Assembly (NCBI RefSeq): GCF_002077135.1
Contig: NZ_LDOS01000002.1
Coordinates: forward strand, 1,575,865-1,639,864
DNA: 64,000 bases
Origin: Metallibacterium scheffleri
GTDB lineage: Bacteria; Pseudomonadota; Gammaproteobacteria; Xanthomonadales; Rhodanobacteraceae
Direction of reading: 5' to 3'
The translations under genes and the position numbers were made by a program. The notes under the pieces are model-generated. The model made no database searches. It was not told the DNA's origin and saw nothing but the letters and a program-made list of their open reading frames with translations. Position 1 is the first letter of the stretch. Every line of letters begins with the position of its first letter. This document shows positions 1 through 64,000 of the stretch, piece after piece.

Positions 1-1933
1 GGACCTTGGCCATGGTCATGCCCGACGGCCATTGGCTGCGCGGCTTGAAGGTGATCGTGGTCTCGAACATGTTGATCGGCGCGGGATCGGTCGCGGTGTG
101 GGCGCGGCCGGCCTTGCCGAACACGGTCGCCACTTCGGGCACGGTCTTGAGCAGACGATCAGTCTGCTGCAGCAGTTGCGCGGCCTTGCCGTAAGACAAG
201 CCCGGCAACGCGGTCGGCATGTACAGCAACGTGCCTTCGTTCAATGGCGGCATGAACTCGCTGCCGAGATGCAGCAGCGGCCATGTGCTGGCCGCCAGCA
301 CCAGCGCCACACCCAGCAGTACCGCCCAGGAGCGCCGCAAGGCACCATGCAGCAGCGGCCGATAGCCGCGGATCAGTGCGCGGTTGAGCGGATTCCTGTT
401 CTCGGGGCGGATACGGCCGCGAATCAGATAGCCCATCAGTACCGGGACCAGCGTCACCGCCAGCGCCGCCGCCGCGGCCATCGCGTAGGTCTTGGTGAAG
501 GCCAGCGGCGAGAACAGCCGGCCTTCCTGCCCCTGCAGCGCGAATACCGGCACGAAGGACAGTGCGATCACCAGCAGGCTGACGAACAGCGCCGGCCCCA
601 CCTCGGCGGCCGCTTCGGCGATGACCTCCCAGCGTTCGGCGCCATCGGGGTCGCGACCTTGCGCCTCACGCCAGTGCTCCAAATGTTTGTGCGCGTTCTC
701 GATCATCACCACCGCGGCATCGACCATCGCGCCGATGGCGATGGCGATGCCGCCCAGCGACATCAGGTTGGCGCTGACGCCCTGGTAGTACATGACCAGA
801 AAAGCCGCCAACACCCCCAGCGGCAGGGTGACCACCGCCACCAGCGAGGAGCGCAGGTGCCAGAGGAACAGTCCACACACCAACGCCACCACCAGGAATT
901 CCTCCAGCAGTTTCTCGCGCAGGTTGTGCGCGGCCTCCAGGATCAACTGCGAGCGATCGTAAGTGGGCACGATCGCGACGCCCTTGGGCAGGCTGCGCTG
1001 CAACTGTGCGATACGTGTCTTGACCGCCTCGATCGTTTTCAGCGCGTTGGCGCCCTCGCGCTCGATGACCACGCCGCCGACGACCTCGCCCTGACCATCG
1101 AGATCGGCAATGCCGTTGCGCAGCGTCGGCCCACGGCGCACCACGGCGACCTCACCGAGCCGCACCGGCACACCGCCCGGTCCGGTCGTCAGCGGAATCC
1201 GGTCGAAGTCTTCGCGGGTATGCAGATAACCGATGCTCTGCACCATCAGATCGGCTTCGCCCTGCGAAATCACGGAGCCACCGGTGGCCCCATTGGCTAC
1301 GCGCACGGCCTGTTCCACCTGTGCCAACGTCAAGCCGTAGGCGGCCAGCTTGACCGGATCGACCACGATCTGCCAGGCGCGCCGCATGCCGCCGATGCTG
1401 GCCACCTCGGCCACGCCCGGCACGGTTTTGAGTTGATAACGCAGATACCAGTCCTGCAGCGCGCGCAACTGGCCGAGATCCATCGTGCCATCGCGGTCGA
1501 CCAGTGCGTACTCGTAGACCCAGCCCAGGCCGGTGGCGTCAGGCCCGAGTTCCGGATCGACGCCCTGCGGCAGCCGTGCACGCGCCTGGCTCAGATATTC
1601 CAGCACCCGCGATCGCGCCCAATACAGATTGGTGCCGCTGTGAAAAATCACATACACCAGCGAATAGCCGAACGAGGAATACGCGCGTACGGCCTTGACA
1701 TCGGGCACGGAGAGCATCGTCGTCGCCAATGGATAGGTGAGCTGGTCCTCGACCACCTGTGGCGGCTGCCCGGTCCAACTCGTCTTCAGGATGACTTGCG
1801 TATCGGAGAGGTCGGGCAAGGCATCGAGCGGGATGTGCAGCGCAGCCCATACCCCCCAGCCGGCGAGCAGCAATGCGCCCATCAGTACCAGCAAGCGGTT
1901 GCGGATGGCGGCGCGGATGATGGCGACGATCAT
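1..1933 (-). CDS. cusA: CusA/CzcA-family heavy-metal RND efflux pump (3'-truncated by window edge)
   Basis: Inner-membrane RND pump of a tripartite metal exporter; the proton-driven protein moves Cu+/Ag+ (or related cations) from periplasm or cytoplasm to the outer channel. The 644 visible residues begin [17 protein letters not shown] (first membrane helix), followed by a large porter loop and a central helix with [19 protein letters not shown], which carries the Asp used in the proton relay of the family. The C-terminal part lies outside the window. Its ATG overlaps the stop of the membrane-fusion gene in an ATGA, so translation is probably coupled. The CusA reading, rather than CzcA, rests on the CusB partner with its metal-binding N-terminus and on the copper genes nearby. 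Family certain, metal specificity inferred. Confidence 0.93.
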
Positions 1934-3309
1934 GGCGTGTGGCCTTTCGTGGACGCTGGCATGGCCATGCCGGGCATGGCGTCCTGTGCCGGTGGCTTCA
2001 CGCTCGGGCGTGCGGGCACCGTCGGCGCCGACGACGCAGGCATGACAGGCACGGCGGGCACATCAGGCGCGACCGACGAGCGCGGCGCGGGCGGCGTGGT
2101 CAACCGCTGCAGCGCGCCATTGAGATTGGCCTCGGAGTCGATCAGGAATTGGCCCGAGGTGACCACGCGCTCGCCACTCTTGAGGCCTGCCAGCACCTCG
2201 GTATAGCCATCCGCCGAGCGGCCGATGCGCACCGCGCGTGGCTGCATGCGGCCATCGCCAAGATCGAGGAGCACGCGGTTCTGCACGCCGGTGCTGATCA
2301 AGGCCTCATCGGGTACCAGCGGATGCGGCGTGGTGCCTGCGGTCGCCAGGCGCACCGTCGCGTACATGCCCGGCGCCAGCGTGCCGTGCGGATTGTCCAG
2401 CGCGATACGCGCGGTTTCGGTGCGCGTGCGCGCATCCACCTCGGGCAGCAAAGCCTCGACGTTACCGGCGAAGATGCGCCCGGGAAACGCGTCGACTTCG
2501 ATGGCGACCGGCGTGCCCGGGCCGATACCGGCGACCTCGGCTTGCGGGATCGCGGCATCCAGCCACAGCCGGGCGAGATCGTCGATGCGCAACAACGTCG
2601 TGCCGGCGGCCACCTGCTGGCCTTGGCGCACGTCCAGCGCGCTGACCACGCCGGAAGCAGGTGCGCGCAGCATGATGCCGCCGCCGGCACTGATATCCGC
2701 GGAGCGGATCTCTTGCGCGCTCATGCCCAGTACGTACAGACGCTGCAGCGCGGCGGAACGCAACGCGCGCGCATCAGCCGACTGCGCATGCTCGAGCGCG
2801 CGGTATTCGGCGACAGCCGACATCCAGGCTGGCGCCAGCAGCTCCGCCAGCGGTTGGCCGGCACGCACGTGATCGAACGGCGCGCGCACGAACAGCCGCG
2901 ACAGCACGCCATCGGTACGCGCGCTGACGACCACCGAGCGACGACGATCCCAGGCCAGAACGCCCGGCACACGCAACTCCCGGTGCAACACGCCGACACG
3001 GATGACGCTGGTGCGCATGCCGAGGTTCTGCTCGACAACCGGACTGATGCGCACCAAGCCCATACTCGTACCTGACCCGCCCGCATACTTCGGCACCAGT
3101 TGCATACCCGGCATCAGCGGCGATGGCCCGGGATGGTTGAAGTGTGTGCCGGGCTGCATCGGGTCATACCAGTACAGCACTTTGCGCGCTGGCTGGGCGC
3201 CAGACGTTGGCGCGGCACTGCCGTGATCGCGCGTTCCCAGGACATACCCGGCGGCCGCGGCAACGCCCATAACCGTAGCCAGAAGGACAAAAAGGGGCGT
3301 ACGGCTCAT
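1930..3309 (-). CDS. cusB: CusB-type periplasmic adaptor (membrane-fusion protein) of metal RND efflux
   Basis: Periplasmic adaptor linking the CusA pump to the outer-membrane channel. It has an N-terminal membrane anchor, then a heavy-metal-binding domain at about residues 44-76 ([18 protein letters not shown], then [13 protein letters not shown]) of the type that presents Cu/Ag to the pump. Barrel-sandwich and beta-barrel domains follow ([29 protein letters not shown]). The C-terminal 45 residues are Pro/Met-rich (MPGMAMP) and may add metal sites. Length 459 aa is somewhat longer than E. coli CusB. The start overlaps the stop of the upstream TolC-type gene (ATGA) and its own stop overlaps cusA, giving a tightly coupled C-B-A operon. 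Function by family is firm. Confidence 0.93.
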
Positions 3310-4586
3310 TGCGCATACTCCGGTAGCAGGTAAGCGAGTTGGGCCCAGGTGTCACCCCAGGCCTTCAACGCATCGACATAGTCAAGACGGGTCGTGATCT
3401 CGTCTCGCCGCGCTTCCAACCAGGGTTGCAGCGAGGCGCCGCCGCGGTAGGCGGCCAGTGCCGCCGCACTGCGATCGGCCGCCAGGGACAGCAGCGTGTC
3501 GCGGTCGCGTCGCACCTGGCGGCCGTAGCCCTGCCATGTCGCCAGCAGGCGCTGCACCGCCTCGACCTGCGCGCGGCGCGCGTTCTCGCGCTCGGCGCGT
3601 ACCGCATCGAGGTCGGCGCGGCGGGCCAGGACGTCCTGGTCCTCGCGATGGGCGGGGAACAACGGCAGACGCACGCCCACCAGCAACGTAATCATATTCG
3701 GCAGGCCGGGTGCTCGCGCGCCATAGTCCAAGCCCACGCTCCAGCCTGGATGCTTGCTGGCGCGGGCGCTCTGCAGTGCGGCCTCCGCGCGGTCTTCGCG
3801 CGATTCCCAGTCGAGCAGCGGTGCCTGCTGGTCGGGAGTCTGCAGCAGGTGCGCGTCGGTGACCGGGAGCCGCGCAAAGTCGGGGGACGCGGCCAGATCC
3901 GCGCTTGCCGCTTCGCTTCCAATCCAGCGCGCCAGCGCGGCGCGCGCGGACGCGATATCGGCATTGGCGAGGTCCAGCCGATTGGCCAGTTCGGCCTGTG
4001 CCGCCCTGGTCGCCAGGGCCTCCGCCGCGGAGCCAGTGCCACCGGCCAGGCGCGCCTTCGCCGCGACGATGGCCAGGGCGTTCTGCCGCTCAAGTCCCTC
4101 GATCTGGTCGCGCGCCTGCTCGGCGGCCCACAGGGAAACCCAGGCCGCCGCCGCCGCTTGTCGGGCATTCAGGCGTGCCTGCTCGGTTTCCGCATTGGCC
4201 GCGGCCTCGCCCGCACGCGCACCGACACGTTCCGCGGCCAACTGGGTGTCGGAGGGGATCTCCTGACTGAGCCCCACCGTGCGCATGGTCATGGAATCGG
4301 CGGCGGTGCTGAAGGCGCCAGGCCCTTGCACCGTCAGGTTCTGCACCCCGAAGGTAAGGCGCGGATCGGGCCAGCGACCGGCGCGATTGCGGTCAGCGCG
4401 GGCGGCATCCTCGCGAGCACGGCCCGCCTGCACCAGCGGCGCGCGCTCGACAGCCAGTGTCACCGTCTGTTGCAGGGTCAGTGGCGATGTGGCTACTGCC
4501 GGAAATGCTGTCAGCGCCAGCAGCGCGGTCGCACATTGCAGGTGAAGCACGACGTCACGGCGGCGCCGGCGATCAAACACGAACAT
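3306..4586 (-). CDS. TolC/CusC-family outer-membrane channel protein
   Basis: Outer-membrane efflux channel completing the CusCBA-type exporter. The 426-residue protein has a signal peptide and two outer-membrane-efflux repeats rich in Ala-helical segments (for example LTLQQTVTLAVERAPLVQAG near the N-terminus). The start chosen is ATG at 4586, preceded by GGAG at a 7-nt spacing. An in-frame ATG nine codons upstream (4613) lacks a good ribosome site. No lipobox Cys is evident, unlike E. coli CusC. The stop overlaps cusB. Assignment to the TolC superfamily is secure; the CusC role follows from operon position. Confidence 0.88.
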   Translation of the reverse strand: MFVFDRRRRRDVVLHLQCATALLALTAFPAVATSPLTLQQTVTLAVERAPLVQAGRAREDAARADRNRAGRWPDPRLTFGVQNLTVQGPGAFSTAADSMTMRTVGLSQEIPSDTQLAAERVGARAGEAAANAETEQARLNARQAAAAAWVSLWAAEQARDQIEGLERQNALAIVAAKARLAGGTGSAAEALATRAAQAELANRLDLANADIASARAALARWIGSEAASADLAASPDFARLPVTDAHLLQTPDQQAPLLDWESREDRAEAALQSARASKHPGWSVGLDYGARAPGLPNMITLLVGVRLPLFPAHREDQDVLARRADLDAVRAERENARRAQVEAVQRLLATWQGYGRQVRRDRDTLLSLAADRSAAALAAYRGGASLQPWLEARRDEITTRLDYVDALKAWGDTWAQLAYLLPEYAQ

Positions 4587-4658
4587 GGCAAGTCTCCATC
4601 GGGCGGAACGCATCCGGCACGCGCTCGGCGCGGCCGGTCACGACACACGAGGGAGGGT

Positions 4659-5060
4659 CTAGATCAGCAGGACGCAGCAGCGCGGCGGTGGCGATGCGCC
4701 AAGATCAGCGGCCGCGCGCTCGTCGAGACGCGGCGACGGCGGGGCTGGAGTGATCGCCAGCACCGGCGGCTGCGGCGGCAACGCCAGCGCGGGCACCATG
4801 GGCGCGCGCGCGTCCTGCGGCGCCGGTGCCGGCTGCGCGCAATGCTGCACGCACAACGCGCGCGCATGCTGAATCATGCTCGTCATGCCATCGCAGCAAG
4901 GCATGCTCGCCATCGACTGCATCGCCGCCTGCGCGGGTACCGCGGCCTGCGGCAGCGAGCAGGCGTACGCCGTCAGCGCCAACTGCTGGAACAGCAGCGC
5001 GCACAGCGCCAGCAGCGCAATGCGCAGGCGCGTGCGGCGATTGATGTGCAGGCGACGCAT
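4659..5060 (-). CDS. Small secreted Cys-rich protein heading the cus operon
   Basis: A 133-residue protein of unknown function. It begins with a basic segment and a hydrophobic signal (LRIALLALCALLFQQLALTA). The mature part has clustered thiols: a Cys after the signal (YACSLP), SMPCCDGM, LCVQHC near the middle and a C-terminal RCCVLLI, with a Pro/Ala-rich stretch between. The ATG at 5060 is preceded directly by an in-frame GTG (5063), so either could start. It precedes the cus genes on the same strand with 72 bp between, so it is probably the first gene of that operon. The composition suggests periplasmic metal binding, or a CopL-like regulatory role, but this is inference; I recognise no family with certainty. 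Confidence 0.6.
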   Translation of the reverse strand: MRRLHINRRTRLRIALLALCALLFQQLALTAYACSLPQAAVPAQAAMQSMASMPCCDGMTSMIQHARALCVQHCAQPAPAPQDARAPMVPALALPPQPPVLAITPAPPSPRLDERAAADLGASPPPRCCVLLI

Positions 5061-5128
5061 CACTTCTGCAAAATAGCACAGGCTGTTGCAGCGATCGCGA
5101 CATGACGGTGGATTTCTGCAACAAGCAT

Positions 5129-5479
5129 TCAGAACACCAGCGTTTTGTCAGCCCACTGCGTCCACGCGGCGAGCTGCTCCATCGTGCTGCGCGGCGCGCC
5201 TTCGATCAGCTCCGTGGCGGCGATGCCGCGGGCGTCGATGCAGGTGCCGCAGACGCCGACTTCGCCGCCGTGGCGAACGATCATGCCCAGCATGTCGCCG
5301 ATGTTGTAGTAGCCCGGCGCCACTTTCTGCCCGGCCTTGGCACAGGCCACCGCATCGCCGATCAGGAACAGCTTCACCTCCTCGCCGCCGGTCTTGAGCA
5401 TCTGCCGGGCGAGCCGCAGGGCGTTGTAGCTACGCTCGCTGCCGTAGGGTGCATCGTTGAGCACGAATAGATGTTTCAT
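5129..5479 (-). CDS. DsrE/YchN-family sulfur-transfer-like protein
   Basis: A 116-residue cytosolic protein of the DsrE/DsrF-like fold (MKHLFVLNDAPYGSERSYNA at the N-terminus). The family includes persulfide carriers and small trimeric or hexameric sulfur-handling proteins. Two cysteines sit in the VGVCGTCIDARG loop at about residues 77-80, the position of the reactive Cys in several DsrE-type proteins. It lies 31 bp downstream of an ArsR-rhodanese regulator and a cysteine desulfurase on the same strand, forming a sulfur operon. A sulfurtransfer or sulfide-response role is therefore likely, but the substrate is unknown. Confidence 0.85.
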   Translation of the reverse strand: MKHLFVLNDAPYGSERSYNALRLARQMLKTGGEEVKLFLIGDAVACAKAGQKVAPGYYNIGDMLGMIVRHGGEVGVCGTCIDARGIAATELIEGAPRSTMEQLAAWTQWADKTLVF

Positions 5480-5510
5480 GGGAGTCTCCCTTGCGTTGAT
5501 GAAATGGAAT

Positions 5511-6176
5511 TCACGGTTGCGATTCCAGCGGCAGCCCCAGCGCCCGCCAGTCGGGCACGCCGATTTCGAGCCGCGCGGCCTTGCGGCCGTGGCGGCGCAG
5601 GATCTCCACCGCCTCGACCGACATCACGCAATATGGACCGCGGCAATAGGCCACCACCTGCCGGTCGCGCGGCAATTCGGCGAGCCGCTGCTCCAGCTCG
5701 GCCAGCGGCACCGACAGCGCGCCGGGGATGTGTCCGTTGCGGTACTCCTGCTCGGGACGCACGTCGAGAACCAGTGCCTCGCCACTGCGAACGCGCTTGA
5801 GCAGGGTGGCCTGATCCACCGCTTCCAGAACGTTCTTGCCGTCGAGGAAGAGCCGGGTGATGCGCTCGATTTCGGCCAGTCTCGACTCGGCCAGATGGCG
5901 GAAGGCCAGAAAGAAATCGCAGACCTCGGTTCCGGCCAGCCGGTAGGTGACGTACAAACCCTGTTTTTCCGCCTCCACCAAGCGACCCGTGCGCAGCACC
6001 TTGAGATGCTGCGAGGCGTTGGCGAGGGTCTGGCCGGTGGCCGCGGCAAGCGACTCCACCGTGCGTGGCCCCTGGCAGAGCACATCGAGCATTTCCAGTC
6101 GCTTGGGGCTTGCCAGGGACTTGCCCAAGCGCCCGAACTGTTCGTAGATCTGATCCTTGAATGCGCGGTTGTCCAT
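5511..6176 (-). CDS. ArsR-family regulator fused to a rhodanese domain
   Basis: A 221-residue fusion. Residues 1-90 form an ArsR winged helix (SPKRLEMLDVLCQGPRTVES, then ANASQHLKVLRTGRLVEAEK). Residues 120-215 are a rhodanese domain with active-site Cys178 in AYCRGPYCVMS. Such fusions are widespread in proteobacteria and are thought to sense reactive sulfur. The DNA-binding part has two Cys (C34 and C86) that could act as a redox or persulfide pair, but their spacing differs from SqrR/BigR, so this is only suggestive. The start at 6176 overlaps the stop of the upstream desulfurase (TGATG), implying coupling; a longer 232-residue start at 6209 is less likely. It probably controls its own operon. 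Confidence 0.88.
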   Translation of the reverse strand: MDNRAFKDQIYEQFGRLGKSLASPKRLEMLDVLCQGPRTVESLAAATGQTLANASQHLKVLRTGRLVEAEKQGLYVTYRLAGTEVCDFFLAFRHLAESRLAEIERITRLFLDGKNVLEAVDQATLLKRVRSGEALVLDVRPEQEYRNGHIPGALSVPLAELEQRLAELPRDRQVVAYCRGPYCVMSVEAVEILRRHGRKAARLEIGVPDWRALGLPLESQP

Positions 6177-7324
6177 CAGCCGTGCTCCGCGACCGTCAGT
6201 TCGCGCCATGCCGTGATCAACGCCGCGGCGGCCGCGTCGATTTCGTCCTCACGGGTATAACGCCCAACGGACAGGCGCACGGCGCCGGCGATCCGCGCGC
6301 CGGGAAGGCCCATCGCTCCCAGCACCCCGCTGGGCGCAGCGTCCCCGGCATGGCAGGCGGAACCGGTGGCGGCGGCGACTTGGTCCGCCACCCGCTGCAG
6401 CAGCATCACGCCGGATACGCCGGGAAAGGACACGTTGAGGGTGTTTGACAGGCGCTGCTCGGGGTGGCCGTTCAAGGCGAGCCCCGGAACCTCCTGCGAC
6501 AGGCGGGCATGCAGTCGGTCGCGCAGCGCGCGCAGGTGCGCGTGAGCTTCCGGCAGGCGTTCGCGCGCCAGGCGTGCCGCGGCACCCAGGGCGACGATCT
6601 GCGCGATGTTCTCGGTGCCCGGACGCAGGCCCTGCTCCTGGCCGGCTCCGGCGAGCACGGCAGTGATCGGTGTGCCGGTGCGCACGTACAACGCGCCGAC
6701 GCCCTTGGGCGCATGGAACTTGTGTCCGGCGAGGGTCAGCAGGTCGACGCCCAGCGCTTCGACATCGAGCGCGACCTTGCCGGCGGACTGCGCGGCATCG
6801 GTGTGCATCGGTACCCCATGGGCGCGAACGATCGCGGCGATCTCGGCGATGGGCTGGATCGTGCCGACCTCGTTGTTGGCGTGCATCACCGACACCAGCC
6901 CCGTATCGGATCGCAGCGCGGCGGCGACGTCGCCGGGAGCGACTCGGCCGTATTCATCCACCGGCACGACCGTCACCGACCAGCCCAGCTCCTGCAGTCG
7001 ACGCGCGGGCTCGCTCACCGCCGGGTGTTCGACGGCGGAGATCACGGCGTGGCGACGCGCAGGCCCCAACACCCGCGCCACGCCGAGGATGGCGAGGTTG
7101 TTCGCCTCGGTAGCGCTGCCGGTAAAGACGATTTCGGCCGCACGCGCACCGATCAGGCGGGCAGTGTCCTCGCGCGCCGCGGCCATGGCGCGGCGCGGCG
7201 CATCCGCGTAGGCGTGAGCGGACGACGGATTGCCGAAATGCTCGCGCAGGAACGGCAGCATGGCCGCCACCACTTCCGGCGCGATCGGGGTGGTGGCGTT
7301 GCAGTCGAGGTAGACCAAGGCCAT
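6176..7324 (-). CDS. Cysteine desulfurase (NifS/IscS-like, class V aminotransferase)
   Basis: PLP enzyme that takes sulfur from L-cysteine to form an enzyme persulfide, releasing alanine. The start MALVYLDCNATTP is typical of the family. The PLP-binding Lys202 lies in GHKFHAPKGVGALYV, His100 and Asp176 (HTDAAQS) contact the cofactor, and the catalytic Cys324 is in GSACHAGDAAPS. Length 382 aa is normal. It is the first gene of a three-gene sulfur operon and is not next to isc or suf genes. It may therefore supply persulfide for tRNA, stress or detoxification chemistry rather than general Fe-S assembly; that part is inference. Confidence 0.92.
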   Translation of the reverse strand: MALVYLDCNATTPIAPEVVAAMLPFLREHFGNPSSAHAYADAPRRAMAAAREDTARLIGARAAEIVFTGSATEANNLAILGVARVLGPARRHAVISAVEHPAVSEPARRLQELGWSVTVVPVDEYGRVAPGDVAAALRSDTGLVSVMHANNEVGTIQPIAEIAAIVRAHGVPMHTDAAQSAGKVALDVEALGVDLLTLAGHKFHAPKGVGALYVRTGTPITAVLAGAGQEQGLRPGTENIAQIVALGAAARLARERLPEAHAHLRALRDRLHARLSQEVPGLALNGHPEQRLSNTLNVSFPGVSGVMLLQRVADQVAAATGSACHAGDAAPSGVLGAMGLPGARIAGAVRLSVGRYTREDEIDAAAAALITAWRELTVAEHG

Positions 7325-7334
7325 GCCAACATCC

Positions 7335-7370
7335 GATCAAGTAATTAATTATTAGTATGAATACTTGATC
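7335..7370. promoter_or_regulatory. Inverted repeat (9-18-9), candidate operator of the sulfur operon
   Basis: Perfect 9-bp arms GATCAAGTA (7335-7343) and TACTTGATC (7362-7370) flank an AT-rich 18-bp centre in an otherwise GC-rich region. The repeat lies directly upstream of the cysteine desulfurase start (7324). Its position suits an operator/promoter bound by the ArsR-rhodanese regulator of the same operon. The symmetry is seen directly; the regulator assignment is inference. Confidence 0.55.
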
Positions 7371-7466
7371 ATAGAAGGTCAAGTTATGCACTACCGTTGA
7401 TACGCAGACGCGTGCGGCGAACGCAGTGCAAACTCGCCGGACAACGCCAAAGCAACATCATTGAAT

Positions 7467-8063
7467 TCAATGATCATGCGTGTGACTGCTTGCCCGGTCG
7501 GCGTGGGCGTGGCTCTGCATCATCGCGCCGGAATCCATCGGACCCATGTCCTCGTCGGGCGGCGCCTTGGCGACGATGGCCCGGTACTCGGCGGGCGTCA
7601 TGCCAGGCAGCCTCTGAAGGAAGGCGACCGTGCTCCAGATGGTGGCGTCGTCATGGCTGAAGCCCCACGCCGGCATCGCGCTCATCTTGATGCCGTGCTT
7701 GATCACCCAGAACGCCTGGCGCGGATCGACACGCACCTGACTGAGGTTGGGCGGCTGCGGATACAGGCCGGGGCGTATCTCGGAATCGGTGACGCCGGGC
7801 GCCAGATGGCAGCCAGCACACATTGCCGCGTACTGGCCGGCACCCTTGAGGATGATCGCAGGATCGTTGATGTCGTTTGGCACCTCGATGGGAGCCGCAT
7901 GCTTCTCGATCGAGCGTTCGCGCATCATCGTCAGCATCGCCACCGTCGCCTTCCAGTGCGGGCTGTCGGCGCCCATGTTGTACATGCCCAGCCACATGTA
8001 GCCAAAGATGCCGAGCGCCACCGCCAACGCGGCCGCGAGAAGAACAATCAGCGTGTTTTTCAT
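7467..8063 (-). CDS. Membrane-anchored c-type cytochrome of the copper operon
   Basis: A 198-residue mono-haem cytochrome. An N-terminal membrane helix (residues 4-26) anchors a periplasmic domain with one CAGCH haem-binding motif at 82-86 and a probable axial Met in KMSAMPAWG (127 or 130). The C-terminus is His-rich (SHAHADRASSHTHDH) and could bind metal. A strong ribosome site (GGAGGGG) precedes the ATG. It follows copB by only 9 bp, so it is co-transcribed with copA-copB. It may accept electrons from CopA-type copper oxidation or feed a terminal oxidase; the partner is not shown by the sequence. Confidence 0.88.
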   Translation of the reverse strand: MKNTLIVLLAAALAVALGIFGYMWLGMYNMGADSPHWKATVAMLTMMRERSIEKHAAPIEVPNDINDPAIILKGAGQYAAMCAGCHLAPGVTDSEIRPGLYPQPPNLSQVRVDPRQAFWVIKHGIKMSAMPAWGFSHDDATIWSTVAFLQRLPGMTPAEYRAIVAKAPPDEDMGPMDSGAMMQSHAHADRASSHTHDH

Positions 8064-8072
8064 ATCCCCTCC

Positions 8073-9179
8073 TCAGAACCAGATGCGCACGCCGGCCACG
8101 ATCTGCCGGTCGAACACGGATTTGCCCTCGGCGCGGCGCAAGTCCGCGGTGCCGCCGAACACGCGCTGCCAGACCAGGCCGATATACGGTGCGAACTCGC
8201 GGCGGATCTCGTAGCGCAGGCGCAGGCCCAGGCTGGCGTCTGACAGACCCGAGCCCAATCGCCAGACCGGATCGGGTTTGCCGTAGAGATTGGCCTCGAA
8301 CTCCGGTTGCAGGATCAGACGCTGGGTGATCAGCAACTCGTACTCGGCCTTGAAGCGCGCCGCCGTGCGCCCGCCCGAACCCGCATAGCCGGTGACCTCG
8401 ATGTCGAACCAGTAGGGCGCCAGACCTTGTACGCCGAAAGCCGCCCAGTTGCGGCCCGGCCCGTTGCCGAAGTCGTGGCGCACGCCCAGCGTGCTGTCCC
8501 AGAACGTGGCGATGGCATGGCTCCACAGCGCTTCGATGTCCCCCTCTTGCACATGCCCGGCACTGCGCGCGCCCTCGCTGCGCAGCAACAGACGGTTGCG
8601 GTCGCCGCCGTACCAGGCCTGTGCATCCCAGGCCTGGCCGGTGATGCCGTCGGCGCGGGTCGCCTCGAGCTGGTTGATCAGCACCTTGCCGAACCTCTGG
8701 TCATCGGCCATGTCCATGCCGGTCATCGGCATCGCTTCGAGCTTCGCCAGATAGGCCGCGGGATCGGCCGGACCGGGTGGCAGCGCGGGCGCCGCAGGCG
8801 TCGAGGTGGAGGATGCAGTTGGCGCGCCGCGCTGGCCGTGCGATGTTTTCATCCCTGGCATGCCTGACGTGCTGCCTGTGTCCATCCCGGACATCGCACC
8901 CATGTCCATGCCGGACATGCTGCCCATCGAGGACGAAGTGGCAGCCGGTTGCGCCGAGGTTGCACGCGCCGGAGCCGCCGGCTTTGCGGGTGGGGCGCCG
9001 TGCTTACCGTGCGAGATGTCCATGCCCGGCATCGAGCCCATGTCCATCTCCGGCATCGCCGTCGATGCCGACGATGCGGGCACCTGCTGCGCGAACGCCG
9101 GCGCCGTCAGCGCGGTTGCGCACAGCACCCACAGCGAGGTCAAGCGTGTGCGGCGGCGAATGATCGCATGCGTGCTCAT
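8073..9179 (-). CDS. copB: Copper resistance protein B (outer-membrane, PcoB/CopB family)
   Basis: Outer-membrane beta-barrel protein of the cop/pco system, 368 aa. After a signal peptide ending near PAFAQQ comes a Met/His-rich periplasmic segment with two related units (SMPGMDISHGKHGAPP and GMPGMKTSHGQRGAPT), typical copper-ligand composition. The barrel domain has the family landmarks MTGMDMADDQRFGKVLINQ and YGGDRNRLLLRSEG and ends in an aromatic residue (VRIWF). A much longer same-frame reading upstream is only the shadow of copA. The chosen ATG at 9179 overlaps the copA stop (ATGA). Family assignment is firm. Confidence 0.93.
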   Translation of the reverse strand: MSTHAIIRRRTRLTSLWVLCATALTAPAFAQQVPASSASTAMPEMDMGSMPGMDISHGKHGAPPAKPAAPARATSAQPAATSSSMGSMSGMDMGAMSGMDTGSTSGMPGMKTSHGQRGAPTASSTSTPAAPALPPGPADPAAYLAKLEAMPMTGMDMADDQRFGKVLINQLEATRADGITGQAWDAQAWYGGDRNRLLLRSEGARSAGHVQEGDIEALWSHAIATFWDSTLGVRHDFGNGPGRNWAAFGVQGLAPYWFDIEVTGYAGSGGRTAARFKAEYELLITQRLILQPEFEANLYGKPDPVWRLGSGLSDASLGLRLRYEIRREFAPYIGLVWQRVFGGTADLRRAEGKSVFDRQIVAGVRIWF

Positions 9180-10993
9180 GCCACGATCACCTCGCGGAAC
9201 ATGCCCGCTTCCATGTGGTAGAGCAGGTGGCAGTGGTAGGCCCAGCGCCCCGGTGCGTCGGCGCTGACCAGGTAGCTGATCTGCTGCGCCGGCTGCACGC
9301 TGACGGTGTGCTTGCGCACCTGGAAGCCGCCGTCCGGCGCCTCGACCTCGCTCCACATGCCGTGCAGATGGATCGGGTGGGTCATCATGGTGTCGTTGAT
9401 CAGGGTGATGCGCAGGCGCTCGCCGTAGCGGAACACGATCGGCCTGGCGTCGGAGAACTTCACGCCGTCGAAGCCCCACACGTAGCGCTGCATGTTGCCG
9501 GTGAGGTGCAGGGTCAGCGTGCGCCCCGGCTCGCGCGGATCGAGCGACCCGCCGATCGTGTGCAGGTCGGCGTAGCTCAGCACGCGGCGGCCGTTGTCGC
9601 GCAGACCGACGCCGGGATCTTCGAGGTTGGTGCGCGGGTCGGCCACGCACATGTCCACACTGGGGCCGGTGCGACAGTGCCAGGGCGGCGGGAAGGCGAA
9701 CGGCGCAGCGCCTTCCTGCGCGGACGCCGCCGCGTGGCCGGCGTGCGCCATGTCCGACATCCCGGCCATGCCATTCTTGTCTTTCATGCCCTGCATGCCG
9801 CCGCCGTGCGCGCCGTGGGCCATCCCAGCCATGCCGCCCATCGCCCCCATCATGTCGGTCATGCCCAGCCACGGCACCGGATCCAGCGGCGGTACCGGCG
9901 CTTCCATGCCGGCACGCGGCGCCAGCGTGCCGCGCGCGTAGCCGCTGCGATCCATCGATTGGGCGAAGATCGTGTAGGCCGCGTCGCCGGGCTCGACGAT
10001 CACGTCATAGGTTTCGGCGACGCCGATGCGCAACTCGTCCACCGTCACCGGCTCGACGTCCTGGCCATCGCTGCTGACCACGGTCATCTTCAAGCCCGGG
10101 ATACGCAGGTCGAAGTAGGTCATCGCCGAGCCGTTGATGACGCGCAGACGCACGCGCTCGCCGGGCTTGAACAACGCGGTCCAGTTGCCGGCCGGCGCGG
10201 TGCCGTTGAGCAGGTAGGTATAGGTGTAGGCCGACACGTCGCTGAGGTCGGTCGGGTTCATGCGCATCCGGTTCCACATGCGCCGCCTGGCCAGCGCCGC
10301 GCGGATGCCGATGCGCTCGACATCGCGCATGAAATCGAGCGCGGTCGGCTGGCCGAAGTTGTAGTAGTCGCTCTGGCGCTTGAGCGTGGCGAGGATGGTG
10401 TCGGGGTTCTGGTCGGTCCAGTCGCTGAGCATCACCACGTAGTCGCGATCGGCGCGGACCCCGGCGCCGTCGCGCGCCTCGACCACGATCGGTCCGTACA
10501 GGCCCTGCTGCTCCTGGAAACCCGAATGCGAGTGGTACCAATAGGTGCCGGTCTGGCGCACCGGGAAGCGGTAGGTGAACGTCTCGCCCGGCGCGATACC
10601 GGGAAAGCTCAGGCCCGGCACGCCGTCCATCCGGAACGGCAGCAGGATGCCGTGCCAGTGGATCGAGCTGGTCACCGGCAGCGTGTTGCGCACGCGCAGG
10701 GTGACGGTGTCGCCCTCGCGCCAGCGCAGGATCGGCGCCGGCAACTGGCGGTTGACCACGATCGCGCTACGCGCGTGGCCGGTGAAATCGACCGCCATGG
10801 TGCCGATGGTCAGATCGAACTCGGTGCCGCTGAGCACGGCGGGATACGCCGTGGCTGCCGGCGCGGCCAGCGCGAAGCGCGGCAGCAGGCCGACGCCGAG
10901 CGCGGCGCCACCCAGCGCGAGCCCCTGCATGAAGCGGCGACGGGACGGATCGGGCACGGCGGGACCCTTGGATTGAACAAGAATGCGGGACAT
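9176..10993 (-). CDS. copA: Copper resistance multicopper oxidase CopA
   Basis: Periplasmic multicopper oxidase that binds copper and oxidises Cu(I) to the less toxic Cu(II). The 605-residue protein starts with a Tat signal (SRRRFMQGLALGG, residues 18-30). Copper-ligand motifs are HWHG at 112-115, YWYHSHSGF, HPIHLHGMW and the C-terminal HCHLLYHMEAGMF. A Met/His-rich insert (GGMAGMAHGAHGGGMQGMKD) is characteristic of CopA. The start at 10993 has a GGAG ribosome site and fits the usual family length; a much longer same-frame extension overlaps the CopL-like gene and is rejected. It is co-transcribed with copB. Confidence 0.95.
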   Translation of the reverse strand: MSRILVQSKGPAVPDPSRRRFMQGLALGGAALGVGLLPRFALAAPAATAYPAVLSGTEFDLTIGTMAVDFTGHARSAIVVNRQLPAPILRWREGDTVTLRVRNTLPVTSSIHWHGILLPFRMDGVPGLSFPGIAPGETFTYRFPVRQTGTYWYHSHSGFQEQQGLYGPIVVEARDGAGVRADRDYVVMLSDWTDQNPDTILATLKRQSDYYNFGQPTALDFMRDVERIGIRAALARRRMWNRMRMNPTDLSDVSAYTYTYLLNGTAPAGNWTALFKPGERVRLRVINGSAMTYFDLRIPGLKMTVVSSDGQDVEPVTVDELRIGVAETYDVIVEPGDAAYTIFAQSMDRSGYARGTLAPRAGMEAPVPPLDPVPWLGMTDMMGAMGGMAGMAHGAHGGGMQGMKDKNGMAGMSDMAHAGHAAASAQEGAAPFAFPPPWHCRTGPSVDMCVADPRTNLEDPGVGLRDNGRRVLSYADLHTIGGSLDPREPGRTLTLHLTGNMQRYVWGFDGVKFSDARPIVFRYGERLRITLINDTMMTHPIHLHGMWSEVEAPDGGFQVRKHTVSVQPAQQISYLVSADAPGRWAYHCHLLYHMEAGMFREVIVA

Positions 10994-11085
10994 GGCAACT
11001 CCGGAACGCGAGAACAGGCCGCGCTCGGCACGGCACGGCGTCAATCGGGCAAGGCAGGAGCGTCGCGCGCAGCGACGCGGCGCGT

Positions 11086-11481
11086 TCAGGCGGCTGGCGG
11101 TCGCAGCGGCGGAGCGGTGATCATGGGTGCGAGGGCGGGGCGGCGCAGCCGCAACAGATCGCGCCCCGCACGCGACGTCCGCATCGACAGCGCAGCCACC
11201 GGCAGAGCCGCGGCACCACACACGCTGACACAACCGCAGCAATATCCACCACTGCAGGCAGGCTGCGCGTGGCTGCAGCAATCGTACCCGGCCGCGGATG
11301 CATCGGCGCAGTGCGCGGCTACCGGCTGGCCAGCGTGCGACATCGGCGCGGCATGCTTCATGGTCGTCGCCATCGCCAGTGCAGTCTGCATGGCAGGCAG
11401 CGGCAGCGTGAGCACCATGCCCGCCCATGCCAGCAGGGCCAGCACGAACAGACGGCGGAACGGGACGGCAGAAAGATGCAT
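11086..11481 (-). CDS. CopL-like small secreted Cys/His-rich protein
   Basis: A 131-residue protein with a signal peptide (RLFVLALLAWAGMVLTLPLP) and a Cys/His-rich region with DCCSHAQPACSGGYCCGC near residues 68-85. In Xanthomonas a comparable gene, copL, precedes copAB and is needed for copper-induced expression. The position here, 92 bp upstream of copA on the same strand, matches. The sequence match to CopL is by general composition only, so the name is tentative. A metal-binding or sensing role in the periplasm is likely. Confidence 0.65.
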   Translation of the reverse strand: MHLSAVPFRRLFVLALLAWAGMVLTLPLPAMQTALAMATTMKHAAPMSHAGQPVAAHCADASAAGYDCCSHAQPACSGGYCCGCVSVCGAAALPVAALSMRTSRAGRDLLRLRRPALAPMITAPPLRPPAA

Positions 11482-11594
11482 GGGCCGCAGCGTAATTTCT
11501 CCGTAATGTCAACGCAACCCAGAAGGCGCTCCGCGGTCGGCATCCGTGCGCTCCGTGCCACGTACACTTGCCGTGCCGCCTGTCGAGCCTTGCA

Positions 11595-12437
11595 ATGAAT
11601 TATCGCCACCGCTTCCATGCCGGCAACTTTGCCGATGTCCTCAAGCACACGATCCTGCTGGGCGTGCTCGATGCGCTCAAGCGCAAGCCGGCGCCGTTCG
11701 CGTATCTGGACACGCACGCCGGCAGCGGCGTCTACGCGCTTGACTCGGAGGCCGCGCGCAAGACCGGCGAGTTCCGCGCCGGCGTGCTGCGCGTACTCGA
11801 TGCCAGCGATCTGCCGCCGTTGCTGCGCAGCTACGTCGAGGCCGTGCGCGCCTGTGATGCGGGCACGCCGCTGGCGCGCTACCCCGGTTCGCCATGGCTG
11901 GCACAGCACGCGCTGCGCGCGCAGGATCGCGCCGTGCTGTGCGAACTGCTGCCGGATGAAGCCACCGCATTGCGCGGCCAGTTCCACGGCGATGCACGCA
12001 TGCAAGTGCACCAGCGCGACGGTTACGAAGCCTTGTCCGCGCTGCTGCCGCCGGCGGAAAAGCGCGGCCTGGTGCTGATCGACCCCCCGTTCGAGGCGCA
12101 GGAAGCCGAGTTCAAGCTGATCCAGCGCGCACTGGCCACGGCGCTGTCGCGCTGGCCCGGGGGCATGTTTGCGGTGTGGTATCCGATCAAGCTGCAACGC
12201 ACGCGCGAGCCGTTGCTGCGCTGGTTGCGCGGCAGCGCGGCGCAGTCGGTGCTGGTGGCCGAACTGGCGGTGCGCGCGGAAAATTCGCCGCTGCGCTTGA
12301 ACGGCTGCGGCGTGGCTCTGCTCAATCCGCCGTGGAAGCTGGATCAGGCCTTGTTCGCGGCCCTGCCTGCACTGGCGCGACTGCTGGGCGAGGACGGCCA
12401 GGGCGATTCGCGCCTGCTCTGGCTGAAGCGTGAATGA
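11595..12437 (+). CDS. rlmJ: 23S rRNA (adenine2030-N6)-methyltransferase RlmJ
   Basis: SAM-dependent methyltransferase that modifies A2030 of 23S rRNA. The start MNYRHRFHAGNFADVLKH is nearly invariant in RlmJ, so ATG 11595 is chosen over one nine codons earlier. Catalytic motif IV is DPPFE in LVLIDPPFEAQE, and YLDTHAGSG carries the first SAM motif. At 280 aa the length is normal. It is transcribed away from the copper operon, with the shared 113-bp intergenic region likely holding promoters for both. Confident assignment. Confidence 0.95.
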   Translation: MNYRHRFHAGNFADVLKHTILLGVLDALKRKPAPFAYLDTHAGSGVYALDSEAARKTGEFRAGVLRVLDASDLPPLLRSYVEAVRACDAGTPLARYPGSPWLAQHALRAQDRAVLCELLPDEATALRGQFHGDARMQVHQRDGYEALSALLPPAEKRGLVLIDPPFEAQEAEFKLIQRALATALSRWPGGMFAVWYPIKLQRTREPLLRWLRGSAAQSVLVAELAVRAENSPLRLNGCGVALLNPPWKLDQALFAALPALARLLGEDGQGDSRLLWLKRE

Positions 12438-12507
12438 GTCCGGTGGTGCTCACGCTACCGCACCCGGCTATGGCTATGCTGCGAACACCAATACACGGGG
12501 AGTTTCC

Positions 12508-13020
12508 ATGCGCCGCCTGCCGCGATCGTTGTCACTGACATTGTTATCCCTGTCCGCCGCACTGCTGCTTGCCGCCTGCGCGCCGGCGCCCATTTTCAAA
12601 CCCAGCGCGAATGTCGCCAATGTGCCGCCGGAGACCGTGGCGCAGGCGCCCGAGCGCTACACCGGGCGCGCGGTGATCTGGGGTGGCCAGGTGGTGGCGG
12701 TGCAGAACATGCCCGACAGCACCGAGATCCAGATCCTCGGCTATCCGCTGGACAGCTCGCAGCGGCCGCTGCCCAACAGCCCGGTGGGCGGGCGCTTCAT
12801 CGCCATCATGCGGGGCTACGTCGAGCCGCTGAACTATCCGGCCGGCGCGCTGGTCACGCTCACGGGCCACATCGAGGGCGTGCGCGTGGGCACCGTGGGC
12901 GACGCGTCGTACACCTTCCCGCTGGTGCGCGTGGATGCATCGCACGTATGGACCGCGGCCGAGTTGCGCAGTGACAAGCCACACGTCAGCTTCGGCTTGG
13001 GGGTGGGCATCATTCGCTGA
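12508..13020 (+). CDS. Slp-family outer-membrane lipoprotein
   Basis: A 170-residue lipoprotein. The signal peptide ends with the lipobox LLAACAP, with the lipidated Cys at about residue 23. The mature domain (YTGRAVIWGGQVVAVQN, TEIQILGYPLD, GRFIAIMRGYVEP) matches the Slp starvation-inducible lipoprotein family, whose function is unclear but linked to outer-membrane stability under stress. A GGGGAG ribosome site supports ATG 12508; an earlier in-frame ATG overlapping rlmJ lacks support. It ends 50 bp from the convergent DUF2058 gene. Confidence 0.9.
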   Translation: MRRLPRSLSLTLLSLSAALLLAACAPAPIFKPSANVANVPPETVAQAPERYTGRAVIWGGQVVAVQNMPDSTEIQILGYPLDSSQRPLPNSPVGGRFIAIMRGYVEPLNYPAGALVTLTGHIEGVRVGTVGDASYTFPLVRVDASHVWTAAELRSDKPHVSFGLGVGIIR

Positions 13021-13070
13021 CGCAGCGACACCCGACACACTGCCTAGCCCGACTCCACGCAATGCGCGGC

Positions 13071-13727
13071 TCAAGCCGGATCGGGCATGGCGCCAAACTC
13101 GTCCGCATCATCGGCCGCGCCCGGATCAGGCAGCAACGCCAGGTGTTGCGGTGCGCACTCGCGCACCGCTTCGGCCAGCGCGCGCTCGACCAGCCAATAG
13201 CGCCCGTCGAGCTGGATCACACCCAGCTCGCCAGCGTTGAGCGCATGCAACTGTGCAGCATCCACGTGCACGCGACGAATCTTGCCGCCGTATTCGAAAT
13301 GGCGCATCAGTTCGGCATCGGCGCGATTGAGCGTCTTGCCCTGCACCAGCGCGTGCGCCTTTTCACGCTGTTCCTTGCGCAGCCGCGCACGCTCGACGGC
13401 GATGCGCTCGGCGGCGGCCTTCTCGCGTTGCTCCTGCGCATGGCGCAAGGCATAGGCGCGCGCGAGATCGATTTCTTCCTGGCTCGCATCAGCACGACGC
13501 GGCGAAGGTTTGCCGGCGGCATGTATCGGGCTGCCGCCGCGCCCGCGCTGCGCGACACGCGCGGCATCAGGTCCGCGCGACGGGCTTGCATCGCGCCGGC
13601 CTGACTTGTCATGCGTGCCGCGGCTTGCAGGTGCCTGCGCCACGCGCTCGCCATGCGCCGGCGCGACGGGTTTCGGACTGGGCTTCAAACCCGCTTTCAG
13701 CAGTTGATCACGCAGGGAATCGACCAT
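13071..13727 (-). CDS. DUF2058 (YaiL-like) nucleoprotein-type protein
   Basis: A 218-residue protein of the DUF2058 family. It starts MVDSLRDQLLKAGL, the characteristic N-terminus. A long basic, charged coiled region follows (residues 60-130, KEQREKAHALVQ), then a conserved C-terminal domain with FEYGGKIRRVHVDAAQLHAL and GRYWLVERALAE. The family has been loosely annotated as nucleoprotein or polynucleotide-associated; no activity is shown by the sequence. The start 13727 is preferred to one 16 codons upstream because of family conservation. It lies just downstream of slyX. Confidence 0.87.
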   Translation of the reverse strand: MVDSLRDQLLKAGLKPSPKPVAPAHGERVAQAPASRGTHDKSGRRDASPSRGPDAARVAQRGRGGSPIHAAGKPSPRRADASQEEIDLARAYALRHAQEQREKAAAERIAVERARLRKEQREKAHALVQGKTLNRADAELMRHFEYGGKIRRVHVDAAQLHALNAGELGVIQLDGRYWLVERALAEAVRECAPQHLALLPDPGAADDADEFGAMPDPA

Positions 13728-13774
13728 GAGGCACTCGGCAGTGTGATTCGCGGCGCAGACACGCCGTGGGACCA

Positions 13775-13987
13775 TCAGTAATGCGGCGGTGGCGGCTCGC
13801 TGCGCACATCCGGTGCCAGCGCGGTACGCACGCCCGCCAGTTCCAGACGCAGCTCGGTGACGATGCGCTCGAGGCGGTCAAGGCGCAGGGCGCGCTCGGC
13901 ATCGGTGGCGAGCAGACCGTGCAGCGCTTCGTCGAGAAAACTCAGCCGGATTTCCAGTTCGGTCAGGCGATTTTCAAGTGTGCTCAT
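13775..13987 (-). CDS. slyX: SlyX-family small coiled-coil protein
   Basis: A 70-residue acidic coiled-coil protein: MSTLENRLTELEIRLSFLDE, then LLATDAERALRLDRLERIV, ending in the SlyX hallmark SEPPPPHY. Function is unknown in the family. It starts 8 bp after the ugd stop and is probably co-transcribed with it. An in-frame ATG far upstream lies inside ugd and is discounted. Confidence 0.92.
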   Translation of the reverse strand: MSTLENRLTELEIRLSFLDEALHGLLATDAERALRLDRLERIVTELRLELAGVRTALAPDVRSEPPPPHY

Positions 13988-13994
13988 GGCGTGC

Positions 13995-15338
13995 TCATGC
14001 GTGGGAATCCACCGAGCGGCCGCGGCCGATGCCGTAATAGGCCAGGCCGGCGCTCTCGACCGCGGCGGGATCGTACAGGTTGCGGCCATCAAACAGAACG
14101 GGCGTGGCCAGCGCGGCACGGATGCGCGCGAAGTCCGGGCTGCGAAATACTTTCCACTCGGTCACCAGCACCAAGGCATCCGCGCCTTGCAGCGCCTCGT
14201 AGGGCTGCACGCACAGCGTCAGATCCGCGCGTTCGCCATAAAAGCGCCGGGTTTCGCGCTGTGCTTCCGGATCGTAGGCACGCACGTGCGCACCGGCGCC
14301 CCACAGCGCCTCCATCAGCGTGCGGCTGGGCGCCGCGCGCATGTCATCGGTATTGGGTTTGAACGCCAGCCCCCACAGGGCAATGGTCTTGCCGCGCAGA
14401 TCGCCGCCGAAGTGGCGCTGGATCAGTGCGAACAGGTGCTGTTTCTGCGCCTGGTTGACCGCTTCCACCGCCTGCAGCAACCGTGGCGCGTAACCGTGTG
14501 TCTCGGCGGTGTGCACCAGTGCCTGCACATCCTTGGGAAAACACGAACCACCGTAACCCGCGCCGGGATAGATGAAGTGGTAGCCGATGCGCGGATCGGC
14601 GCCAATGCCCTGGCGCACCAGCTCCACGTCGGCACCGACACGCTCGGCGAGATTGGCGATTTCGTTCATGAAGCTGATCTTGGTCGCCAGCATGGCGTTG
14701 GCGGCGTACTTGGTCAGCTCGGCCGAGCGTGTGTCCATGGCCACGATGCGCTCGTGATTGCGGTTGAACGGCGCATACAAGCGCTTGAGCAGGGCCAGGG
14801 CACGCGCGCTGTCGCTGCCGATGATGATGCGATCGGGGCGCATGCAGTCATCGACCGCATCGCCTTCCTTGAGAAATTCCGGGTTGGAAACGACATCGAA
14901 CGGCACCTGCACACCGCGCGCGGCAAGCGCCTGATCGATGCGCGCGCACACACGCTCGGCGGTGCCCACCGGCACCGTGGACTTGTTCACCACAACGGCG
15001 TAATCGCGCAGGTGCTCGCCGATGCTCGCGGCCACCGCCAGAACGTGGCGCAGATCGGCGCTGCCGTCCTCGTCCGGAGGCGTGCCGACCGCGATGAACA
15101 GCACCTCTCCATGCGCGACGCCTGCGGCGGCATCCGTGGTGAAATCCAGCAGGCCCGCGGCGTGATTGCGCTGCACCATCGGCGCCAGGCCGGGCTCGAA
15201 GATCGGCACCACACCCTGCTTCAGCGCGGCGATCTTGTCGGCGTCGATGTCCACGCACAGCACATGGTTGCCCATCTCGGCCAGGCAAGCACCGGTGACC
15301 AGACCTACATAACCGGTGCCGAACAGGGTGATGCGCAT
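13995..15338 (-). CDS. ugd: UDP-glucose 6-dehydrogenase
   Basis: NAD-dependent enzyme that oxidises UDP-glucose to UDP-glucuronate for surface polysaccharides or lipid A modification. The N-terminal Rossmann motif is [20 protein letters not shown]. The conserved NKSTVPVGT and [18 protein letters not shown] segments and the catalytic Cys266 in [14 protein letters not shown] are present. Length 447 aa is normal. The C-terminal UDP-binding domain ([19 protein letters not shown]) is intact. It is the lead gene of a ugd-slyX-DUF2058 set on the minus strand, after the FKBP terminator. Confidence 0.95.
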
Positions 15339-15408
15339 GCGCGGGCTCGCGTCGTCAAAAGCCGGATTCTAGCCGCTGCGCGAAGCGTGGCGTGGCCGTC
15401 GCGGCGCT

Positions 15409-15438
15409 AAAAAAAACGGGGCGCGACTGGCGCGCCCC
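15409..15438 (-). terminator. Rho-independent terminator after the FKBP gene
   Basis: Perfect 8-bp stem GGGGCGCG (15418-15425) / CGCGCCCC (15431-15438) with a 5-nt loop, followed on the minus strand by a run of eight U (A at 15409-15416). It terminates the FKBP gene, which ends at 15471. Confidence 0.9.
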
Positions 15439-15470
15439 TCATCGCCACTGCGAACGCAGTGGTCATGCAA

Positions 15471-16217
15471 TTACTTGTTGCCACCCGCGGCTGGCGGTGC
15501 CTGGTCAGCGGCCTGCGGCGGCATGATCTTCAGTGTCTGGATATCGAAGATCAGCGTGGCATTGGGCGGCATCGGGCCGGGCGGATTGGCGCCGTAAGCC
15601 AGGTTGGCCGGGATGAACAGCTTGAAGTGGCTGCCCACCGGGAACATGGTCAGGCCTTCGCGGAAGCCAGGGATCACGTTGGCCAGCGGGATCGAAGCTG
15701 GACCACCGTGATCGGCCGAAGCGTCGAACTTCTGTCCGTTGATGAAGGTGCCGGTGTAATTGATCTGCACCGTGTCACTGGCGGTCGGCTTGGGGCCCGT
15801 GCCCATCTTGATCACTTCGTACTGCAAGCCGTCCGGCAGCGTCTTCACGCCGGGCGCGGTCTTGTTCTTGGCGAGGAATGCGGCACCCTGGATTTCGTTG
15901 GTCTTGCTTTCCTGGGCACGTGCGGCCTCGGCTTTGGCCTGCAGCTTCTTCATGAAAGCTGCACGCACGGTCTTGGCTTCGGCCTCGCTTATCGCCGGCT
16001 TCTGCCCGGAAAGCACGGTGCGCAGAGCGTCGGCGACGATCGCCGGATCAAGTTCCTGGCGCACCAGCGGCGGGATGCCACTGGCCAGGTCCATGCCGAC
16101 GAGATAGCTGTTCTTGGCCTTCTCGGTGGTCAGGGCCGGAGCCGCGTGGGCCAGGCTGACACCCAGCGTGGCTGTCAGTGCCGCCGCGAGCAGCGCGGGG
16201 CGCAGAATCTTGGACAT
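15471..16217 (-). CDS. Periplasmic FKBP-type peptidyl-prolyl isomerase (FkpA/Mip-like)
   Basis: A 248-residue exported foldase. Signal peptide residues 1-25 (ending SLAHAAPA) are followed by an N-terminal helical dimerisation domain (AEAKTVRAAFMKKLQAKAEA) and a C-terminal FKBP domain at about 125-225 with VQINYTGTFINGQKFDAS, VIPGFREGLTMFPVGSHF and LAYGANPPGP. It catalyses proline isomerisation in envelope proteins. The tail is Pro/Ala-rich and disordered. It is a single-gene unit ending in a strong terminator. Confidence 0.93.
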   Translation of the reverse strand: MSKILRPALLAAALTATLGVSLAHAAPALTTEKAKNSYLVGMDLASGIPPLVRQELDPAIVADALRTVLSGQKPAISEAEAKTVRAAFMKKLQAKAEAARAQESKTNEIQGAAFLAKNKTAPGVKTLPDGLQYEVIKMGTGPKPTASDTVQINYTGTFINGQKFDASADHGGPASIPLANVIPGFREGLTMFPVGSHFKLFIPANLAYGANPPGPMPPNATLIFDIQTLKIMPPQAADQAPPAAGGNK

Positions 16218-16492
16218 TCGGGTTTCCTCAGTGGATGGGCAAGACCTCAGGCCACTGCGGCGCCGAGGCGAGAACGCATTGTGAGGCTACCGCAAGCCCT
16301 TGGCAAACCGTGCCCGCGCTTGCCCAAGCACTGATGCAGCCGCGATTCATGCACGGCGGTTGCCGGCTGCTGAAGGCCACCCGCGACGCTGACGTCGGCG
16401 GCATTGTCGATGCATGCGCGCCGCGCGCGCGACTCGATGCGAAAACTGTTGACGCCTTGCAATGGCCTCCGTACCATTTCGGGTTCCAGTGT

Positions 16493-16568
<76 letters not shown>

Positions 16569-16576
16569 ACTCCGTT

Positions 16577-16652
16577 GTCCCCATCGTCTAGAGGCCTAGG
16601 ACATCACCCTTTCACGGTGGCGACCGGGGTTCGAATCCCCGTGGGGACGCCA
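16577..16652 (+). tRNA. tRNA-Glu (TTC)
   Basis: A complete 76-nt tRNA with CCA. The acceptor is GTCCCCA / TGGGGAC, the anticodon loop CTTTCAC gives anticodon TTC, and the T-arm is CGGGGTTCGAATCCCCG. It starts 8 nt after tRNA-Ala, so the two are one transcript. Confidence 0.96.
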
Positions 16653-16724
16653 ATTCGGCCACGCTGTGGCGGCACGGGTTGTTAGCGGATTGTGCGTTTG
16701 TGTTGTTGCTGTTTGCTGTTGCGC

Positions 16725-16801
16725 GGAGCGGTAGTTCAGCTGGTTAGAATGCTGGCCTGTCACGCCGGAGGTCGCGGGTTCGAGTCCCGTCCGCTCCGCC
16801 A
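16725..16801 (+). tRNA. tRNA-Asp (GTC)
   Basis: A complete 77-nt tRNA with CCA. The acceptor is GGAGCGG / CCGCTCC, the anticodon stem-loop CTGGC-CTGTCAC-GCCGG gives anticodon GTC, and the T-arm is GCGGGTTCGAGTCCCGT. Its 3' end is followed by an integrase remnant, so this gene may have been an integration target. Confidence 0.96.
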
Positions 16802-16835
16802 TTTCAACTAACTACAACATCCATGAAATACCCTG

Positions 16836-16860
16836 AAGCCCGCATTCCGGCGGGCTTTTT
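16836..16860 (+). terminator. Rho-independent terminator of the tRNA cluster
   Basis: Stem AAGCCCGC (16836-16843) / GCGGGCTT (16850-16857) with a 6-nt loop, running into a T tract to 16860. It ends the tRNA Ala-Glu-Asp transcript on the plus strand. Confidence 0.88.
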
Positions 16861-16964
16861 CTTGCCCCTACTTCCCCGAAGGCATCCTGGATTTCCCTTG
16901 TTTGGGCCAAGGTTGGCGGTACTTTTGGCGGGTCCGCTCTCTGCGCAGCTGTAGATACCGCCAG

Positions 16965-17237
16965 ATGATCGACGAAGCAACTCTGTCGGCCGCCGAGCCA
17001 CGGGACAAGCCCTACAGGGTGTATCCAGGCAACGGGCTGTATCTGATCGTGCTGCCAAACGGCGCGAAATGGTGGCGCTACAACGTGCGACGCAATGGCA
17101 TCAACACCACGCTATCGCTGGGTCCCTTCCCCGCGGTGTCGATGGCTGAAGCTCTTGCGGAGCGCGGTATCCTTCGCACACAAGCACGCATGGGCATTGA
17201 TCCCGCTGCAGCGCGACGCGCGCCATTTAGCAATATG
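16965..17237 (+). pseudogene. Remnant of a tyrosine integrase (Arm DNA-binding, DUF4102 domain)
   Basis: From ATG 16965 about 86 residues match the N-terminal arm-binding domain of P4-type integrases: KPYRVYPGNGLYLIVLPNGA, KWWRYNVRRNGINTTLSLGP, and a final ARMGIDPAAARRA. After about 17222 the frame runs into unrelated sequence, so the core-binding and catalytic domains are missing. Upstream, TTGGCGG occurs twice (16913-16919, 16925-16931), resembling arm-type direct repeats. The location beside tRNA-Asp fits the decayed end of an integrated element. No second att copy was seen nearby. Confidence 0.75.
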
Positions 17238-17248
17238 TGGGTCACGTC

Positions 17249-17273
17249 AAAACCCGGAGCGATCCGGGTTTTT
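17249..17273 (-). terminator. Rho-independent terminator after the DUF1249 gene
   Basis: Stem AAAACCCGGA (17249-17258) / TCCGGGTTTT (17263-17272) with loop GCGA. Both strands carry U-rich flanks, so it may work in both directions. It sits 17 bp downstream of the minus-strand DUF1249 stop. Confidence 0.85.
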
Positions 17274-17289
17274 GCATTGCGGCCTGGGC

Positions 17290-17778
17290 TCAGGCGCGCA
17301 GCGGCTCGGGGTCGTGCGCGGGCACCGCGACCAGGGTCTGTGGCGCATGGCCGTGCGCGTCCAGAAACTCCAACCAGCGGCTGAGAAAGCTGGCCATGCG
17401 CAGGCGATGCCGCAAAATCAGCGGCGGCGGCGCGCGCAGATTCAGCACGTCCCAACGGCCGCGACCCGGATGACAGTGCAGCGCCTCGGCCAGGTGCGCG
17501 TCGGTATACATGCGAATCTGCGCCTCCGGCGCACGGCGCCCGGTATCCGGATCATGGAACGCATAGGTGAGTTCCAGCTCCAGCGTGTACGCATGTCGCT
17601 CGCGCAGATCGAGATGCACGTTCATGCCGTCGCCCACATCGGACATGTAAATACCCGGCGCGCGCATGCGCAGCGCGAACAGGCGTTCAAGGCGGTGAAA
17701 GCTCTCGGCCTGCAGGCCCATCAGCATGCTGAAGCGGCCCGGCAGCAAAGCGGAGATTTCGCGTGCAGTGAGGTACAT
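17290..17778 (-). CDS. DUF1249 (YqiB-like) protein
   Basis: A 162-residue cytosolic protein of the DUF1249 family, recognised by LTYAFHDPDTGRRAPEAQIR and MYTDAHLAEALHC plus a C-terminal LILRHRLRMASFLSRWLEFL. In enterobacteria YqiB sits with nudF and cpdA; here it lies between a tRNA/terminator region and ppsR. No catalytic motif is evident and the function is unknown. It ends before a strong terminator and starts 59 bp after the ppsR stop. Confidence 0.87.
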   Translation of the reverse strand: MYLTAREISALLPGRFSMLMGLQAESFHRLERLFALRMRAPGIYMSDVGDGMNVHLDLRERHAYTLELELTYAFHDPDTGRRAPEAQIRMYTDAHLAEALHCHPGRGRWDVLNLRAPPPLILRHRLRMASFLSRWLEFLDAHGHAPQTLVAVPAHDPEPLRA

Positions 17779-17837
17779 GGGGCGAGCTTAGCATCGTGCC
17801 AGCGAAGTTCAGTTGCAGCAGAACGCGCCATACGTGG

Positions 17838-18653
17838 TCACAGCAGGTGCCGTTCGATGCCCAGTTGCGCAAGGATCTTGCTGCCGATTTCCTCGATCGA
17901 GGTATGTGTGCTGTTGAGCACTGCGATGCCTTCACGGCGGAACAGGTTGTCGGCTTGCGCCAGCTCCCAGCGGCATTGCTCGACGGACGCGTAGCGGCTG
18001 TCGGGACGGCGCTCGGCGCGGATCTGCGCCAGACGTTCCGCAGTGATGGTCAGCCCGAACAGGCGCTGGCGCTGCCCTTGCAATCGTTTCGGCAGCTCGG
18101 CGAGCTCCAGATCCTCGGGCGTGAGCGGATAATTGGCCGCACGCAAGCCGAAGTGCAACGCCATGTACAGGCAAGTAGGCGTCTTGCCCGAACGCGACAC
18201 GCCGATCAGGATCAGATCGGCATCCTTGTAGCTGGGATCGAGTCCATCATCGTGCGCCAGCGCGTAATTGGTGGCATCGATGCGCGCCTCGTACTTGGCG
18301 GCATCGAACAGTCCGTGGGCGCGGTTGACCAGCTTGTGCCGGCGTACGCCCAGTTCGTGCTCGAGTGGACCAATGAAGGGCGCGAACACATCCAGCATCA
18401 GCGCGCCACTGCCGCCAAGAATCTCGCTGAGCGTGGCATCGACGGCGGTGTTGATCACGATCGGGCGCAACCCGGTGCGTGCCCACGCCGACTTGATGCG
18501 CGTGACCGCCGCGTGCGCCTTGTCGGCATCATTGACGAAGGGCATGCGGTGGGTGTCAAAGTCCACGCCCTCGAACTGGGTGAGGATGCTGTGGCCGATG
18601 GTCTCGGCGGTAATGCCGGTCGAATCAGAGACGAAAAATACCGTGCGCTGCAT
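17838..18653 (-). CDS. ppsR: PEP synthase regulatory protein (bifunctional kinase/phosphorylase)
   Basis: ADP-dependent kinase and Pi-dependent phosphorylase that switches PEP synthase off and on. The start MQRTVFFVSDSTGITAETIG is diagnostic. A P-loop GVSRSGKT is at 151-158, followed by TPTCLYMALHFGLRAANYPL. At 271 aa the length is typical; an 87-codon upstream extension in the same frame is discarded. It is divergent from ppsA, with 196 bp between, the usual arrangement for this enzyme and its regulator. Confidence 0.95.
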   Translation of the reverse strand: MQRTVFFVSDSTGITAETIGHSILTQFEGVDFDTHRMPFVNDADKAHAAVTRIKSAWARTGLRPIVINTAVDATLSEILGGSGALMLDVFAPFIGPLEHELGVRRHKLVNRAHGLFDAAKYEARIDATNYALAHDDGLDPSYKDADLILIGVSRSGKTPTCLYMALHFGLRAANYPLTPEDLELAELPKRLQGQRQRLFGLTITAERLAQIRAERRPDSRYASVEQCRWELAQADNLFRREGIAVLNSTHTSIEEIGSKILAQLGIERHLL

Positions 18654-18849
18654 GGTCCCTGCCCGTGAATGCATTGCGCGCAGTGTAGCCAGCCCGGAGC
18701 CATGCCACGGGCGACGCGGGTCGAATGTCCTTGATGCCGCACCGTAACCGTTTGCATGCGGCCCGCATGCATACTGAAACATCTCAAACGGTTGTTTCAT
18801 AGCCCGAGAGTGCCGAAAATAGCAGGCTGATCCTTGTGGAATTTCATCC

Positions 18850-21213
<2,364 letters not shown>

Positions 21214-21247
21214 GCGCGCCACCCGACCCGTCCAAGCACGAGCGCTC

Positions 21248-21880
21248 TCAGGCGCTGGGTGCGCGTACGGCATCCTTGCTGTAGGTGTACACACTGGCCG
21301 GTGGCATGTTGCGCCAGGCAAAACCGGCGCGGCGCGCGCGCAATCCCAGCCGTGCCGCCAACGCGCGCGGCACCGGGCTGAGCGGACCGTAGGTGAATTG
21401 GACCAGACGTCCCTGGCTGCCGAGCAGGCGGCTGCTGGCCTCGATCACCTGCGTCACCGCCAGCCGTGGCATCGACAGCAAGCCCAGACCACTGACGACG
21501 GCATCGGCTGATCCGCAAGCGATGCCGCAGCGCGCGGCCAGATCCAGCACGCAACAGGCATCCGCGCACTCCACGCGCACCTGCGGGAAACGCTGGCGCA
21601 GCAGGCCATGCAGGCCGCGATTCAACTCGACCACGAGCAGGCGCTCAGGCGCCACGCCTGCCGCCAGCAGCGCCTCGGTGAACACCCCGGTACCGGCACC
21701 CAGTTCGATGATCGGACCATTCCCCCGTGGCACCTGCGCCACCATCAGACGCGCGAGTTGCGGACCGGAGGGTGACATTGCCGCGGTACGCAGCGGATCA
21801 CTCAGCCATGCGCGCAAGAACGCGCGCCAATGCGCGGCAGGAATCGATTTGCTTGCAGGTGCGACGGGGGATGGTGACAT
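21248..21880 (-). CDS. PmtA-like SAM-dependent phospholipid methyltransferase
   Basis: A 210-residue class I methyltransferase. The SAM motif is GPIIELGAGTGVFTEALLAA, and FTYGPLSPVPR plus the terminal RNMPPASVYTY resemble PmtA-type phosphatidylethanolamine N-methyltransferases. It may make methylated PE or phosphatidylcholine, but the substrate is inferred. The start at 21880 (MSPSPVAP) is preferred over a 61-codon extension with no coding character. It is convergent with ppsA and divergent from the DUF6491 gene. Confidence 0.8.
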   Translation of the reverse strand: MSPSPVAPASKSIPAAHWRAFLRAWLSDPLRTAAMSPSGPQLARLMVAQVPRGNGPIIELGAGTGVFTEALLAAGVAPERLLVVELNRGLHGLLRQRFPQVRVECADACCVLDLAARCGIACGSADAVVSGLGLLSMPRLAVTQVIEASSRLLGSQGRLVQFTYGPLSPVPRALAARLGLRARRAGFAWRNMPPASVYTYSKDAVRAPSA

Positions 21881-22082
21881 TAGGAATTTTTCCCGGTTGG
21901 GCACGAGCGCTGCCCGCCCTATCCTGCCTGCAATGCGTGCCGAAGGCGAGTCACATTCGTTTACGAATGAATGTATTGAACGGACAACTTGCCGGCATGT
22001 GCACGGCGCACAATGCATGACGACTGTGCGGGGAGCACGGTGCAACATCTGCGCACATCGCAATCATCAGGGGATGTCCATC

Positions 22083-22511
22083 ATGAAATACACGCGCACC
22101 GCCCTCCTGGGCATGCTGCTCGCGCTGACCGCCGCCGCACATTTCGCGAACGCGCAGGATGCGCCCGCCGCGGCGGCGTCCAGCACCGCAACCCTGGCGC
22201 CGGCGATCATCCAGCCGCAGGCGAAATGCCTCGATCCGGCCACCATCGAGCGCTGGGATAAACTCGGCCCGCACCGCGTGGCGGTGACAACCCGCGGCAA
22301 CACCTATTTCGCGCTTGAGTTCGCGGCCGACTGCAGCGCCGGTCGCAACAAACCCAGTGCCTGGCAGATGTCCACGCAGGCACCGGCGCGCTTGTGCGGC
22401 TATCCGGATGAAACCGCGATCAGCAGTGCGGGCGACATCTGCGCGATCGCCAGCATCAGGCCCCTCGACAAAACGCAGTTCGATGCCTTCATCAAAGCCA
22501 GTGGCGGCTGA
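22083..22511 (+). CDS. Secreted DUF6491-like protein
   Basis: A 142-residue exported protein with signal peptide (TALLGMLLALTAAAHFANAQ) and a small domain with four Cys: KCLDPATIERWDKLG, FAADCSAG, RLCGYPD and ICAIASIRPLD. This pattern resembles the DUF6491 family, found mostly in Xanthomonadales and sphingomonads, of unknown function. The start ATG 22083 has AGGGG nine bases upstream; ATG 22074 is an alternative. Two disulfides in the periplasm are plausible. Confidence 0.7.
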   Translation: MKYTRTALLGMLLALTAAAHFANAQDAPAAAASSTATLAPAIIQPQAKCLDPATIERWDKLGPHRVAVTTRGNTYFALEFAADCSAGRNKPSAWQMSTQAPARLCGYPDETAISSAGDICAIASIRPLDKTQFDAFIKASGG

Positions 22512-22525
22512 GTACCGCCGCGCGG

Positions 22526-23839
22526 TCAGTGCAGTTTGATCTCGGGGTCCACCGTGCGCCGCAGACGGTTGGCCAGGCCCAGCAGCAACGTGTGCCACCA
22601 GCCATACAAGGCGGCCTGGTGCAGTTTGTACAGCGACACGTACATGAAGCGCGCGATAAAACCCGAGATCCAGACATTGCCGGTGATCGCACCCATGAGA
22701 TTGCCGACGGTACTGTAGTGGCCGAGTGCCACCAGTGAACCGTAATCGCGGTAGTGGTACTCGCCCAGACTGCCCTTGCCATGCAGTCGCCGCCGGATCG
22801 CGCGCGCGAGAAAACTGGCCTGCTGATGCGCCGCCTGCGCACGCGGTGGCACGGTTTGCCCCTGCGCATCGGGCGGAAACGCGGCGCAGTCGCCCAGTGC
22901 GAATATGTTTTCATCGCGCGTGGTCAGCAGATTGCGCTGCACCACGAGCTGGCGGATGCGGTTGAGTTCCAGGCCATCGCCGTGCAGCAGGCACTCGGGT
23001 CCGCGAATACCGGCCGCCCACACCTTGATTTCGGCCTCGATGCGGTGACCGTCCGCCAGCAGCAGTGCTTCGGCGTCGACGCCAATCACGCGTTGCTCGA
23101 CGAGCACGCTGATGCCGATGCGCTGCAGCTCGCGCGTGACGCTGGCGCTCATGCGCGGCGGCAGCCCAGGCAGAATGCGCGGCCCGGCTTCGAGCACGCT
23201 GATGCGGATGCGCTGCTCGGGTTGCAAGGCCTCCAGTCCGTACTGGGTCAGCACACGGCTGACGCGGTGCAGCTGCGCGGCCAGTTCCACGCCGGTGGCG
23301 CCGCCGCCGACGATGGCGATGCGAAACTCGGCGGCAGGATCATCCGCGACATGACCGGCGAAACGCAGCAGGGCATCCAGCAGGCGCCGCTGGAAGCGTT
23401 TGGCTTCGTGCAGGGTATCCAGAAACCAGCAATGCTCGGCCACGCCCGGCACACCGAAATCATTGGCCACGCTGCCCACCGCCAGCACCAGCGTGTCGTA
23501 GGCCACGCTGCGCTGCGCCAGGATTTCGTTGCCCTCGCGGTTGATCACCGGAGCCAGCCAAACCTGGCGCTGTGCGCGGTCGAGACGTTGCATCGTGCCC
23601 AAGCGAAAGTCGATGCCGTGGCGCGCAGCATGCACCATATATTCGAGCGCATGCTCAGCCGGGTCGAAACTGCCGGCGGCCACCTCGTGCAACAACGGCT
23701 TCCACAGGTGCGTGCGCTGCGCGTCGATCAAGGTCACTTGCAGGCGTTTGCGCAAATGCCGTGAAGACAGGCGGCTGGCCAGTTCCAGGCCACCCGCGCC
23801 ACCACCGACGATGACCAGGCGCTGCCTCTTGATCGTCAT
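22526..23839 (-). CDS. ndh: Type II NADH dehydrogenase (NDH-2)
   Basis: Peripheral membrane flavoprotein that passes electrons from NADH to quinone without pumping protons. The FAD-binding motif is IVGGGAGGLELASRL at the N-terminus and the NADH-binding GGGATGVELAAQLHRVS lies mid-protein. The second FAD contact is ENIFALGDCAAFP. The C-terminal amphipathic region (FIARFMYVSLYKLHQAALYG) matches the membrane-binding end. Length 437 aa is normal. It is divergent from the 5-oxoproline operon. Confidence 0.9.
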   Translation of the reverse strand: MTIKRQRLVIVGGGAGGLELASRLSSRHLRKRLQVTLIDAQRTHLWKPLLHEVAAGSFDPAEHALEYMVHAARHGIDFRLGTMQRLDRAQRQVWLAPVINREGNEILAQRSVAYDTLVLAVGSVANDFGVPGVAEHCWFLDTLHEAKRFQRRLLDALLRFAGHVADDPAAEFRIAIVGGGATGVELAAQLHRVSRVLTQYGLEALQPEQRIRISVLEAGPRILPGLPPRMSASVTRELQRIGISVLVEQRVIGVDAEALLLADGHRIEAEIKVWAAGIRGPECLLHGDGLELNRIRQLVVQRNLLTTRDENIFALGDCAAFPPDAQGQTVPPRAQAAHQQASFLARAIRRRLHGKGSLGEYHYRDYGSLVALGHYSTVGNLMGAITGNVWISGFIARFMYVSLYKLHQAALYGWWHTLLLGLANRLRRTVDPEIKLH

Positions 23840-23991
23840 GTGCCCCCCTCGCGCGGACCGATGTCCGCATCATGATTGCATGCTAACCAATGCCGGACGC
23901 CGCGTGCGTTGCGGGACAATCCGACGCAGGATGCGGCCAGTCTTGCATCCGTATGCTTGCAGCAATCACAACGCTGCGGCACTCTCGGCGC

Positions 23992-24696
23992 ATGCCGCAA
24001 TGGGAAACCATGGGCGAAAGCGCGGTACTTCTGCGCTGGGGCCAAACACTCGATGCGGCGCTGAATGCCACGGTGCATGCCGCGGCCCATGCGCTGCGCC
24101 GCGCGGCCCTGCCCGGCATCGAGGACATTGCTCCGGCTTATGCCAGTCTGCTGCTGCGTTTCGACCTCGATGTCTGGAGCGCGCGCGGGACACGCGACGC
24201 ATTCGGCGCACTGCATGAGGCGGTTGATCCCCTGCTCGCCGCCACATCCGCCAGCGCCACACTACCCTCACGCGAGCTGTGCGTGCCGGTCTGCTACGGC
24301 GGTGAACACGGTCCCGACCTCGCCGAGGTCGCACGGCGTGCCAAGCTGAGTCAACAGGCGTTGATCGCCTTGCACTGCGCGCCACTGTATCGGGTGGCGA
24401 TGCTGGGTTTCGCGCCGGGTTTTCCGTACCTGCTCGGCCTTGATGCTGCACTGCAAATGCCGCGCCGCGCGCAACCCCGCGTCAGCGTGCCCGCAGGCAG
24501 CGTAGCCATCGGCGGAGCACAAACCGGCATTTATCCTGGCGCGCTGCCCGGTGGCTGGCACCTGCTCGGGCGCACGCCATGGCGCCTGTTTGATGCTGCG
24601 CGCGAGCCCGCGTGTCTGCTGCAACCGGGCGATGGCGTGCGCTTCACATCGATCAGCGCAGAAGAATTTTCAGCATCAGCGCGTGATCGCCCATGA
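23992..24696 (+). CDS. pxpB: 5-oxoprolinase subunit PxpB (KipI-like)
   Basis: Subunit B of the prokaryotic ATP-dependent 5-oxoprolinase PxpABC, which opens pyroglutamate to glutamate. The 234-residue protein has family landmarks GESAVLLRWG, ELCVPVCYGGEHGPDL and the cyclophilin-like GFAPGFPYLLGLD and AIGGAQTGIYPGALPGGW. The start at 23992 is preferred to one 34 codons earlier; 24010 is also possible. It overlaps pxpC by ATGA. It is the first gene of a six-gene operon. Confidence 0.93.
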   Translation: MPQWETMGESAVLLRWGQTLDAALNATVHAAAHALRRAALPGIEDIAPAYASLLLRFDLDVWSARGTRDAFGALHEAVDPLLAATSASATLPSRELCVPVCYGGEHGPDLAEVARRAKLSQQALIALHCAPLYRVAMLGFAPGFPYLLGLDAALQMPRRAQPRVSVPAGSVAIGGAQTGIYPGALPGGWHLLGRTPWRLFDAAREPACLLQPGDGVRFTSISAEEFSASARDRP

Positions 24697-25658
24697 GCAT
24701 CGAAGTGCTGCACCCCGGCTTGCTGAGCACGGTGCAAGACCTGGGCCGCTGCGGACACGCTGCGCTGGGCGTCGGCCGCAGTGGCGCGCTGGACGCCGAT
24801 GCGTTGCGCCTTGCCAACGCACTGCTCGGCAATGCGGCCACCTTGGCGGGACTGGAAATCACCCTGCAAGGCCCCACGCTGCGCTTCAACGAGCGCACCG
24901 GGTTCGCATTGTGCGGCGCGGACTTCAGCGCACGCCTCGATGGCCACCCGGTCAATGCCTGGTCAGCATTGCAGGCCCAGACCGGCAGCGTGCTGGAACT
25001 GGGCCGTGCCAGCAGCGGCTGCCGTGGGTGGCTGGCGCTGACCGGCGGGATCGATCTGCCGCCGGTGCTAGGCAGTCGCAGCACTGATCTCAATGCCGGG
25101 CTGGGGCCGCTGCCGCGTGCACTGCGCCGTGGCGACGTGTTGCCACTGGGGGCTCACGCATCGACTCCGCGGGCGCCGTCGGCACGCTGGTCGCTGAATC
25201 CGCGCCCATGGTTTGCGGTGGCCGAACACGAGCCATTGCGCCTGCTGCAGGGGCGCGATCACGCAGGCCTCGACCAAGCCTCGATGGCCGCGCTGTACAA
25301 CTCGGAATTCCGCGTGGCCACGGCCAGCAACCGTGTCGGCTTGCGCCTCGATGGCCCTGCGCTGCGACTCACGCAAACGCTGGAATGCGTATCCGAAGGC
25401 TGCGTGCCTGGCGTGGTGCAACTGCCGGGCGGCGGGCAACCGATCGTGCTGCTGGGCGAGCATCCGGTCAGCGGCGGCTATCCGCGCATCGCGCAGCTTG
25501 CCGCGGTGGATTTGCCGCGTCTGGCGCAGGCACGCCCGGGTAGTGCGCTACGCTTCATGCTGACTGATCTGGATACCGCCACGCGGGCGCTGCTGGCACG
25601 GCAACACGCGCGCGCCGATCTGGAATCACGCATCCGTTCGAGACTGGCCGCGACATGA
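24693..25658 (+). CDS. pxpC: 5-oxoprolinase subunit PxpC (KipA-like, biotin-dependent carboxyltransferase family)
   Basis: Subunit C of 5-oxoprolinase. The 321-residue protein has the AHS2 signatures IEVLHPGLLSTVQDLGR, GHAALGVGRSGALDADALRL and, near the C-terminus, GGGQPIVLLGEHPVSGGYPR. It acts in a complex with PxpA and PxpB; despite the carboxyltransferase family name, the activity is oxoproline hydrolysis coupled to ATP. Both ends overlap neighbours by ATGA, indicating strict translational coupling. Confidence 0.93.
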   Translation: MSIEVLHPGLLSTVQDLGRCGHAALGVGRSGALDADALRLANALLGNAATLAGLEITLQGPTLRFNERTGFALCGADFSARLDGHPVNAWSALQAQTGSVLELGRASSGCRGWLALTGGIDLPPVLGSRSTDLNAGLGPLPRALRRGDVLPLGAHASTPRAPSARWSLNPRPWFAVAEHEPLRLLQGRDHAGLDQASMAALYNSEFRVATASNRVGLRLDGPALRLTQTLECVSEGCVPGVVQLPGGGQPIVLLGEHPVSGGYPRIAQLAAVDLPRLAQARPGSALRFMLTDLDTATRALLARQHARADLESRIRSRLAAT

Positions 25659-26413
25659 AACGCATCGATCTCAACTGTGACATGGGTGAATCATTCGGCG
25701 TCTGGAACATGGGCCAGGATGCGCAGGTGATGCCGTGGATCAGCTCGGCCAACATTGCCTGCGGCATGCACGCCGGTGATCCGGCAACGATGCAGCGCAC
25801 CGTGGCACTTGCCGTGCAGCATGGCGTGGCCATCGGCGCGCATGTATCACTGCCGGATCTGCAGGGCTTCGGGCGCCGCGCCATGGCCATCAGCGCTGCC
25901 GACCTGCATGCCCTGGTGCTGTATCAGCTCGGCGCGCTGGCCGGTTTTGCACATGCCGCGGGCGCGCGCCTGCGCCATGTCAAGGCGCATGGCGCGCTCT
26001 ATCACCAGACGACCGGCGATGCCGCACTGGCACAGGCATTCACGCGGGCCGTGCGCGATTTCGACGCGCAGCTTGCCGTGGTTGCGCAATCCGGCAGCGC
26101 CTTGCTCGACGCGGCGCAGACGTTGCATTTGCGCGGGCTGCGCGAAGCATTCGCCGATCGTGGCTACGACAATGATGGCAAGCTTCTGGCGCGTGGTACC
26201 CCGGGTGCGCTGCTGGAAACCGCACAGGCTGCGGCGCAGGCCGTGATGATCGCCGCGCATGATGCAGTCGTCGAACATCACGGCGCGCGCCTCACCCTCA
26301 CCGCCGACACCCTCTGCCTGCATGGCGATCGCGATGATGCCGCGATGCTGGCGCAGGCCGTGCGCGATGCGCTGACCGCCGCGGGCATCGACGTACAGGC
26401 CGCAACGTCATGA
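25655..26413 (+). CDS. pxpA: 5-oxoprolinase subunit PxpA (LamB/YcsF)
   Basis: Subunit A of 5-oxoprolinase. The 252-residue LamB/YcsF barrel has MKRIDLNCDMGESFGVWNMG, SSANIACGMHAGDP and LRHVKAHGALYHQTTGD, all near-invariant. It most likely carries the metal-dependent active site of the complex. It is embedded between pxpC and the DUF969 gene with 4-bp overlaps on both sides. Confidence 0.95.
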   Translation: MKRIDLNCDMGESFGVWNMGQDAQVMPWISSANIACGMHAGDPATMQRTVALAVQHGVAIGAHVSLPDLQGFGRRAMAISAADLHALVLYQLGALAGFAHAAGARLRHVKAHGALYHQTTGDAALAQAFTRAVRDFDAQLAVVAQSGSALLDAAQTLHLRGLREAFADRGYDNDGKLLARGTPGALLETAQAAAQAVMIAAHDAVVEHHGARLTLTADTLCLHGDRDDAAMLAQAVRDALTAAGIDVQAATS

Positions 26414-27126
26414 ACATGTGGCCGCTGCTGGGCGTGGCGCTGGTGGTGCTGGGTTTCGCGCGGCGCTGGAATCCCGTGTTGGTGGTGGTCAGCGCCGGGG
26501 TGCTCAGCGGGTTGCTGGCGGGATTCTCGATCGCGCAAATCCTGGCGCTGCTGGGCACCAGTTTCGAATCCAACCGCGCGCTGCTGTTGTACGTGCTGAC
26601 CCTGCCGGCGATCGGTCTGCTCGAACGCGCCGGGCTACGCGAACATGCGCAGCGCTGGATCGAACGCCTGCACGGACTCACCTTGTCACGATTATTGATC
26701 GGCTATCTCGGACTCCGTCAGATCCTGTCGATGCTGGGACTGACCAACGTCGCCGGTCAGGCGCAGACCGTGCGCCCGCTGCTGGCACCGATGGCCGAGG
26801 CCGCGGCCATGCGCGAGTCACCCGGCGCCGATGCATCCACCGCGGCGCAAATCCGCGAGGAAGCGCGTGCACTCGCCGCGGCCACCGACAATATCGGTCT
26901 GTTCTTCGGCGAGGACGTGTTTATCGCGCTTGGCGCGGTGCTGCTGATCCAGGGTTTTTACGTGAGCCAGGGCATCGACTTGCAACCGCTGCATATCGCA
27001 CTGTGGGCCTTGCCCACGGCGATCGCGGCGTTTGTCATCCATGCGCTGCGCGTGCACCTCGTCACCCGCGCCATGGCGCGCCGCGCGCGTGCCGTCCATG
27101 CCAGCGATGACCATGCTGCACCTTGA
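26410..27126 (+). CDS. DUF969 membrane protein, putative 5-oxoproline transporter component
   Basis: A 238-residue integral membrane protein with about five to six hydrophobic segments (LLGVALVVLGFARRW; VSAGVLSGLLAGFSIAQILA; IALGAVLLIQGFYV). It belongs to DUF969. Its gene overlaps pxpA (ATGA) and the DUF979 gene (20 bp). DUF969/DUF979 pairs recur with pxpABC and pcp in other genomes, which suggests a two-part transporter for pyroglutamate or its peptides. The sequence shows topology only; substrate is inferred from context. Confidence 0.82.
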   Translation: MNMWPLLGVALVVLGFARRWNPVLVVVSAGVLSGLLAGFSIAQILALLGTSFESNRALLLYVLTLPAIGLLERAGLREHAQRWIERLHGLTLSRLLIGYLGLRQILSMLGLTNVAGQAQTVRPLLAPMAEAAAMRESPGADASTAAQIREEARALAAATDNIGLFFGEDVFIALGAVLLIQGFYVSQGIDLQPLHIALWALPTAIAAFVIHALRVHLVTRAMARRARAVHASDDHAAP

Positions 27127-28078
27127 ATGGGCTTACGCAGCTCTGGCGCTGCTGCTGACCGGAACCGCATGGCTGAACCTGCGCCAGCGTCATTGGGCGC
27201 AAGCCGCGTTCTGGATGGTTCTTGCCGCGCTGTTCGCCAGTGGTCACTGGGTGCTGCGCGCGCAACAATCGGGCCATGCGCAGCCCGCGCAAATCGCCGG
27301 CATCGGTGTGCTCGCACTGGCTCTGCTGGCCCCAATGATGCGCCGCGTCGATGCTGGCGAGGCACCACTGCGGCTGCGTCAGCTGCGCGCCGGTGTTCTC
27401 GGCCACTGGTTGTTCATGCCCGCTCTGCTGATTCCCGGCGTCACCTTGCTGATTGCGTTGTTCGGTGCCGATCTGCACTGGCACGGCACGACACTCTTCG
27501 TCGCCGCGCAGCAGACCTTGATGGGTCTGGCCGTGGCATCGCTGGTCGCACTGCTGGCCGCATGGCGGCTCACGCGTGCGCCCGCAGGCGCGGTGTTGCA
27601 CGAGAGCCGGCGCCTGATCGATACCCTGGGCTGGGCAGCTCTGCTGCCCTTGGTGCTGGCCGCACTGGGCGGCGTGTTCGAAGCCGCAGGCGTCGGGCGC
27701 GTGCTGTCCACGTTGATGGGCGATGTCATTCCAACCACCAGTTTCGCGGCGTGCGTGCTGGCCTATGGGCTCGGCATGGTGGTATTTACCGTGATCATGG
27801 GCAACGCATTCGCCGCGTTCCCCGTGCTCACCGCCGGCGTCGGCCTGCCGCTGCTGGTGCGCCTGCACGGCGCCGATCCGGCCGTCGTCGGATCGCTGGG
27901 CATGCTATGTGGGTACTGCGGCACCTTGCTCACGCCAATGGCGGCCAATTTCAACATCGTGCCGGTGGCGCTGCTGGAACTGAGAAATCCGTGGTCGGTG
28001 ATCCGCGCGCAATGGCCTACGGCGCTGCCGCTGCTGGTTTTCAATCTGTTCGCGCTCTACCTGCTGGCGATGCACTGA
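27107..28078 (+). CDS. DUF979 membrane protein, putative 5-oxoproline transporter component
   Basis: A 323-residue polytopic membrane protein of DUF979 with about eight to nine helices, for example WAYAALALLLTGTAWLNL, HWLFMPALLIPGVTLLIALF and GLGMVVFTVIMGNAFAAFP. A conserved C-terminal GMLCGYCGTLLTPMAANFN looks like an ion-transporter re-entrant or discontinuous helix. Start ATG 27107 (or 27113) lies inside the DUF969 gene, so the two are coupled. Together they likely form the uptake system for the oxoprolinase pathway; untested by sequence alone. Confidence 0.82.
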   Translation: MTMLHLEWAYAALALLLTGTAWLNLRQRHWAQAAFWMVLAALFASGHWVLRAQQSGHAQPAQIAGIGVLALALLAPMMRRVDAGEAPLRLRQLRAGVLGHWLFMPALLIPGVTLLIALFGADLHWHGTTLFVAAQQTLMGLAVASLVALLAAWRLTRAPAGAVLHESRRLIDTLGWAALLPLVLAALGGVFEAAGVGRVLSTLMGDVIPTTSFAACVLAYGLGMVVFTVIMGNAFAAFPVLTAGVGLPLLVRLHGADPAVVGSLGMLCGYCGTLLTPMAANFNIVPVALLELRNPWSVIRAQWPTALPLLVFNLFALYLLAMH

Positions 28079-28117
28079 AAGCCCGTTTCGCGTTTTGATC
28101 TCTTGAGAATTTGAATC

Positions 28118-28786
28118 ATGTCTGCAAACCATTCCCTGCCCTGCGTGCTGCTGACCGGCTTCGATGCCTTCGGCGGCGAGTACATCAATCCATCATCGAA
28201 ATCCGTGCGCACGCTGCATGGTGCGCGCATGCAGGGGCATCGCCTCATTGCCAGGCAACTGCCGACTTCGTTCGCCCGTGCGCCGGTAGTGTTGCGTGAT
28301 GCCCTGCGCGAACTACAACCGCGCGTGGTGATTTGTGTTGGCCAGGCCGGTGGCCGCGCGCAAATCTCGCTGGAGCGCGTGGCGATTAATGTGTGCGATG
28401 CGCGCATCGTGGACAACGATGGCGCGCAGCCGCATGACATGCCGGTGATCGCACGCGGCCCGGCGGCCTATTTCAGCCGTCTGCCGCTGGATGCTTGCCT
28501 TGCCGCACTGCATGGCGCGGACATTCCAGGCGAGATATCCAACAGCGCCGGAACTTTTGTGTGCAATCAGGTGATGTATGTGCTGCTGCATGAACTGCGC
28601 AGACAGCCCGAGGCGTGCGCGGGCTTCGTGCATATCCCATTCATTCCGGCGCAGGTGCTGGAACGGCGCAGTGCACCGAGCATGGCGCTGGAACAAATCG
28701 CCGCTGCGCTGCGCTTGATCGTCGCCGCCACGCTCGATCCGTCAGCCGCGCCGCATGGCACACATGCCTCGGGGCGCGAGCATTGA
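28118..28786 (+). CDS. pcp: Pyrrolidone-carboxylate peptidase (pyroglutamyl peptidase I)
   Basis: Cysteine peptidase that removes N-terminal pyroglutamate from peptides, supplying substrate to PxpABC. The triad is visible: Glu86 in ISLERVAINV, Cys149 in SAGTFVCNQVMY and His172 in FVHIPFIPAQ. Length 222 aa fits the family. It starts 39 bp after the DUF979 stop and completes a peptide-to-glutamate route: cleavage by Pcp, uptake by DUF969/DUF979 if they are transporters, and hydrolysis by PxpABC. Confidence 0.94.
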   Translation: MSANHSLPCVLLTGFDAFGGEYINPSSKSVRTLHGARMQGHRLIARQLPTSFARAPVVLRDALRELQPRVVICVGQAGGRAQISLERVAINVCDARIVDNDGAQPHDMPVIARGPAAYFSRLPLDACLAALHGADIPGEISNSAGTFVCNQVMYVLLHELRRQPEACAGFVHIPFIPAQVLERRSAPSMALEQIAAALRLIVAATLDPSAAPHGTHASGREH

Positions 28787-28997
28787 TGTGCACGTTGCCG
28801 ACATCCTTGTCTGCGCCCCGCCTACCATAAACGCAGCATCGTGTCCGCGCCTTGCACAGCGCGAAGCCTGCGCCACGATACACACATCACTTCGGACGTC
28901 GCCACGCAGGGCACGCGAAATTCACGAGGGGCAACAATCCAGACAGGAGTGCGCCCATTACTCTCGCAGCAGATCGGCATCGACCTTGCCGGGCCTC

Positions 28998-29378
28998 TCA
29001 GTCGGAAACATTGGACTTGCTACTCTTGACCGTGACTGCGATCGCCGCCGCCTCATCATCGGGCTGTGTCAAAAGAACAATTCCTGTCTCCTTCATGCTC
29101 CGGCCACGAGGCAAGACGACGATCTTCCTGATCCGCTCACCTGCGATGCCGAAGCGCTTGAAATTGGCAGGCAGCCACAGCTTCAACTTCGCGACATCGG
29201 CAGGCCCCATCTGATCCAGTTCCGCGAGCATCGCCTGCACCTGGATCGGGCCCGCGAGTTCGCTGGAATAGGTCAGTCGATAGATGTTGCTCTTGGAAAG
29301 ATTGAGGTTTGATGCCGCCGCCGCGATCGTTGCGAAAAGCAAGGATGCGACCACGCATGATGCATATCGTGCTTTCAT
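28998..29378 (-). CDS. Small secreted protein of unknown function
   Basis: A 126-residue protein with an N-terminal signal (YASCVVASLLFATIAAAAS) and a mature part with no motif I recognise (VQAMLAELDQMGPADVAKLK; IRKIVVLPRGRSMKETGIVL). A GAGGAA ribosome site precedes the ATG. It lies downstream of a truncated haemoglobin gene with a 183-bp gap that holds a strong hairpin, so it may be transcribed separately. Coding status is supported by the signal peptide and ribosome site only. Confidence 0.6.
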   Translation of the reverse strand: MKARYASCVVASLLFATIAAAASNLNLSKSNIYRLTYSSELAGPIQVQAMLAELDQMGPADVAKLKLWLPANFKRFGIAGERIRKIVVLPRGRSMKETGIVLLTQPDDEAAAIAVTVKSSKSNVSD

Positions 29379-29460
29379 TTCGAGTTCCTCATTCCGCCGA
29401 CGCCTGTCGGCAAACGCTTCGGTTCAGCGGCGGCACGGAACGCCGTGCATGTCGTGTCTT

Positions 29461-29488
29461 GCAGGACAGTCCGAATGGGACGTCCTGC
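29461..29488. other. Hairpin between the haemoglobin gene and the secreted-protein gene
   Basis: Arms GCAGGAC (29461-29467) and GTCCTGC (29482-29488) enclose a second short stem (GTCC/GGAC), giving a long hairpin. There is no U tract, so it is not a standard terminator. It could be a processing element, attenuator or protein site in the minus-strand transcript. The hairpin itself is seen directly; its role is unknown. Confidence 0.4.
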
Positions 29489-29561
29489 TCCACCCTGGAG
29501 CCTGAGCTTGGATCACGCAGCGGAGCGCCGAAAGACGACCCGCTGAACTTTGGCGAGCCTG

Positions 29562-29924
29562 TCACACGCGGATGATGTCGCGCTTGATCGAATAGAGGAT
29601 GGCGATCACGTCGTTGCGGGTGTCCGCATCCAGTCCGTGTTTTTCCATCGCCCCGACGATGTCGTCCATCACCGCCAGGTATTCCTGCTCGCTGATATTC
29701 ATGCCTCTGTGGGCCGCGAGCATGTCCCGGCCCGTGTAAGCTTCCGGGCCGCCAGATCCAGAACAGAAGAATTCGCGCGCCATGCGTTTGGCGTGCTGCA
29801 GATCCTTGATGTTCTCGAAGCGGGTTTTGACGACGGGATTGACCAGATGCGCGGCGATCACATCGTCAACGAGAGAAGCGATGCCGGGCGCACCGCCCAG
29901 GCGTTCATAAAGTATCGCGGTCAT
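29562..29924 (-). CDS. Group 1 truncated haemoglobin
   Basis: A 120-residue haem protein of the trHb group I type (TAILYERLGGAPGIASLVDD). The proximal His lies in MLAAHRGMNISEQEY and a Phe-rich distal pocket surrounds REFFCSGSGG. Such proteins bind O2 or NO and are often linked to NO detoxification. It is near the fap genes on the same strand, 250 bp downstream of fapF, but a common transcript is not evident. Family secure; role general. Confidence 0.88.
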   Translation of the reverse strand: MTAILYERLGGAPGIASLVDDVIAAHLVNPVVKTRFENIKDLQHAKRMAREFFCSGSGGPEAYTGRDMLAAHRGMNISEQEYLAVMDDIVGAMEKHGLDADTRNDVIAILYSIKRDIIRV

Positions 29925-30174
29925 AGAATCCTCTACCCGGATCGATCAACCGGTTCGCACTGTGGCTGGAATTGCCACAACGCAGCCGTGCGGTTATCCA
30001 CATGCAGATCCGACGATCTGCTTGCCAATGAGTATGCTGAGTGCGCATTGGCAGCCCTTGCCGCTGTAAATCGCGCGGGACCCCTGAGTCTCCACCAGCA
30101 ACACCACGTCGTGTGTGCCCGCAGGTGTGGCTTCCGCAACGGGTCGGTCGCAGGGGCACGCGCGCTGAAACATG

Positions 30175-31554
30175 TCACAGCGTGAACGGCAACTTGGCGG
30201 TGATGCTGAAATCCGGTGCGTCGGGTGTCAGGCCGATACCCAGATTGCCCACAAAAGTCATGCTTTCGCTGAGCGCATAGGTCATGCCGATGCCAAATGT
30301 CGCAGCGTTGCCGGAGCTGCCGATGATGCCTTGCCACACGCCGGTAGCATCGGGGCGAATCCTGGCACTGCTGTTGAGCCGCTCCGAGAAACTCATGCTC
30401 AGGCTCATGCGCTCGTTCAAGGCAAAAGCCACACCGATACCGTAGTTGAGCGCGTTGCCGAGGTCGACCTTGCCCGGGCTGACCGTATCCGGGCTGTTAT
30501 CCAGATCGGAAAAGTGCTTCTTGAAGGTATGGGTGACGCTGGCATTGGCGAACAGGATTGCCGGATCCAGTGTTTTCAACATCGAAGCGCCAAAGTTGAT
30601 GCTCCAGACGCCCTGCCCGGTGGGCTGTTTGGTCGGCACAGCGAAGCGGATGAAGTCGTCGTTGTCGCGCTCGAGCACGGTCCATGGAATGCCGTAAGGC
30701 GCCTGTCCGGTGGGCATGCCGACGCTGGCATTGAGAGCGATTTCAGGCCGCGCGGTTGTCTCTGGAAACAAGCGATAACTTGCGCCTGCGGTGACATCAC
30801 CGATGGCCACATCACCGCCCACGCCAGCCTCGGCCACAGCGGCCGCTGAGCCGCCGGCACCGCCTTTCTGGTAGGTGGTCCAGCGCTGCACCATGGGAAC
30901 TTCGATGCTGGCGGAAAGGTCGCGGGTGATGCCTTTGCGCGCGGCAAAGGTATAAGTGAATGTGTCGGATGCGACATCCTCGACCGCGATGCTGCCAAGG
31001 AATATCGCGTCGAGGGCGAGGAACCCGTTGAGCGTGAGTTGCTTGCGGTCGTATCTCGCGTAGTTGAGGCCGACTTCGAGCGTCAATGGCTGGTTAAACA
31101 GCACATGCTGCTGTTGCAATACATCCTCGACGCTGCGCGATGTGGGCTCCTGGCGCGTGCTGCCCTCGCTGCTGACCAGCGTTTCACTGCTGCTGGTCGC
31201 GGTTGCTGCCTGTGCCGCCCCCGCCGCCACGCCAATACCTGCCACGCCAGTCGTGGCTGCGGGCTTGCCCCCCTGTTGAATAGCCTGTACCCGCGCCACG
31301 CCCTCCTGCGCCTGCACGCGCGCGGTCAGCGCCTGCAAGCGGATCTCCAACTCGCGCAGCTTGCGGACTTCGTCAGCGTAACGCGACTTGAGTGCCTGCA
31401 TCTCGCGGGTGATTGCCTGCATGTCCTGGGTGTTCTCGGCGGCGGCGGTACCTCCGGCCTGCTGCGTCTGCTGCGCCGCTACTGATGCGCTGGCGGCGAG
31501 TGTCACTGCCACCAATGCCAACAACGCGCCTGTTTTGATCTTGCGCATGGTCAT
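30175..31554 (-). CDS. fapF: FapF-like outer-membrane amyloid secretion channel
   Basis: A 459-residue protein with a signal peptide (ALLALVAVTLAASASVAA), an N-terminal coiled coil at about 40-90 (EMQALKSRYADEVRKLRELE), an Ala/Ser/Thr-rich linker and a C-terminal beta-barrel (for example LFPETTARPEIALNASVGMP) ending in Phe-Thr-Leu. This is the architecture of FapF, the trimeric pore that exports Fap amyloid subunits in Pseudomonas. Last gene of the operon, in the FapF position. Name from architecture and synteny rather than close identity; a generic barrel protein is the alternative. Confidence 0.78.
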   Translation of the reverse strand: MTMRKIKTGALLALVAVTLAASASVAAQQTQQAGGTAAAENTQDMQAITREMQALKSRYADEVRKLRELEIRLQALTARVQAQEGVARVQAIQQGGKPAATTGVAGIGVAAGAAQAATATSSSETLVSSEGSTRQEPTSRSVEDVLQQQHVLFNQPLTLEVGLNYARYDRKQLTLNGFLALDAIFLGSIAVEDVASDTFTYTFAARKGITRDLSASIEVPMVQRWTTYQKGGAGGSAAAVAEAGVGGDVAIGDVTAGASYRLFPETTARPEIALNASVGMPTGQAPYGIPWTVLERDNDDFIRFAVPTKQPTGQGVWSINFGASMLKTLDPAILFANASVTHTFKKHFSDLDNSPDTVSPGKVDLGNALNYGIGVAFALNERMSLSMSFSERLNSSARIRPDATGVWQGIIGSSGNAATFGIGMTYALSESMTFVGNLGIGLTPDAPDFSITAKLPFTL

Positions 31555-31596
31555 CGTCGTCCCCTGTAGAGTGTTGCTCGCATATGTGTTGATGAC

Positions 31597-32385
31597 TCAG
31601 TGCCCACCAATGCCCTTCAATTGCCCCAACGCCTGCGCCACGCTCTGTTGCAGCAACTGGCTCGAACCCTGCATCGGCTGCACCAGGGTGATGCGCAATT
31701 GGTTGGATACGTCATGTCCATCGCCGAGCAGAGCGACGGTTTGCAGCACCGCGCCATTGCCCGATGCATCGCCACGGATCATCTGGCGCAGGCTGCCTTG
31801 GTCATCGATTCCCAGCGTCACCGCCATGCCGTCTGCCTGCAGCGCCGCACTGGCGTTGGCACCGTCCATGCTCAATGCCGTGTTGGCGCCGACGCCGTTG
31901 CCCGCGCCTGTGGGCAGGGTGTTGGTCAGGTGCAGCTCGGTGCTGTTGCCAGCATTGTTGAAGTCGCCGACGATCTGGATGCCTTGCTCGATACCGCTGA
32001 CGTTATCCAAGCCACTGGCATCAATCGTCCGATGGCTGGTGTCGACCAGCACACCGCCAGAGCTGCCCTGCACGATGCTGACGGTTGGCACGAAGCTGAC
32101 CTGCGGCGTGCCTTTGGAAAAATCGAAACTGAGCAATGCGCTGCCACTGAGTACGCGTCCATCCGGGCTGTGCCAGGTGGACAGCATCTCGACGCCAAAA
32201 TAAAGCACCTGTCCGGCGCCGGTGACAAAGCGCCCGCGCATGGCATCGAGGGCAGGATCGGATATGGGCTGGATGTCTTGAGTAGCGGTGGGCACGCGTT
32301 CGCCCAGCAAGCCCTCATCGGCTGCTGCAGGCAAGGCTAGGACCGTGGCAAGAGCCAGTACAATCAAAGTCGGAATGCCGCGCAT
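31597..32385 (-). CDS. fapE: FapE-like minor amyloid-associated protein
   Basis: A 262-residue exported protein starting MRGIPTLIVLALATVLALPA, with GGAG seven bases upstream; a 13-codon extension is less likely. The mature part is Ser/Gly/Asn/Gln-rich (IQIVGDFNNAGNSTELHLTN; GAGNGVGANTALSMDGANAS) with a C-terminal helical stretch (LLQQSVAQALGQLKG). In Pseudomonas FapE is a minor fibre component secreted with FapC. The identification rests mainly on position between fapD and fapF and composition. Confidence 0.7.
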   Translation of the reverse strand: MRGIPTLIVLALATVLALPAAADEGLLGERVPTATQDIQPISDPALDAMRGRFVTGAGQVLYFGVEMLSTWHSPDGRVLSGSALLSFDFSKGTPQVSFVPTVSIVQGSSGGVLVDTSHRTIDASGLDNVSGIEQGIQIVGDFNNAGNSTELHLTNTLPTGAGNGVGANTALSMDGANASAALQADGMAVTLGIDDQGSLRQMIRGDASGNGAVLQTVALLGDGHDVSNQLRITLVQPMQGSSQLLQQSVAQALGQLKGIGGH

Positions 32386-32445
32386 GGTGGATCTCCAAGT
32401 TGTGCTGCGTCGACTCGACTGCACGCTGCGACTGCTTGCGCGCGC

Positions 32446-33159
32446 TCAGAACAGGTCGGCTTTGGTGAAACCGAAATCGATCAGTTCGGCATCGGTGATC
32501 GGGCCCTGACGCGAACCCAGCAGCGTGCGCGCGCTGGGTCCACCCTTGGCATCCAGCAACACCGAATTGCGATTGAAGCCCGAACCGATCACCACGAACA
32601 CCGCCTTGGAAGGCCAGGCGGCCATGAAATCGTTGAATGCCAGCGTCTTGTTGCCCAGCGCGGGATCAGCCAGATACACGCGATCACCAGCGATGCGCTT
32701 GAGCACAACAAAATGTTTGTAGCCCTTGGTGTCCAGCAGCACGATGCCGGGCACACGCAAACTACGCAGGCGCGGCTCGGACACTTTGTAGCCACGGCCG
32801 CGCATGCCCAGGCCTTCGACGTATTGCTTGATATCCAGCAGCGAGAAACCTTGTTTCTCGACCTTGCCTGGATCGGCCTTGGCCAGCATGCCGGCCATCA
32901 CCGTCCACTCGTTCACATCGATGTCGTAGGCGTACTTGAGCAAGGTAGCCAGAGCCGCCGCACCACAACTGAAGTCGGTCGCCTGCGGCACGATGCCGGT
33001 GAAGCGCGCCTCGCGCAGGCTGGTGACCTTGGCGCGATACACCTCGCCGGTAGGCTGCACGTTGCCGAAGCGAATATCGGCCGCGCGTGCGAAGGAGCCG
33101 CTACCGCCCGGTGCAAGCAGGCAAGCCAACAACACGGCAAACGGAATTTTGGCGTCCAT
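32446..33159 (-). CDS. fapD: FapD-like C39-family cysteine peptidase
   Basis: A 237-residue periplasmic papain-like protease of the C39 type, homologous to FapD of the Fap amyloid operon. Catalytic elements are Gln59 and Cys65 in VPQATDFSCGAAALATLL, His149 in GYKHFVVLKRI and Asp165 in YLADPALGNK. A signal peptide is at 1-27. FapD is needed to process or release subunits before export through FapF. Start 33159 is chosen over one 23 codons upstream since it begins at the signal. This is the best-conserved marker of the operon. Confidence 0.85.
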   Translation of the reverse strand: MDAKIPFAVLLACLLAPGGSGSFARAADIRFGNVQPTGEVYRAKVTSLREARFTGIVPQATDFSCGAAALATLLKYAYDIDVNEWTVMAGMLAKADPGKVEKQGFSLLDIKQYVEGLGMRGRGYKVSEPRLRSLRVPGIVLLDTKGYKHFVVLKRIAGDRVYLADPALGNKTLAFNDFMAAWPSKAVFVVIGSGFNRNSVLLDAKGGPSARTLLGSRQGPITDAELIDFGFTKADLF

Positions 33160-33235
33160 GAAGGCTCGATTCGCTGGATTCGATCGAAAAGCGGGGCAGC
33201 GAACTGCCCCGCCGGATACGTCGATCAATCAGCGA

Positions 33236-34588
33236 TTACTCAGCCCCGCCACCGCTGCTGCCGCCACCCGAAGAAGCCTGGGTGACTGCCAACGCGAGGG
33301 AGTTAGCCTGCTGGTTGCCGGTGCCTGAAGCGATGTTCACGCCGATGTTGCCTTGCGCGTTCTGCAGCGCAGAGCCACTCAGCGAGGCCGTGTTGGTGCT
33401 CATCACCGCGACATAGCTGTAGTCAACGATTTGCCCTGACAACGCTGCGCTCATCTCTTCAAGAGTGATTTCATCGTTGTTGTTCATGACCAGCGAACCA
33501 CCGTCGTTGCTGGGATCCATCGGATCATTGCCCGGGGTACGCACGATCGGGTTGCCGTTGATGTCGGTGCCCTGTGTGCTGGTATCCCAGTCAGTGTGGC
33601 CCAGCCACGGGCCATTGGTCGGATGCGCCGAAGTCGGCGTTTCACCCTGCGCCACGCCCCAATTGTCCGGGAACATGTTGTAGCGCTGGTCCGAGGTACC
33701 GATGGAGGTACCCATCACTTGGCCACCCTCGCCGCTGCCGCCCACCGTGCCGGTCAAGTTGATTGTGATCAAGTCCACGAACTGCTGGGTATAGCCCTCG
33801 TTGAGCGTGTAGTTGCCGCCCGAATCCTGCTTGCTGTTGACCGAGGCCGTGGCCATGCTGTTGGTCCCGGTCGAAGCCACCAGGTTGTTCTGCTGCTGGT
33901 TGTTGTTGCCCGCTGCGATGTTGACGCCGATGTTGCCCGTCGCATTCTGCAGTGCGTTACCACCGAGGTTGGCCATGTTGGTCTGGCCAAAGTTGCCGGT
34001 GGTATTGGCGGCGTTGACCTGCTCGACGAACACCTCCGAGTCGGCCATGGTGAAGGCGAACGAAGCGTCCGCCGCCGCCAATGCGGCCGCGTTGTGCTGC
34101 TGGTTGTTGTCGCCCGCTGCCACGTTCAGGCCGATATTGCCCTGTGCATTCTGGGCCGCGTCGTCAGCGATCGACGCATCGTTGGCCAGCAGATAGTTTT
34201 CACCATTGTTGCCGACATTGTGCTGGCGGTTGTCCACCACGGCGATCGCCGCTGAGTCGGTGTTGATCGCGCCGCTGACAGTCGGATTGCCGGTGATCGA
34301 GACATCGGTCAGCAGGCTCAGATCCTTGTTCATGCGCACGCGGCGGATCGAGGTGTCGGTATTGATGTCGACGTTCTCGTAGTACTGCACGTCGCCGTAG
34401 ATATAGGCACTCGCGTTGAGCAGATAGTTGCGGATCCAGTCTTGCTGGTCGAGGGTGTAGTTCACCGTCGTATTGACGGTGCAAGTACCACCGCAGCTGG
34501 GACCTTCCTGCGCGAACGCCGCTGGCGCAATGCTGCCGGCACCAGCAAGAATGGCCAGCGTGAGCAGGTTTCGTTTCAAGTTACGCAT
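33236..34588 (-). CDS. fapC: FapC-like major amyloid subunit with three imperfect repeats
   Basis: A 450-residue exported protein, Asn/Gln/Gly/Ala-rich, with a 26-residue signal peptide. Three imperfect repeats occur at about 145-170 (NAQGNIGLNVAAGDNNQQ), 211-236 (NATGNIGVNIAAGNNNQQ) and 407-432 (NAQGNIGVNIASGTGNQQ), separated by linkers of about 40 and 170 residues. This is the repeat-linker design of Fap amyloid subunits. A C-x3-C pair (SCGGTC, 32-36) sits after the signal, unlike the C-terminal CxxC of Pseudomonas FapC. The second linker carries a non-repetitive, Pro/Asp-rich insert. The major fibre protein is the most likely role. Confidence 0.83.
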   Translation of the reverse strand: MRNLKRNLLTLAILAGAGSIAPAAFAQEGPSCGGTCTVNTTVNYTLDQQDWIRNYLLNASAYIYGDVQYYENVDINTDTSIRRVRMNKDLSLLTDVSITGNPTVSGAINTDSAAIAVVDNRQHNVGNNGENYLLANDASIADDAAQNAQGNIGLNVAAGDNNQQHNAAALAAADASFAFTMADSEVFVEQVNAANTTGNFGQTNMANLGGNALQNATGNIGVNIAAGNNNQQQNNLVASTGTNSMATASVNSKQDSGGNYTLNEGYTQQFVDLITINLTGTVGGSGEGGQVMGTSIGTSDQRYNMFPDNWGVAQGETPTSAHPTNGPWLGHTDWDTSTQGTDINGNPIVRTPGNDPMDPSNDGGSLVMNNNDEITLEEMSAALSGQIVDYSYVAVMSTNTASLSGSALQNAQGNIGVNIASGTGNQQANSLALAVTQASSGGGSSGGGAE

Positions 34589-34623
34589 GATGCATCTCCT
34601 GTCGTTGGAATGGTTTCAGGCTT

Positions 34624-35259
34624 TCAACGGGGTGGCAGATCAACCGTGATGAGCAGGCGGTTGCCCGCGGTATTGCCCATCCCGGCGATCTGATTGAGTT
34701 GCACCACCCCCTCCGCCCCACGCAACGCCGTACCCGCAACGGACGCCGAGCGTGGCGAGGAAGATGGATTGGCTTGCGAACGGCCCCCCGCGGCACCGTT
34801 CGTTTGCGTGCCGAGGCCAGCCAGCCAGGTACTGGATGTCTGCTCCTCGATACCTTGTTGCGCCAGCGATACGGCGACCGCGATGGCGTTGGCCTCGCGA
34901 TTGCCGATACCACTGGCCTGATTGATGGAAATCAGCCCGCGCGCGCCGGATAACGCGTTGCCGCTGATGTCGGCGACCATCGCGTCGGGCACGCTGGCGC
35001 TCAGCGCACTGATGCGCTGGCGTTGTTCGATCTGGACATTTGCAAGCGGCCCGATGGCCAATGCCGCTGCGTTCGACTGAAGATTGCTGTCACCAGCGGC
35101 CAGATTCACCGCAATCGCGCCACTGGCGCCGGCCAGCGCATTGCCACCTATGCTGCTGGTGGTGAGATAACGCAACATCTCAGCGTAACCGTCCTGGGCC
35201 CTGGCGGTGGAGAGACCCAGCATCAGCAGAGCACATGCAACAGCGAAGAGGCGGACCAT
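34624..35259 (-). CDS. fapB: FapB-like minor amyloid subunit
   Basis: A 211-residue exported protein (signal 1-21) with three related repeats at about 40-68 (ALAGASGAIAVNLAAGDSNL), 101-129 (ALSGARGLISINQASGIGN) and 178-204 (ALRGAEGVVQLNQIAGMGNT). The spacing and the G-x-(I/V)-x-(I/V/L)-N pattern match the repeats of the downstream FapC-like protein. In Pseudomonas FapB is the nucleator of FapC. Its ATG overlaps the stop of the preceding gene (TGATG). Role by analogy. Confidence 0.78.
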   Translation of the reverse strand: MVRLFAVACALLMLGLSTARAQDGYAEMLRYLTTSSIGGNALAGASGAIAVNLAAGDSNLQSNAAALAIGPLANVQIEQRQRISALSASVPDAMVADISGNALSGARGLISINQASGIGNREANAIAVAVSLAQQGIEEQTSSTWLAGLGTQTNGAAGGRSQANPSSSPRSASVAGTALRGAEGVVQLNQIAGMGNTAGNRLLITVDLPPR

Positions 35260-35753
35260 CAGCCGCCACCCTTGATCACGCCAGCGCCTTGCAAGGCACC
35301 CGTGATCTGATTGCCGATGCTGCGCGTGATACCACCCACGCTACCCAGCACACCGCCCGGGCCACCTGAGTTGATCGCCGGCACGCGGCCACTACTGGAG
35401 CCGCTCTGCAGAAGATCCGCGCCGTGCAGCGCGCCGCCGACTGCGTTTTCGACCACGGCGCCCGGCGCTGCGCCGCTGATCGCGGCATACGCCGCGTCGT
35501 CCAACTCGAGATTGCCGAGCATGTCGCGCATCTCGGGGCGCACGCTGGGGTCAATGATGGTGGCCAGCCCCGGCGCTTGCATGCGTGTCGCGTGACGATC
35601 GGGCACGGCGCGCACCAACACGAACTCGCCGGGCTTGGTATTGACGCCGCGCCGGGCGCCCGCGGCTTCCACCGGGAGCGCCAACACGCTCAATACCAGC
35701 AGCAGAGCCAGCAACAACACCGAACTGATGAATATTCGAGGGAACTTGATCAC
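35259..35753 (-). CDS. fapA: FapA-like first gene of the amyloid operon
   Basis: A 164-residue protein that starts at GTG 35753 with AGGAGA five bases upstream, followed by a signal peptide (SSVLLLALLLVLSVLALPVE). The mature part has FVLVRAVPDRHATRMQAPGL and a Gly/Ser-rich C-terminus (GGPGGVLGSVGGITRSIGNQ). No clear family. Fap operons begin with a small exported FapA, which tunes the FapB/FapC ratio, and this gene occupies that place. It is directly downstream of the sigma-54 promoter and overlaps fapB. Confidence 0.62.
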   Translation of the reverse strand: MIKFPRIFISSVLLLALLLVLSVLALPVEAAGARRGVNTKPGEFVLVRAVPDRHATRMQAPGLATIIDPSVRPEMRDMLGNLELDDAAYAAISGAAPGAVVENAVGGALHGADLLQSGSSSGRVPAINSGGPGGVLGSVGGITRSIGNQITGALQGAGVIKGGG

Positions 35754-35781
35754 GGCACTCTCCTTGCGCCCATGTCTTCAA

Positions 35782-35796
35782 GCAAGCTTGATGCCA
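35782..35796 (-). promoter_or_regulatory. Sigma-54 (-24/-12) promoter of the fap operon
   Basis: On the minus strand the sequence TGGCATCAAGCTTGC matches the RpoN consensus TGGCAC-N5-TTGC in all but one position, with correct spacing. The -24 GG is at 35795-35794 and the -12 GC at 35783-35782. The predicted start (about 35771) lies 18 bp before the GTG of fapA. A sigma-54 activator gene lies immediately upstream, which supports the call. Confidence 0.82.
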
Positions 35797-35805
35797 ATAA
35801 ATTTA

Positions 35806-35826
35806 AACCATATAAATCATATAGTT
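35806..35826. promoter_or_regulatory. 8-5-8 palindrome upstream of the fap promoter, candidate regulator site
   Basis: AACCATAT-AAATC-ATATAGTT: 8-bp arms pairing at 7 of 8 positions around a 5-bp centre. It lies 10 bp upstream of the -24 element. It shares its length, AAC...GTT ends and centre type with the site in front of the activator gene (37637-37657), suggesting one regulator binds both. Binding is inferred. Confidence 0.5.
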
Positions 35827-36192
35827 GTTCATTTTTTTCTAGCGGAGTCGGTGGCCAGTGTCTCGATCTTGATACGCCTGCCGAATGCCTATCGCGAGGG
35901 AACGGCCTGATTGCTTGTGCGCGTCCTCGAACCGGCTGTAGCAGCCATGAAACAGGCATCTCGCGAAATCATTACAACGTGTCCGCCGCCAGCACGAAGC
36001 CCTGATTTGGCGCTGGCGCAACGTCGGGACTCGGAAAAATGGATGGTCGGCGATTTCACGAGCAGCCCCGCCGCGCGGAGCAACGCAGCGCAACGTGCGG
36101 AATCAACCGGTGGGACTTATCGCGATGCCGGCGTGGTCAGTGCGCCATGAACCCGCGCGCGTTGCGCGCTGCCGGATGCGCATCTGCGGCTC

Positions 36193-37557
36193 TCAGGCAG
36201 CGCTGCCCAGAGATACCTGCAGCTTCTTGCACAGCCGATACAGGGTGACGCGAGATATGCCAAGACGCCGCGCGCACTCGCTCATGTTGTGGCGCGTTTC
36301 GCGCAGCGTTTGTTGGATCAATTCGCGCTCGGCCTGCTCGCGGGCATGATCCAGTGAGGGCGCGCAGCGGCCTTCTGCCAGATCGCTTTCCAGCTCAAGA
36401 TCCTGCGCGTGGATCAATCCGCCATCGCAGAGCACGGCTGCTCGACGCACGCGGTTCATCAGTTCGCGGACGTTGCCTGGCCATGGATGCAGGCTGATGG
36501 CATCGAGCGCCTCGCGACTGTAACCACGCGCACGCACACCATGTTCGCGCGCGAAGCGCTCGAGGAAATAACGCGCCAGCATTTCGGCGTCCTGTCCGCG
36601 CTCGCGCAGCGGCGGCATCCGCAGACGCAACACGTTGAGTCGGTAGTAGAGATCGGCGCGAAACTGGCCTTCGGCCACGGCGCGCTCCAGATCGACATGC
36701 GTGGCGGCGATGACGCGCACATCCAGGCGCAGGTGCTCATTGCCGCCGATACGCTCGATGGTGCCTTCCTGCAGGAAACGCAGCAGATTGACTTGCGCGT
36801 CGAGTGGCAGGTCGCCGATTTCATCAAGGAATACCGTGCCCTGCTGGGCCGACTCCAGCTTGCCGATCTTGCGCGCGTTGGCGCCAGTGAATGCACCACG
36901 CTCATGACCAAACAACTCCGACTGCACCAGTTTTTCCGGCAGGGCGCCGCAGTTGATTGCGACAAACGGACCGCGTGCGCGCGCTGACAGACGATGCAGA
37001 TTGCGTGCCGCGACTTCCTTGCCGGTACCTGATTCGCCGGTAATCAGCACCGGTACGTTGACCGCGGCCAGCTTGCGCACCTGACCGTGCATCTCCACCA
37101 GCGCATCACTGGCACCGACCATGCCATCCAGCCCCAGCGCGGCCTGCTGCTCGGCATTGGCGGCTTGCGGCCCCAGCTTGGCCATGCCCCAGGCGTGTCC
37201 TAGCGCAGCCAGTAGCCGATTGATGTCCACCGGTTGCGTGCAGAAATCGAAAAAGCTGCCATAGATGACTTCGCATACGTGCTTGTCGGTCAATGCATGC
37301 TCGCTGACATGGGCCAGCCACTCGGTGGATGGATGCGATGCGATCAAACGCTCGACCCGGCGCAGCATCGGCGCCTGTCCGGCACCCAGATCGAGCAGTG
37401 CGACGTGGGCATCGTGGCGCCGCAGCGCTTCGGGTACATGGTCGAGTTGCTCGACCTCGACGCGCCTCCAGCCGGCATCGCGCAAGGCCTTGTCCACTGA
37501 TGGCGCGAAAGCGCCGTAATGCACGAAATCGCGTGCGACCGGATGCACCGAAGCCAT
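36193..37557 (-). CDS. Sigma-54-dependent enhancer-binding regulator (VpsR/FleQ-like)
   Basis: A 454-residue activator. An N-terminal receiver-like domain (1-125) keeps an Asp at the phosphoacceptor-like position (VALLDL, D56). A AAA+ domain follows with Walker A GESGTGKE (174-181), Walker B TVFLDEIGDL and the sigma-54 contact loop GAFTGA (221-226). A Fis-type HTH (MSECARRLGISRVTLYRL) is at the end. Such VpsR-like proteins often read c-di-GMP and control matrix genes. ATG 37557 is favoured by GGGGAGA 7 nt upstream; ATG 37572 is the longest start. It is upstream of fap on the same strand and is its likely activator. Confidence 0.88.
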   Translation of the reverse strand: MASVHPVARDFVHYGAFAPSVDKALRDAGWRRVEVEQLDHVPEALRRHDAHVALLDLGAGQAPMLRRVERLIASHPSTEWLAHVSEHALTDKHVCEVIYGSFFDFCTQPVDINRLLAALGHAWGMAKLGPQAANAEQQAALGLDGMVGASDALVEMHGQVRKLAAVNVPVLITGESGTGKEVAARNLHRLSARARGPFVAINCGALPEKLVQSELFGHERGAFTGANARKIGKLESAQQGTVFLDEIGDLPLDAQVNLLRFLQEGTIERIGGNEHLRLDVRVIAATHVDLERAVAEGQFRADLYYRLNVLRLRMPPLRERGQDAEMLARYFLERFAREHGVRARGYSREALDAISLHPWPGNVRELMNRVRRAAVLCDGGLIHAQDLELESDLAEGRCAPSLDHAREQAERELIQQTLRETRHNMSECARRLGISRVTLYRLCKKLQVSLGSAA

Positions 37558-37923
37558 GGCCATTCTCCCCATCCTCCCCGAGCCGGCAGCGCGCCTATGC
37601 GTTGCGTGGGGAGAGCAACCCTAATCCTGAACCCGAAACATTACAATCCGTAATGTTGGCGTGGCGCAGCCTGCTGATCTGCCATTCAGCTACTGGCCGC
37701 GCTCTTGCGCATGGCACCCATCCGCATGATCTGCAGCACGGCCAGATTGCCGCGATGCGTCATATACGTCTGGCTTACGCGCGATTTCAGTGACCTTTCC
37801 CGCAGGCGCGCGTCCTCGCTCCGCGAATCGCTGAGCGTAGGACGTTGTGCCAAAGACAGTGGCTCGCTGTCAGTCCGCCCATGCGAAAAGCGGGCGCAGT
37901 GGCGCGGTGGCGGATGCTGCCGA
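37558..37923. other. Intergenic region upstream of the sigma-54 activator
   Basis: A 366-bp gap between the regulator start and the rimO stop. It contains the perfect 8-5-8 palindrome at 37637-37657. A possible 92-residue minus-strand frame (37686-37964) overlaps rimO and has no signal, motif or coding character. I see no RNA gene or terminator. Confidence 0.5.
37637..37657. promoter_or_regulatory. Perfect 8-5-8 palindrome upstream of the sigma-54 activator gene
   Basis: AACATTAC-AATCC-GTAATGTT has fully complementary 8-bp arms and a 5-bp spacer. Its centre is 90 bp upstream of the regulator start codon. A similar 21-bp site precedes the fap promoter, so autoregulation and fap control by one protein is likely. 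The symmetry is observed; the binding protein is inferred. Confidence 0.55.
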
Positions 37924-39249
37924 TCAGCCCCCGGCGGCACAGCGCGCCGCCAGATCATGCGCATCCGCGCCTTCGACGATCACCTCGGCGAAGTCGCCGG
38001 GGCGCAGGTGCTGGCCATCGCGGATGCGCACCACGCCGTCGATCTCGGGGGCATCGGCGGTCGAACGCGCGACAACGCCGTCAGCATCGACGTGATCAAC
38101 CAGCACGCGCAAGCGCCGACCGATCCGGCACCGCAGCTTGGCGGCGCTGATGCCGGCCTGCACCGCCATGAATTGTTCGAGGCGGTCTTCTTTGAGTTCT
38201 TCGGGTACCGGGGCGGGCAACTCGTTGGCGCGGGCGCCATCGACAGGCGAATAGGCAAAGGCCCCGACACGATCCAGCTGGGCTGCGCGCAGAAAATCCA
38301 GCAGCAACTCGAACTCGGCGTCGGTCTCGCCCGGGAAGCCGACGATGAAGGTGCTGCGAATCGTCAGTTCCGGTACCACCTTGCGCCAGCGGGTGATGCG
38401 CTCAAGCGTCTTGTCGATGTTGCCTGGCCGCTTCATCAGCTTGAGGATGCGCGTGCTGGCGTGCTGGAACGGAATGTCCAGATAGGGCAACAGCCTGCCC
38501 GCGGCCATTAGCGGCATCAGCTCGTCCACATGCGGATACGGATACACATAGTGCAGCCGCACCCATGCGCCAAGCTCACCAAGACCGTCGCACAACTCGG
38601 TCATGCGCGTGCGGTAGCTGCGCCCGCGCCATTCGCGCGCGGCGTATTTCACGTCCACGCCGTAGGCGCTGGTATCCTGGCTGATCACCAGCAGTTCACG
38701 CACACCGCTGCGGACCAGCTTCTCCGCCTCGATCAGTACCTCATCCACCGGCCTGCTGACCAGATCACCGCGCATCGATGGAATGATGCAGAAGCTGCAG
38801 CGATGATTGCAGCCTTCTGAAATCTTCAGGTAGGCGTAGTGCTTGGGCGTGAGCTTGATGCCGGTATCCGGGATGATGTCCAGTAGCGGATTGCGTCGCG
38901 GCGGCAGCGCTCGATGCACGGCTTGCATGACGCTGGCATAGTCTTGCGGCCCGCTGATCGCCAGCACCCCGGGATAGGCCTCGCGGATCAACTCGCTGCG
39001 CTTTCCCAGACAGCCAGTGACGATCACCTTGCCGTTTTCGTGCAGGGCCTCGCCGATGGCATCAAGCGATTCCTGCACCGCGCTGTCGATGAAGCCGCAG
39101 GTATTCACCACGACGGCATCGGCCTGCGCATAGCTCGGCACAATACGATAGCCCTCCACTCTGAGCTGGGTGAGGATGCGCTCGGAGTCGACCAGTGCCT
39201 TGGGGCAACCGAGACTGACAAAACCAATGGCGGGGTCGGAACGGGACAT
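37924..39249 (-). CDS. rimO: Ribosomal protein uS12 methylthiotransferase RimO
   Basis: Radical-SAM enzyme that adds a methylthio group to an Asp of ribosomal protein uS12. The 441-residue protein has the N-terminal UPF0004 domain ([47 protein letters not shown]) with its three cluster Cys, the radical-SAM motif [15 protein letters not shown], and a C-terminal TRAM domain. This order is specific to RimO. It stands alone on the minus strand. Confidence 0.96.
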
Positions 39250-39372
39250 GGGGTCAGCGCAAAGACACAGAGCACGATTGTAAGGTCAATGCATGCAGGC
39301 GCTGCGCTTTTGGCGTTGACTTCGCGAGGTCAGGCCTTAGGCTTGTGTTTTGATCAATGCAGGAGTCATCTC

Positions 39373-40038
39373 ATGGGCGAGTTCATCAACATCGGCAGCA
39401 CGGGCACGCAGTGCATCGGCGCGTATCTGGCCAAACCCGCAGGCAAGCCCAAGGGCGGCGTGGTCGTCGTACAGGAGATCTTTGGCGTCAACCCGCATAT
39501 CCGCAGCGTGGTCGATGATTTCGCGGCCGATGGCTACCTGGCGATCGCACCGGCCGTGTTCGACCACCTCGAAACCGGCGTCGAATTGGGTTATGACGAA
39601 GCAGGCATGAAAAAGGGCATCGCGCTGATCAGCGAACTTGGCTTCGAACGGCCGCTCGAAGACGTCTCCAGCGCAGCCGAGGCGATCAAGAGCGCCGGCA
39701 AGATCGCCGTGGTCGGATTCTGCTGGGGCGGCAGCATCGCCTACCTGGCCGCGATCAAGCTGGGCATGCCGGCAGTGAGTTACTACGGCGGGCGCAATAC
39801 GCAGCTAGTCGGCATGCAGGCCAAGGCGCCCCTGATGTTTCATTATGGCCTCAAGGATGCACATATCAGTGCCGGGGACCGCGAGAAAGTACGCGCCGCC
39901 AACCCGACCGCCGAGTTCTATGTATACGACGCCGACCATGGTTTCAATTGCGATGTGCGCGCGAGCTTCGATGCTGCTGCGGCCAAATTGGCGCGCACAC
40001 GCACGCTGGCGTTCTTCGCCAAGCAGCTTGGCGGCTGA
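39373..40038 (+). CDS. Dienelactone hydrolase family protein
   Basis: A 221-residue alpha/beta-hydrolase. The nucleophile is Cys117 in VVGFCWGGSIAYLA, and the His in YDADHGFNCD and an Asp in LKDAHIS complete the usual triad. VVVVQEIFGVNPHIRSVVD is the conserved N-terminal strand-helix. Substrates in the family are dienelactones or other lactones and esters; the physiological one is unknown here. AGGAG lies eight bases before ATG 39373. A long same-frame extension upstream (from 38914) is shadow of rimO. Confidence 0.92.
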   Translation: MGEFINIGSTGTQCIGAYLAKPAGKPKGGVVVVQEIFGVNPHIRSVVDDFAADGYLAIAPAVFDHLETGVELGYDEAGMKKGIALISELGFERPLEDVSSAAEAIKSAGKIAVVGFCWGGSIAYLAAIKLGMPAVSYYGGRNTQLVGMQAKAPLMFHYGLKDAHISAGDREKVRAANPTAEFYVYDADHGFNCDVRASFDAAAAKLARTRTLAFFAKQLGG

Positions 40039-40059
40039 ACGCGCCAGGGACACGCCGCG

Positions 40060-40491
40060 ATGACCGCTGCCGCCGGCCTATTCGCGCTCGATGCGCGTCT
40101 GGCGGCTGACACCCTGCCCGTCGCACAGCTCGCGCTGTGCGAGGTGCGGCTGCTGGACGATGCGCGGTTCGGCTGGTTGGTTTTGATTCCACGCCGCGCC
40201 GCGCTGCAGGAGATTTTTGATCTCGATGCTGATGCGCGCATGCAGTTGCTTGCCGAGCTGGATCTGGCAGCAGCAGCGCTGCACGCAGAACTGCCCGGCG
40301 ACAAGTTCAACGTGGGCGCGCTCGGCAACGTCGTACGCCAACTCCATGTGCATCTGGTCGCGCGCCGCATCGGTGACGCCGCATGGCCGGGACCAGTCTG
40401 GGGCCACGGCACGCGCATACCCTACACGCCGACCGCGGGCAAAGCTTTGTGCGCGGCACTGCGGCAGCGGCTCACCACATCCACGGAATGA
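40060..40491 (+). CDS. HIT-domain protein with degenerate His motif
   Basis: A 143-residue protein of the HIT superfamily (WLVLIPRRAALQEIFDLDAD). The histidine triad reads QLHVHLVARR, so the third His of H-x-H-x-H is absent, as in a subfamily of bacterial HIT-like proteins that also carry AWPGPVWG. Nucleotide hydrolase or transferase activity is therefore uncertain. It starts 22 bp after the dienelactone hydrolase and ends 48 bp before tesB, probably one transcript. Confidence 0.85.
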   Translation: MTAAAGLFALDARLAADTLPVAQLALCEVRLLDDARFGWLVLIPRRAALQEIFDLDADARMQLLAELDLAAAALHAELPGDKFNVGALGNVVRQLHVHLVARRIGDAAWPGPVWGHGTRIPYTPTAGKALCAALRQRLTTSTE

Positions 40492-40539
40492 GTGCAGCGC
40501 ACCGCTATACTCGTGATCCCGCCTATCACGCAGCCCGCC

Positions 40540-41409
40540 ATGTCCCAGGCTCTGGCCGATGAACTGACCTCGCTGCTCAGCCTCGAGCGCCTGGAAGACA
40601 ATCTGTTTCGCGGCCAGAGCCGCGATATCGGAACACGCTACGTGTTTGGTGGCCAGGTGCTCGGCCAGGCATTGGCCGCCGCGCAGCAAACGGTGGATGA
40701 CGCGCGCATTGCACACTCGCTGCACGGTTATTTTCTGCGTGCCGGCGATATCAATGCGCCCATCGTGTACCAGGTCGAGCGCCTGCGCGATGGGCACAGC
40801 TTTTCTTCGCGCCGTGTGCTCGCCATCCAGCATGGGCAACCCATCCTCAACGGCTCGATCTCGTTCCAGATCGACGAACCGGGCTTCGAGCATCAGCTGT
40901 CCATGCCCGAAGTACCCGGCCCCGACGATCTGGAGCCGCCAGCGACGATTTCACCCGAGGAACTTGCGCAGTTGCCGGAAAAAATGCAGCGCTGGTTGAC
41001 GCGACGTGGGCCGTTCGAGTTTCGCCCGGTGTACCCGCGCGATGAGTTGCGCCCGAGCAAGCGCCCGCCCTATCAACAGGTATGGTTCCGTCTGGATGGA
41101 CACGCATCGGATGACGCGCGGCTACAGCGCGCGATGCTGGCCTATGCCTCGGATTTCCACCTGATCGGCACGGCCACGCTACCGCACGGCATTTCCTATC
41201 TCAGTCACGAGGTGCAGATGGCCAGTCTCGATCATGCGCTGTGGTTTCATCGGCCATTTCGCGTCGACGAATGGTTGCTGTACAGCTGCGACAGCCCCAG
41301 TGCACAGGGCGCACGCGGACTGGCGCGCGGCATGATCTTCGCGCGGGACGGCAGGTTGGTCGCCTCGACCGCGCAGGAAGGCCTTTTGCGCATGCACCGG
41401 CCAGGCTGA
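40540..41409 (+). CDS. tesB: Acyl-CoA thioesterase II
   Basis: Double hot-dog thioesterase that releases free fatty acids from acyl-CoA. The 289-residue protein has FRGQSRDIGTRYVFGGQVLG, the catalytic-domain SLHGYFLRAGDINAPIVYQV and HALWFHRPFRVDEWLLYSCD near the end. The start MSQALADELTSLL at 40540 fits the family; a 16-codon extension is not supported. Followed after 2 bp by the DUF2007 gene. Confidence 0.94.
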   Translation: MSQALADELTSLLSLERLEDNLFRGQSRDIGTRYVFGGQVLGQALAAAQQTVDDARIAHSLHGYFLRAGDINAPIVYQVERLRDGHSFSSRRVLAIQHGQPILNGSISFQIDEPGFEHQLSMPEVPGPDDLEPPATISPEELAQLPEKMQRWLTRRGPFEFRPVYPRDELRPSKRPPYQQVWFRLDGHASDDARLQRAMLAYASDFHLIGTATLPHGISYLSHEVQMASLDHALWFHRPFRVDEWLLYSCDSPSAQGARGLARGMIFARDGRLVASTAQEGLLRMHRPG

Positions 41410-41411
41410 GC

Positions 41412-41795
41412 ATGCGCCAGATCTATACATCGCCGCGGCTGGAAAACATCGAGCGCATGGTAGCCTTGCTCGGCGAACATGGCATCGAGACGCGCGTGAC
41501 CGATCGACCCGTGTATCAGCGCGCCAGCTACAACCGGCCCAGCTTTCGCGACAACGATGTTCAATCCTGGCCCAAGGTCTGGGTTGCCAATGCCGATGAC
41601 CTGCCACGCGCACGCGAATTGCTGCGTGGCATGGGCATCGCGGCGCCCGCCGAGCGCCTCATGGCGAATCTGGAATTCAGCGTGCGCCAGGCGCACCGCG
41701 GCGGGCGCTGGACGGGGCGCGTGCGGGCACTGCTGCTGCTGGGAATTTTCGGCCTGCTGACGGTGATGACGCTACGCGCGCTCGGCTGGCTGTAA
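41412..41795 (+). CDS. DUF2007-like small membrane-tethered protein
   Basis: A 127-residue protein. The N-terminus RQIYTSPRLENIERMVALLG, then GIETRVTDRPVY, and PKVWVANADDLPRARELLRG match the DUF2007 putative signal-transducing fold (an ACT-like alpha/beta unit). One C-terminal membrane helix (ALLLLGIFGLLTVMTLRAL) anchors it. Function unknown. Its last 119 bp overlap the convergent pseudouridine synthase gene. Confidence 0.82.
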   Translation: MRQIYTSPRLENIERMVALLGEHGIETRVTDRPVYQRASYNRPSFRDNDVQSWPKVWVANADDLPRARELLRGMGIAAPAERLMANLEFSVRQAHRGGRWTGRVRALLLLGIFGLLTVMTLRALGWL

Positions 41796-42591
41796 GCCCC
41801 GCAGCGGCAGCCAGCGCGGCCACTTCGCGCGCGTCCAGCCGGCGCCAGGCCCCACGCGCCAGATCCCCCAGGACCTGCGGCCCGATTGCCACGCGCAACA
41901 AACGCAGCACCTCGAAATCCAGCGCCGCAAACAGTCGTCGCAGATGGCGATTGCGTCCCTCATCAAGCACACATTCCAGCCAAGCAGTGCGACCACCACT
42001 TTGCAGTAACGCGACCTCGCGTACGGCCAAATGTTCGTCGTTATCGCTGATTCCGGTGCGCATGCGTGCCAGCGCGGCAGCATCCGGAACGCCGCGTACC
42101 TGCACGCGATAGGTTTTTGGCACGTGTCGCGCGGGATCAATCAACGCTGCCGCCCACGCGCTGTCGTTGGTCACCAGCAACAGTCCTTCGCTGGCCTTGT
42201 CCAGGCGTCCTACTGGCGCCAGCCATGGCAGGCCTGCATCTGCCAGCAGCGCGTAGATGGTGTCGCGGCCGTGCTCGTCCCGCGCCGTGGTCAACAATCC
42301 ACGCGGCTTGTTCAGTGCCAGATAAATGCCCTCACCTGGCAGCACGGGATGCCCATCCATCTCGATGCGTGCATGTGCGCCACAGGGGTGCTCAGGATCA
42401 CGAATACAGCGGCCATCGACGCAAACCCGTCCCGCGCGTATGGCCGTGGCGGCATCGGCGCGCGAACACAGGCCGCGCCGCGATATCTCGCGCGCCAATC
42501 CGCGGCGCGATGCAGGCACGGCGCTTGCGGCGGCGTTTCGCGCGGGCTTGGCGGCGCGTCGGTCATCACGCAAGCGATCACTGTCAGACAT
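41677..42591 (-). CDS. RsuA/RluB-family rRNA pseudouridine synthase
   Basis: A 304-residue enzyme converting uridine to pseudouridine in rRNA. It has an N-terminal basic tail, an S4 RNA-binding domain (ISRRGLCSRADAATAIRAGR) and the catalytic domain with the active Asp in VGRLDKASEGLLLVTND. LNKPRGLLTT and DEGRNRHLRRLFAA are other family marks. The C-terminal 30 residues are low-complexity and run antisense over the end of the DUF2007 gene. Which rRNA site it modifies cannot be told from the sequence (RluB, RluE and RsuA are candidates). Confidence 0.9.
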   Translation of the reverse strand: MSDSDRLRDDRRAAKPARNAAASAVPASRRGLAREISRRGLCSRADAATAIRAGRVCVDGRCIRDPEHPCGAHARIEMDGHPVLPGEGIYLALNKPRGLLTTARDEHGRDTIYALLADAGLPWLAPVGRLDKASEGLLLVTNDSAWAAALIDPARHVPKTYRVQVRGVPDAAALARMRTGISDNDEHLAVREVALLQSGGRTAWLECVLDEGRNRHLRRLFAALDFEVLRLLRVAIGPQVLGDLARGAWRRLDAREVAALAAAAGLTASRARVASSPSAGRKFPAAAVPARAPSSARRGAPGAR

Positions 42592-42697
42592 GGCGCACAG
42601 CCTAGCACTGGGTCATGGCTGACTTAGCGCGGGCCACCATCTCACCGGGTCTTCACTTGCCTGCCGGGACACTCCGGTTCGCCCGCAAGGTATCGCC

Positions 42698-43654
42698 ATG
42701 CCATCCTTCTCCACGCCAACGCCAACATCCAGACCCATCGCACGCATATGGACTGTGTTGCGGCAGTGGTTCGACACCGCCCCGATCGAGGGTGCCGGGA
42801 TTACCGCCGATCATGGCATCGACTGGCTGCGTGTGTTGCCGTTTGTCGCGCTGCACGTGGCGTGTCTTGCGGTCATCTGGGTGGGGGTGTCATGGACGGC
42901 AGTCTTGGTCGCGCTGGAGCTCTACGTATTGCGCATGTTCGCGATCACCGGGTTTTATCACCGCTATTTCGCGCATCGCGCGTTTCGCACCTCGCGCGCA
43001 GCGCAACTCGTGTTCGCGATACTGGGCGCCAGTGCGGTGCAACGTGGCCCCCTGTGGTGGGCGGCGCATCATCGCCATCACCACAAGCATGCCGATACCG
43101 AGCGTGATCCGCACTCGCCACGGCGCGGCTTCTGGTGGAGTCACATGGGCTGGTTTCTGAGCCGTTCGGGTTTCCAGCCAGACTTGAGCGCAGTACAGGA
43201 TCTGCGTCGTTATCCCGAGCTGCGCTGGCTTGATCGCTTCGACATCGCCGTGCCGATCGCGCTGGCTGCAGGTCTGTTCGCCCTGGGCTTATGGCTGCAA
43301 CACGCTGCGCCCCAACTGCATACCAGCGGTGCGCAGCTCGTGGTGTGGGGCTTCTGCATTTCCACCGTGGTGTTGATTCACGTCACCGTGACCATCAATT
43401 CGCTGGCCCACAAGTTCGGTACCCGGCGCTACGACACGCGTGACGACAGCCGCAATAATTTCTGGCTGGCGCTACTGACTTTCGGCGAGGGCTGGCACAA
43501 CAACCATCATCACTTTCCGGGTGCTGCGCGGCAGGGATTTCGCTGGTGGGAGATCGATCTGACCTACTACGGATTGCGCCTGCTGGCTGCATGCGGTCTG
43601 ATCTGGGATCTGCGGCCGGTCCCCGCAGGCTTGCGCCGCCTGGGGCGGGGCTGA
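42698..43654 (+). CDS. Membrane acyl-CoA/fatty-acid desaturase (delta-9 type)
   Basis: A 318-residue integral membrane di-iron desaturase. The three His boxes are present: HRYFAHR, HRHHHKHADTERDPHSP and, near the C-terminus, EGWHNNHHHFPGA. About four membrane helices surround them. It introduces a cis double bond in acyl chains, producing substrate for the downstream CFA-type methyltransferases. It starts the seven-gene lipid operon and ends 4 bp before the FAD gene. Confidence 0.93.
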   Translation: MPSFSTPTPTSRPIARIWTVLRQWFDTAPIEGAGITADHGIDWLRVLPFVALHVACLAVIWVGVSWTAVLVALELYVLRMFAITGFYHRYFAHRAFRTSRAAQLVFAILGASAVQRGPLWWAAHHRHHHKHADTERDPHSPRRGFWWSHMGWFLSRSGFQPDLSAVQDLRRYPELRWLDRFDIAVPIALAAGLFALGLWLQHAAPQLHTSGAQLVVWGFCISTVVLIHVTVTINSLAHKFGTRRYDTRDDSRNNFWLALLTFGEGWHNNHHHFPGAARQGFRWWEIDLTYYGLRLLAACGLIWDLRPVPAGLRRLGRG

Positions 43655-43658
43655 GCGC

Positions 43659-44990
43659 ATGCGCATCGCGATCATAGGCTCGGGCATCGCGGGGTTGGGC
43701 AGCGCCTGGCTGCTGTCACGCGAGCATGAAGTGACGCTGTACGAGGCCAATGCCTATCTGGGTGGTCACACACACACGCACGAAATCGTGCAGGCTGGGC
43801 GCAGCTATGCCATCGACAGCGGCTTCATCGTGTTCAATCCGCAGAACTACCCGCTGCTCACGCACCTGCTGAACGAGCTGGGTGTGGCCAGCCAACCGAC
43901 CACGATGAGTTTCGCGGTGCGCAATGAAGCCAGCGGCCTCGAATACAACGCAACTTCGCTGGACACCTTGTTTTGCCAGCGCCGCAATCTGCTTTCGCCA
44001 CGCTTCATCGGCATGATGCGCGACATCGTCCGCTTTTATCGCGAGGCACCGGCGCTGCTTGAACAGGATGACGATGGCGCAGGTCCGACGTTGGCCGAAT
44101 GGCTGCGGGACCAGCGTTATGGCAACGCATTCCGCGACGAACATCTGGTGCCGATGGCATCAGCGCTGTGGTCATCGCCTGGAAGCGACATCCTGCGCTT
44201 TCCGATCCGCTACCTGATACGTTTCATGGCTAACCACCACATGCTGCAAGTGTTGGACCGGCCACGGTGGCGCGTCGTGCAGGGCGGCTCACAACGCTAT
44301 GTCGACGCGCTGCGTGCGCAATGGACCGTAGACGAGCGAATTGCCTGTCCGGTGCAGCGCGTGCAGCGCCATGCGCGCGGCGTATGTATCAGCAGTGCCG
44401 CAGGCAACGAAGAGTTCGACCAAGTCGTGCTGGCCTGCCATAGCAATCAGGCGCTGGCATTGCTGGCTGATGCCGACGCTCGCGAGCAGTCGATCCTCGG
44501 CGCCATCGGCTATCAGACCAATGAAGCCGTGCTGCATACCGACGCGCGGCTCTTGCCCAGGCAACGCAAGGCGTGGGCAGCATGGAATGTGCTGCTGCCA
44601 AAGCAAGCGGAAGAAAGCCGCATGGTGACGTATTGCATGAACCTGCTGCAGTCACTGGACTCGGCAGAGCCATTTTGCGTCAGCCTCAACAGCAGCCACC
44701 GCATCGACCCCTCACGGGTGTTGCGCCGCATGCGCTACGCACACCCGGTGTACGACCATGTGTCGGTCTCGGCACGCGCGCGCAAGGGCGAGATCCAGGG
44801 GCAACGCAAGACCTGGTACGCCGGTGCCTATTGGGGCTTCGGCTTTCATGAGGACGGGCTGCGCAGCGCGACCGAGATCGCGCATGCGCTGGGCATACAC
44901 TGGCCACTGCAGGCAGTACCCGCCACAGCGCTGCAGAACGCATCCAGCCAGCGCATCAATCACGACGCGCAGCGCGTGTCCGCGTCATGA
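43659..44990 (+). CDS. FAD-dependent amine-oxidase-fold protein of the lipid operon
   Basis: A 443-residue flavoprotein: MRIAIIGSGIAGLGSAWLLS is the dinucleotide-binding start, and YEANAYLGGHTHTHEIV and FIVFNPQNYPLLTHLLNELG are typical of the NAD(P)-binding amine-oxidase-like group that pairs with DUF1365 and CFA genes. Homologues in Rhodobacter act in the chemistry of modified (furan or cyclopropane-type) fatty acids. The reaction here is unproven. It overlaps the next gene by ATGA. Confidence 0.88.
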   Translation: MRIAIIGSGIAGLGSAWLLSREHEVTLYEANAYLGGHTHTHEIVQAGRSYAIDSGFIVFNPQNYPLLTHLLNELGVASQPTTMSFAVRNEASGLEYNATSLDTLFCQRRNLLSPRFIGMMRDIVRFYREAPALLEQDDDGAGPTLAEWLRDQRYGNAFRDEHLVPMASALWSSPGSDILRFPIRYLIRFMANHHMLQVLDRPRWRVVQGGSQRYVDALRAQWTVDERIACPVQRVQRHARGVCISSAAGNEEFDQVVLACHSNQALALLADADAREQSILGAIGYQTNEAVLHTDARLLPRQRKAWAAWNVLLPKQAEESRMVTYCMNLLQSLDSAEPFCVSLNSSHRIDPSRVLRRMRYAHPVYDHVSVSARARKGEIQGQRKTWYAGAYWGFGFHEDGLRSATEIAHALGIHWPLQAVPATALQNASSQRINHDAQRVSAS

Positions 44991-45850
44991 ACGCACGGCT
45001 CCAACATACCGCCGACACGGCCACGCAAGACCGATCTGCAACGGTGCTGCCGACATCATCCCTGCTGCACAGCGCGATCTACACCGGTTGGGTACAGCAT
45101 CGGCGTGAGCAGCCCCATGCACATGCATTTCGCTACCGCGTGGCCATGCTGTATCTGGACCTTGACGAAATCGAGCACGTTTTCGATGGACGCCTGTTGT
45201 GGTCCAACGAGCGCAGCAATCTGGCTGCATTCCATCGGGAGGATTACCTCGGACCGATCGACATTCCGCTGCACGAAGCGGTACGCCTGCGCGTGTTCGG
45301 CGCAACGCAGGTCTATCCGCGCGGACCGATCCGGCTGCTGACACATCCGCGCTACTTTGGCTACGTCTTCAATCCGGTCAGCTTCTACTACTGCTATGCC
45401 GAGGACGGGCAGACTTTGCAAGCCATCGTCGCTGAAATCACCAATACGCCATGGCGCGAGCGCCACGCGTACGTTCTGCAGATTGTCAACGCGCAAATCC
45501 ATGGGCGCGCGCTGCACTGGCATTTCGCCAAGCGCTTCCATGTCTCGCCCTTCATGCCGATGGATTGCGATTACGCGTGGGCGCTGACACCGCCGGGCGC
45601 AGACTTGCTGGTGCACATGAAGGTACTGCGTCAAGGACAGCATCAGTTCGACGCCAGCTTGAAGCTGCAGCGGCAAGCACTGGATGGCCGCGGCCTCGCG
45701 CGCGTCTTGCTGCGCTATCCGGCCATGACCATGAAGGTGATCCTCGCGATTCACTGGCAGGCCTTGTTGATCTTTCTGCGACGCAACCCGGTGCACGATC
45801 GCGCCGGTGCAACCGCGCAACCGCGTACACGACCCCGTGGCCACGAGTAG
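44987..45850 (+). CDS. DUF1365 protein
   Basis: A 287-residue protein of the DUF1365 family. Landmarks are HAFRYRVAMLYLDLDEIEH, HPRYFGYVFNPVSFYYCYAE and VSPFMPMDCDYAW. A hydrophobic segment at 248-268 suggests membrane association. The family nearly always occurs with the FAD protein and a CFA synthase, as here, and is implicated in fatty-acid modification. No reaction is known. Starts within the FAD gene (ATGA) and ends 3 bp before cfa. Confidence 0.88.
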   Translation: MNARLQHTADTATQDRSATVLPTSSLLHSAIYTGWVQHRREQPHAHAFRYRVAMLYLDLDEIEHVFDGRLLWSNERSNLAAFHREDYLGPIDIPLHEAVRLRVFGATQVYPRGPIRLLTHPRYFGYVFNPVSFYYCYAEDGQTLQAIVAEITNTPWRERHAYVLQIVNAQIHGRALHWHFAKRFHVSPFMPMDCDYAWALTPPGADLLVHMKVLRQGQHQFDASLKLQRQALDGRGLARVLLRYPAMTMKVILAIHWQALLIFLRRNPVHDRAGATAQPRTRPRGHE

Positions 45851-45853
45851 TCC

Positions 45854-47152
45854 ATGAGCACGCAAAGCACCGACCTCCCGCAAGCCACTGCGAACACGCA
45901 GATGAGCTTCATCGTGCGCAAGCTGCGTGACCGCTTGCTCGGCATGCTCGGCGACATCGACGAGTGCCAGCTACGCATCAACGATGCTGCAGGCATGATG
46001 ATTCTTGGACGCTGCGACGCGCATGCCGTCGAACCGCTGACGGCGCGTGTCGATATTCTCGATCCTTCGTTTTATCTGCGCGTGGCCACACAAGGCAGCA
46101 TTGGTGCCGGTGAGGCCTATATGGACGGGCTCTGGCGCAGTGACGACCTTGTTGCGCTAATGCGGATGCTGGTACGGCATCGCGATCGTCTCGATACGCT
46201 TGATAGCGGCAGCGCTCGCGTGGCTGGAACATTGCTCAAGCTCTGGCACGCATTGCGCCGAAACTCACGCCAAGGCAGCCGACGCAACATCGCGGCGCAC
46301 TACGACCTGGGCAACGCGCTGTTCGAGCTGTTCCTGTCTGGCGACATGATGTACTCGTCCGCCATTTATGCGTACGAAGGCGAGGCTCTAGAGGACGCAT
46401 CCTGGCGCAAACTTGATCGCGTCTGCCGCAAGCTCGAACTTTCTCCGACCGATCATGTGCTGGAAATCGGCACTGGCTGGGGTGGATTTGCAATCCATGC
46501 AGCACGTCACTATGGCTGCCATGTCACAACCACGACCATATCGCGCGAACAATATGATCTGGCGCGTGCTCGTGTTGCTGACGCGGGCCTGTCACAGCAC
46601 GTCGAGGTAGTGCTGCAGGACTACCGCGACCTCGACGGACACTACGACAAGCTGGTGTCCATCGAAATGGTCGAGGCGATCGGGCACCAATATCTCGACC
46701 GCTTCTTCGCGCGTATCGCCGAGCTGCTGAAGCCGCACGGCGCGGCGCTGCTACAGGCCATCACCATCGAGGATGCCCGCTATCGCAAGGCACTGCGCGA
46801 GGTTGACTTTATCAAGCGACACATCTTTCCAGGCAGCTTCATCCCTTGCGTGAGCGCACTCAGCGGCGCATTGGCTCGTTCCAGCGATTTGCGACTGGTC
46901 AATCTCGAGGATATCGGCACCAGCTACGCCATGACTTTGCAAGCATGGCGCCAGCGCTTTCTCGCTCGTCTCCCCGAGGTGCGCGCGCTGGGCTATGACG
47001 AGCGCTTCATCCGCATGTGGGAATTTTATCTGGCCTATTGCGAAGCCGGATTCCGCGAGCGCGCACTGGGTGACGTGCAAATGCTGTTGCATCGACCGCG
47101 CGCGCGTACTTCACCCTGGCTGCCTGCCGTGGATGTGTCATGCGCGCGCTGA
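45854..47152 (+). CDS. Cyclopropane-fatty-acyl-phospholipid synthase (CFA family)
   Basis: A 432-residue SAM-dependent methyltransferase acting on unsaturated phospholipid chains. The N-terminal lipid-binding domain has GSIGAGEAYMDGLWRSDDLV. The catalytic domain contains AAHYDLGNALFELFLSGDMM, the SAM motif DHVLEIGTGWGGFAIHAARH and a bicarbonate/active-site stretch SIEMVEAIGHQYLDRFF. It may form cyclopropane or methyl-branched acyl groups. It overlaps the DUF2878 gene by 13 bp. Confidence 0.92.
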   Translation: MSTQSTDLPQATANTQMSFIVRKLRDRLLGMLGDIDECQLRINDAAGMMILGRCDAHAVEPLTARVDILDPSFYLRVATQGSIGAGEAYMDGLWRSDDLVALMRMLVRHRDRLDTLDSGSARVAGTLLKLWHALRRNSRQGSRRNIAAHYDLGNALFELFLSGDMMYSSAIYAYEGEALEDASWRKLDRVCRKLELSPTDHVLEIGTGWGGFAIHAARHYGCHVTTTTISREQYDLARARVADAGLSQHVEVVLQDYRDLDGHYDKLVSIEMVEAIGHQYLDRFFARIAELLKPHGAALLQAITIEDARYRKALREVDFIKRHIFPGSFIPCVSALSGALARSSDLRLVNLEDIGTSYAMTLQAWRQRFLARLPEVRALGYDERFIRMWEFYLAYCEAGFRERALGDVQMLLHRPRARTSPWLPAVDVSCAR

Positions 47153-47697
47153 TACTGTGGATCGCTTATCAGGCGTTCTGGTTCGCGTGCGTGATGGGGG
47201 CCGAGCACGGCTGGTTGTGGTCATCGCCGCTGGCATTGGCGTGCTTCATCCCGTTGCGATTCATCATCGGCACGCGCACACGCTGGCGTGAGGATTTGCT
47301 GCACATGCTAACCGTGGGTGCACTGGGTTTCCTAGTTGACTCCGGCTTCGCGGCGACTGGACTGATGAGCTACGCCGCACCATGGCCATCGGCGGCGCTG
47401 GCGCCATTATGGATCGTGATGATCTGGCTGGCTTTTGCGCTGACGCTGCGTGATGGACTTGGATTTCTCCACGAACGTCCACTGCTGGCCGGAATTCTTG
47501 GTGCGGTCGGCGCGCCGTTGAGCTACCTGGGGGCTGCGCGCGGATTCGGCGTGGTCAAATTTCCTTTGGGCGAAGGTGCCGCCTTGGCCGCGCTGGCCGT
47601 GGCGTGGTTCATCGCGTTGCCCGCCGCATTCATGCTGATGCGTCTGTCGCTTCTGCCCGCGCGCCTGCATGCACGGCATCTTCCCGGAGCGCGCTGA
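47140..47697 (+). CDS. DUF2878 integral membrane protein
   Basis: A 185-residue protein with about five membrane helices (ILWIAYQAFWFACVMGAEHG; LLHMLTVGALGFLVDSGFAA; LAALAVAWFIALPAAFMLMR). It belongs to DUF2878, which is found in clusters with CFA, DUF1365 and DUF1295 genes and has no known activity. Its start lies inside cfa and its stop is one base before the next ATG, so it is coupled on both sides. Confidence 0.85.
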   Translation: MRALILWIAYQAFWFACVMGAEHGWLWSSPLALACFIPLRFIIGTRTRWREDLLHMLTVGALGFLVDSGFAATGLMSYAAPWPSAALAPLWIVMIWLAFALTLRDGLGFLHERPLLAGILGAVGAPLSYLGAARGFGVVKFPLGEGAALAALAVAWFIALPAAFMLMRLSLLPARLHARHLPGAR

Positions 47698-47698
47698 C

Positions 47699-48505
47699 AT
47701 GCAAGCCATCATGTCGGATGTTTTCTGGGTGTGGCTAGCCAGCGCGCTATGCATGGCTGGCGGCTGGTGGCTGCAGGTGCGCACGCGCAATGCCGGCATC
47801 GTCGATGTGATCTGGTCTGCCACGATGAGCGCCAGCGCACTGTATTACGCCACGATTGGCCCGGGCGGGCTGATGGCTCGATTTCTGGTGGCGACGCTGG
47901 GGGGCTTCTGGGGTTTCCGCTTGGCCATGCATCTGTTGGTGCGTGTCCTGAACGAGCATGAAGACGGCCGCTATCGATATCTGCGCGAACACTGGCGCGG
48001 TCACCAAGGCAAGTTTTTCCTGTTCTTCCAGTTCCAGGCTTTGCTGACCGCCATGTTTTCGCTCCCATTTATGGCGGCTGCACAGAACCCTGCAATGCGC
48101 ATCACGCCGCTGATGATGATCGCGATCGTGGTTTGGCTGATCAGCATTGGTGGCGAAGCGCTATCCGACCGCCAACTTGCAGAGTTCCGCGCGGAGCCAG
48201 CCAACCGCGGACGTACTTGTCGCGCGGGGCTGTGGCGCTATTCGCGACATCCCAATTATTTCTTCGAATGGCTGCACTGGTTCACTTATGTCCTGCTGGC
48301 CTGGGGGGCGGGGTTGTTCTGGCTGGCCTGGATCGGACCCGTGTTGATGCTGATCTCGTTGCGCTGGGTTACGGGAATTCCTTTCGTTGAAGCACAGGCG
48401 CTGCGCAGTCGACCTGACGATTATCGGGAGTACCAGCGCAACACCAGCATATTTTTCCCGTGGTTCCCAGCAAAATCCAAACCACAGCAACGGAGACAGG
48501 CATGA
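47699..48505 (+). CDS. DUF1295 (steroid 5-alpha-reductase-fold) membrane protein
   Basis: A 268-residue polytopic protein. NAGIVDVIWSATMSASALYY and the C-terminal GLWRYSRHPNYFFEWLHWFT are diagnostic of DUF1295, a family related to steroid 5-alpha-reductases and isoprenylcysteine methyltransferases. It may reduce or modify a lipid double bond in the operon's pathway. Start ATG 47699 directly follows the previous stop; a start 10 codons upstream is less likely. It overlaps the second CFA-like gene by ATGA. Confidence 0.88.
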   Translation: MQAIMSDVFWVWLASALCMAGGWWLQVRTRNAGIVDVIWSATMSASALYYATIGPGGLMARFLVATLGGFWGFRLAMHLLVRVLNEHEDGRYRYLREHWRGHQGKFFLFFQFQALLTAMFSLPFMAAAQNPAMRITPLMMIAIVVWLISIGGEALSDRQLAEFRAEPANRGRTCRAGLWRYSRHPNYFFEWLHWFTYVLLAWGAGLFWLAWIGPVLMLISLRWVTGIPFVEAQALRSRPDDYREYQRNTSIFFPWFPAKSKPQQRRQA

Positions 48506-49575
48506 GCAGCTCAGTCGCAAGCATGCGGCAACAACGCGAGCCCTGGGGCACGATCGCGCTAGCCGAATCCGGACTGCTTCCTGATTCACTGGTTCGCGTG
48601 GGAATCCGCAGACTCTGCGCCGAGCGCCTGCGCGAAGAATGGCGGGGCGGCGCCGAACGGGTAGGTCAGCGTCAGGTCGCACTGCTCGATTCCTTGCGGA
48701 GCTCGGCATTGGCGCTGCACACCGATCTGGCCAATGCCCAGCACTATGAGTTGCCGCCGGAATTTTTCCAGCGCTGCCTCGGTCCGCGATTGAAGTACTC
48801 GTGCTGTTATTTCGAGCAGGCGGATACCTCGCTGGCCCAAGCCGAAGAATCCATGTTGACGATGTATGCCGAACGCGCCGAGCTGGCGGACGGCCAGGAC
48901 ATTCTTGAACTCGGTTGCGGCTGGGGATCGCTCACGTTATGGATCGCCGCGCGTTATCCGCATGCACACATCACCGCAGTATCCAACTCGCGCCTGCAGC
49001 GCGAGTTCATTTTGGCAACGGCGGCTCGGCGCGATTTGCACAACATCACCATTCTCACTCGCGACGTCAACCAGCTTGAACTTCCAGCCGCTACGTTTGA
49101 CCGGGTCGTATCCGTGGAGATGTTTGAACACGTGCGCAATTACGCCACGCTGATGCAACATATCGCCACCTGGCTGCGCGCCGAGGGCAAGCTGTTCGTG
49201 CACATCTTCTGCCATCGCGAACTGGCCTATCCATTCGAGCGCGAAGGGCGTGACGACTGGATGGGGCGCTACTTTTTCAGCGGTGGTCTGATGCCTTCCG
49301 AACACACGCTGCTGCACTTCGCCGACCACCTGATCATCGAACGGCAATGGCGAATTTCCGGAACCCACTACCAGCGCACTGCCAATGCATGGCTGCACAA
49401 TCAGGATGCAGCACGCGACACGCTGATGCCGATCCTTGCGTCTGTCTATGCCGCCGATGCACGTCGTTGGTGGCAACGCTGGCGCCTGTTCTGGATGGCC
49501 TGCGCCGAGCTGTTCGGCTATGACCATGGCAATCAATGGCTGGTTGCGCATTACCGCTTTCACAAGCGCGGCTGA
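48502..49575 (+). CDS. Second CFA-like SAM-dependent methyltransferase
   Basis: A 357-residue methyltransferase related to cyclopropane synthases but lacking the long N-terminal lipid domain. Key parts: LKYSCCYFEQADTSLAQAEE, SAM motif DILELGCGWGSLTLWIAARY and SVEMFEHVRNYATLMQHIAT. It ends with WLVAHYRFHKR. It resembles the UfaM/coclaurine-methyltransferase-like group rather than classical Cfa. A second, distinct methyl transfer in the pathway is likely. Last gene of the operon, before a strong terminator. Confidence 0.88.
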   Translation: MSSSVASMRQQREPWGTIALAESGLLPDSLVRVGIRRLCAERLREEWRGGAERVGQRQVALLDSLRSSALALHTDLANAQHYELPPEFFQRCLGPRLKYSCCYFEQADTSLAQAEESMLTMYAERAELADGQDILELGCGWGSLTLWIAARYPHAHITAVSNSRLQREFILATAARRDLHNITILTRDVNQLELPAATFDRVVSVEMFEHVRNYATLMQHIATWLRAEGKLFVHIFCHRELAYPFEREGRDDWMGRYFFSGGLMPSEHTLLHFADHLIIERQWRISGTHYQRTANAWLHNQDAARDTLMPILASVYAADARRWWQRWRLFWMACAELFGYDHGNQWLVAHYRFHKRG

Positions 49576-49628
49576 TGTCAGACTCCATGCGCAAGGCCAT
49601 TCGCATAACGCACGCATATCCTTGAAAC

Positions 49629-49660
49629 AGGAAAAGCCCGGCTTGCGCCGGGCTTTTCCT
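49629..49660. terminator. Bidirectional terminator with a 14-bp stem
   Basis: Arms AGGAAAAGCCCGGC (49629-49642) and GCCGGGCTTTTCCT (49647-49660) pair perfectly with loop TTGC. It sits between the convergent lipid operon and ompA and has U-rich segments on both strands, so it serves both. Confidence 0.9.
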
Positions 49661-49680
49661 GGGTGCGGAGTGAAGCTGGA

Positions 49681-50732
49681 TTACTGCCCCATCTGCCCCG
49701 GGTTCTCGACCTTGAACTCGACACGACGATTGCGCGAGCGGCCTTCGGCCGTAGCGTTACTCGCAACCGGATCAAGTTTGCCATAACCCTTGGTGCCGAT
49801 GATCTGCGATTCGGCCACACCATGGCTTACCAAGTAATGCTTGACGAACTCGGCGCGACGGTCGGACAACTTCAGGTTATAGGCCTGGCTGCCGATCGAA
49901 TCGGTATAACCATCGATCTTGATTTCCACGTTCGGATAACGCTTCAACGTATCCGCAGCCTGATCAAGAATGGCCACGGAGTCGGAGATGGGCTTGTTCA
50001 GTATGCCGTTGATGTCGGTCTGGCCCGGACGCGGACGATCGAATTGGAAGTTGACACCACGCAACTCGATGACCACCTTGTGCGCAGCCGGTTCCGGCGG
50101 CGGCGGTGGCGGCGGCGGTGGCGGGGGGGCGGCGGCGGAGCAACTGCCGGCGGCGGCGGCGGCGGCGGCGCCATCGAAATCACCAGACCCAGCGTGGCAG
50201 CCCAGTCACCATAGTTGCTGGTGGTCGGAAGGGAGACGGTATCGCGATTCCAGCGATAGTCGATTTCACCGCGCAAGGCGACACGATCAGTCAGTGCGCG
50301 CTGTACGCCGCCACCGACGAGGAAGCCGGGGCCCCAGCCACTGCGCGACATGAACGCATCATGCCCGACGAAATCCAGGCCACCCGCAACGTAAGGACGC
50401 CAGCCGTCATAACCCTGCTCATCGCCCAAGAAATAGCGACCGGTCACACCCACGCTCTGCGTCTGCCATTGGCGTGTGGCATAAGGCGAACTGCTCTTGT
50501 AGTCCGCGTCGTTGAGGGTGTACTCGAAATCCACCGCAAAATTGGGGTTGACCCAGAAGCCGACACCCAGTCCAGCCAAGACCGAATTCTGTGTGTCACG
50601 CTTGGAATCGGGTACCAGCACACCAAGACGTGGTGCGATGTACCAGTTGCCATAGTCCACGGCCTGCGCGGTGCCGATGCTGCTACCCGCTACGATCAGC
50701 GCGATCAGAGCGTAAAGGCTCTTTCTTTTCAT
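49681..50732 (-). CDS. OmpA-family outer-membrane protein, frameshifted in the Pro-rich linker
   Basis: The first part (50732 down to about 50130) encodes a signal peptide and eight-strand OmpA-type barrel (YGNWYIAPRLGVLVPDSKRD ... GGGVQRALTDRVALRGEIDY), then a Pro-rich linker. The second part (frame of 49681-50076) encodes the peptidoglycan-binding OmpA domain (YPNVEIKIDGYTDSIGSQAY; TAEGRSRNRRVEFKV). They are in different frames. The break is in a run of seven G on the plus strand (50123-50129); one extra G would restore an open frame from 50732 to 49681. Either a sequencing error or slip-strand variation. GGAG precedes the start. Confidence 0.85.
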
Positions 50733-50922
50733 CGCAATCTCCTAATTCAGTTGATGCGCCCGTTCCGGTTGGCGTCGGCGCCACGCTAAAGCTCAAGACT
50801 TGCCGGTCGGATACAGACATCCAATGGCAACCAGCACAGTTTAGCAAAAAACAAACAAATACATCCTCGCCTGAAAGATCCGTTCAGTTTCGCGTCAAGC
50901 ATATCGTGGCGCACGATCGCCG

Positions 50923-52374
50923 TCACAGTGCAAACAAGTCCATGAAGTCATGCACGGGCATGGAGTCGAAACGCTCGGCGCTGGCGCATGTTTGCTGAAT
51001 GCGCTGCACCTGCTGCTGCGGCAAATGACCACGCAGTGCGCCGTCGAATTTTTGCAGCAACACCGGAATGCCCTCGGCGCGGCGCTTGCGGTGCCCGATC
51101 GGATAGTCGATGGCGACTTTGTCGCTGTGACAGCCATCCTTGTAAAACACCTGCACCGAGTTGCCGATGTAGCGCTTGTCGGCATCGAAATAATCGCGCG
51201 TGAACTGCGGGTTTTCGCGTACCTGCATCTTGTCGCGCAGCGCGTCGATGCGTGGATCGCAGGCCACGGCGTCGCCGTAATCATCGGCGGTCAGACGTCC
51301 GAAGATCAGCGGCACCGCAACCATGTACTGGATGCAGTGATCGCGGTCGGCGTAGTTGGCCAACGGCCCGGTCTTGTCGATGATGCGTGCACCGGCCTCC
51401 TGGGTTTCGATCTCGATGCGCTCGATCTCATGCAGGCGCGGCGCGACCTCGGCATGCAGGCGCATGGCGCACTCCACCGCGGTCTGCGCGTGGAATTCGG
51501 CCGGGTAGCTGATCTTGAACAGCACGTTCTCCATGACGTAGCTGCTGAACGGGCGCTCGAATTCGAAGGGGTTGCCCTTGAACGCCACATCGTAGAAGCC
51601 CCAGGTCTTGGCGCTCAACGCCGATGGATAGCCCACCACGCCCTTGTCCACCGCATTGAGTGCATGCGTCACCGCGCGCCGACAGGCATCGCCAGCGGCC
51701 CAACTCTTGCGTGGCCCGGTATTGGGCGCATGCCGATAGGTACGCAGCGCGCCGTTGTCAATCCAGCTGTGCGACACGGCGGTCATGATGGCGTCCTTGT
51801 CACCGCCGAGCATATGCGTGACAACCGCCGCAGATGCCACGCGCACCAGAATCACGTGGTCCAGGCCGACCCGGTTGAAGCTGTTCTGCAGCGCGTACAC
51901 ACCCTGGATTTCGTGTGCCTTGACGGCATAGCGCAGCACTTCGCCCATCGTCATCGGCGCGCGCCCCTCGCGCACGGCCTTGCGGCTGAGGTAATCGCCT
52001 ACGGCGAGAATGCTGCCGAGGTTGTCGGAAGGATGACCCCACTCCGCAGCCAACCAGGTGTCGTTGAAATCCAGCCAGCGAATCTGCGTACCGATGGCGA
52101 ATGCGGCCTGGACCGGATCCAGCTCGTGGCTGGTGCCCGGCACGCGTACGCCGCCGGGCATGGTCGCGCCGGGCACGACCGGCCCCAGGTGCTTGACGCA
52201 TTCAGGAAACTTCATCGCCAGCATGGCGCAACCCAGCGAATCCATCACCATGTAGCGCGCCGTATCGATGGCATCACGTGAGCTGATCGGGTAATCGGCC
52301 ACGTAGTCGGCGATGGCGACCATCGGCGCATCGGGCGCGGGACGCCGGGCGGAACGGATATCGTGCTGGGACAT
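50923..52374 (-). CDS. prpD: 2-methylcitrate dehydratase (MmgE/PrpD family)
   Basis: Dehydrates 2-methylcitrate in the methylcitrate cycle for propionate use. The 483-residue protein has YMVMDSLGCAMLAMKFPEC, QIRWLDFNDTWLAAEWGHPS and YPAEFHAQTAVECAMRLHAE, all conserved in PrpD. Start 52374 (MSQHDIRSARRPAP) is favoured. It is not in an operon with prpB or prpC, which lie about 5 kb away on the same strand, with other genes between. No acnD, prpF or prpR is seen. Confidence 0.93.
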   Translation of the reverse strand: MSQHDIRSARRPAPDAPMVAIADYVADYPISSRDAIDTARYMVMDSLGCAMLAMKFPECVKHLGPVVPGATMPGGVRVPGTSHELDPVQAAFAIGTQIRWLDFNDTWLAAEWGHPSDNLGSILAVGDYLSRKAVREGRAPMTMGEVLRYAVKAHEIQGVYALQNSFNRVGLDHVILVRVASAAVVTHMLGGDKDAIMTAVSHSWIDNGALRTYRHAPNTGPRKSWAAGDACRRAVTHALNAVDKGVVGYPSALSAKTWGFYDVAFKGNPFEFERPFSSYVMENVLFKISYPAEFHAQTAVECAMRLHAEVAPRLHEIERIEIETQEAGARIIDKTGPLANYADRDHCIQYMVAVPLIFGRLTADDYGDAVACDPRIDALRDKMQVRENPQFTRDYFDADKRYIGNSVQVFYKDGCHSDKVAIDYPIGHRKRRAEGIPVLLQKFDGALRGHLPQQQVQRIQQTCASAERFDSMPVHDFMDLFAL

Positions 52375-52523
52375 GACGGGCTTCCATCGGTGGACCAAGC
52401 CAAACAGCTAGCCGCTCATTTTGCCAGAAGCCAGACACGGCCTGCGTTGTTGTTGCGCCTGCCGCAACAGGCTGTTCGCGGATGCGTGCGCGCGCGCGCC
52501 GTACCCGCCCGCATGATGCATGC

Positions 52524-53324
52524 ATGGATGCGCAAAGCAGCATGCAATTACCCAGTCTGTTCATTTCGCATGGCGCCCCGATGCTGGCGCTGGAGGACAG
52601 CCCCACCGGTCGCTTCCTGGATGGCCTGGGTCCGGCGTTGTCGCGACCGCGTGCAATTCTCATCGCCTCGGCGCACCTGTCTGCCGCGCGGCCAGTGTTC
52701 ACGGCTGCGCCGGCCCCGGCCACGCTGCACGATTTCGGCGGTTTCCCGCGCGAGCTTTACGCCTTGCGCTACCCGGCGCCAGGCGCACCGGAGCTGGCAC
52801 TGCGCGCAGCAGAGCTGTTGCGTGATGGGGGTTTCGCGGCGACCACGGATGCCACGCTGCCACTGGATCACGGCGCCTGGGTGCCACTGCTGCGCATGTT
52901 TCCACAGGCGGATATTCCCGTGGTCGAACTCAGCATCAGTCCGCAGCACGATGCCGCCTGGCACTACGCGCTGGGTTCGGCTCTGGCTCCGCTGCGTGCG
53001 GACAAGGTGCTGGTGATTGGCTCGGGCGGCTTCGTACACAATTTAGGTGCGCTTGACTGGAGCACTGCTGCACACGGGCCTGCCCCATGGGCACTGGAAT
53101 TTGCCACATGGCTGGCGGCACGCGTGCGTGCAGGCGACACCGTTGCGGCCACGCGCTGGCTTACGCATGCACCGCAGGCACAGCGTGCCCATCCGACGCC
53201 GGAACATCTGCTGCCTCTATTCGTCGCGTGGGGGGCGGCGGCGGGAGCGGGCATGCTGCTGCACGAGGATTGGGAGTTCGCCACGCTGGCGCTGCACGCG
53301 TTCCGCTTCGACGGCCGCGCTTGA
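52524..53324 (+). CDS. DODA-type class III extradiol dioxygenase
   Basis: A 266-residue iron enzyme of the LigB/4,5-DOPA dioxygenase family (YgiD-like). It starts near MQLPSLFISHGAPMLALEDS, with metal-ligand His in SHGAP, a second at HDFGGFPRELYALRYPAPGA, and conserved DHGAWVPLLRMFPQADIPVV and GSGGFVHNLGALDW. The natural substrate is unknown. ATG 52542 is an alternative start. It is divergent from prpD, with 150 bp between. Confidence 0.9.
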   Translation: MDAQSSMQLPSLFISHGAPMLALEDSPTGRFLDGLGPALSRPRAILIASAHLSAARPVFTAAPAPATLHDFGGFPRELYALRYPAPGAPELALRAAELLRDGGFAATTDATLPLDHGAWVPLLRMFPQADIPVVELSISPQHDAAWHYALGSALAPLRADKVLVIGSGGFVHNLGALDWSTAAHGPAPWALEFATWLAARVRAGDTVAATRWLTHAPQAQRAHPTPEHLLPLFVAWGAAAGAGMLLHEDWEFATLALHAFRFDGRA

Positions 53325-53349
53325 CCGCGCGGCGTGCGGCCCCAACAAT

Positions 53350-53480
53350 CGCCTACTGCCTCCCACGGGGAGTAGCTCCGCAGGGACGCAGCGTCCCCTG
53401 CACGCCGGCCGTCAGCACGGGCGCATGCCCCGGTCGCCGTGGCAAGCCGCATGACGGTTTGCGAGCGAGACCATGGGCAG
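53350..53480 (+). ncRNA. yybP-ykoY (Mn2+-sensing) riboswitch upstream of terC
   Basis: The 5' leader contains the signatures of the yybP-ykoY class: GGGGAGTAG at 53367-53375, a GC-rich arm, CCGTCAGCACGG near 53409-53420 and GCGAGCGAGACC ending at 53472. These match the conserved loops of the manganese aptamer, in order. It lies between the dioxygenase stop and the ATG of terC (53536), leaving about 55 bp for the expression platform. Ends approximate; a covariance search would settle them. Confidence 0.85.
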
Positions 53481-53535
53481 CTCGAGCGGCCGCGCGCCCG
53501 CCTCGGCGCTGTCCGCTCAGCGCGCTGGAGTCTGC

Positions 53536-54228
53536 ATGGACGTTTTTGCTTCCACCTTCTGGTCGGGATTGCTCAGCATCATCCTGATCGACCTGGTGCT
53601 GGCCGGCGACAACGCCATCGTCATCGCGCTGGCGGCGCGCAACCTGCCCAAACATCTGCAGAAGCAGGCCATCTTCTGGGGCACGCTTGGCGCCATCGCG
53701 GTGCGCATCGTGATGACCGCCATCGTGGTGTGGCTGCTCAAGCTGCCGGGGCTGATGCTGGCCGGCGGCCTGCTGCTGTTGCCGATCGCCTGGAAACTGC
53801 TGCGCCAGGATTCCGGCGAGCACCACATCAAGCCGGCGATAGGTTTCTGGTCGGCGATGCAGACCATCGTCATCGCCGATGCACTGATGGGCCTGGACAA
53901 CGTGCTCGCGATCGCCGGCGCATCGCATGGCCACATGTCACTGGTGGTCATCGGCCTGCTGGTCAGCGTGCCGCTGGTGGTGTGGGGCTCCACGCTGATC
54001 CTGAAGTTGATCGAGCGCTTGCCTGCCGTGGTCTACATCGGCGCCGCCGCCATCGCCTGGACGGCGGGGCGCATGCTCAGCCACGACCTGCTGGTGAAGG
54101 ACTGGTTCGCCGCACATCGTTGGGCCGGCTATGCGCTGGAGCTGGTGCTGGTGCTGGCGATCTGCGGCGGTGCCTGGCTGAAGCAGCGGCGCACGACGCG
54201 TGCCGCAGGGACCACGGACGGGAGTTGA
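53536..54228 (+). CDS. TerC-family integral membrane protein (probable Mn2+ exporter)
   Basis: A 230-residue protein with about seven membrane helices (FWSGLLSIILIDLVLAGDNA; ADALMGLDNVLAIAGASHGH). Both acidic DN motifs, LAGDNAIVIALAARN and GLDNVLAIAGA, likely bind metal. Members controlled by yybP-ykoY riboswitches export Mn2+ or metallate secreted proteins. The start at 53536 has GGAG six bases upstream; ATG 53473 lies inside the riboswitch and is discarded. Mn2+ handling is inferred from the riboswitch. Confidence 0.92.
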   Translation: MDVFASTFWSGLLSIILIDLVLAGDNAIVIALAARNLPKHLQKQAIFWGTLGAIAVRIVMTAIVVWLLKLPGLMLAGGLLLLPIAWKLLRQDSGEHHIKPAIGFWSAMQTIVIADALMGLDNVLAIAGASHGHMSLVVIGLLVSVPLVVWGSTLILKLIERLPAVVYIGAAAIAWTAGRMLSHDLLVKDWFAAHRWAGYALELVLVLAICGGAWLKQRRTTRAAGTTDGS

Positions 54229-54294
54229 GGCACTTGAATCTTTTCTGGTGATGTAATTTTATTGTTTTGGAATAATTTTTCATCGCAGAGGGGA

Positions 54295-54405
54295 ATGCAT
54301 ATGGGCCGACAACACTTCCGCGAACAGCATCCGGGCTGGGCGCGCTTTCTGCTGCTCGACGGCGTGCTGGAACAGCCCACCCGAGGCGCACCGCACGCTG
54401 GCTGA
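54295..54405 (+). CDS. Possible 36-residue leader or small protein before the DUF2975 gene
   Basis: A 36-residue frame with a good ribosome site (AGAGGGGA) just before ATG 54295. Sequence: MHMGRQHFREQHPGWARF, then LLLDGVLEQP. It ends 5 bp before the DUF2975 ATG and follows an AT-rich, promoter-like stretch (54232-54285). It may be a small protein or leader peptide coupled to the next gene. No family; weak call. Confidence 0.35.
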   Translation: MHMGRQHFREQHPGWARFLLLDGVLEQPTRGAPHAG

Positions 54406-54410
54406 TATCC

Positions 54411-54872
54411 ATGGCGAGCCTCGGAATCTTCTCTACCGTGATCGTGGCCTTTGTCGGGTTGGCCATTGCGCTGGGGGGCATGGCGAACCCACAGAGCCGC
54501 ATCTACCGTGAGCTCCATGCTCAACTGCTCAACGTGCCAACCGCGTGGGTCGTGTCGGATTTGGTCGCTTTCTGGTCGGCACAGATCCTTATGCTGTGGT
54601 CGTTGCGCCAGCTTGCCCGCGCATTGTATGAAGGTCCGCTGCTGAGCGTCCTGGTCGCACGGCGCTTTCGCGCCTTCGGCAACTGGCTGCTGCTCTGCCT
54701 ACTGGTGGGCCTGCTGGGCAATGTCGGTGATGCCCTGTTCGTGCCCACCGCGCGGATCCAACTGGGTGACGGGCTGTTCATGACGGTCATCCTGGCACTT
54801 CTCTGCAGGGCGATCAGTTCGATCGTGCTCGAAGGCGCGCGCGCCGCGGACGAAAACCGCGGGTTCGTCTGA
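54411..54872 (+). CDS. DUF2975 membrane protein
   Basis: A 153-residue protein with four membrane helices (LGIFSTVIVAFVGLAIALGG; LVAFWSAQILMLWSLRQLAR; WLLLCLLVGLLGNVGDALFV; LFMTVILALLCRAISSIVL). DUF2975 proteins are usually paired with a small HTH regulator of the YozG type, as here (stop/start share one base). The pair resembles a membrane sensor or regulator module; function unknown. Confidence 0.82.
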   Translation: MASLGIFSTVIVAFVGLAIALGGMANPQSRIYRELHAQLLNVPTAWVVSDLVAFWSAQILMLWSLRQLARALYEGPLLSVLVARRFRAFGNWLLLCLLVGLLGNVGDALFVPTARIQLGDGLFMTVILALLCRAISSIVLEGARAADENRGFV

Positions 54873-55096
54873 TGCCGATCATCGTCAACCTCGACGTGAT
54901 GCTGGCGCGGCGCAAGATGAAATCGAAGGATCTCGCCGCGCGCATCGGCATCACCGAGGCCAACCTGTCGCTGCTCAAGCAGGGCCATGTGAAAGGCGTG
55001 CGCTTCGAGACGCTGGCCGCGATCTGCGACGCGCTGCAGTGTCAGCCCGGCGATCTGCTCGAGTTCCGCGCCGCAGACGTCGTGCGCGCGCAATAG
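54872..55096 (+). CDS. YozG-like Cro/C1-type HTH regulator
   Basis: A 74-residue XRE-family protein, mostly one helix-turn-helix: MLARRKMKSKDLAARIGITE, then ANLSLLKQGHVKGVRFETLA and a C-terminal CQPGDLLEFRA. Its start overlaps the DUF2975 stop. It likely represses or activates its own operon, with DUF2975 modulating it. No operator is recognised. Confidence 0.9.
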   Translation: MPIIVNLDVMLARRKMKSKDLAARIGITEANLSLLKQGHVKGVRFETLAAICDALQCQPGDLLEFRAADVVRAQ

Positions 55097-55166
55097 GCAC
55101 ATCGGACTGTACGCTGCAGCGCTTGCCCATGCACCAGCGCAGCGCCATCATCGAACAACCGTTTGA

Positions 55167-57200
<2,034 letters not shown>

Positions 57201-57264
57201 CGCGAAACGCCGCGCAGACGGATGGCACGGCCCCTGCGTGCACCACGCCACGCAACGTGGGCTC

Positions 57265-58419
57265 TCAGCGCTTTTCGATCGGCACGAAAGCCCGATCCTC
57301 GGGGCCGATGTAGTTGGCGCTGGGGCGGATGATCTTGCCGTCCTCGCGCTGCTCGATGACATGCGCGCTCCAGCCCGAAGTGCGCGCGATCACGAACAAC
57401 GGCGTGAACATGGGTGTCGGCACGCCCAGCATGTGGTAAGTGCTGGCCGAGTACCAGTCAAGATTGGGAAACATCTTCTTGGCGCTCCACATGACCTGTT
57501 CGATGCGCTCGGACACCTCGAACAAGCGCGGATTGCCGCCCTCGGCACAGAGCTTGCGGCTGATCTCCTTGATGATGGGATTGCGCGGGTCGCCGATGGT
57601 ATAGACCGGATGTCCGAATCCGATGACGATCTCCTTGCGCTCGATGCGCATGCGGATATCGGCCTCGGCTTCGTCGGCGCTGCGATAGCGCGCGATGATC
57701 TCCATCGCCACCTCGTTGGCACCGCCATGCTTGGGACCGCGCAGCGCGCCGATGGCGCCGGTGATGGCCGAATAGATATCCGCGCCGGTTCCGGCGATGA
57801 CGCGTGCGGCGAAGGTGCTGGCGTTGAACTCGTGCTCGGCGTACAGCGTCAGTGAATGGTCCAATGCCTGCGCATGCGACTCGCTGGGCGCCTTGCCATG
57901 CAGCAGGTGCAAAAAATGACTGGCGATGCCGTCGTCGTCGGTCTCGGTTTCGATGCGCTTGCCGCTGTGGCTGTAATGAAACCAGTACAGCAGCATCGAA
58001 CCGAAACTGGCCATCAGGCGATCGGCGATGTCGCGTGCGCCGACCACGCCATGCCCCTCCTGCTCGGGCAGCGCGGTGCCCAGCACCGAGCAGCCGCTGC
58101 GCATCACATCCATCGGGTGCGTCGCCGCCGGCAGTTGTTCCAGCGCCACGCGCACCGGCAGCGGCAAGCCGCGCAGGCGCTTGAGCCTGGCGCGGTAGGC
58201 ATTCAGTTCGCTCCAGCCAGGCAGCGCGCCATGCACCAGCAGGTGCGCCACTTCCTCGAAACTGGCGCGGGTCGCCAAGTCGTGGATGTCATAGCCGCGG
58301 TAGTGCAGATCGTTGCCGCTGCGGCCGACGGTGCAGACTGCGGTATTGCCGGCGGTCACGCCGGATAGCGCGACCGATTTCTTGGCCTTGGGCAGAACCT
58401 GTTGCGGGGTGTCACTCAT
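57265..58419 (-). CDS. prpC: 2-methylcitrate synthase
   Basis: Condenses propionyl-CoA with oxaloacetate. The 384-residue citrate-synthase-family protein has [12 protein letters not shown]-like [20 protein letters not shown], and the catalytic His/Asp regions [34 protein letters not shown] and [19 protein letters not shown]. The length and prpB next door mark it as PrpC rather than GltA. Start 58419 ([10 protein letters not shown]) is chosen; a long upstream extension overlaps prpB. It lies 106 bp after prpB on the same strand. Confidence 0.92.
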
Positions 58420-58525
58420 CGCTTGCTCTCCTTGGGGGCTCGCCGCTGCGCGAAGCAAGGCAAGCATGGGGATTCGGCGCGCCATGGATCCGCGCAATTC
58501 GGCGCCGCGTGCATGCCGCGCGAGG

Positions 58526-59422
58526 CTAATCGCCGGATCGACGCGGCGCGCCAAACAATGCATCGAGCTTGTCCTCGTAGGCGTGGTAGCCGAGAACTTC
58601 GTAGAGCTCTTCGCGTGTCTGCATGGCGGGCACGACGGCACGCTGCGTACCATCGCGGCGCAGGGTTTCATAGAAATTCAGCGCCGCTTTGTTCATGGCG
58701 CGGTAGGCGCCGCAGCAATACAACGCGATATCGACATGCGCACCGCGCAATTCAGCGACGGAGAAATACGGCGTCGCGCCGAATTCGGTGAGGTTTGCCA
58801 AGATCGGCACCCTGACCGCGGCCTTGAAACAGCGATAGTCGTCCAGCGTGCGCATCGCCTCGGGAAAGATCATGTCGGCACCGGCTTCCGTATAGGCGCA
58901 GGCGCGTTCGATGGCCGCGTCGACGCCTTCGACTGCGGCGGCATCGGTGCGCGCCATGATCACGAAATCGGCATCACTGCGCGCGTCGACAGCGGCCTTG
59001 ACGCGATCGACCATCTCCGCCGTGCTGACGACCTCCTTGCCGGGACGGTGGCCGCAGCGCTTCTGCCCGATCTGATCCTCGATGTGCACCGCGGCCACGC
59101 CGATACGCTCGAAGCTGCGGATCGCGCGCGCGATGTTGAACGCACCACCCCAGCCGGTGTCGATATCCACCAGCAGCGGCATCTGCGTGGCCTCGACGAT
59201 GCGTCGCGCGTCAGTCAGCACGTCCTCCATCGTGCTGATGGCGAGGTCGGGCAGGCCGAGCGAATTGGCCGCCACGCCGCCGCCGGAAAGATACAGCGCC
59301 CGGTAACCGGCACGTTTGGCCAGCAGACCGGCATAGGCGGTGATCGCGCCGACCACCTGCAACGGGCTTTCGGCAGACAGTGCGGCGCGAAAGCACGCGC
59401 CGGAAGATGCGTGGGGGCTCAT
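58526..59422 (-). CDS. prpB: Methylisocitrate lyase
   Basis: Cleaves 2-methylisocitrate to pyruvate and succinate, the last step of the methylcitrate cycle. The 298-residue isocitrate-lyase-fold protein contains [40 protein letters not shown] and the catalytic loop [20 protein letters not shown]. The start at 59422 (MSPHASSG) is best; a 21-codon extension is weaker. Upstream of prpC on the same strand. Confidence 0.95.
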
Positions 59423-59505
59423 GATCGCTCCGCATGGAAAGCGCCATTGTAAACCCCGGCTCCCATGCTGGACTTCGCGCGGCATGCGCTGATGCGTGTC
59501 GTGCC

Positions 59506-59976
59506 TCAGGCGGCGATATTCAACACCGTCAACAGCCGCGCTTCGATTGCCTGCAGATCTGGGATATGCGCGGGCTCGTCGCGCACCAGCACTTCGCTGC
59601 GGACGCCGAAGTGGTTACCGCCGCTATCGCCCGCCGGCATCAGCACATCAGGCGTCAGCGTGACCAGGCGCGGAAACCCCTGCGTGAGCAGGGCCAGGTA
59701 CGGCATGCGCGGATGCGCGCCAAGCGCCTTCAGCACCGCCACGCGCGCATGCAGGGAGCCCTCCGTCTCGACCTGGCCGATGAGCACCGCATAGGCAACC
59801 AGCGGCAGGCGCCAGCCGCGCCATGGAATGCGCCCCAGCAGCCACGCCGGCGCATCGCCCACTGCCTCGGGAGTGGTCAGCGTGATCACTTCGGCGACGC
59901 TGGCATTGGGCAGCAACACGCGCCCGCCGCTCACCGGAATCATCACGCCACGAATTTCCGAACTGGTCAAAGCCAT
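59506..59976 (-). CDS. chpC: CheW-like protein of the Pil-Chp chemosensory system (ChpC-like)
   Basis: A 156-residue CheW-domain protein ([51 protein letters not shown]). It couples receptors to the ChpA kinase in twitching-motility chemosensing. Downstream of chpB by 4 bp and last of the chpA-chpB-chpC row, matching the Pseudomonas order. PilI is the alternative CheW, but pilI usually precedes pilJ. Confidence 0.8.
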
Positions 59977-59980
59977 GCAT

Positions 59981-62185
59981 TCACCCTGCCGCAAAATCCG
60001 CATTGAGCCGCGCCGCAAGCTCCTGAGGCGTACCCGAAAACGTCGCCAGACCAGCCGCCGCCGCCGCATCGACCATGGCGCTGACCACGCAGGTTTCGCG
60101 GGTTTGCGTCCATACCGCGCCACCGCGCTCAACCACCCTGCGCATGCCCTGCAACGCATCGCTGGCCATGCCCGAGAACACCAGTGCCAACACACGCTCG
60201 TCAAAAACGTCGGCGATGCGCGTGAAGGTATCGTCGATCGATGGTGTATAGCGCTCGTCGCCACCGGGCAGCAGATGCACGCCGCCATCCGGATCCAGCG
60301 CGATACGCGCGCGCGGTGGCACCAGCAACACGTCGCCGGCACCTGCATTCAAGCCATTTCTGGCGGTATGCACGGGATGCGGCAGGGCGCGTTCGAATTG
60401 CGTGGCATAGCCGGCGAAGAAAGCTTCATCCAGATGCTGCACGACGACCAGCAGCAGTGGCAATCCCGGCGCCAGCACGCCCAGGAATTCCCGCACGGCA
60501 TCCGGCCCGCCAATCGAGGCTCCAATCACGACCACGCGACGGAACCCGCGCGCTGGCTCGCGCCGTGCGGCACCATTCGCGTTCGTGGTGGCAGGCGCGG
60601 CGTCCTCGATCGGCAGCAGTTCGATCCCGTCCAGAGCCGCGAAATCCGGCGCTGGAATCGATGCATCCGTCCCGGCAGCAGGTTGCGCAGCAGGCGTCGC
60701 CGCGACATCGAAATCGAGCAAGCCCCAGTCTGGCGCGGAGACATCAACGGCGGGCGCCGCTGGAGCGTCCGGCACACCGTGCTCGAACATCTCGTCGAGC
60801 ATGAGTTCAAGATCGGGACTGGTATCGCCAACGCTGACCGGGACGGCGATGGCCTCGGGCAACCCGCCAGCGCTGCTGGCGTCGGCGTTGAGTGCCGGAT
60901 CCGCGCCGGCACGCGCGCTTTCCGGCGGCGGCGTCCATGTTTCAGGATCGAAGTCGGCCGATTCAGCCAACGGCGTGGATTCTTCGGATTCGGCAAGCAT
61001 CGACAGCAGCGGGTCATGACGACCGTCATCGCCGGACAAGTCGGCGGCGGGCGGCACTGCCGATTGAACGTCCACCCCATCCGTGGCGGGCGGCGGAATC
61101 TCGGCCAGCAATGCGTCGAGATCGGCCGTCGAGAATTCGCCCGGACTCTCGGTGGCGGCCGGCGGCGCCAAGGCCTCGTGCTGGGGTACGCGCTCGAATG
61201 CGACCGATTCGTCCAGCGCCATCTCGATCGGGTCAGTCGCGTTCACGGCGGTGTCCACGGGCGTGGCCGACGCTGCCGGCTGAGTCTCCGCCACAGGCAG
61301 GTCAGCCAGCAGCGCATCCAGATCGAAATCCAGCGCATCGAACTCCGGCATGTCGACCACAACGGGCGCAATCGGTACGGCGTCCGCGCTTGTCTCGAAC
61401 GACGTGGGCGCTACGGAAGCCTGGTTTTCATCCGCCGCATCAGGATCCGAATGCGCCTGCGCAGCGGGCTCGAAATCCGCTGGCGACTGCACACCCATGG
61501 ATGCCTGCGCCGATTCCAGGTCGCCAGCGGAGAACGAGGCCAGCAACGCGTCGAGATCATCGTGCGAGGGGTCGAGGCGATCCTGCGCACTGTCTGCAAC
61601 GGCAGCAGAGCGCGACGTGGCATCCGGCATCGGCGCCACATCAGGTGCGCTGACTTCGTCGAGCAATGCCTCGATCTCGCGACTGAGCGCCGCGTTCATG
61701 GCGGGCTCGGGGCGCGAGGGTGCCTGCGTCGGCGCATCCACGTGCGCATCCGCAACGACCGGACCGGAACCCGCCCCTGACAACGCCGCAAGCGCTGCGG
61801 CAACAGGCACCCCGGCAGCGTCGGCTGGGCGCGGTGGATCGATATCGGTGCCGAGAATCTTGGCCGCAAGGTGCCGCGCCCAGCGGGCGGCATCCCAGCC
61901 TGCCAGGCTGCGCGTGGCCTCCGCATCATTCAGCACCAGCCGTTGGTGGACCGGGTCCAGCGCCTCGACGACGCGCTGCAGCGCGGCCTCCTCGTTCGGA
62001 TCGAGATTCAGTACCACCACTTCGGCAGCGTGCTCGATGAGCGCCTGCGGCTGGAATTCGCTGACACGGGCCTCGAGCACGATACGCGCGCCGCGATCGC
62101 GCAACGCCTCGCGCAAGCGGGAACCCATGTCGAGATCCTCGAACAACAGCGCGATCGCGGGCCCGGAATCAGGCGTGCTGGCCAC
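59981..62185 (-). CDS. chpB: ChpB-like receptor methylesterase with long acidic linker
   Basis: A 734-residue CheB-family protein. Residues 1-110 form a receiver-like domain (GPAIALLFEDLDMGSRLREA). An Asp/Ala/Pro-rich linker of about 430 residues follows, with repeated DLDALLA-type motifs. The C-terminal methylesterase (from about 545) has Ser in VVVIGASIGGPDAVREFL, His in VVQHLDEAFFAGY and Asp in VFSGMASDALQGMR. It demethylates the PilJ-type receptor. The start is GTG 62185, with GGAGG six bases upstream and overlapping chpA by 17 bp. Length is about twice the usual CheB. Confidence 0.86.
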   Translation of the reverse strand: MASTPDSGPAIALLFEDLDMGSRLREALRDRGARIVLEARVSEFQPQALIEHAAEVVVLNLDPNEEAALQRVVEALDPVHQRLVLNDAEATRSLAGWDAARWARHLAAKILGTDIDPPRPADAAGVPVAAALAALSGAGSGPVVADAHVDAPTQAPSRPEPAMNAALSREIEALLDEVSAPDVAPMPDATSRSAAVADSAQDRLDPSHDDLDALLASFSAGDLESAQASMGVQSPADFEPAAQAHSDPDAADENQASVAPTSFETSADAVPIAPVVVDMPEFDALDFDLDALLADLPVAETQPAASATPVDTAVNATDPIEMALDESVAFERVPQHEALAPPAATESPGEFSTADLDALLAEIPPPATDGVDVQSAVPPAADLSGDDGRHDPLLSMLAESEESTPLAESADFDPETWTPPPESARAGADPALNADASSAGGLPEAIAVPVSVGDTSPDLELMLDEMFEHGVPDAPAAPAVDVSAPDWGLLDFDVAATPAAQPAAGTDASIPAPDFAALDGIELLPIEDAAPATTNANGAARREPARGFRRVVVIGASIGGPDAVREFLGVLAPGLPLLLVVVQHLDEAFFAGYATQFERALPHPVHTARNGLNAGAGDVLLVPPRARIALDPDGGVHLLPGGDERYTPSIDDTFTRIADVFDERVLALVFSGMASDALQGMRRVVERGGAVWTQTRETCVVSAMVDAAAAAGLATFSGTPQELAARLNADFAAG

Positions 62186-64000
62186 TGAGCACCTCCTGCA
62201 CATTGCGCAGCAGATCGGCCTCTTGATATGGCTTGCCAAGGTAACGCTCGACGCCGATCTCGAGTGCGCGCTGACGATGCTTCTCGCCGCTGCGCGAGGT
62301 GATCATGATGATCGGCACGCGCTTGAGACGCGGGTCGTTCTTCATGTGCGTGGCCAGCTCGTAGCCATCCATGCGCGGCATCTCGATGTCGAGCAGCATG
62401 ACATCCGGGGTGCGTTCCTGCAGGCGTTCGAGGGCGTCGATGCCATCTTTCGCGGTGATCACGTCCATCTCCACGCGCTCCAGCACGCGCGAAGTGACTT
62501 TGCGCATGGTGATCGAATCGTCCACCACCATCACCAGCGGCCGCGCGCGCGGCGCGGCTGCAAGCAGGCTGGTGGGCGCTGCAATCGACTGCGTCGCGTT
62601 GCCATCCTCAGCCGCCGCATGCGCGGCGGCATCGGCATGCTGACCCAGCGCGGTACCGCGCCGCACCAGTGGCGGCAGATCAAGGATGATGACCACCGAA
62701 CCATCGCCCATGATGGTCGCGCCGAACAGGCCGGGCACCGAGCTGATCTGTGGACCGACCGACTTGACCACGATTTCGCGCGAGCCGACGACCTGATCGA
62801 CGTGCACCGCGGCGCGCAGTTCGCCGCTGCGGATCAGCAGCAGCGGCAATTGCGGCTCGTCGCTATGGCGCGTGCCCACGCCCAGCAAGCGGCCCAGTTC
62901 GTGGATCACATAGCGCTCGCCGGCGTAGGTATACATCGGCGCGGCATCGAGCAGGCGCGCGGCGAGATCTTCGCGGGTGATGCGCGCCATGCCCTGCACC
63001 GAGGTCATCGGCACGGCAAATACCGACTCGCCCTGCTTGATCAGGATCGCCTGGGTCACCGCCAGGGTGAACGGCAGACGGATCTGGAAACGTGTGCCAT
63101 GGCCATGAACCGAATCGATGGCCAGCGAGCCACCGAGCTGCTTGATCTCGCTGGCGACCACATCCATGCCGACGCCACGTCCGGCGATTTGCGTGATTTC
63201 GCCTGCCGTGGAAAAACCGCTTTCAAGAATGAAAGCGTACAGGTCGCGATCGGAAAGCTCGGCATCGGGACGCAACAAACCGCGCTCGATGGCCTTGCCG
63301 CGGATCGCATCACGATCGAGACCGCGGCCGTCGTCACTGACATCCAGCAACACCTCGGTCGCCTCGCGGCTGACGCGGATGGTGACTGTGCCTTCCTCGG
63401 GCTTGCCGGCGGCCGCACGCTCGGCGGCGGCTTCGATGCCGTGCGCGACCGCGTTGCGCAGCATGTGCTCGAATGGCGCCTTCATCCGCTCCAGCAGGGT
63501 GCGATCCATTTCGCCGTGCGCTCCTTCGACACGCAGCTGCGCGCGCCGGTTCAGGTCCTGCACGGCCTGACGCAATGTGCGACGCAACGATGGAACCAGT
63601 GCCTCGAACGGCACCATGCGCGTGCGCATCAGCCCTTCCTGCAACTCGGAGCTGACCCGCGACTGTTGCAGCAACAGGGTTTCCGATTGACGCGTGGTGT
63701 CATCCAGCAAGCCCTGCAGCGAAGCCAGATCGGACACCGACTCGGCCAGCGCGCGCGAGTATTGCTGCAGCTGCGAGAAACGGTCCAGTTCGAGCGGGTC
63801 GAAACCGCTGTCATGCGCGGCGATCTGCTGCTCGCGCTGGAAGCGCGCGATGATCTGCGCCTCGGTTTCGATTTCGAGCTTGCGCAACTGATCGCGCAAG
63901 CGCGCCACGGTCTGGTCGAGCTCGACCAGATTGAAGCGGAAGGTGGAAATCTGCTGCTCCAGACGCGAACGGTAGATCGAAACCTCGCCTGCCTGGTTGA
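62169..64000 (-). CDS. chpA: ChpA/CheA-type hybrid histidine kinase (5'-truncated by window edge)
   Basis: The 610 visible residues are the C-terminal part of a chemosensory kinase. They include a coiled dimerisation region, the HATPase domain (FEHMLRNAVAHGIEAAAERA; DVSDDGRGLDRDAIRGKA; GRGVGMDVVASEIKQLGG), a CheW domain (AILIKQGESVFAVPMTSVQG) and a receiver domain with the phospho-Asp in VMLLDIEMPRMDGYELATH. The Hpt domains lie outside the window. It controls type IV pilus twitching with ChpB and ChpC. Confidence 0.93.
   Translation of the reverse strand, partial: NQAGEVSIYRSRLEQQISTFRFNLVELDQTVARLRDQLRKLEIETEAQIIARFQREQQIAAHDSGFDPLELDRFSQLQQYSRALAESVSDLASLQGLLDDTTRQSETLLLQQSRVSSELQEGLMRTRMVPFEALVPSLRRTLRQAVQDLNRRAQLRVEGAHGEMDRTLLERMKAPFEHMLRNAVAHGIEAAAERAAAGKPEEGTVTIRVSREATEVLLDVSDDGRGLDRDAIRGKAIERGLLRPDAELSDRDLYAFILESGFSTAGEITQIAGRGVGMDVVASEIKQLGGSLAIDSVHGHGTRFQIRLPFTLAVTQAILIKQGESVFAVPMTSVQGMARITREDLAARLLDAAPMYTYAGERYVIHELGRLLGVGTRHSDEPQLPLLLIRSGELRAAVHVDQVVGSREIVVKSVGPQISSVPGLFGATIMGDGSVVIILDLPPLVRRGTALGQHADAAAHAAAEDGNATQSIAAPTSLLAAAPRARPLVMVVDDSITMRKVTSRVLERVEMDVITAKDGIDALERLQERTPDVMLLDIEMPRMDGYELATHMKNDPRLKRVPIIMITSRSGEKHRQRALEIGVERYLGKPYQEADLLRNVQEVLSGQHA

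Follow-up and report, generated by a model that had tools for sequence, protein, structure and literature searches.

A predicted fapABCDEF functional-amyloid operon in Metallibacterium scheffleri and a candidate FapD cut motif in FapE

The window analysed here is a stretch of 64,000 nucleotides of the Metallibacterium scheffleri genome (contig NZ_LDOS01000002.1). Six ORFs lie on its minus strand at 30175-35753, separated by intergenic gaps of -1, 35, 76, 60 and 42 bases, and each of the encoded proteins matches its own NCBIfam Fap model, with E values ranging from 3.8e-5 to 4.1e-112 (Table 1). Chance can be excluded, because the Fap models are six distinct ones and are matched one per protein, in the order A-B-C-D-E-F. 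Judging from these sequence matches, we are highly confident that the region is a complete fapABCDEF functional-amyloid operon belonging to the known Fap family. The preliminary description of this DNA had already proposed six linked genes in this order, and it had staked its reading on matches to the FapD and FapF profiles; both the gene order and the two matches (E 4.6e-71 and E 4.1e-112, respectively) were indeed found.

Table 1. Features of the fap region, with positions in the window
Feature	Position	Strand	Basis
fapF, outer-membrane channel, N-terminal coiled coil, 459 aa	30175..31554	-	NF058560, E 4.1e-112, 375 bits, cut-off 700
fapE, 262 aa	31597..32385	-	NF058559, E 4.2e-20, 72 bits, cut-off 250
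FapE L46-D-A-M-R-G-R52, predicted FapD recognition/cut motif	32230..32250	-	strict pattern in 49/58 FapEs; RGG alignment
fapD, exported C39 peptidase, 237 aa, C65/H149/D165	32446..33159	-	NF058616, E 4.6e-71, 238.7 bits, cut-off 330
fapC, major fibre subunit, 450 aa, three repeats	33236..34588	-	NF058558, E 1.3e-48, 166.3 bits, cut-off 195
FapC linker, repeats 2 to 3, residues 240-399	33392..33871	-	160 residues by HMM envelopes
FapC N-terminal C32-GGT-C36 (CGGTC), just after signal	34481..34495	-	sequence
fapB, minor subunit/putative nucleator, 211 aa, three repeats	34624..35259	-	NF058557, E 2.3e-24, 86.1 bits, cut-off 190
fapA, putative chaperone, 164 aa, GTG start	35259..35753	-	NF058617, E 3.8e-5, 24.1 bits, cut-off 110
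-24/-12 (sigma-54 type) promoter box TGGCATCAAGCTTGC	35782..35796	-	sole exact TGGCAYN5TTGC match in window
VpsR-domain sigma-54 activator, upstream of fapA, same direction	36193..37572	-	Pfam domains, solved VpsR

None of the six proteins reaches the curated (equivalog) NCBIfam cut-off. The FapF cut-off is passed by none of the 299 sampled genomes of the order and by none of the 369 of the class, so the cut-offs delimit a narrow group and not the whole Fap family. Pfam alone would have been insufficient for this locus: above its cut-offs it returned only the C39 peptidase and a porin-like family, with nothing for fapB, fapC and fapE, and the NCBIfam models were needed.

The match of FapA to its model is weak, at 24.1 bits. 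Three related repeats in each of FapB and FapC, as described earlier, were recovered with a repeat HMM, which replaced a hand-made pattern that had missed many repeats; the envelopes cover residues 34-68, 96-130 and 171-206 of FapB and residues 137-172, 206-239 and 400-435 of FapC. In a PDB sequence search, FapC matched a solved FapC fibril entry (9nqd, E 3.9e-18); the same search with FapB gave nothing significant, the best E value being 0.2 and a FapC entry appearing at E 0.32. AlphaFold models built from five-row alignments (mean pLDDT 31.4 for FapC and 51.5 for FapB) were too poor to judge the fibre fold, and Foldseek with this low-confidence FapB model produced no match at E <5.

FapC was also said to have a long linker between repeats 2 and 3, which is present, its length being 160 residues by the HMM envelopes and not the roughly 170 given before; the linker is covered by at least 70% in 36 of 48 FapCs. 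The other trait ascribed to FapC, a CxxxC after the signal in place of a C-terminal CxxC, held as well, C32 and C36 being the only cysteines of the protein. A C-terminal CxxC was found in 7 of the 59 FapCs compared, and FapC of P. putida F1 has been described with no such motif and with a linker about 260 residues long (PMC3684753); the motif is common in FapC, not universal. The N-terminal cysteine pair occurs genus-wide with variable spacing, the counts outside the genus being rough, as the ORF starts of the relatives were left unrefined. Overall, the preliminary description overstated its case in calling the operon divergent, since 45 of the 46 non-duplicate loci preserve the A-F order (a contig end breaks the remaining one), the long linker extends through the lineage and the cysteine pair through the genus. 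For these counts, L059, L073 and L076, duplicates of L002, L005 and L003, were left out, which reduced 49 loci to 46. The operon itself contributes only a further genus to a system already known.

Upstream of fapA, the window holds both a -24/-12 box and a linked sigma-54 activator. The window holds a single exact match to TGGCAYN5TTGC, where chance alone would give 0.67. When up to one mismatch is allowed, the box precedes fapA in 40 of the 46 loci and is absent from L005, L037, L054, L065, L066 and L068. The scan ran from 600 bases upstream to 200 bases inside the longest ORF start, with mononucleotide shuffles as the background, and the box-to-start distances vary because the longest ORF start was used. 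The activator carries the Pfam domains VpsR (E 3.2e-16), Sigma54_activat (E 2.3e-69) and HTH_8 (E 7.7e-14), matches the solved VpsR structure 7v2b (E 2.9e-73) and is the only VpsR-domain match in its genome, which has one rpoN. A VpsR-domain activator adjoins fap in 43 of the 46 loci, while three loci of the genus have no regulator within the sequence available around fap. The functional unit probably extends past 30175-35753, taking in the promoter box and the regulator gene.

In the second half of the operon, the starts of fapD and fapE are best placed at ATG 33159, within a longer TTG ORF, and at ATG 32385, within a longer GTG ORF. Numbered from the former, the C39 residues Cys65, His149 and Asp165 reported earlier are present in FapD, and all three are kept in 58 of 58 FapDs. 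The last gene had been described as encoding a coiled-coil plus beta-barrel protein; this assignment is borne out by the model of FapF, a family of trimeric outer-membrane channels, whose match spans residues 30-457, and by the solved FapF structure 5o65, matched over residues 138-457 (E 2.3e-80).

FapE contains a conserved motif, typically L..MRG[RK], whose strict form occurs in 49 of 58 FapEs as against 2 of 59 FapFs. The nine FapEs missed by the strict pattern were then inspected, and from them a wider one, allowing M at -7, Q at -4 or S at -3, was derived by eye. The motif aligns with true RGG motifs of a sister C39/FapF-like system; three of its 21 loci (L102, L104 and L107) have no fitting RGG protein. 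To look outside the order, plasmid records were searched with FapF; 15 of them matched and three were examined. An Aeromonas caviae record has a FapE with ELAHLRGR. Those of Cupriavidus metallidurans and Photobacterium sp. GJ3 contain genes for C39 and FapF-like proteins, but the stretch checked gave neither a FapE match nor an ORF bearing the motif, which speaks against a universal occurrence of the motif in systems of this kind.

Such a pattern leads us to a reading of our own, for and against which we see the chances as about equal. FapE would carry a Sec signal and, behind it, a degenerate leader of the double-glycine type, with L-x-x-[MLI]-R-G-[RK] as its typical form, recognised and cut by FapD. 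FapD itself would act in the periplasm as a stand-alone C39 peptidase preferring Arg or Lys over Gly at the cut, and would be kin to the sister C39/FapF-like system for export, in which the exported partner keeps the classical RGG. If true, this reading settles both the Fap substrate of FapD and the site of its maturation, and the comparison yields an exact and cheaply testable candidate cut site. The target of FapD was termed unclear in 2017 (PMC5557850), and in a 2025 review the N-terminus of FapE and the periplasmic region of FapF are "thought" to be its targets (PMC12822426). We found no printed FapD cut site in the accessible portions of a mainly open-access literature including PMC12822426, PMC6173800 and PMC5557850.

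A competing view, to which we give somewhat less than an even chance, is that FapD acts mainly on the periplasmic linker of FapF, or is a chaperone, and that the FapE motif has another role, e.g., docking to FapF. FapF has GG and GA motifs, and its linker yielded no peptides in mass spectrometry (PMC5557850); the review names FapF next to FapE. At position -1, FapE has Arg or Lys, as opposed to the Gly or Ala of the usual C39 substrates (PMC5557850). Against this stand the near restriction of the strict motif to FapE, the RGG version in the sister loci and, from PMC5557850, the observations that the FapE N-terminus was wholly missing in mass spectrometry and that the catalytic Cys of FapD is required for secretion.

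Other explanations concern the operon as a whole. That its model scores fall under the NCBIfam cut-offs could point to a decayed or silent operon no longer making fibres; with six open frames, an intact C39 triad, the promoter box, the activator and rpoN all present, and FapC repeats that share 94-100% identity with those of L003, the nearest relative, we think this very unlikely. Still more improbable, in our opinion, is a different system of a C39 peptidase and an outer-membrane channel—a Fil-type putative pilus or one of the sister FapD/FapF-like loci—exporting non-amyloid surface proteins. The FilB and FilC models do match the peptidase (115.7 bits) and the channel (88.9 bits), and sister C39/FapF-like loci are common in the order, with matches of about 133-170 bits; however, the Fap models are clearly ahead (238.7 and 375 bits), and the window encodes FapB and FapC with their amyloid repeats, of which the sister locus L079 shows no more than one weak match of 6.2 bits.

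Returning to the Fap operon, we propose the following scheme, in which export, fibres, c-di-GMP control and the biofilm role are drawn from the Pseudomonas literature, and the amyloid function itself from what is known of the family. A VpsR/BrfA-type activator, probably responsive to c-di-GMP, would switch on the sigma-54 promoter before fapA. The Fap proteins would pass the inner membrane by Sec, FapA acting as a chaperone of the subunits, and periplasmic FapD would mature at least FapE, most likely at L-x-x-M-R-G-R, a site of our own proposing to which we give about even odds. The FapF channel would then release FapB, FapC and FapE, and FapC, nucleated by FapB, would polymerise into cross-beta fibres that form part of the biofilm matrix.

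With fapABCDEF of Pseudomonas, the window operon shares the six families, the gene order, the repeat type, the C39 triad and, by sequence, the FapF fold; it differs in model scores lying under the curated cut-offs and in a FapC with two N-terminal cysteines instead of a C-terminal CxxC. The Fil putative pilus (FilB, FilC) has in common a C39 peptidase and a FapF-like channel, whose models score much lower on the window proteins than those of Fap. Rhodanobacter and Stenotrophomonas were reported as Fap carriers in 2013 (PMC3792158), and Stenotrophomonas sp. YIM B06876 (L004) has an identical gene order and a FapF 51% identical to that of the window, although its regulator lies downstream and reversed, whereas that of the window is upstream and in the same direction. 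Control of fap by BrfA and RpoN is known in P. fluorescens PF07 (PMC9207406, PMC13101488). In both cases a sigma-54 activator adjoins fap and a -24/-12 box precedes fapA; the position of the regulator gene differs, and by analogy we regard the window regulator as putatively BrfA-type. Overall, the linked activator and sigma-54 box of P. fluorescens appear to be kept across this order.

The preliminary description had read a fapABCDEF arrangement from the sequence and had suggested a search with FapC, FapD and FapF profiles. All six NCBIfam Fap models matched the proteins of the operon in A–F order (FapA, E 3.8e-5; FapB, 2.3e-24; FapC, 1.3e-48; FapD, 4.6e-71; FapE, 4.2e-20; FapF, 4.1e-112). The scores of all six proteins fall under the curated NCBIfam cut-offs. 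At E 0.001, the FapF model matched 89 of 299 sampled genomes of the order and 69 of 369 of the class; its cut-off is narrow, because none of these genomes passes it. The product of the last gene matches the solved FapF barrel (PDB 5o65, E 2.3e-80). FapC matched two solved FapC entries (9nqd, E 3.9e-18; 9u4u, E 5.8e-18), while a PDB search with FapB returned no significant match. AlphaFold models built from five-row alignments were poor (pLDDT 31.4 for FapC and 51.5 for FapB), and a Foldseek search with this FapB model gave nothing useful. Overall, we conclude that the locus is a complete, ordinary Fap operon, for which we predict, with high likelihood, a function in biofilm amyloid, and that its lineage is near known carriers.

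Features of the fap region in the window
Feature	Position	Strand	Details
fap operon, six genes	35753 down to 30175	minus	intergenic spacing −1 to 76 bases
Regulator gene	36193-37572		VpsR domain (E 3.2e-16), sigma-54 AAA+ domain, Fis-type HTH
-24/-12 box	35782-35796		sole exact TGGCAYN5TTGC match in the window
FapC repeat-2/3 linker	33392-33871		160 residues
Truncated globin gene, bacterial type	29562-29924	minus	Bac_globin E 2.2e-11; 250 bases downstream of fapF

Rhodanobacter and Stenotrophomonas were named among Fap carriers by Dueholm et al. 2013 (PMC3792158), and a later survey described more genera with the system (PMC6173800). The nearest named locus to ours belongs to Stenotrophomonas (FapF identity 51%), and we infer that the window's lineage lies near these two genera. 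The window's own genus consists mostly of draft genomes; 9 of 13, our own counted, gave a FapC match, and the four without one are 77–94% complete. For comparison, we assembled loci from 37 genomes of the order in which FapF scored more than 300 bits (of 299 searched, the window counted), one further family genome, seven genus genomes found via FapC, and four named records, which left 46 loci after removal of three duplicates. The A–F order was kept in 45 of them, and the remaining one ends with its contig after C. A globin match downstream of fapF was also seen in L002, a comparison locus, and its duplicate L059, and in no other locus searched.

The C39 residues C65, H149 and D165 are present in FapD, as had been noted, and are kept in all 58 aligned FapDs; the three repeats apiece in FapB and FapC were likewise borne out. 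The CxxxC described after the FapC signal is real (CGGTC), but it is not in itself a conserved feature, since two post-signal cysteines occur in each of nine non-duplicate genus loci with variable spacing (three residues in 2 loci, five in 1, six in 4 and nine in 2). Among 59 FapCs compared, 24 are cysteine-free and 7 carry CxxC after the last repeat. The linker between repeats 2 and 3, put at roughly 170 residues, is indeed long but not peculiar: at least 70% of it is covered in 36 of 48 FapCs, with conserved residues scattered (Q..N...D.W and Hp..G...GH.D.D...Q across the 36). It might fold as a small domain or bind a metal. FapC linkers are described as highly variable (PMC3792158), and P. 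putida F1 FapC has one of ~260 residues and, as reported, no CxxC (PMC3684753). Acidithiobacillus and Vibrio are known to have expanded repeats (PMC3792158). In two loci, L069 and L070, each operon has two FapC-like genes in tandem that encode a C-terminal CxxC, and a third, L097, has a ten-repeat FapC-like ORF, a separate FapB match being absent.

The one lead here that could merit a bench test is a FapE motif, D..L..MRGR followed by FGV, in which D, L, M, R, G and R each reach at least 90% across 45 order loci. The strict pattern L..[MLIV]RG[GRASK] occurs in 49 of 58 FapEs, against 0/50 FapA, 0/58 FapB, 0/58 FapC, 4/58 FapD and 2/59 FapF proteins. Of the nine FapEs off the pattern, inspection by eye showed six with M at -7, two with S at -3 and one with Q at -4. 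SGK replaces RGR in L069 and L070. Aeromonas caviae FapE reads ELAHLRGR, and a FapE match was absent from two other records examined (Cupriavidus metallidurans and Photobacterium sp. GJ3). Within the motif, Leu, Met and Gly lie at distances that fit the double-glycine leader rule for C39 substrates.

A similar motif is found in sister loci of other order genomes (L079:3998-8653 and L101-L120), which pair a C39 peptidase with a FapF-like channel (~133-170 bits with the FapF model) and whose exported partners carry L..[ML]RGG motifs; a search of the window's genome found no such locus. L079 itself (151 bits) encodes a 465-residue glycine-rich exported protein with zero NCBIfam matches. L..[MLV]RGG followed by S[FL]G was present in a protein of 17 of 21 sister loci examined; L112 has the motif with I at -4, and in L102, L104 and L107 no protein with such a motif was found. 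Among opposite-strand ORFs, 4 of 589 had the strict pattern. In a profile comparison, FapE aligned with the sister RGG proteins only over a stretch of 48 columns that surrounds the motif (probability 95.9%, E 5.5e-9), a score partly built in, as the sister set was selected by motif. By mass spectrometry, Rouse et al. 2017 found the first ~70 FapE residues missing; they pointed out that GG and GA motifs occur both in FapE and close to their FapF construct, and described the target of FapD as unclear (PMC5557850). From this we predict, at about even odds, that FapD cuts the window FapE after Arg52.

The regulator matches solved VpsR (7v2b, E 2.9e-73) and keeps GAFTGA. Its genome contains no other VpsR-domain match and has one rpoN. 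In 43 of the 46 loci a regulator match adjoins fap. It is downstream and in reverse orientation in 30 of these, and upstream but likewise reversed in 7; in the other 6, all from the window's genus, it lies upstream and points the same way as fap. Three further loci of the genus showed no match within the locus sequence searched. As 0.67 exact chance matches to the -24/-12 box are expected in the window, its weight lies in its position immediately ahead of fapA. When one mismatch is allowed, 40 of the 46 loci have a box around the start of fapA (~0.015 per locus in shuffles), although these loci share kinship and are not independent trials. In P. fluorescens PF07, fap is under the control of RpoN and BrfA (PMC9207406), a sigma-54 activator that senses c-di-GMP (PMC13101488). 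The arrangement of regulator and box in the window corresponds to that reported for BrfA/RpoN in PF07 (PMC9207406), and by this analogy the regulator may be of the BrfA type.
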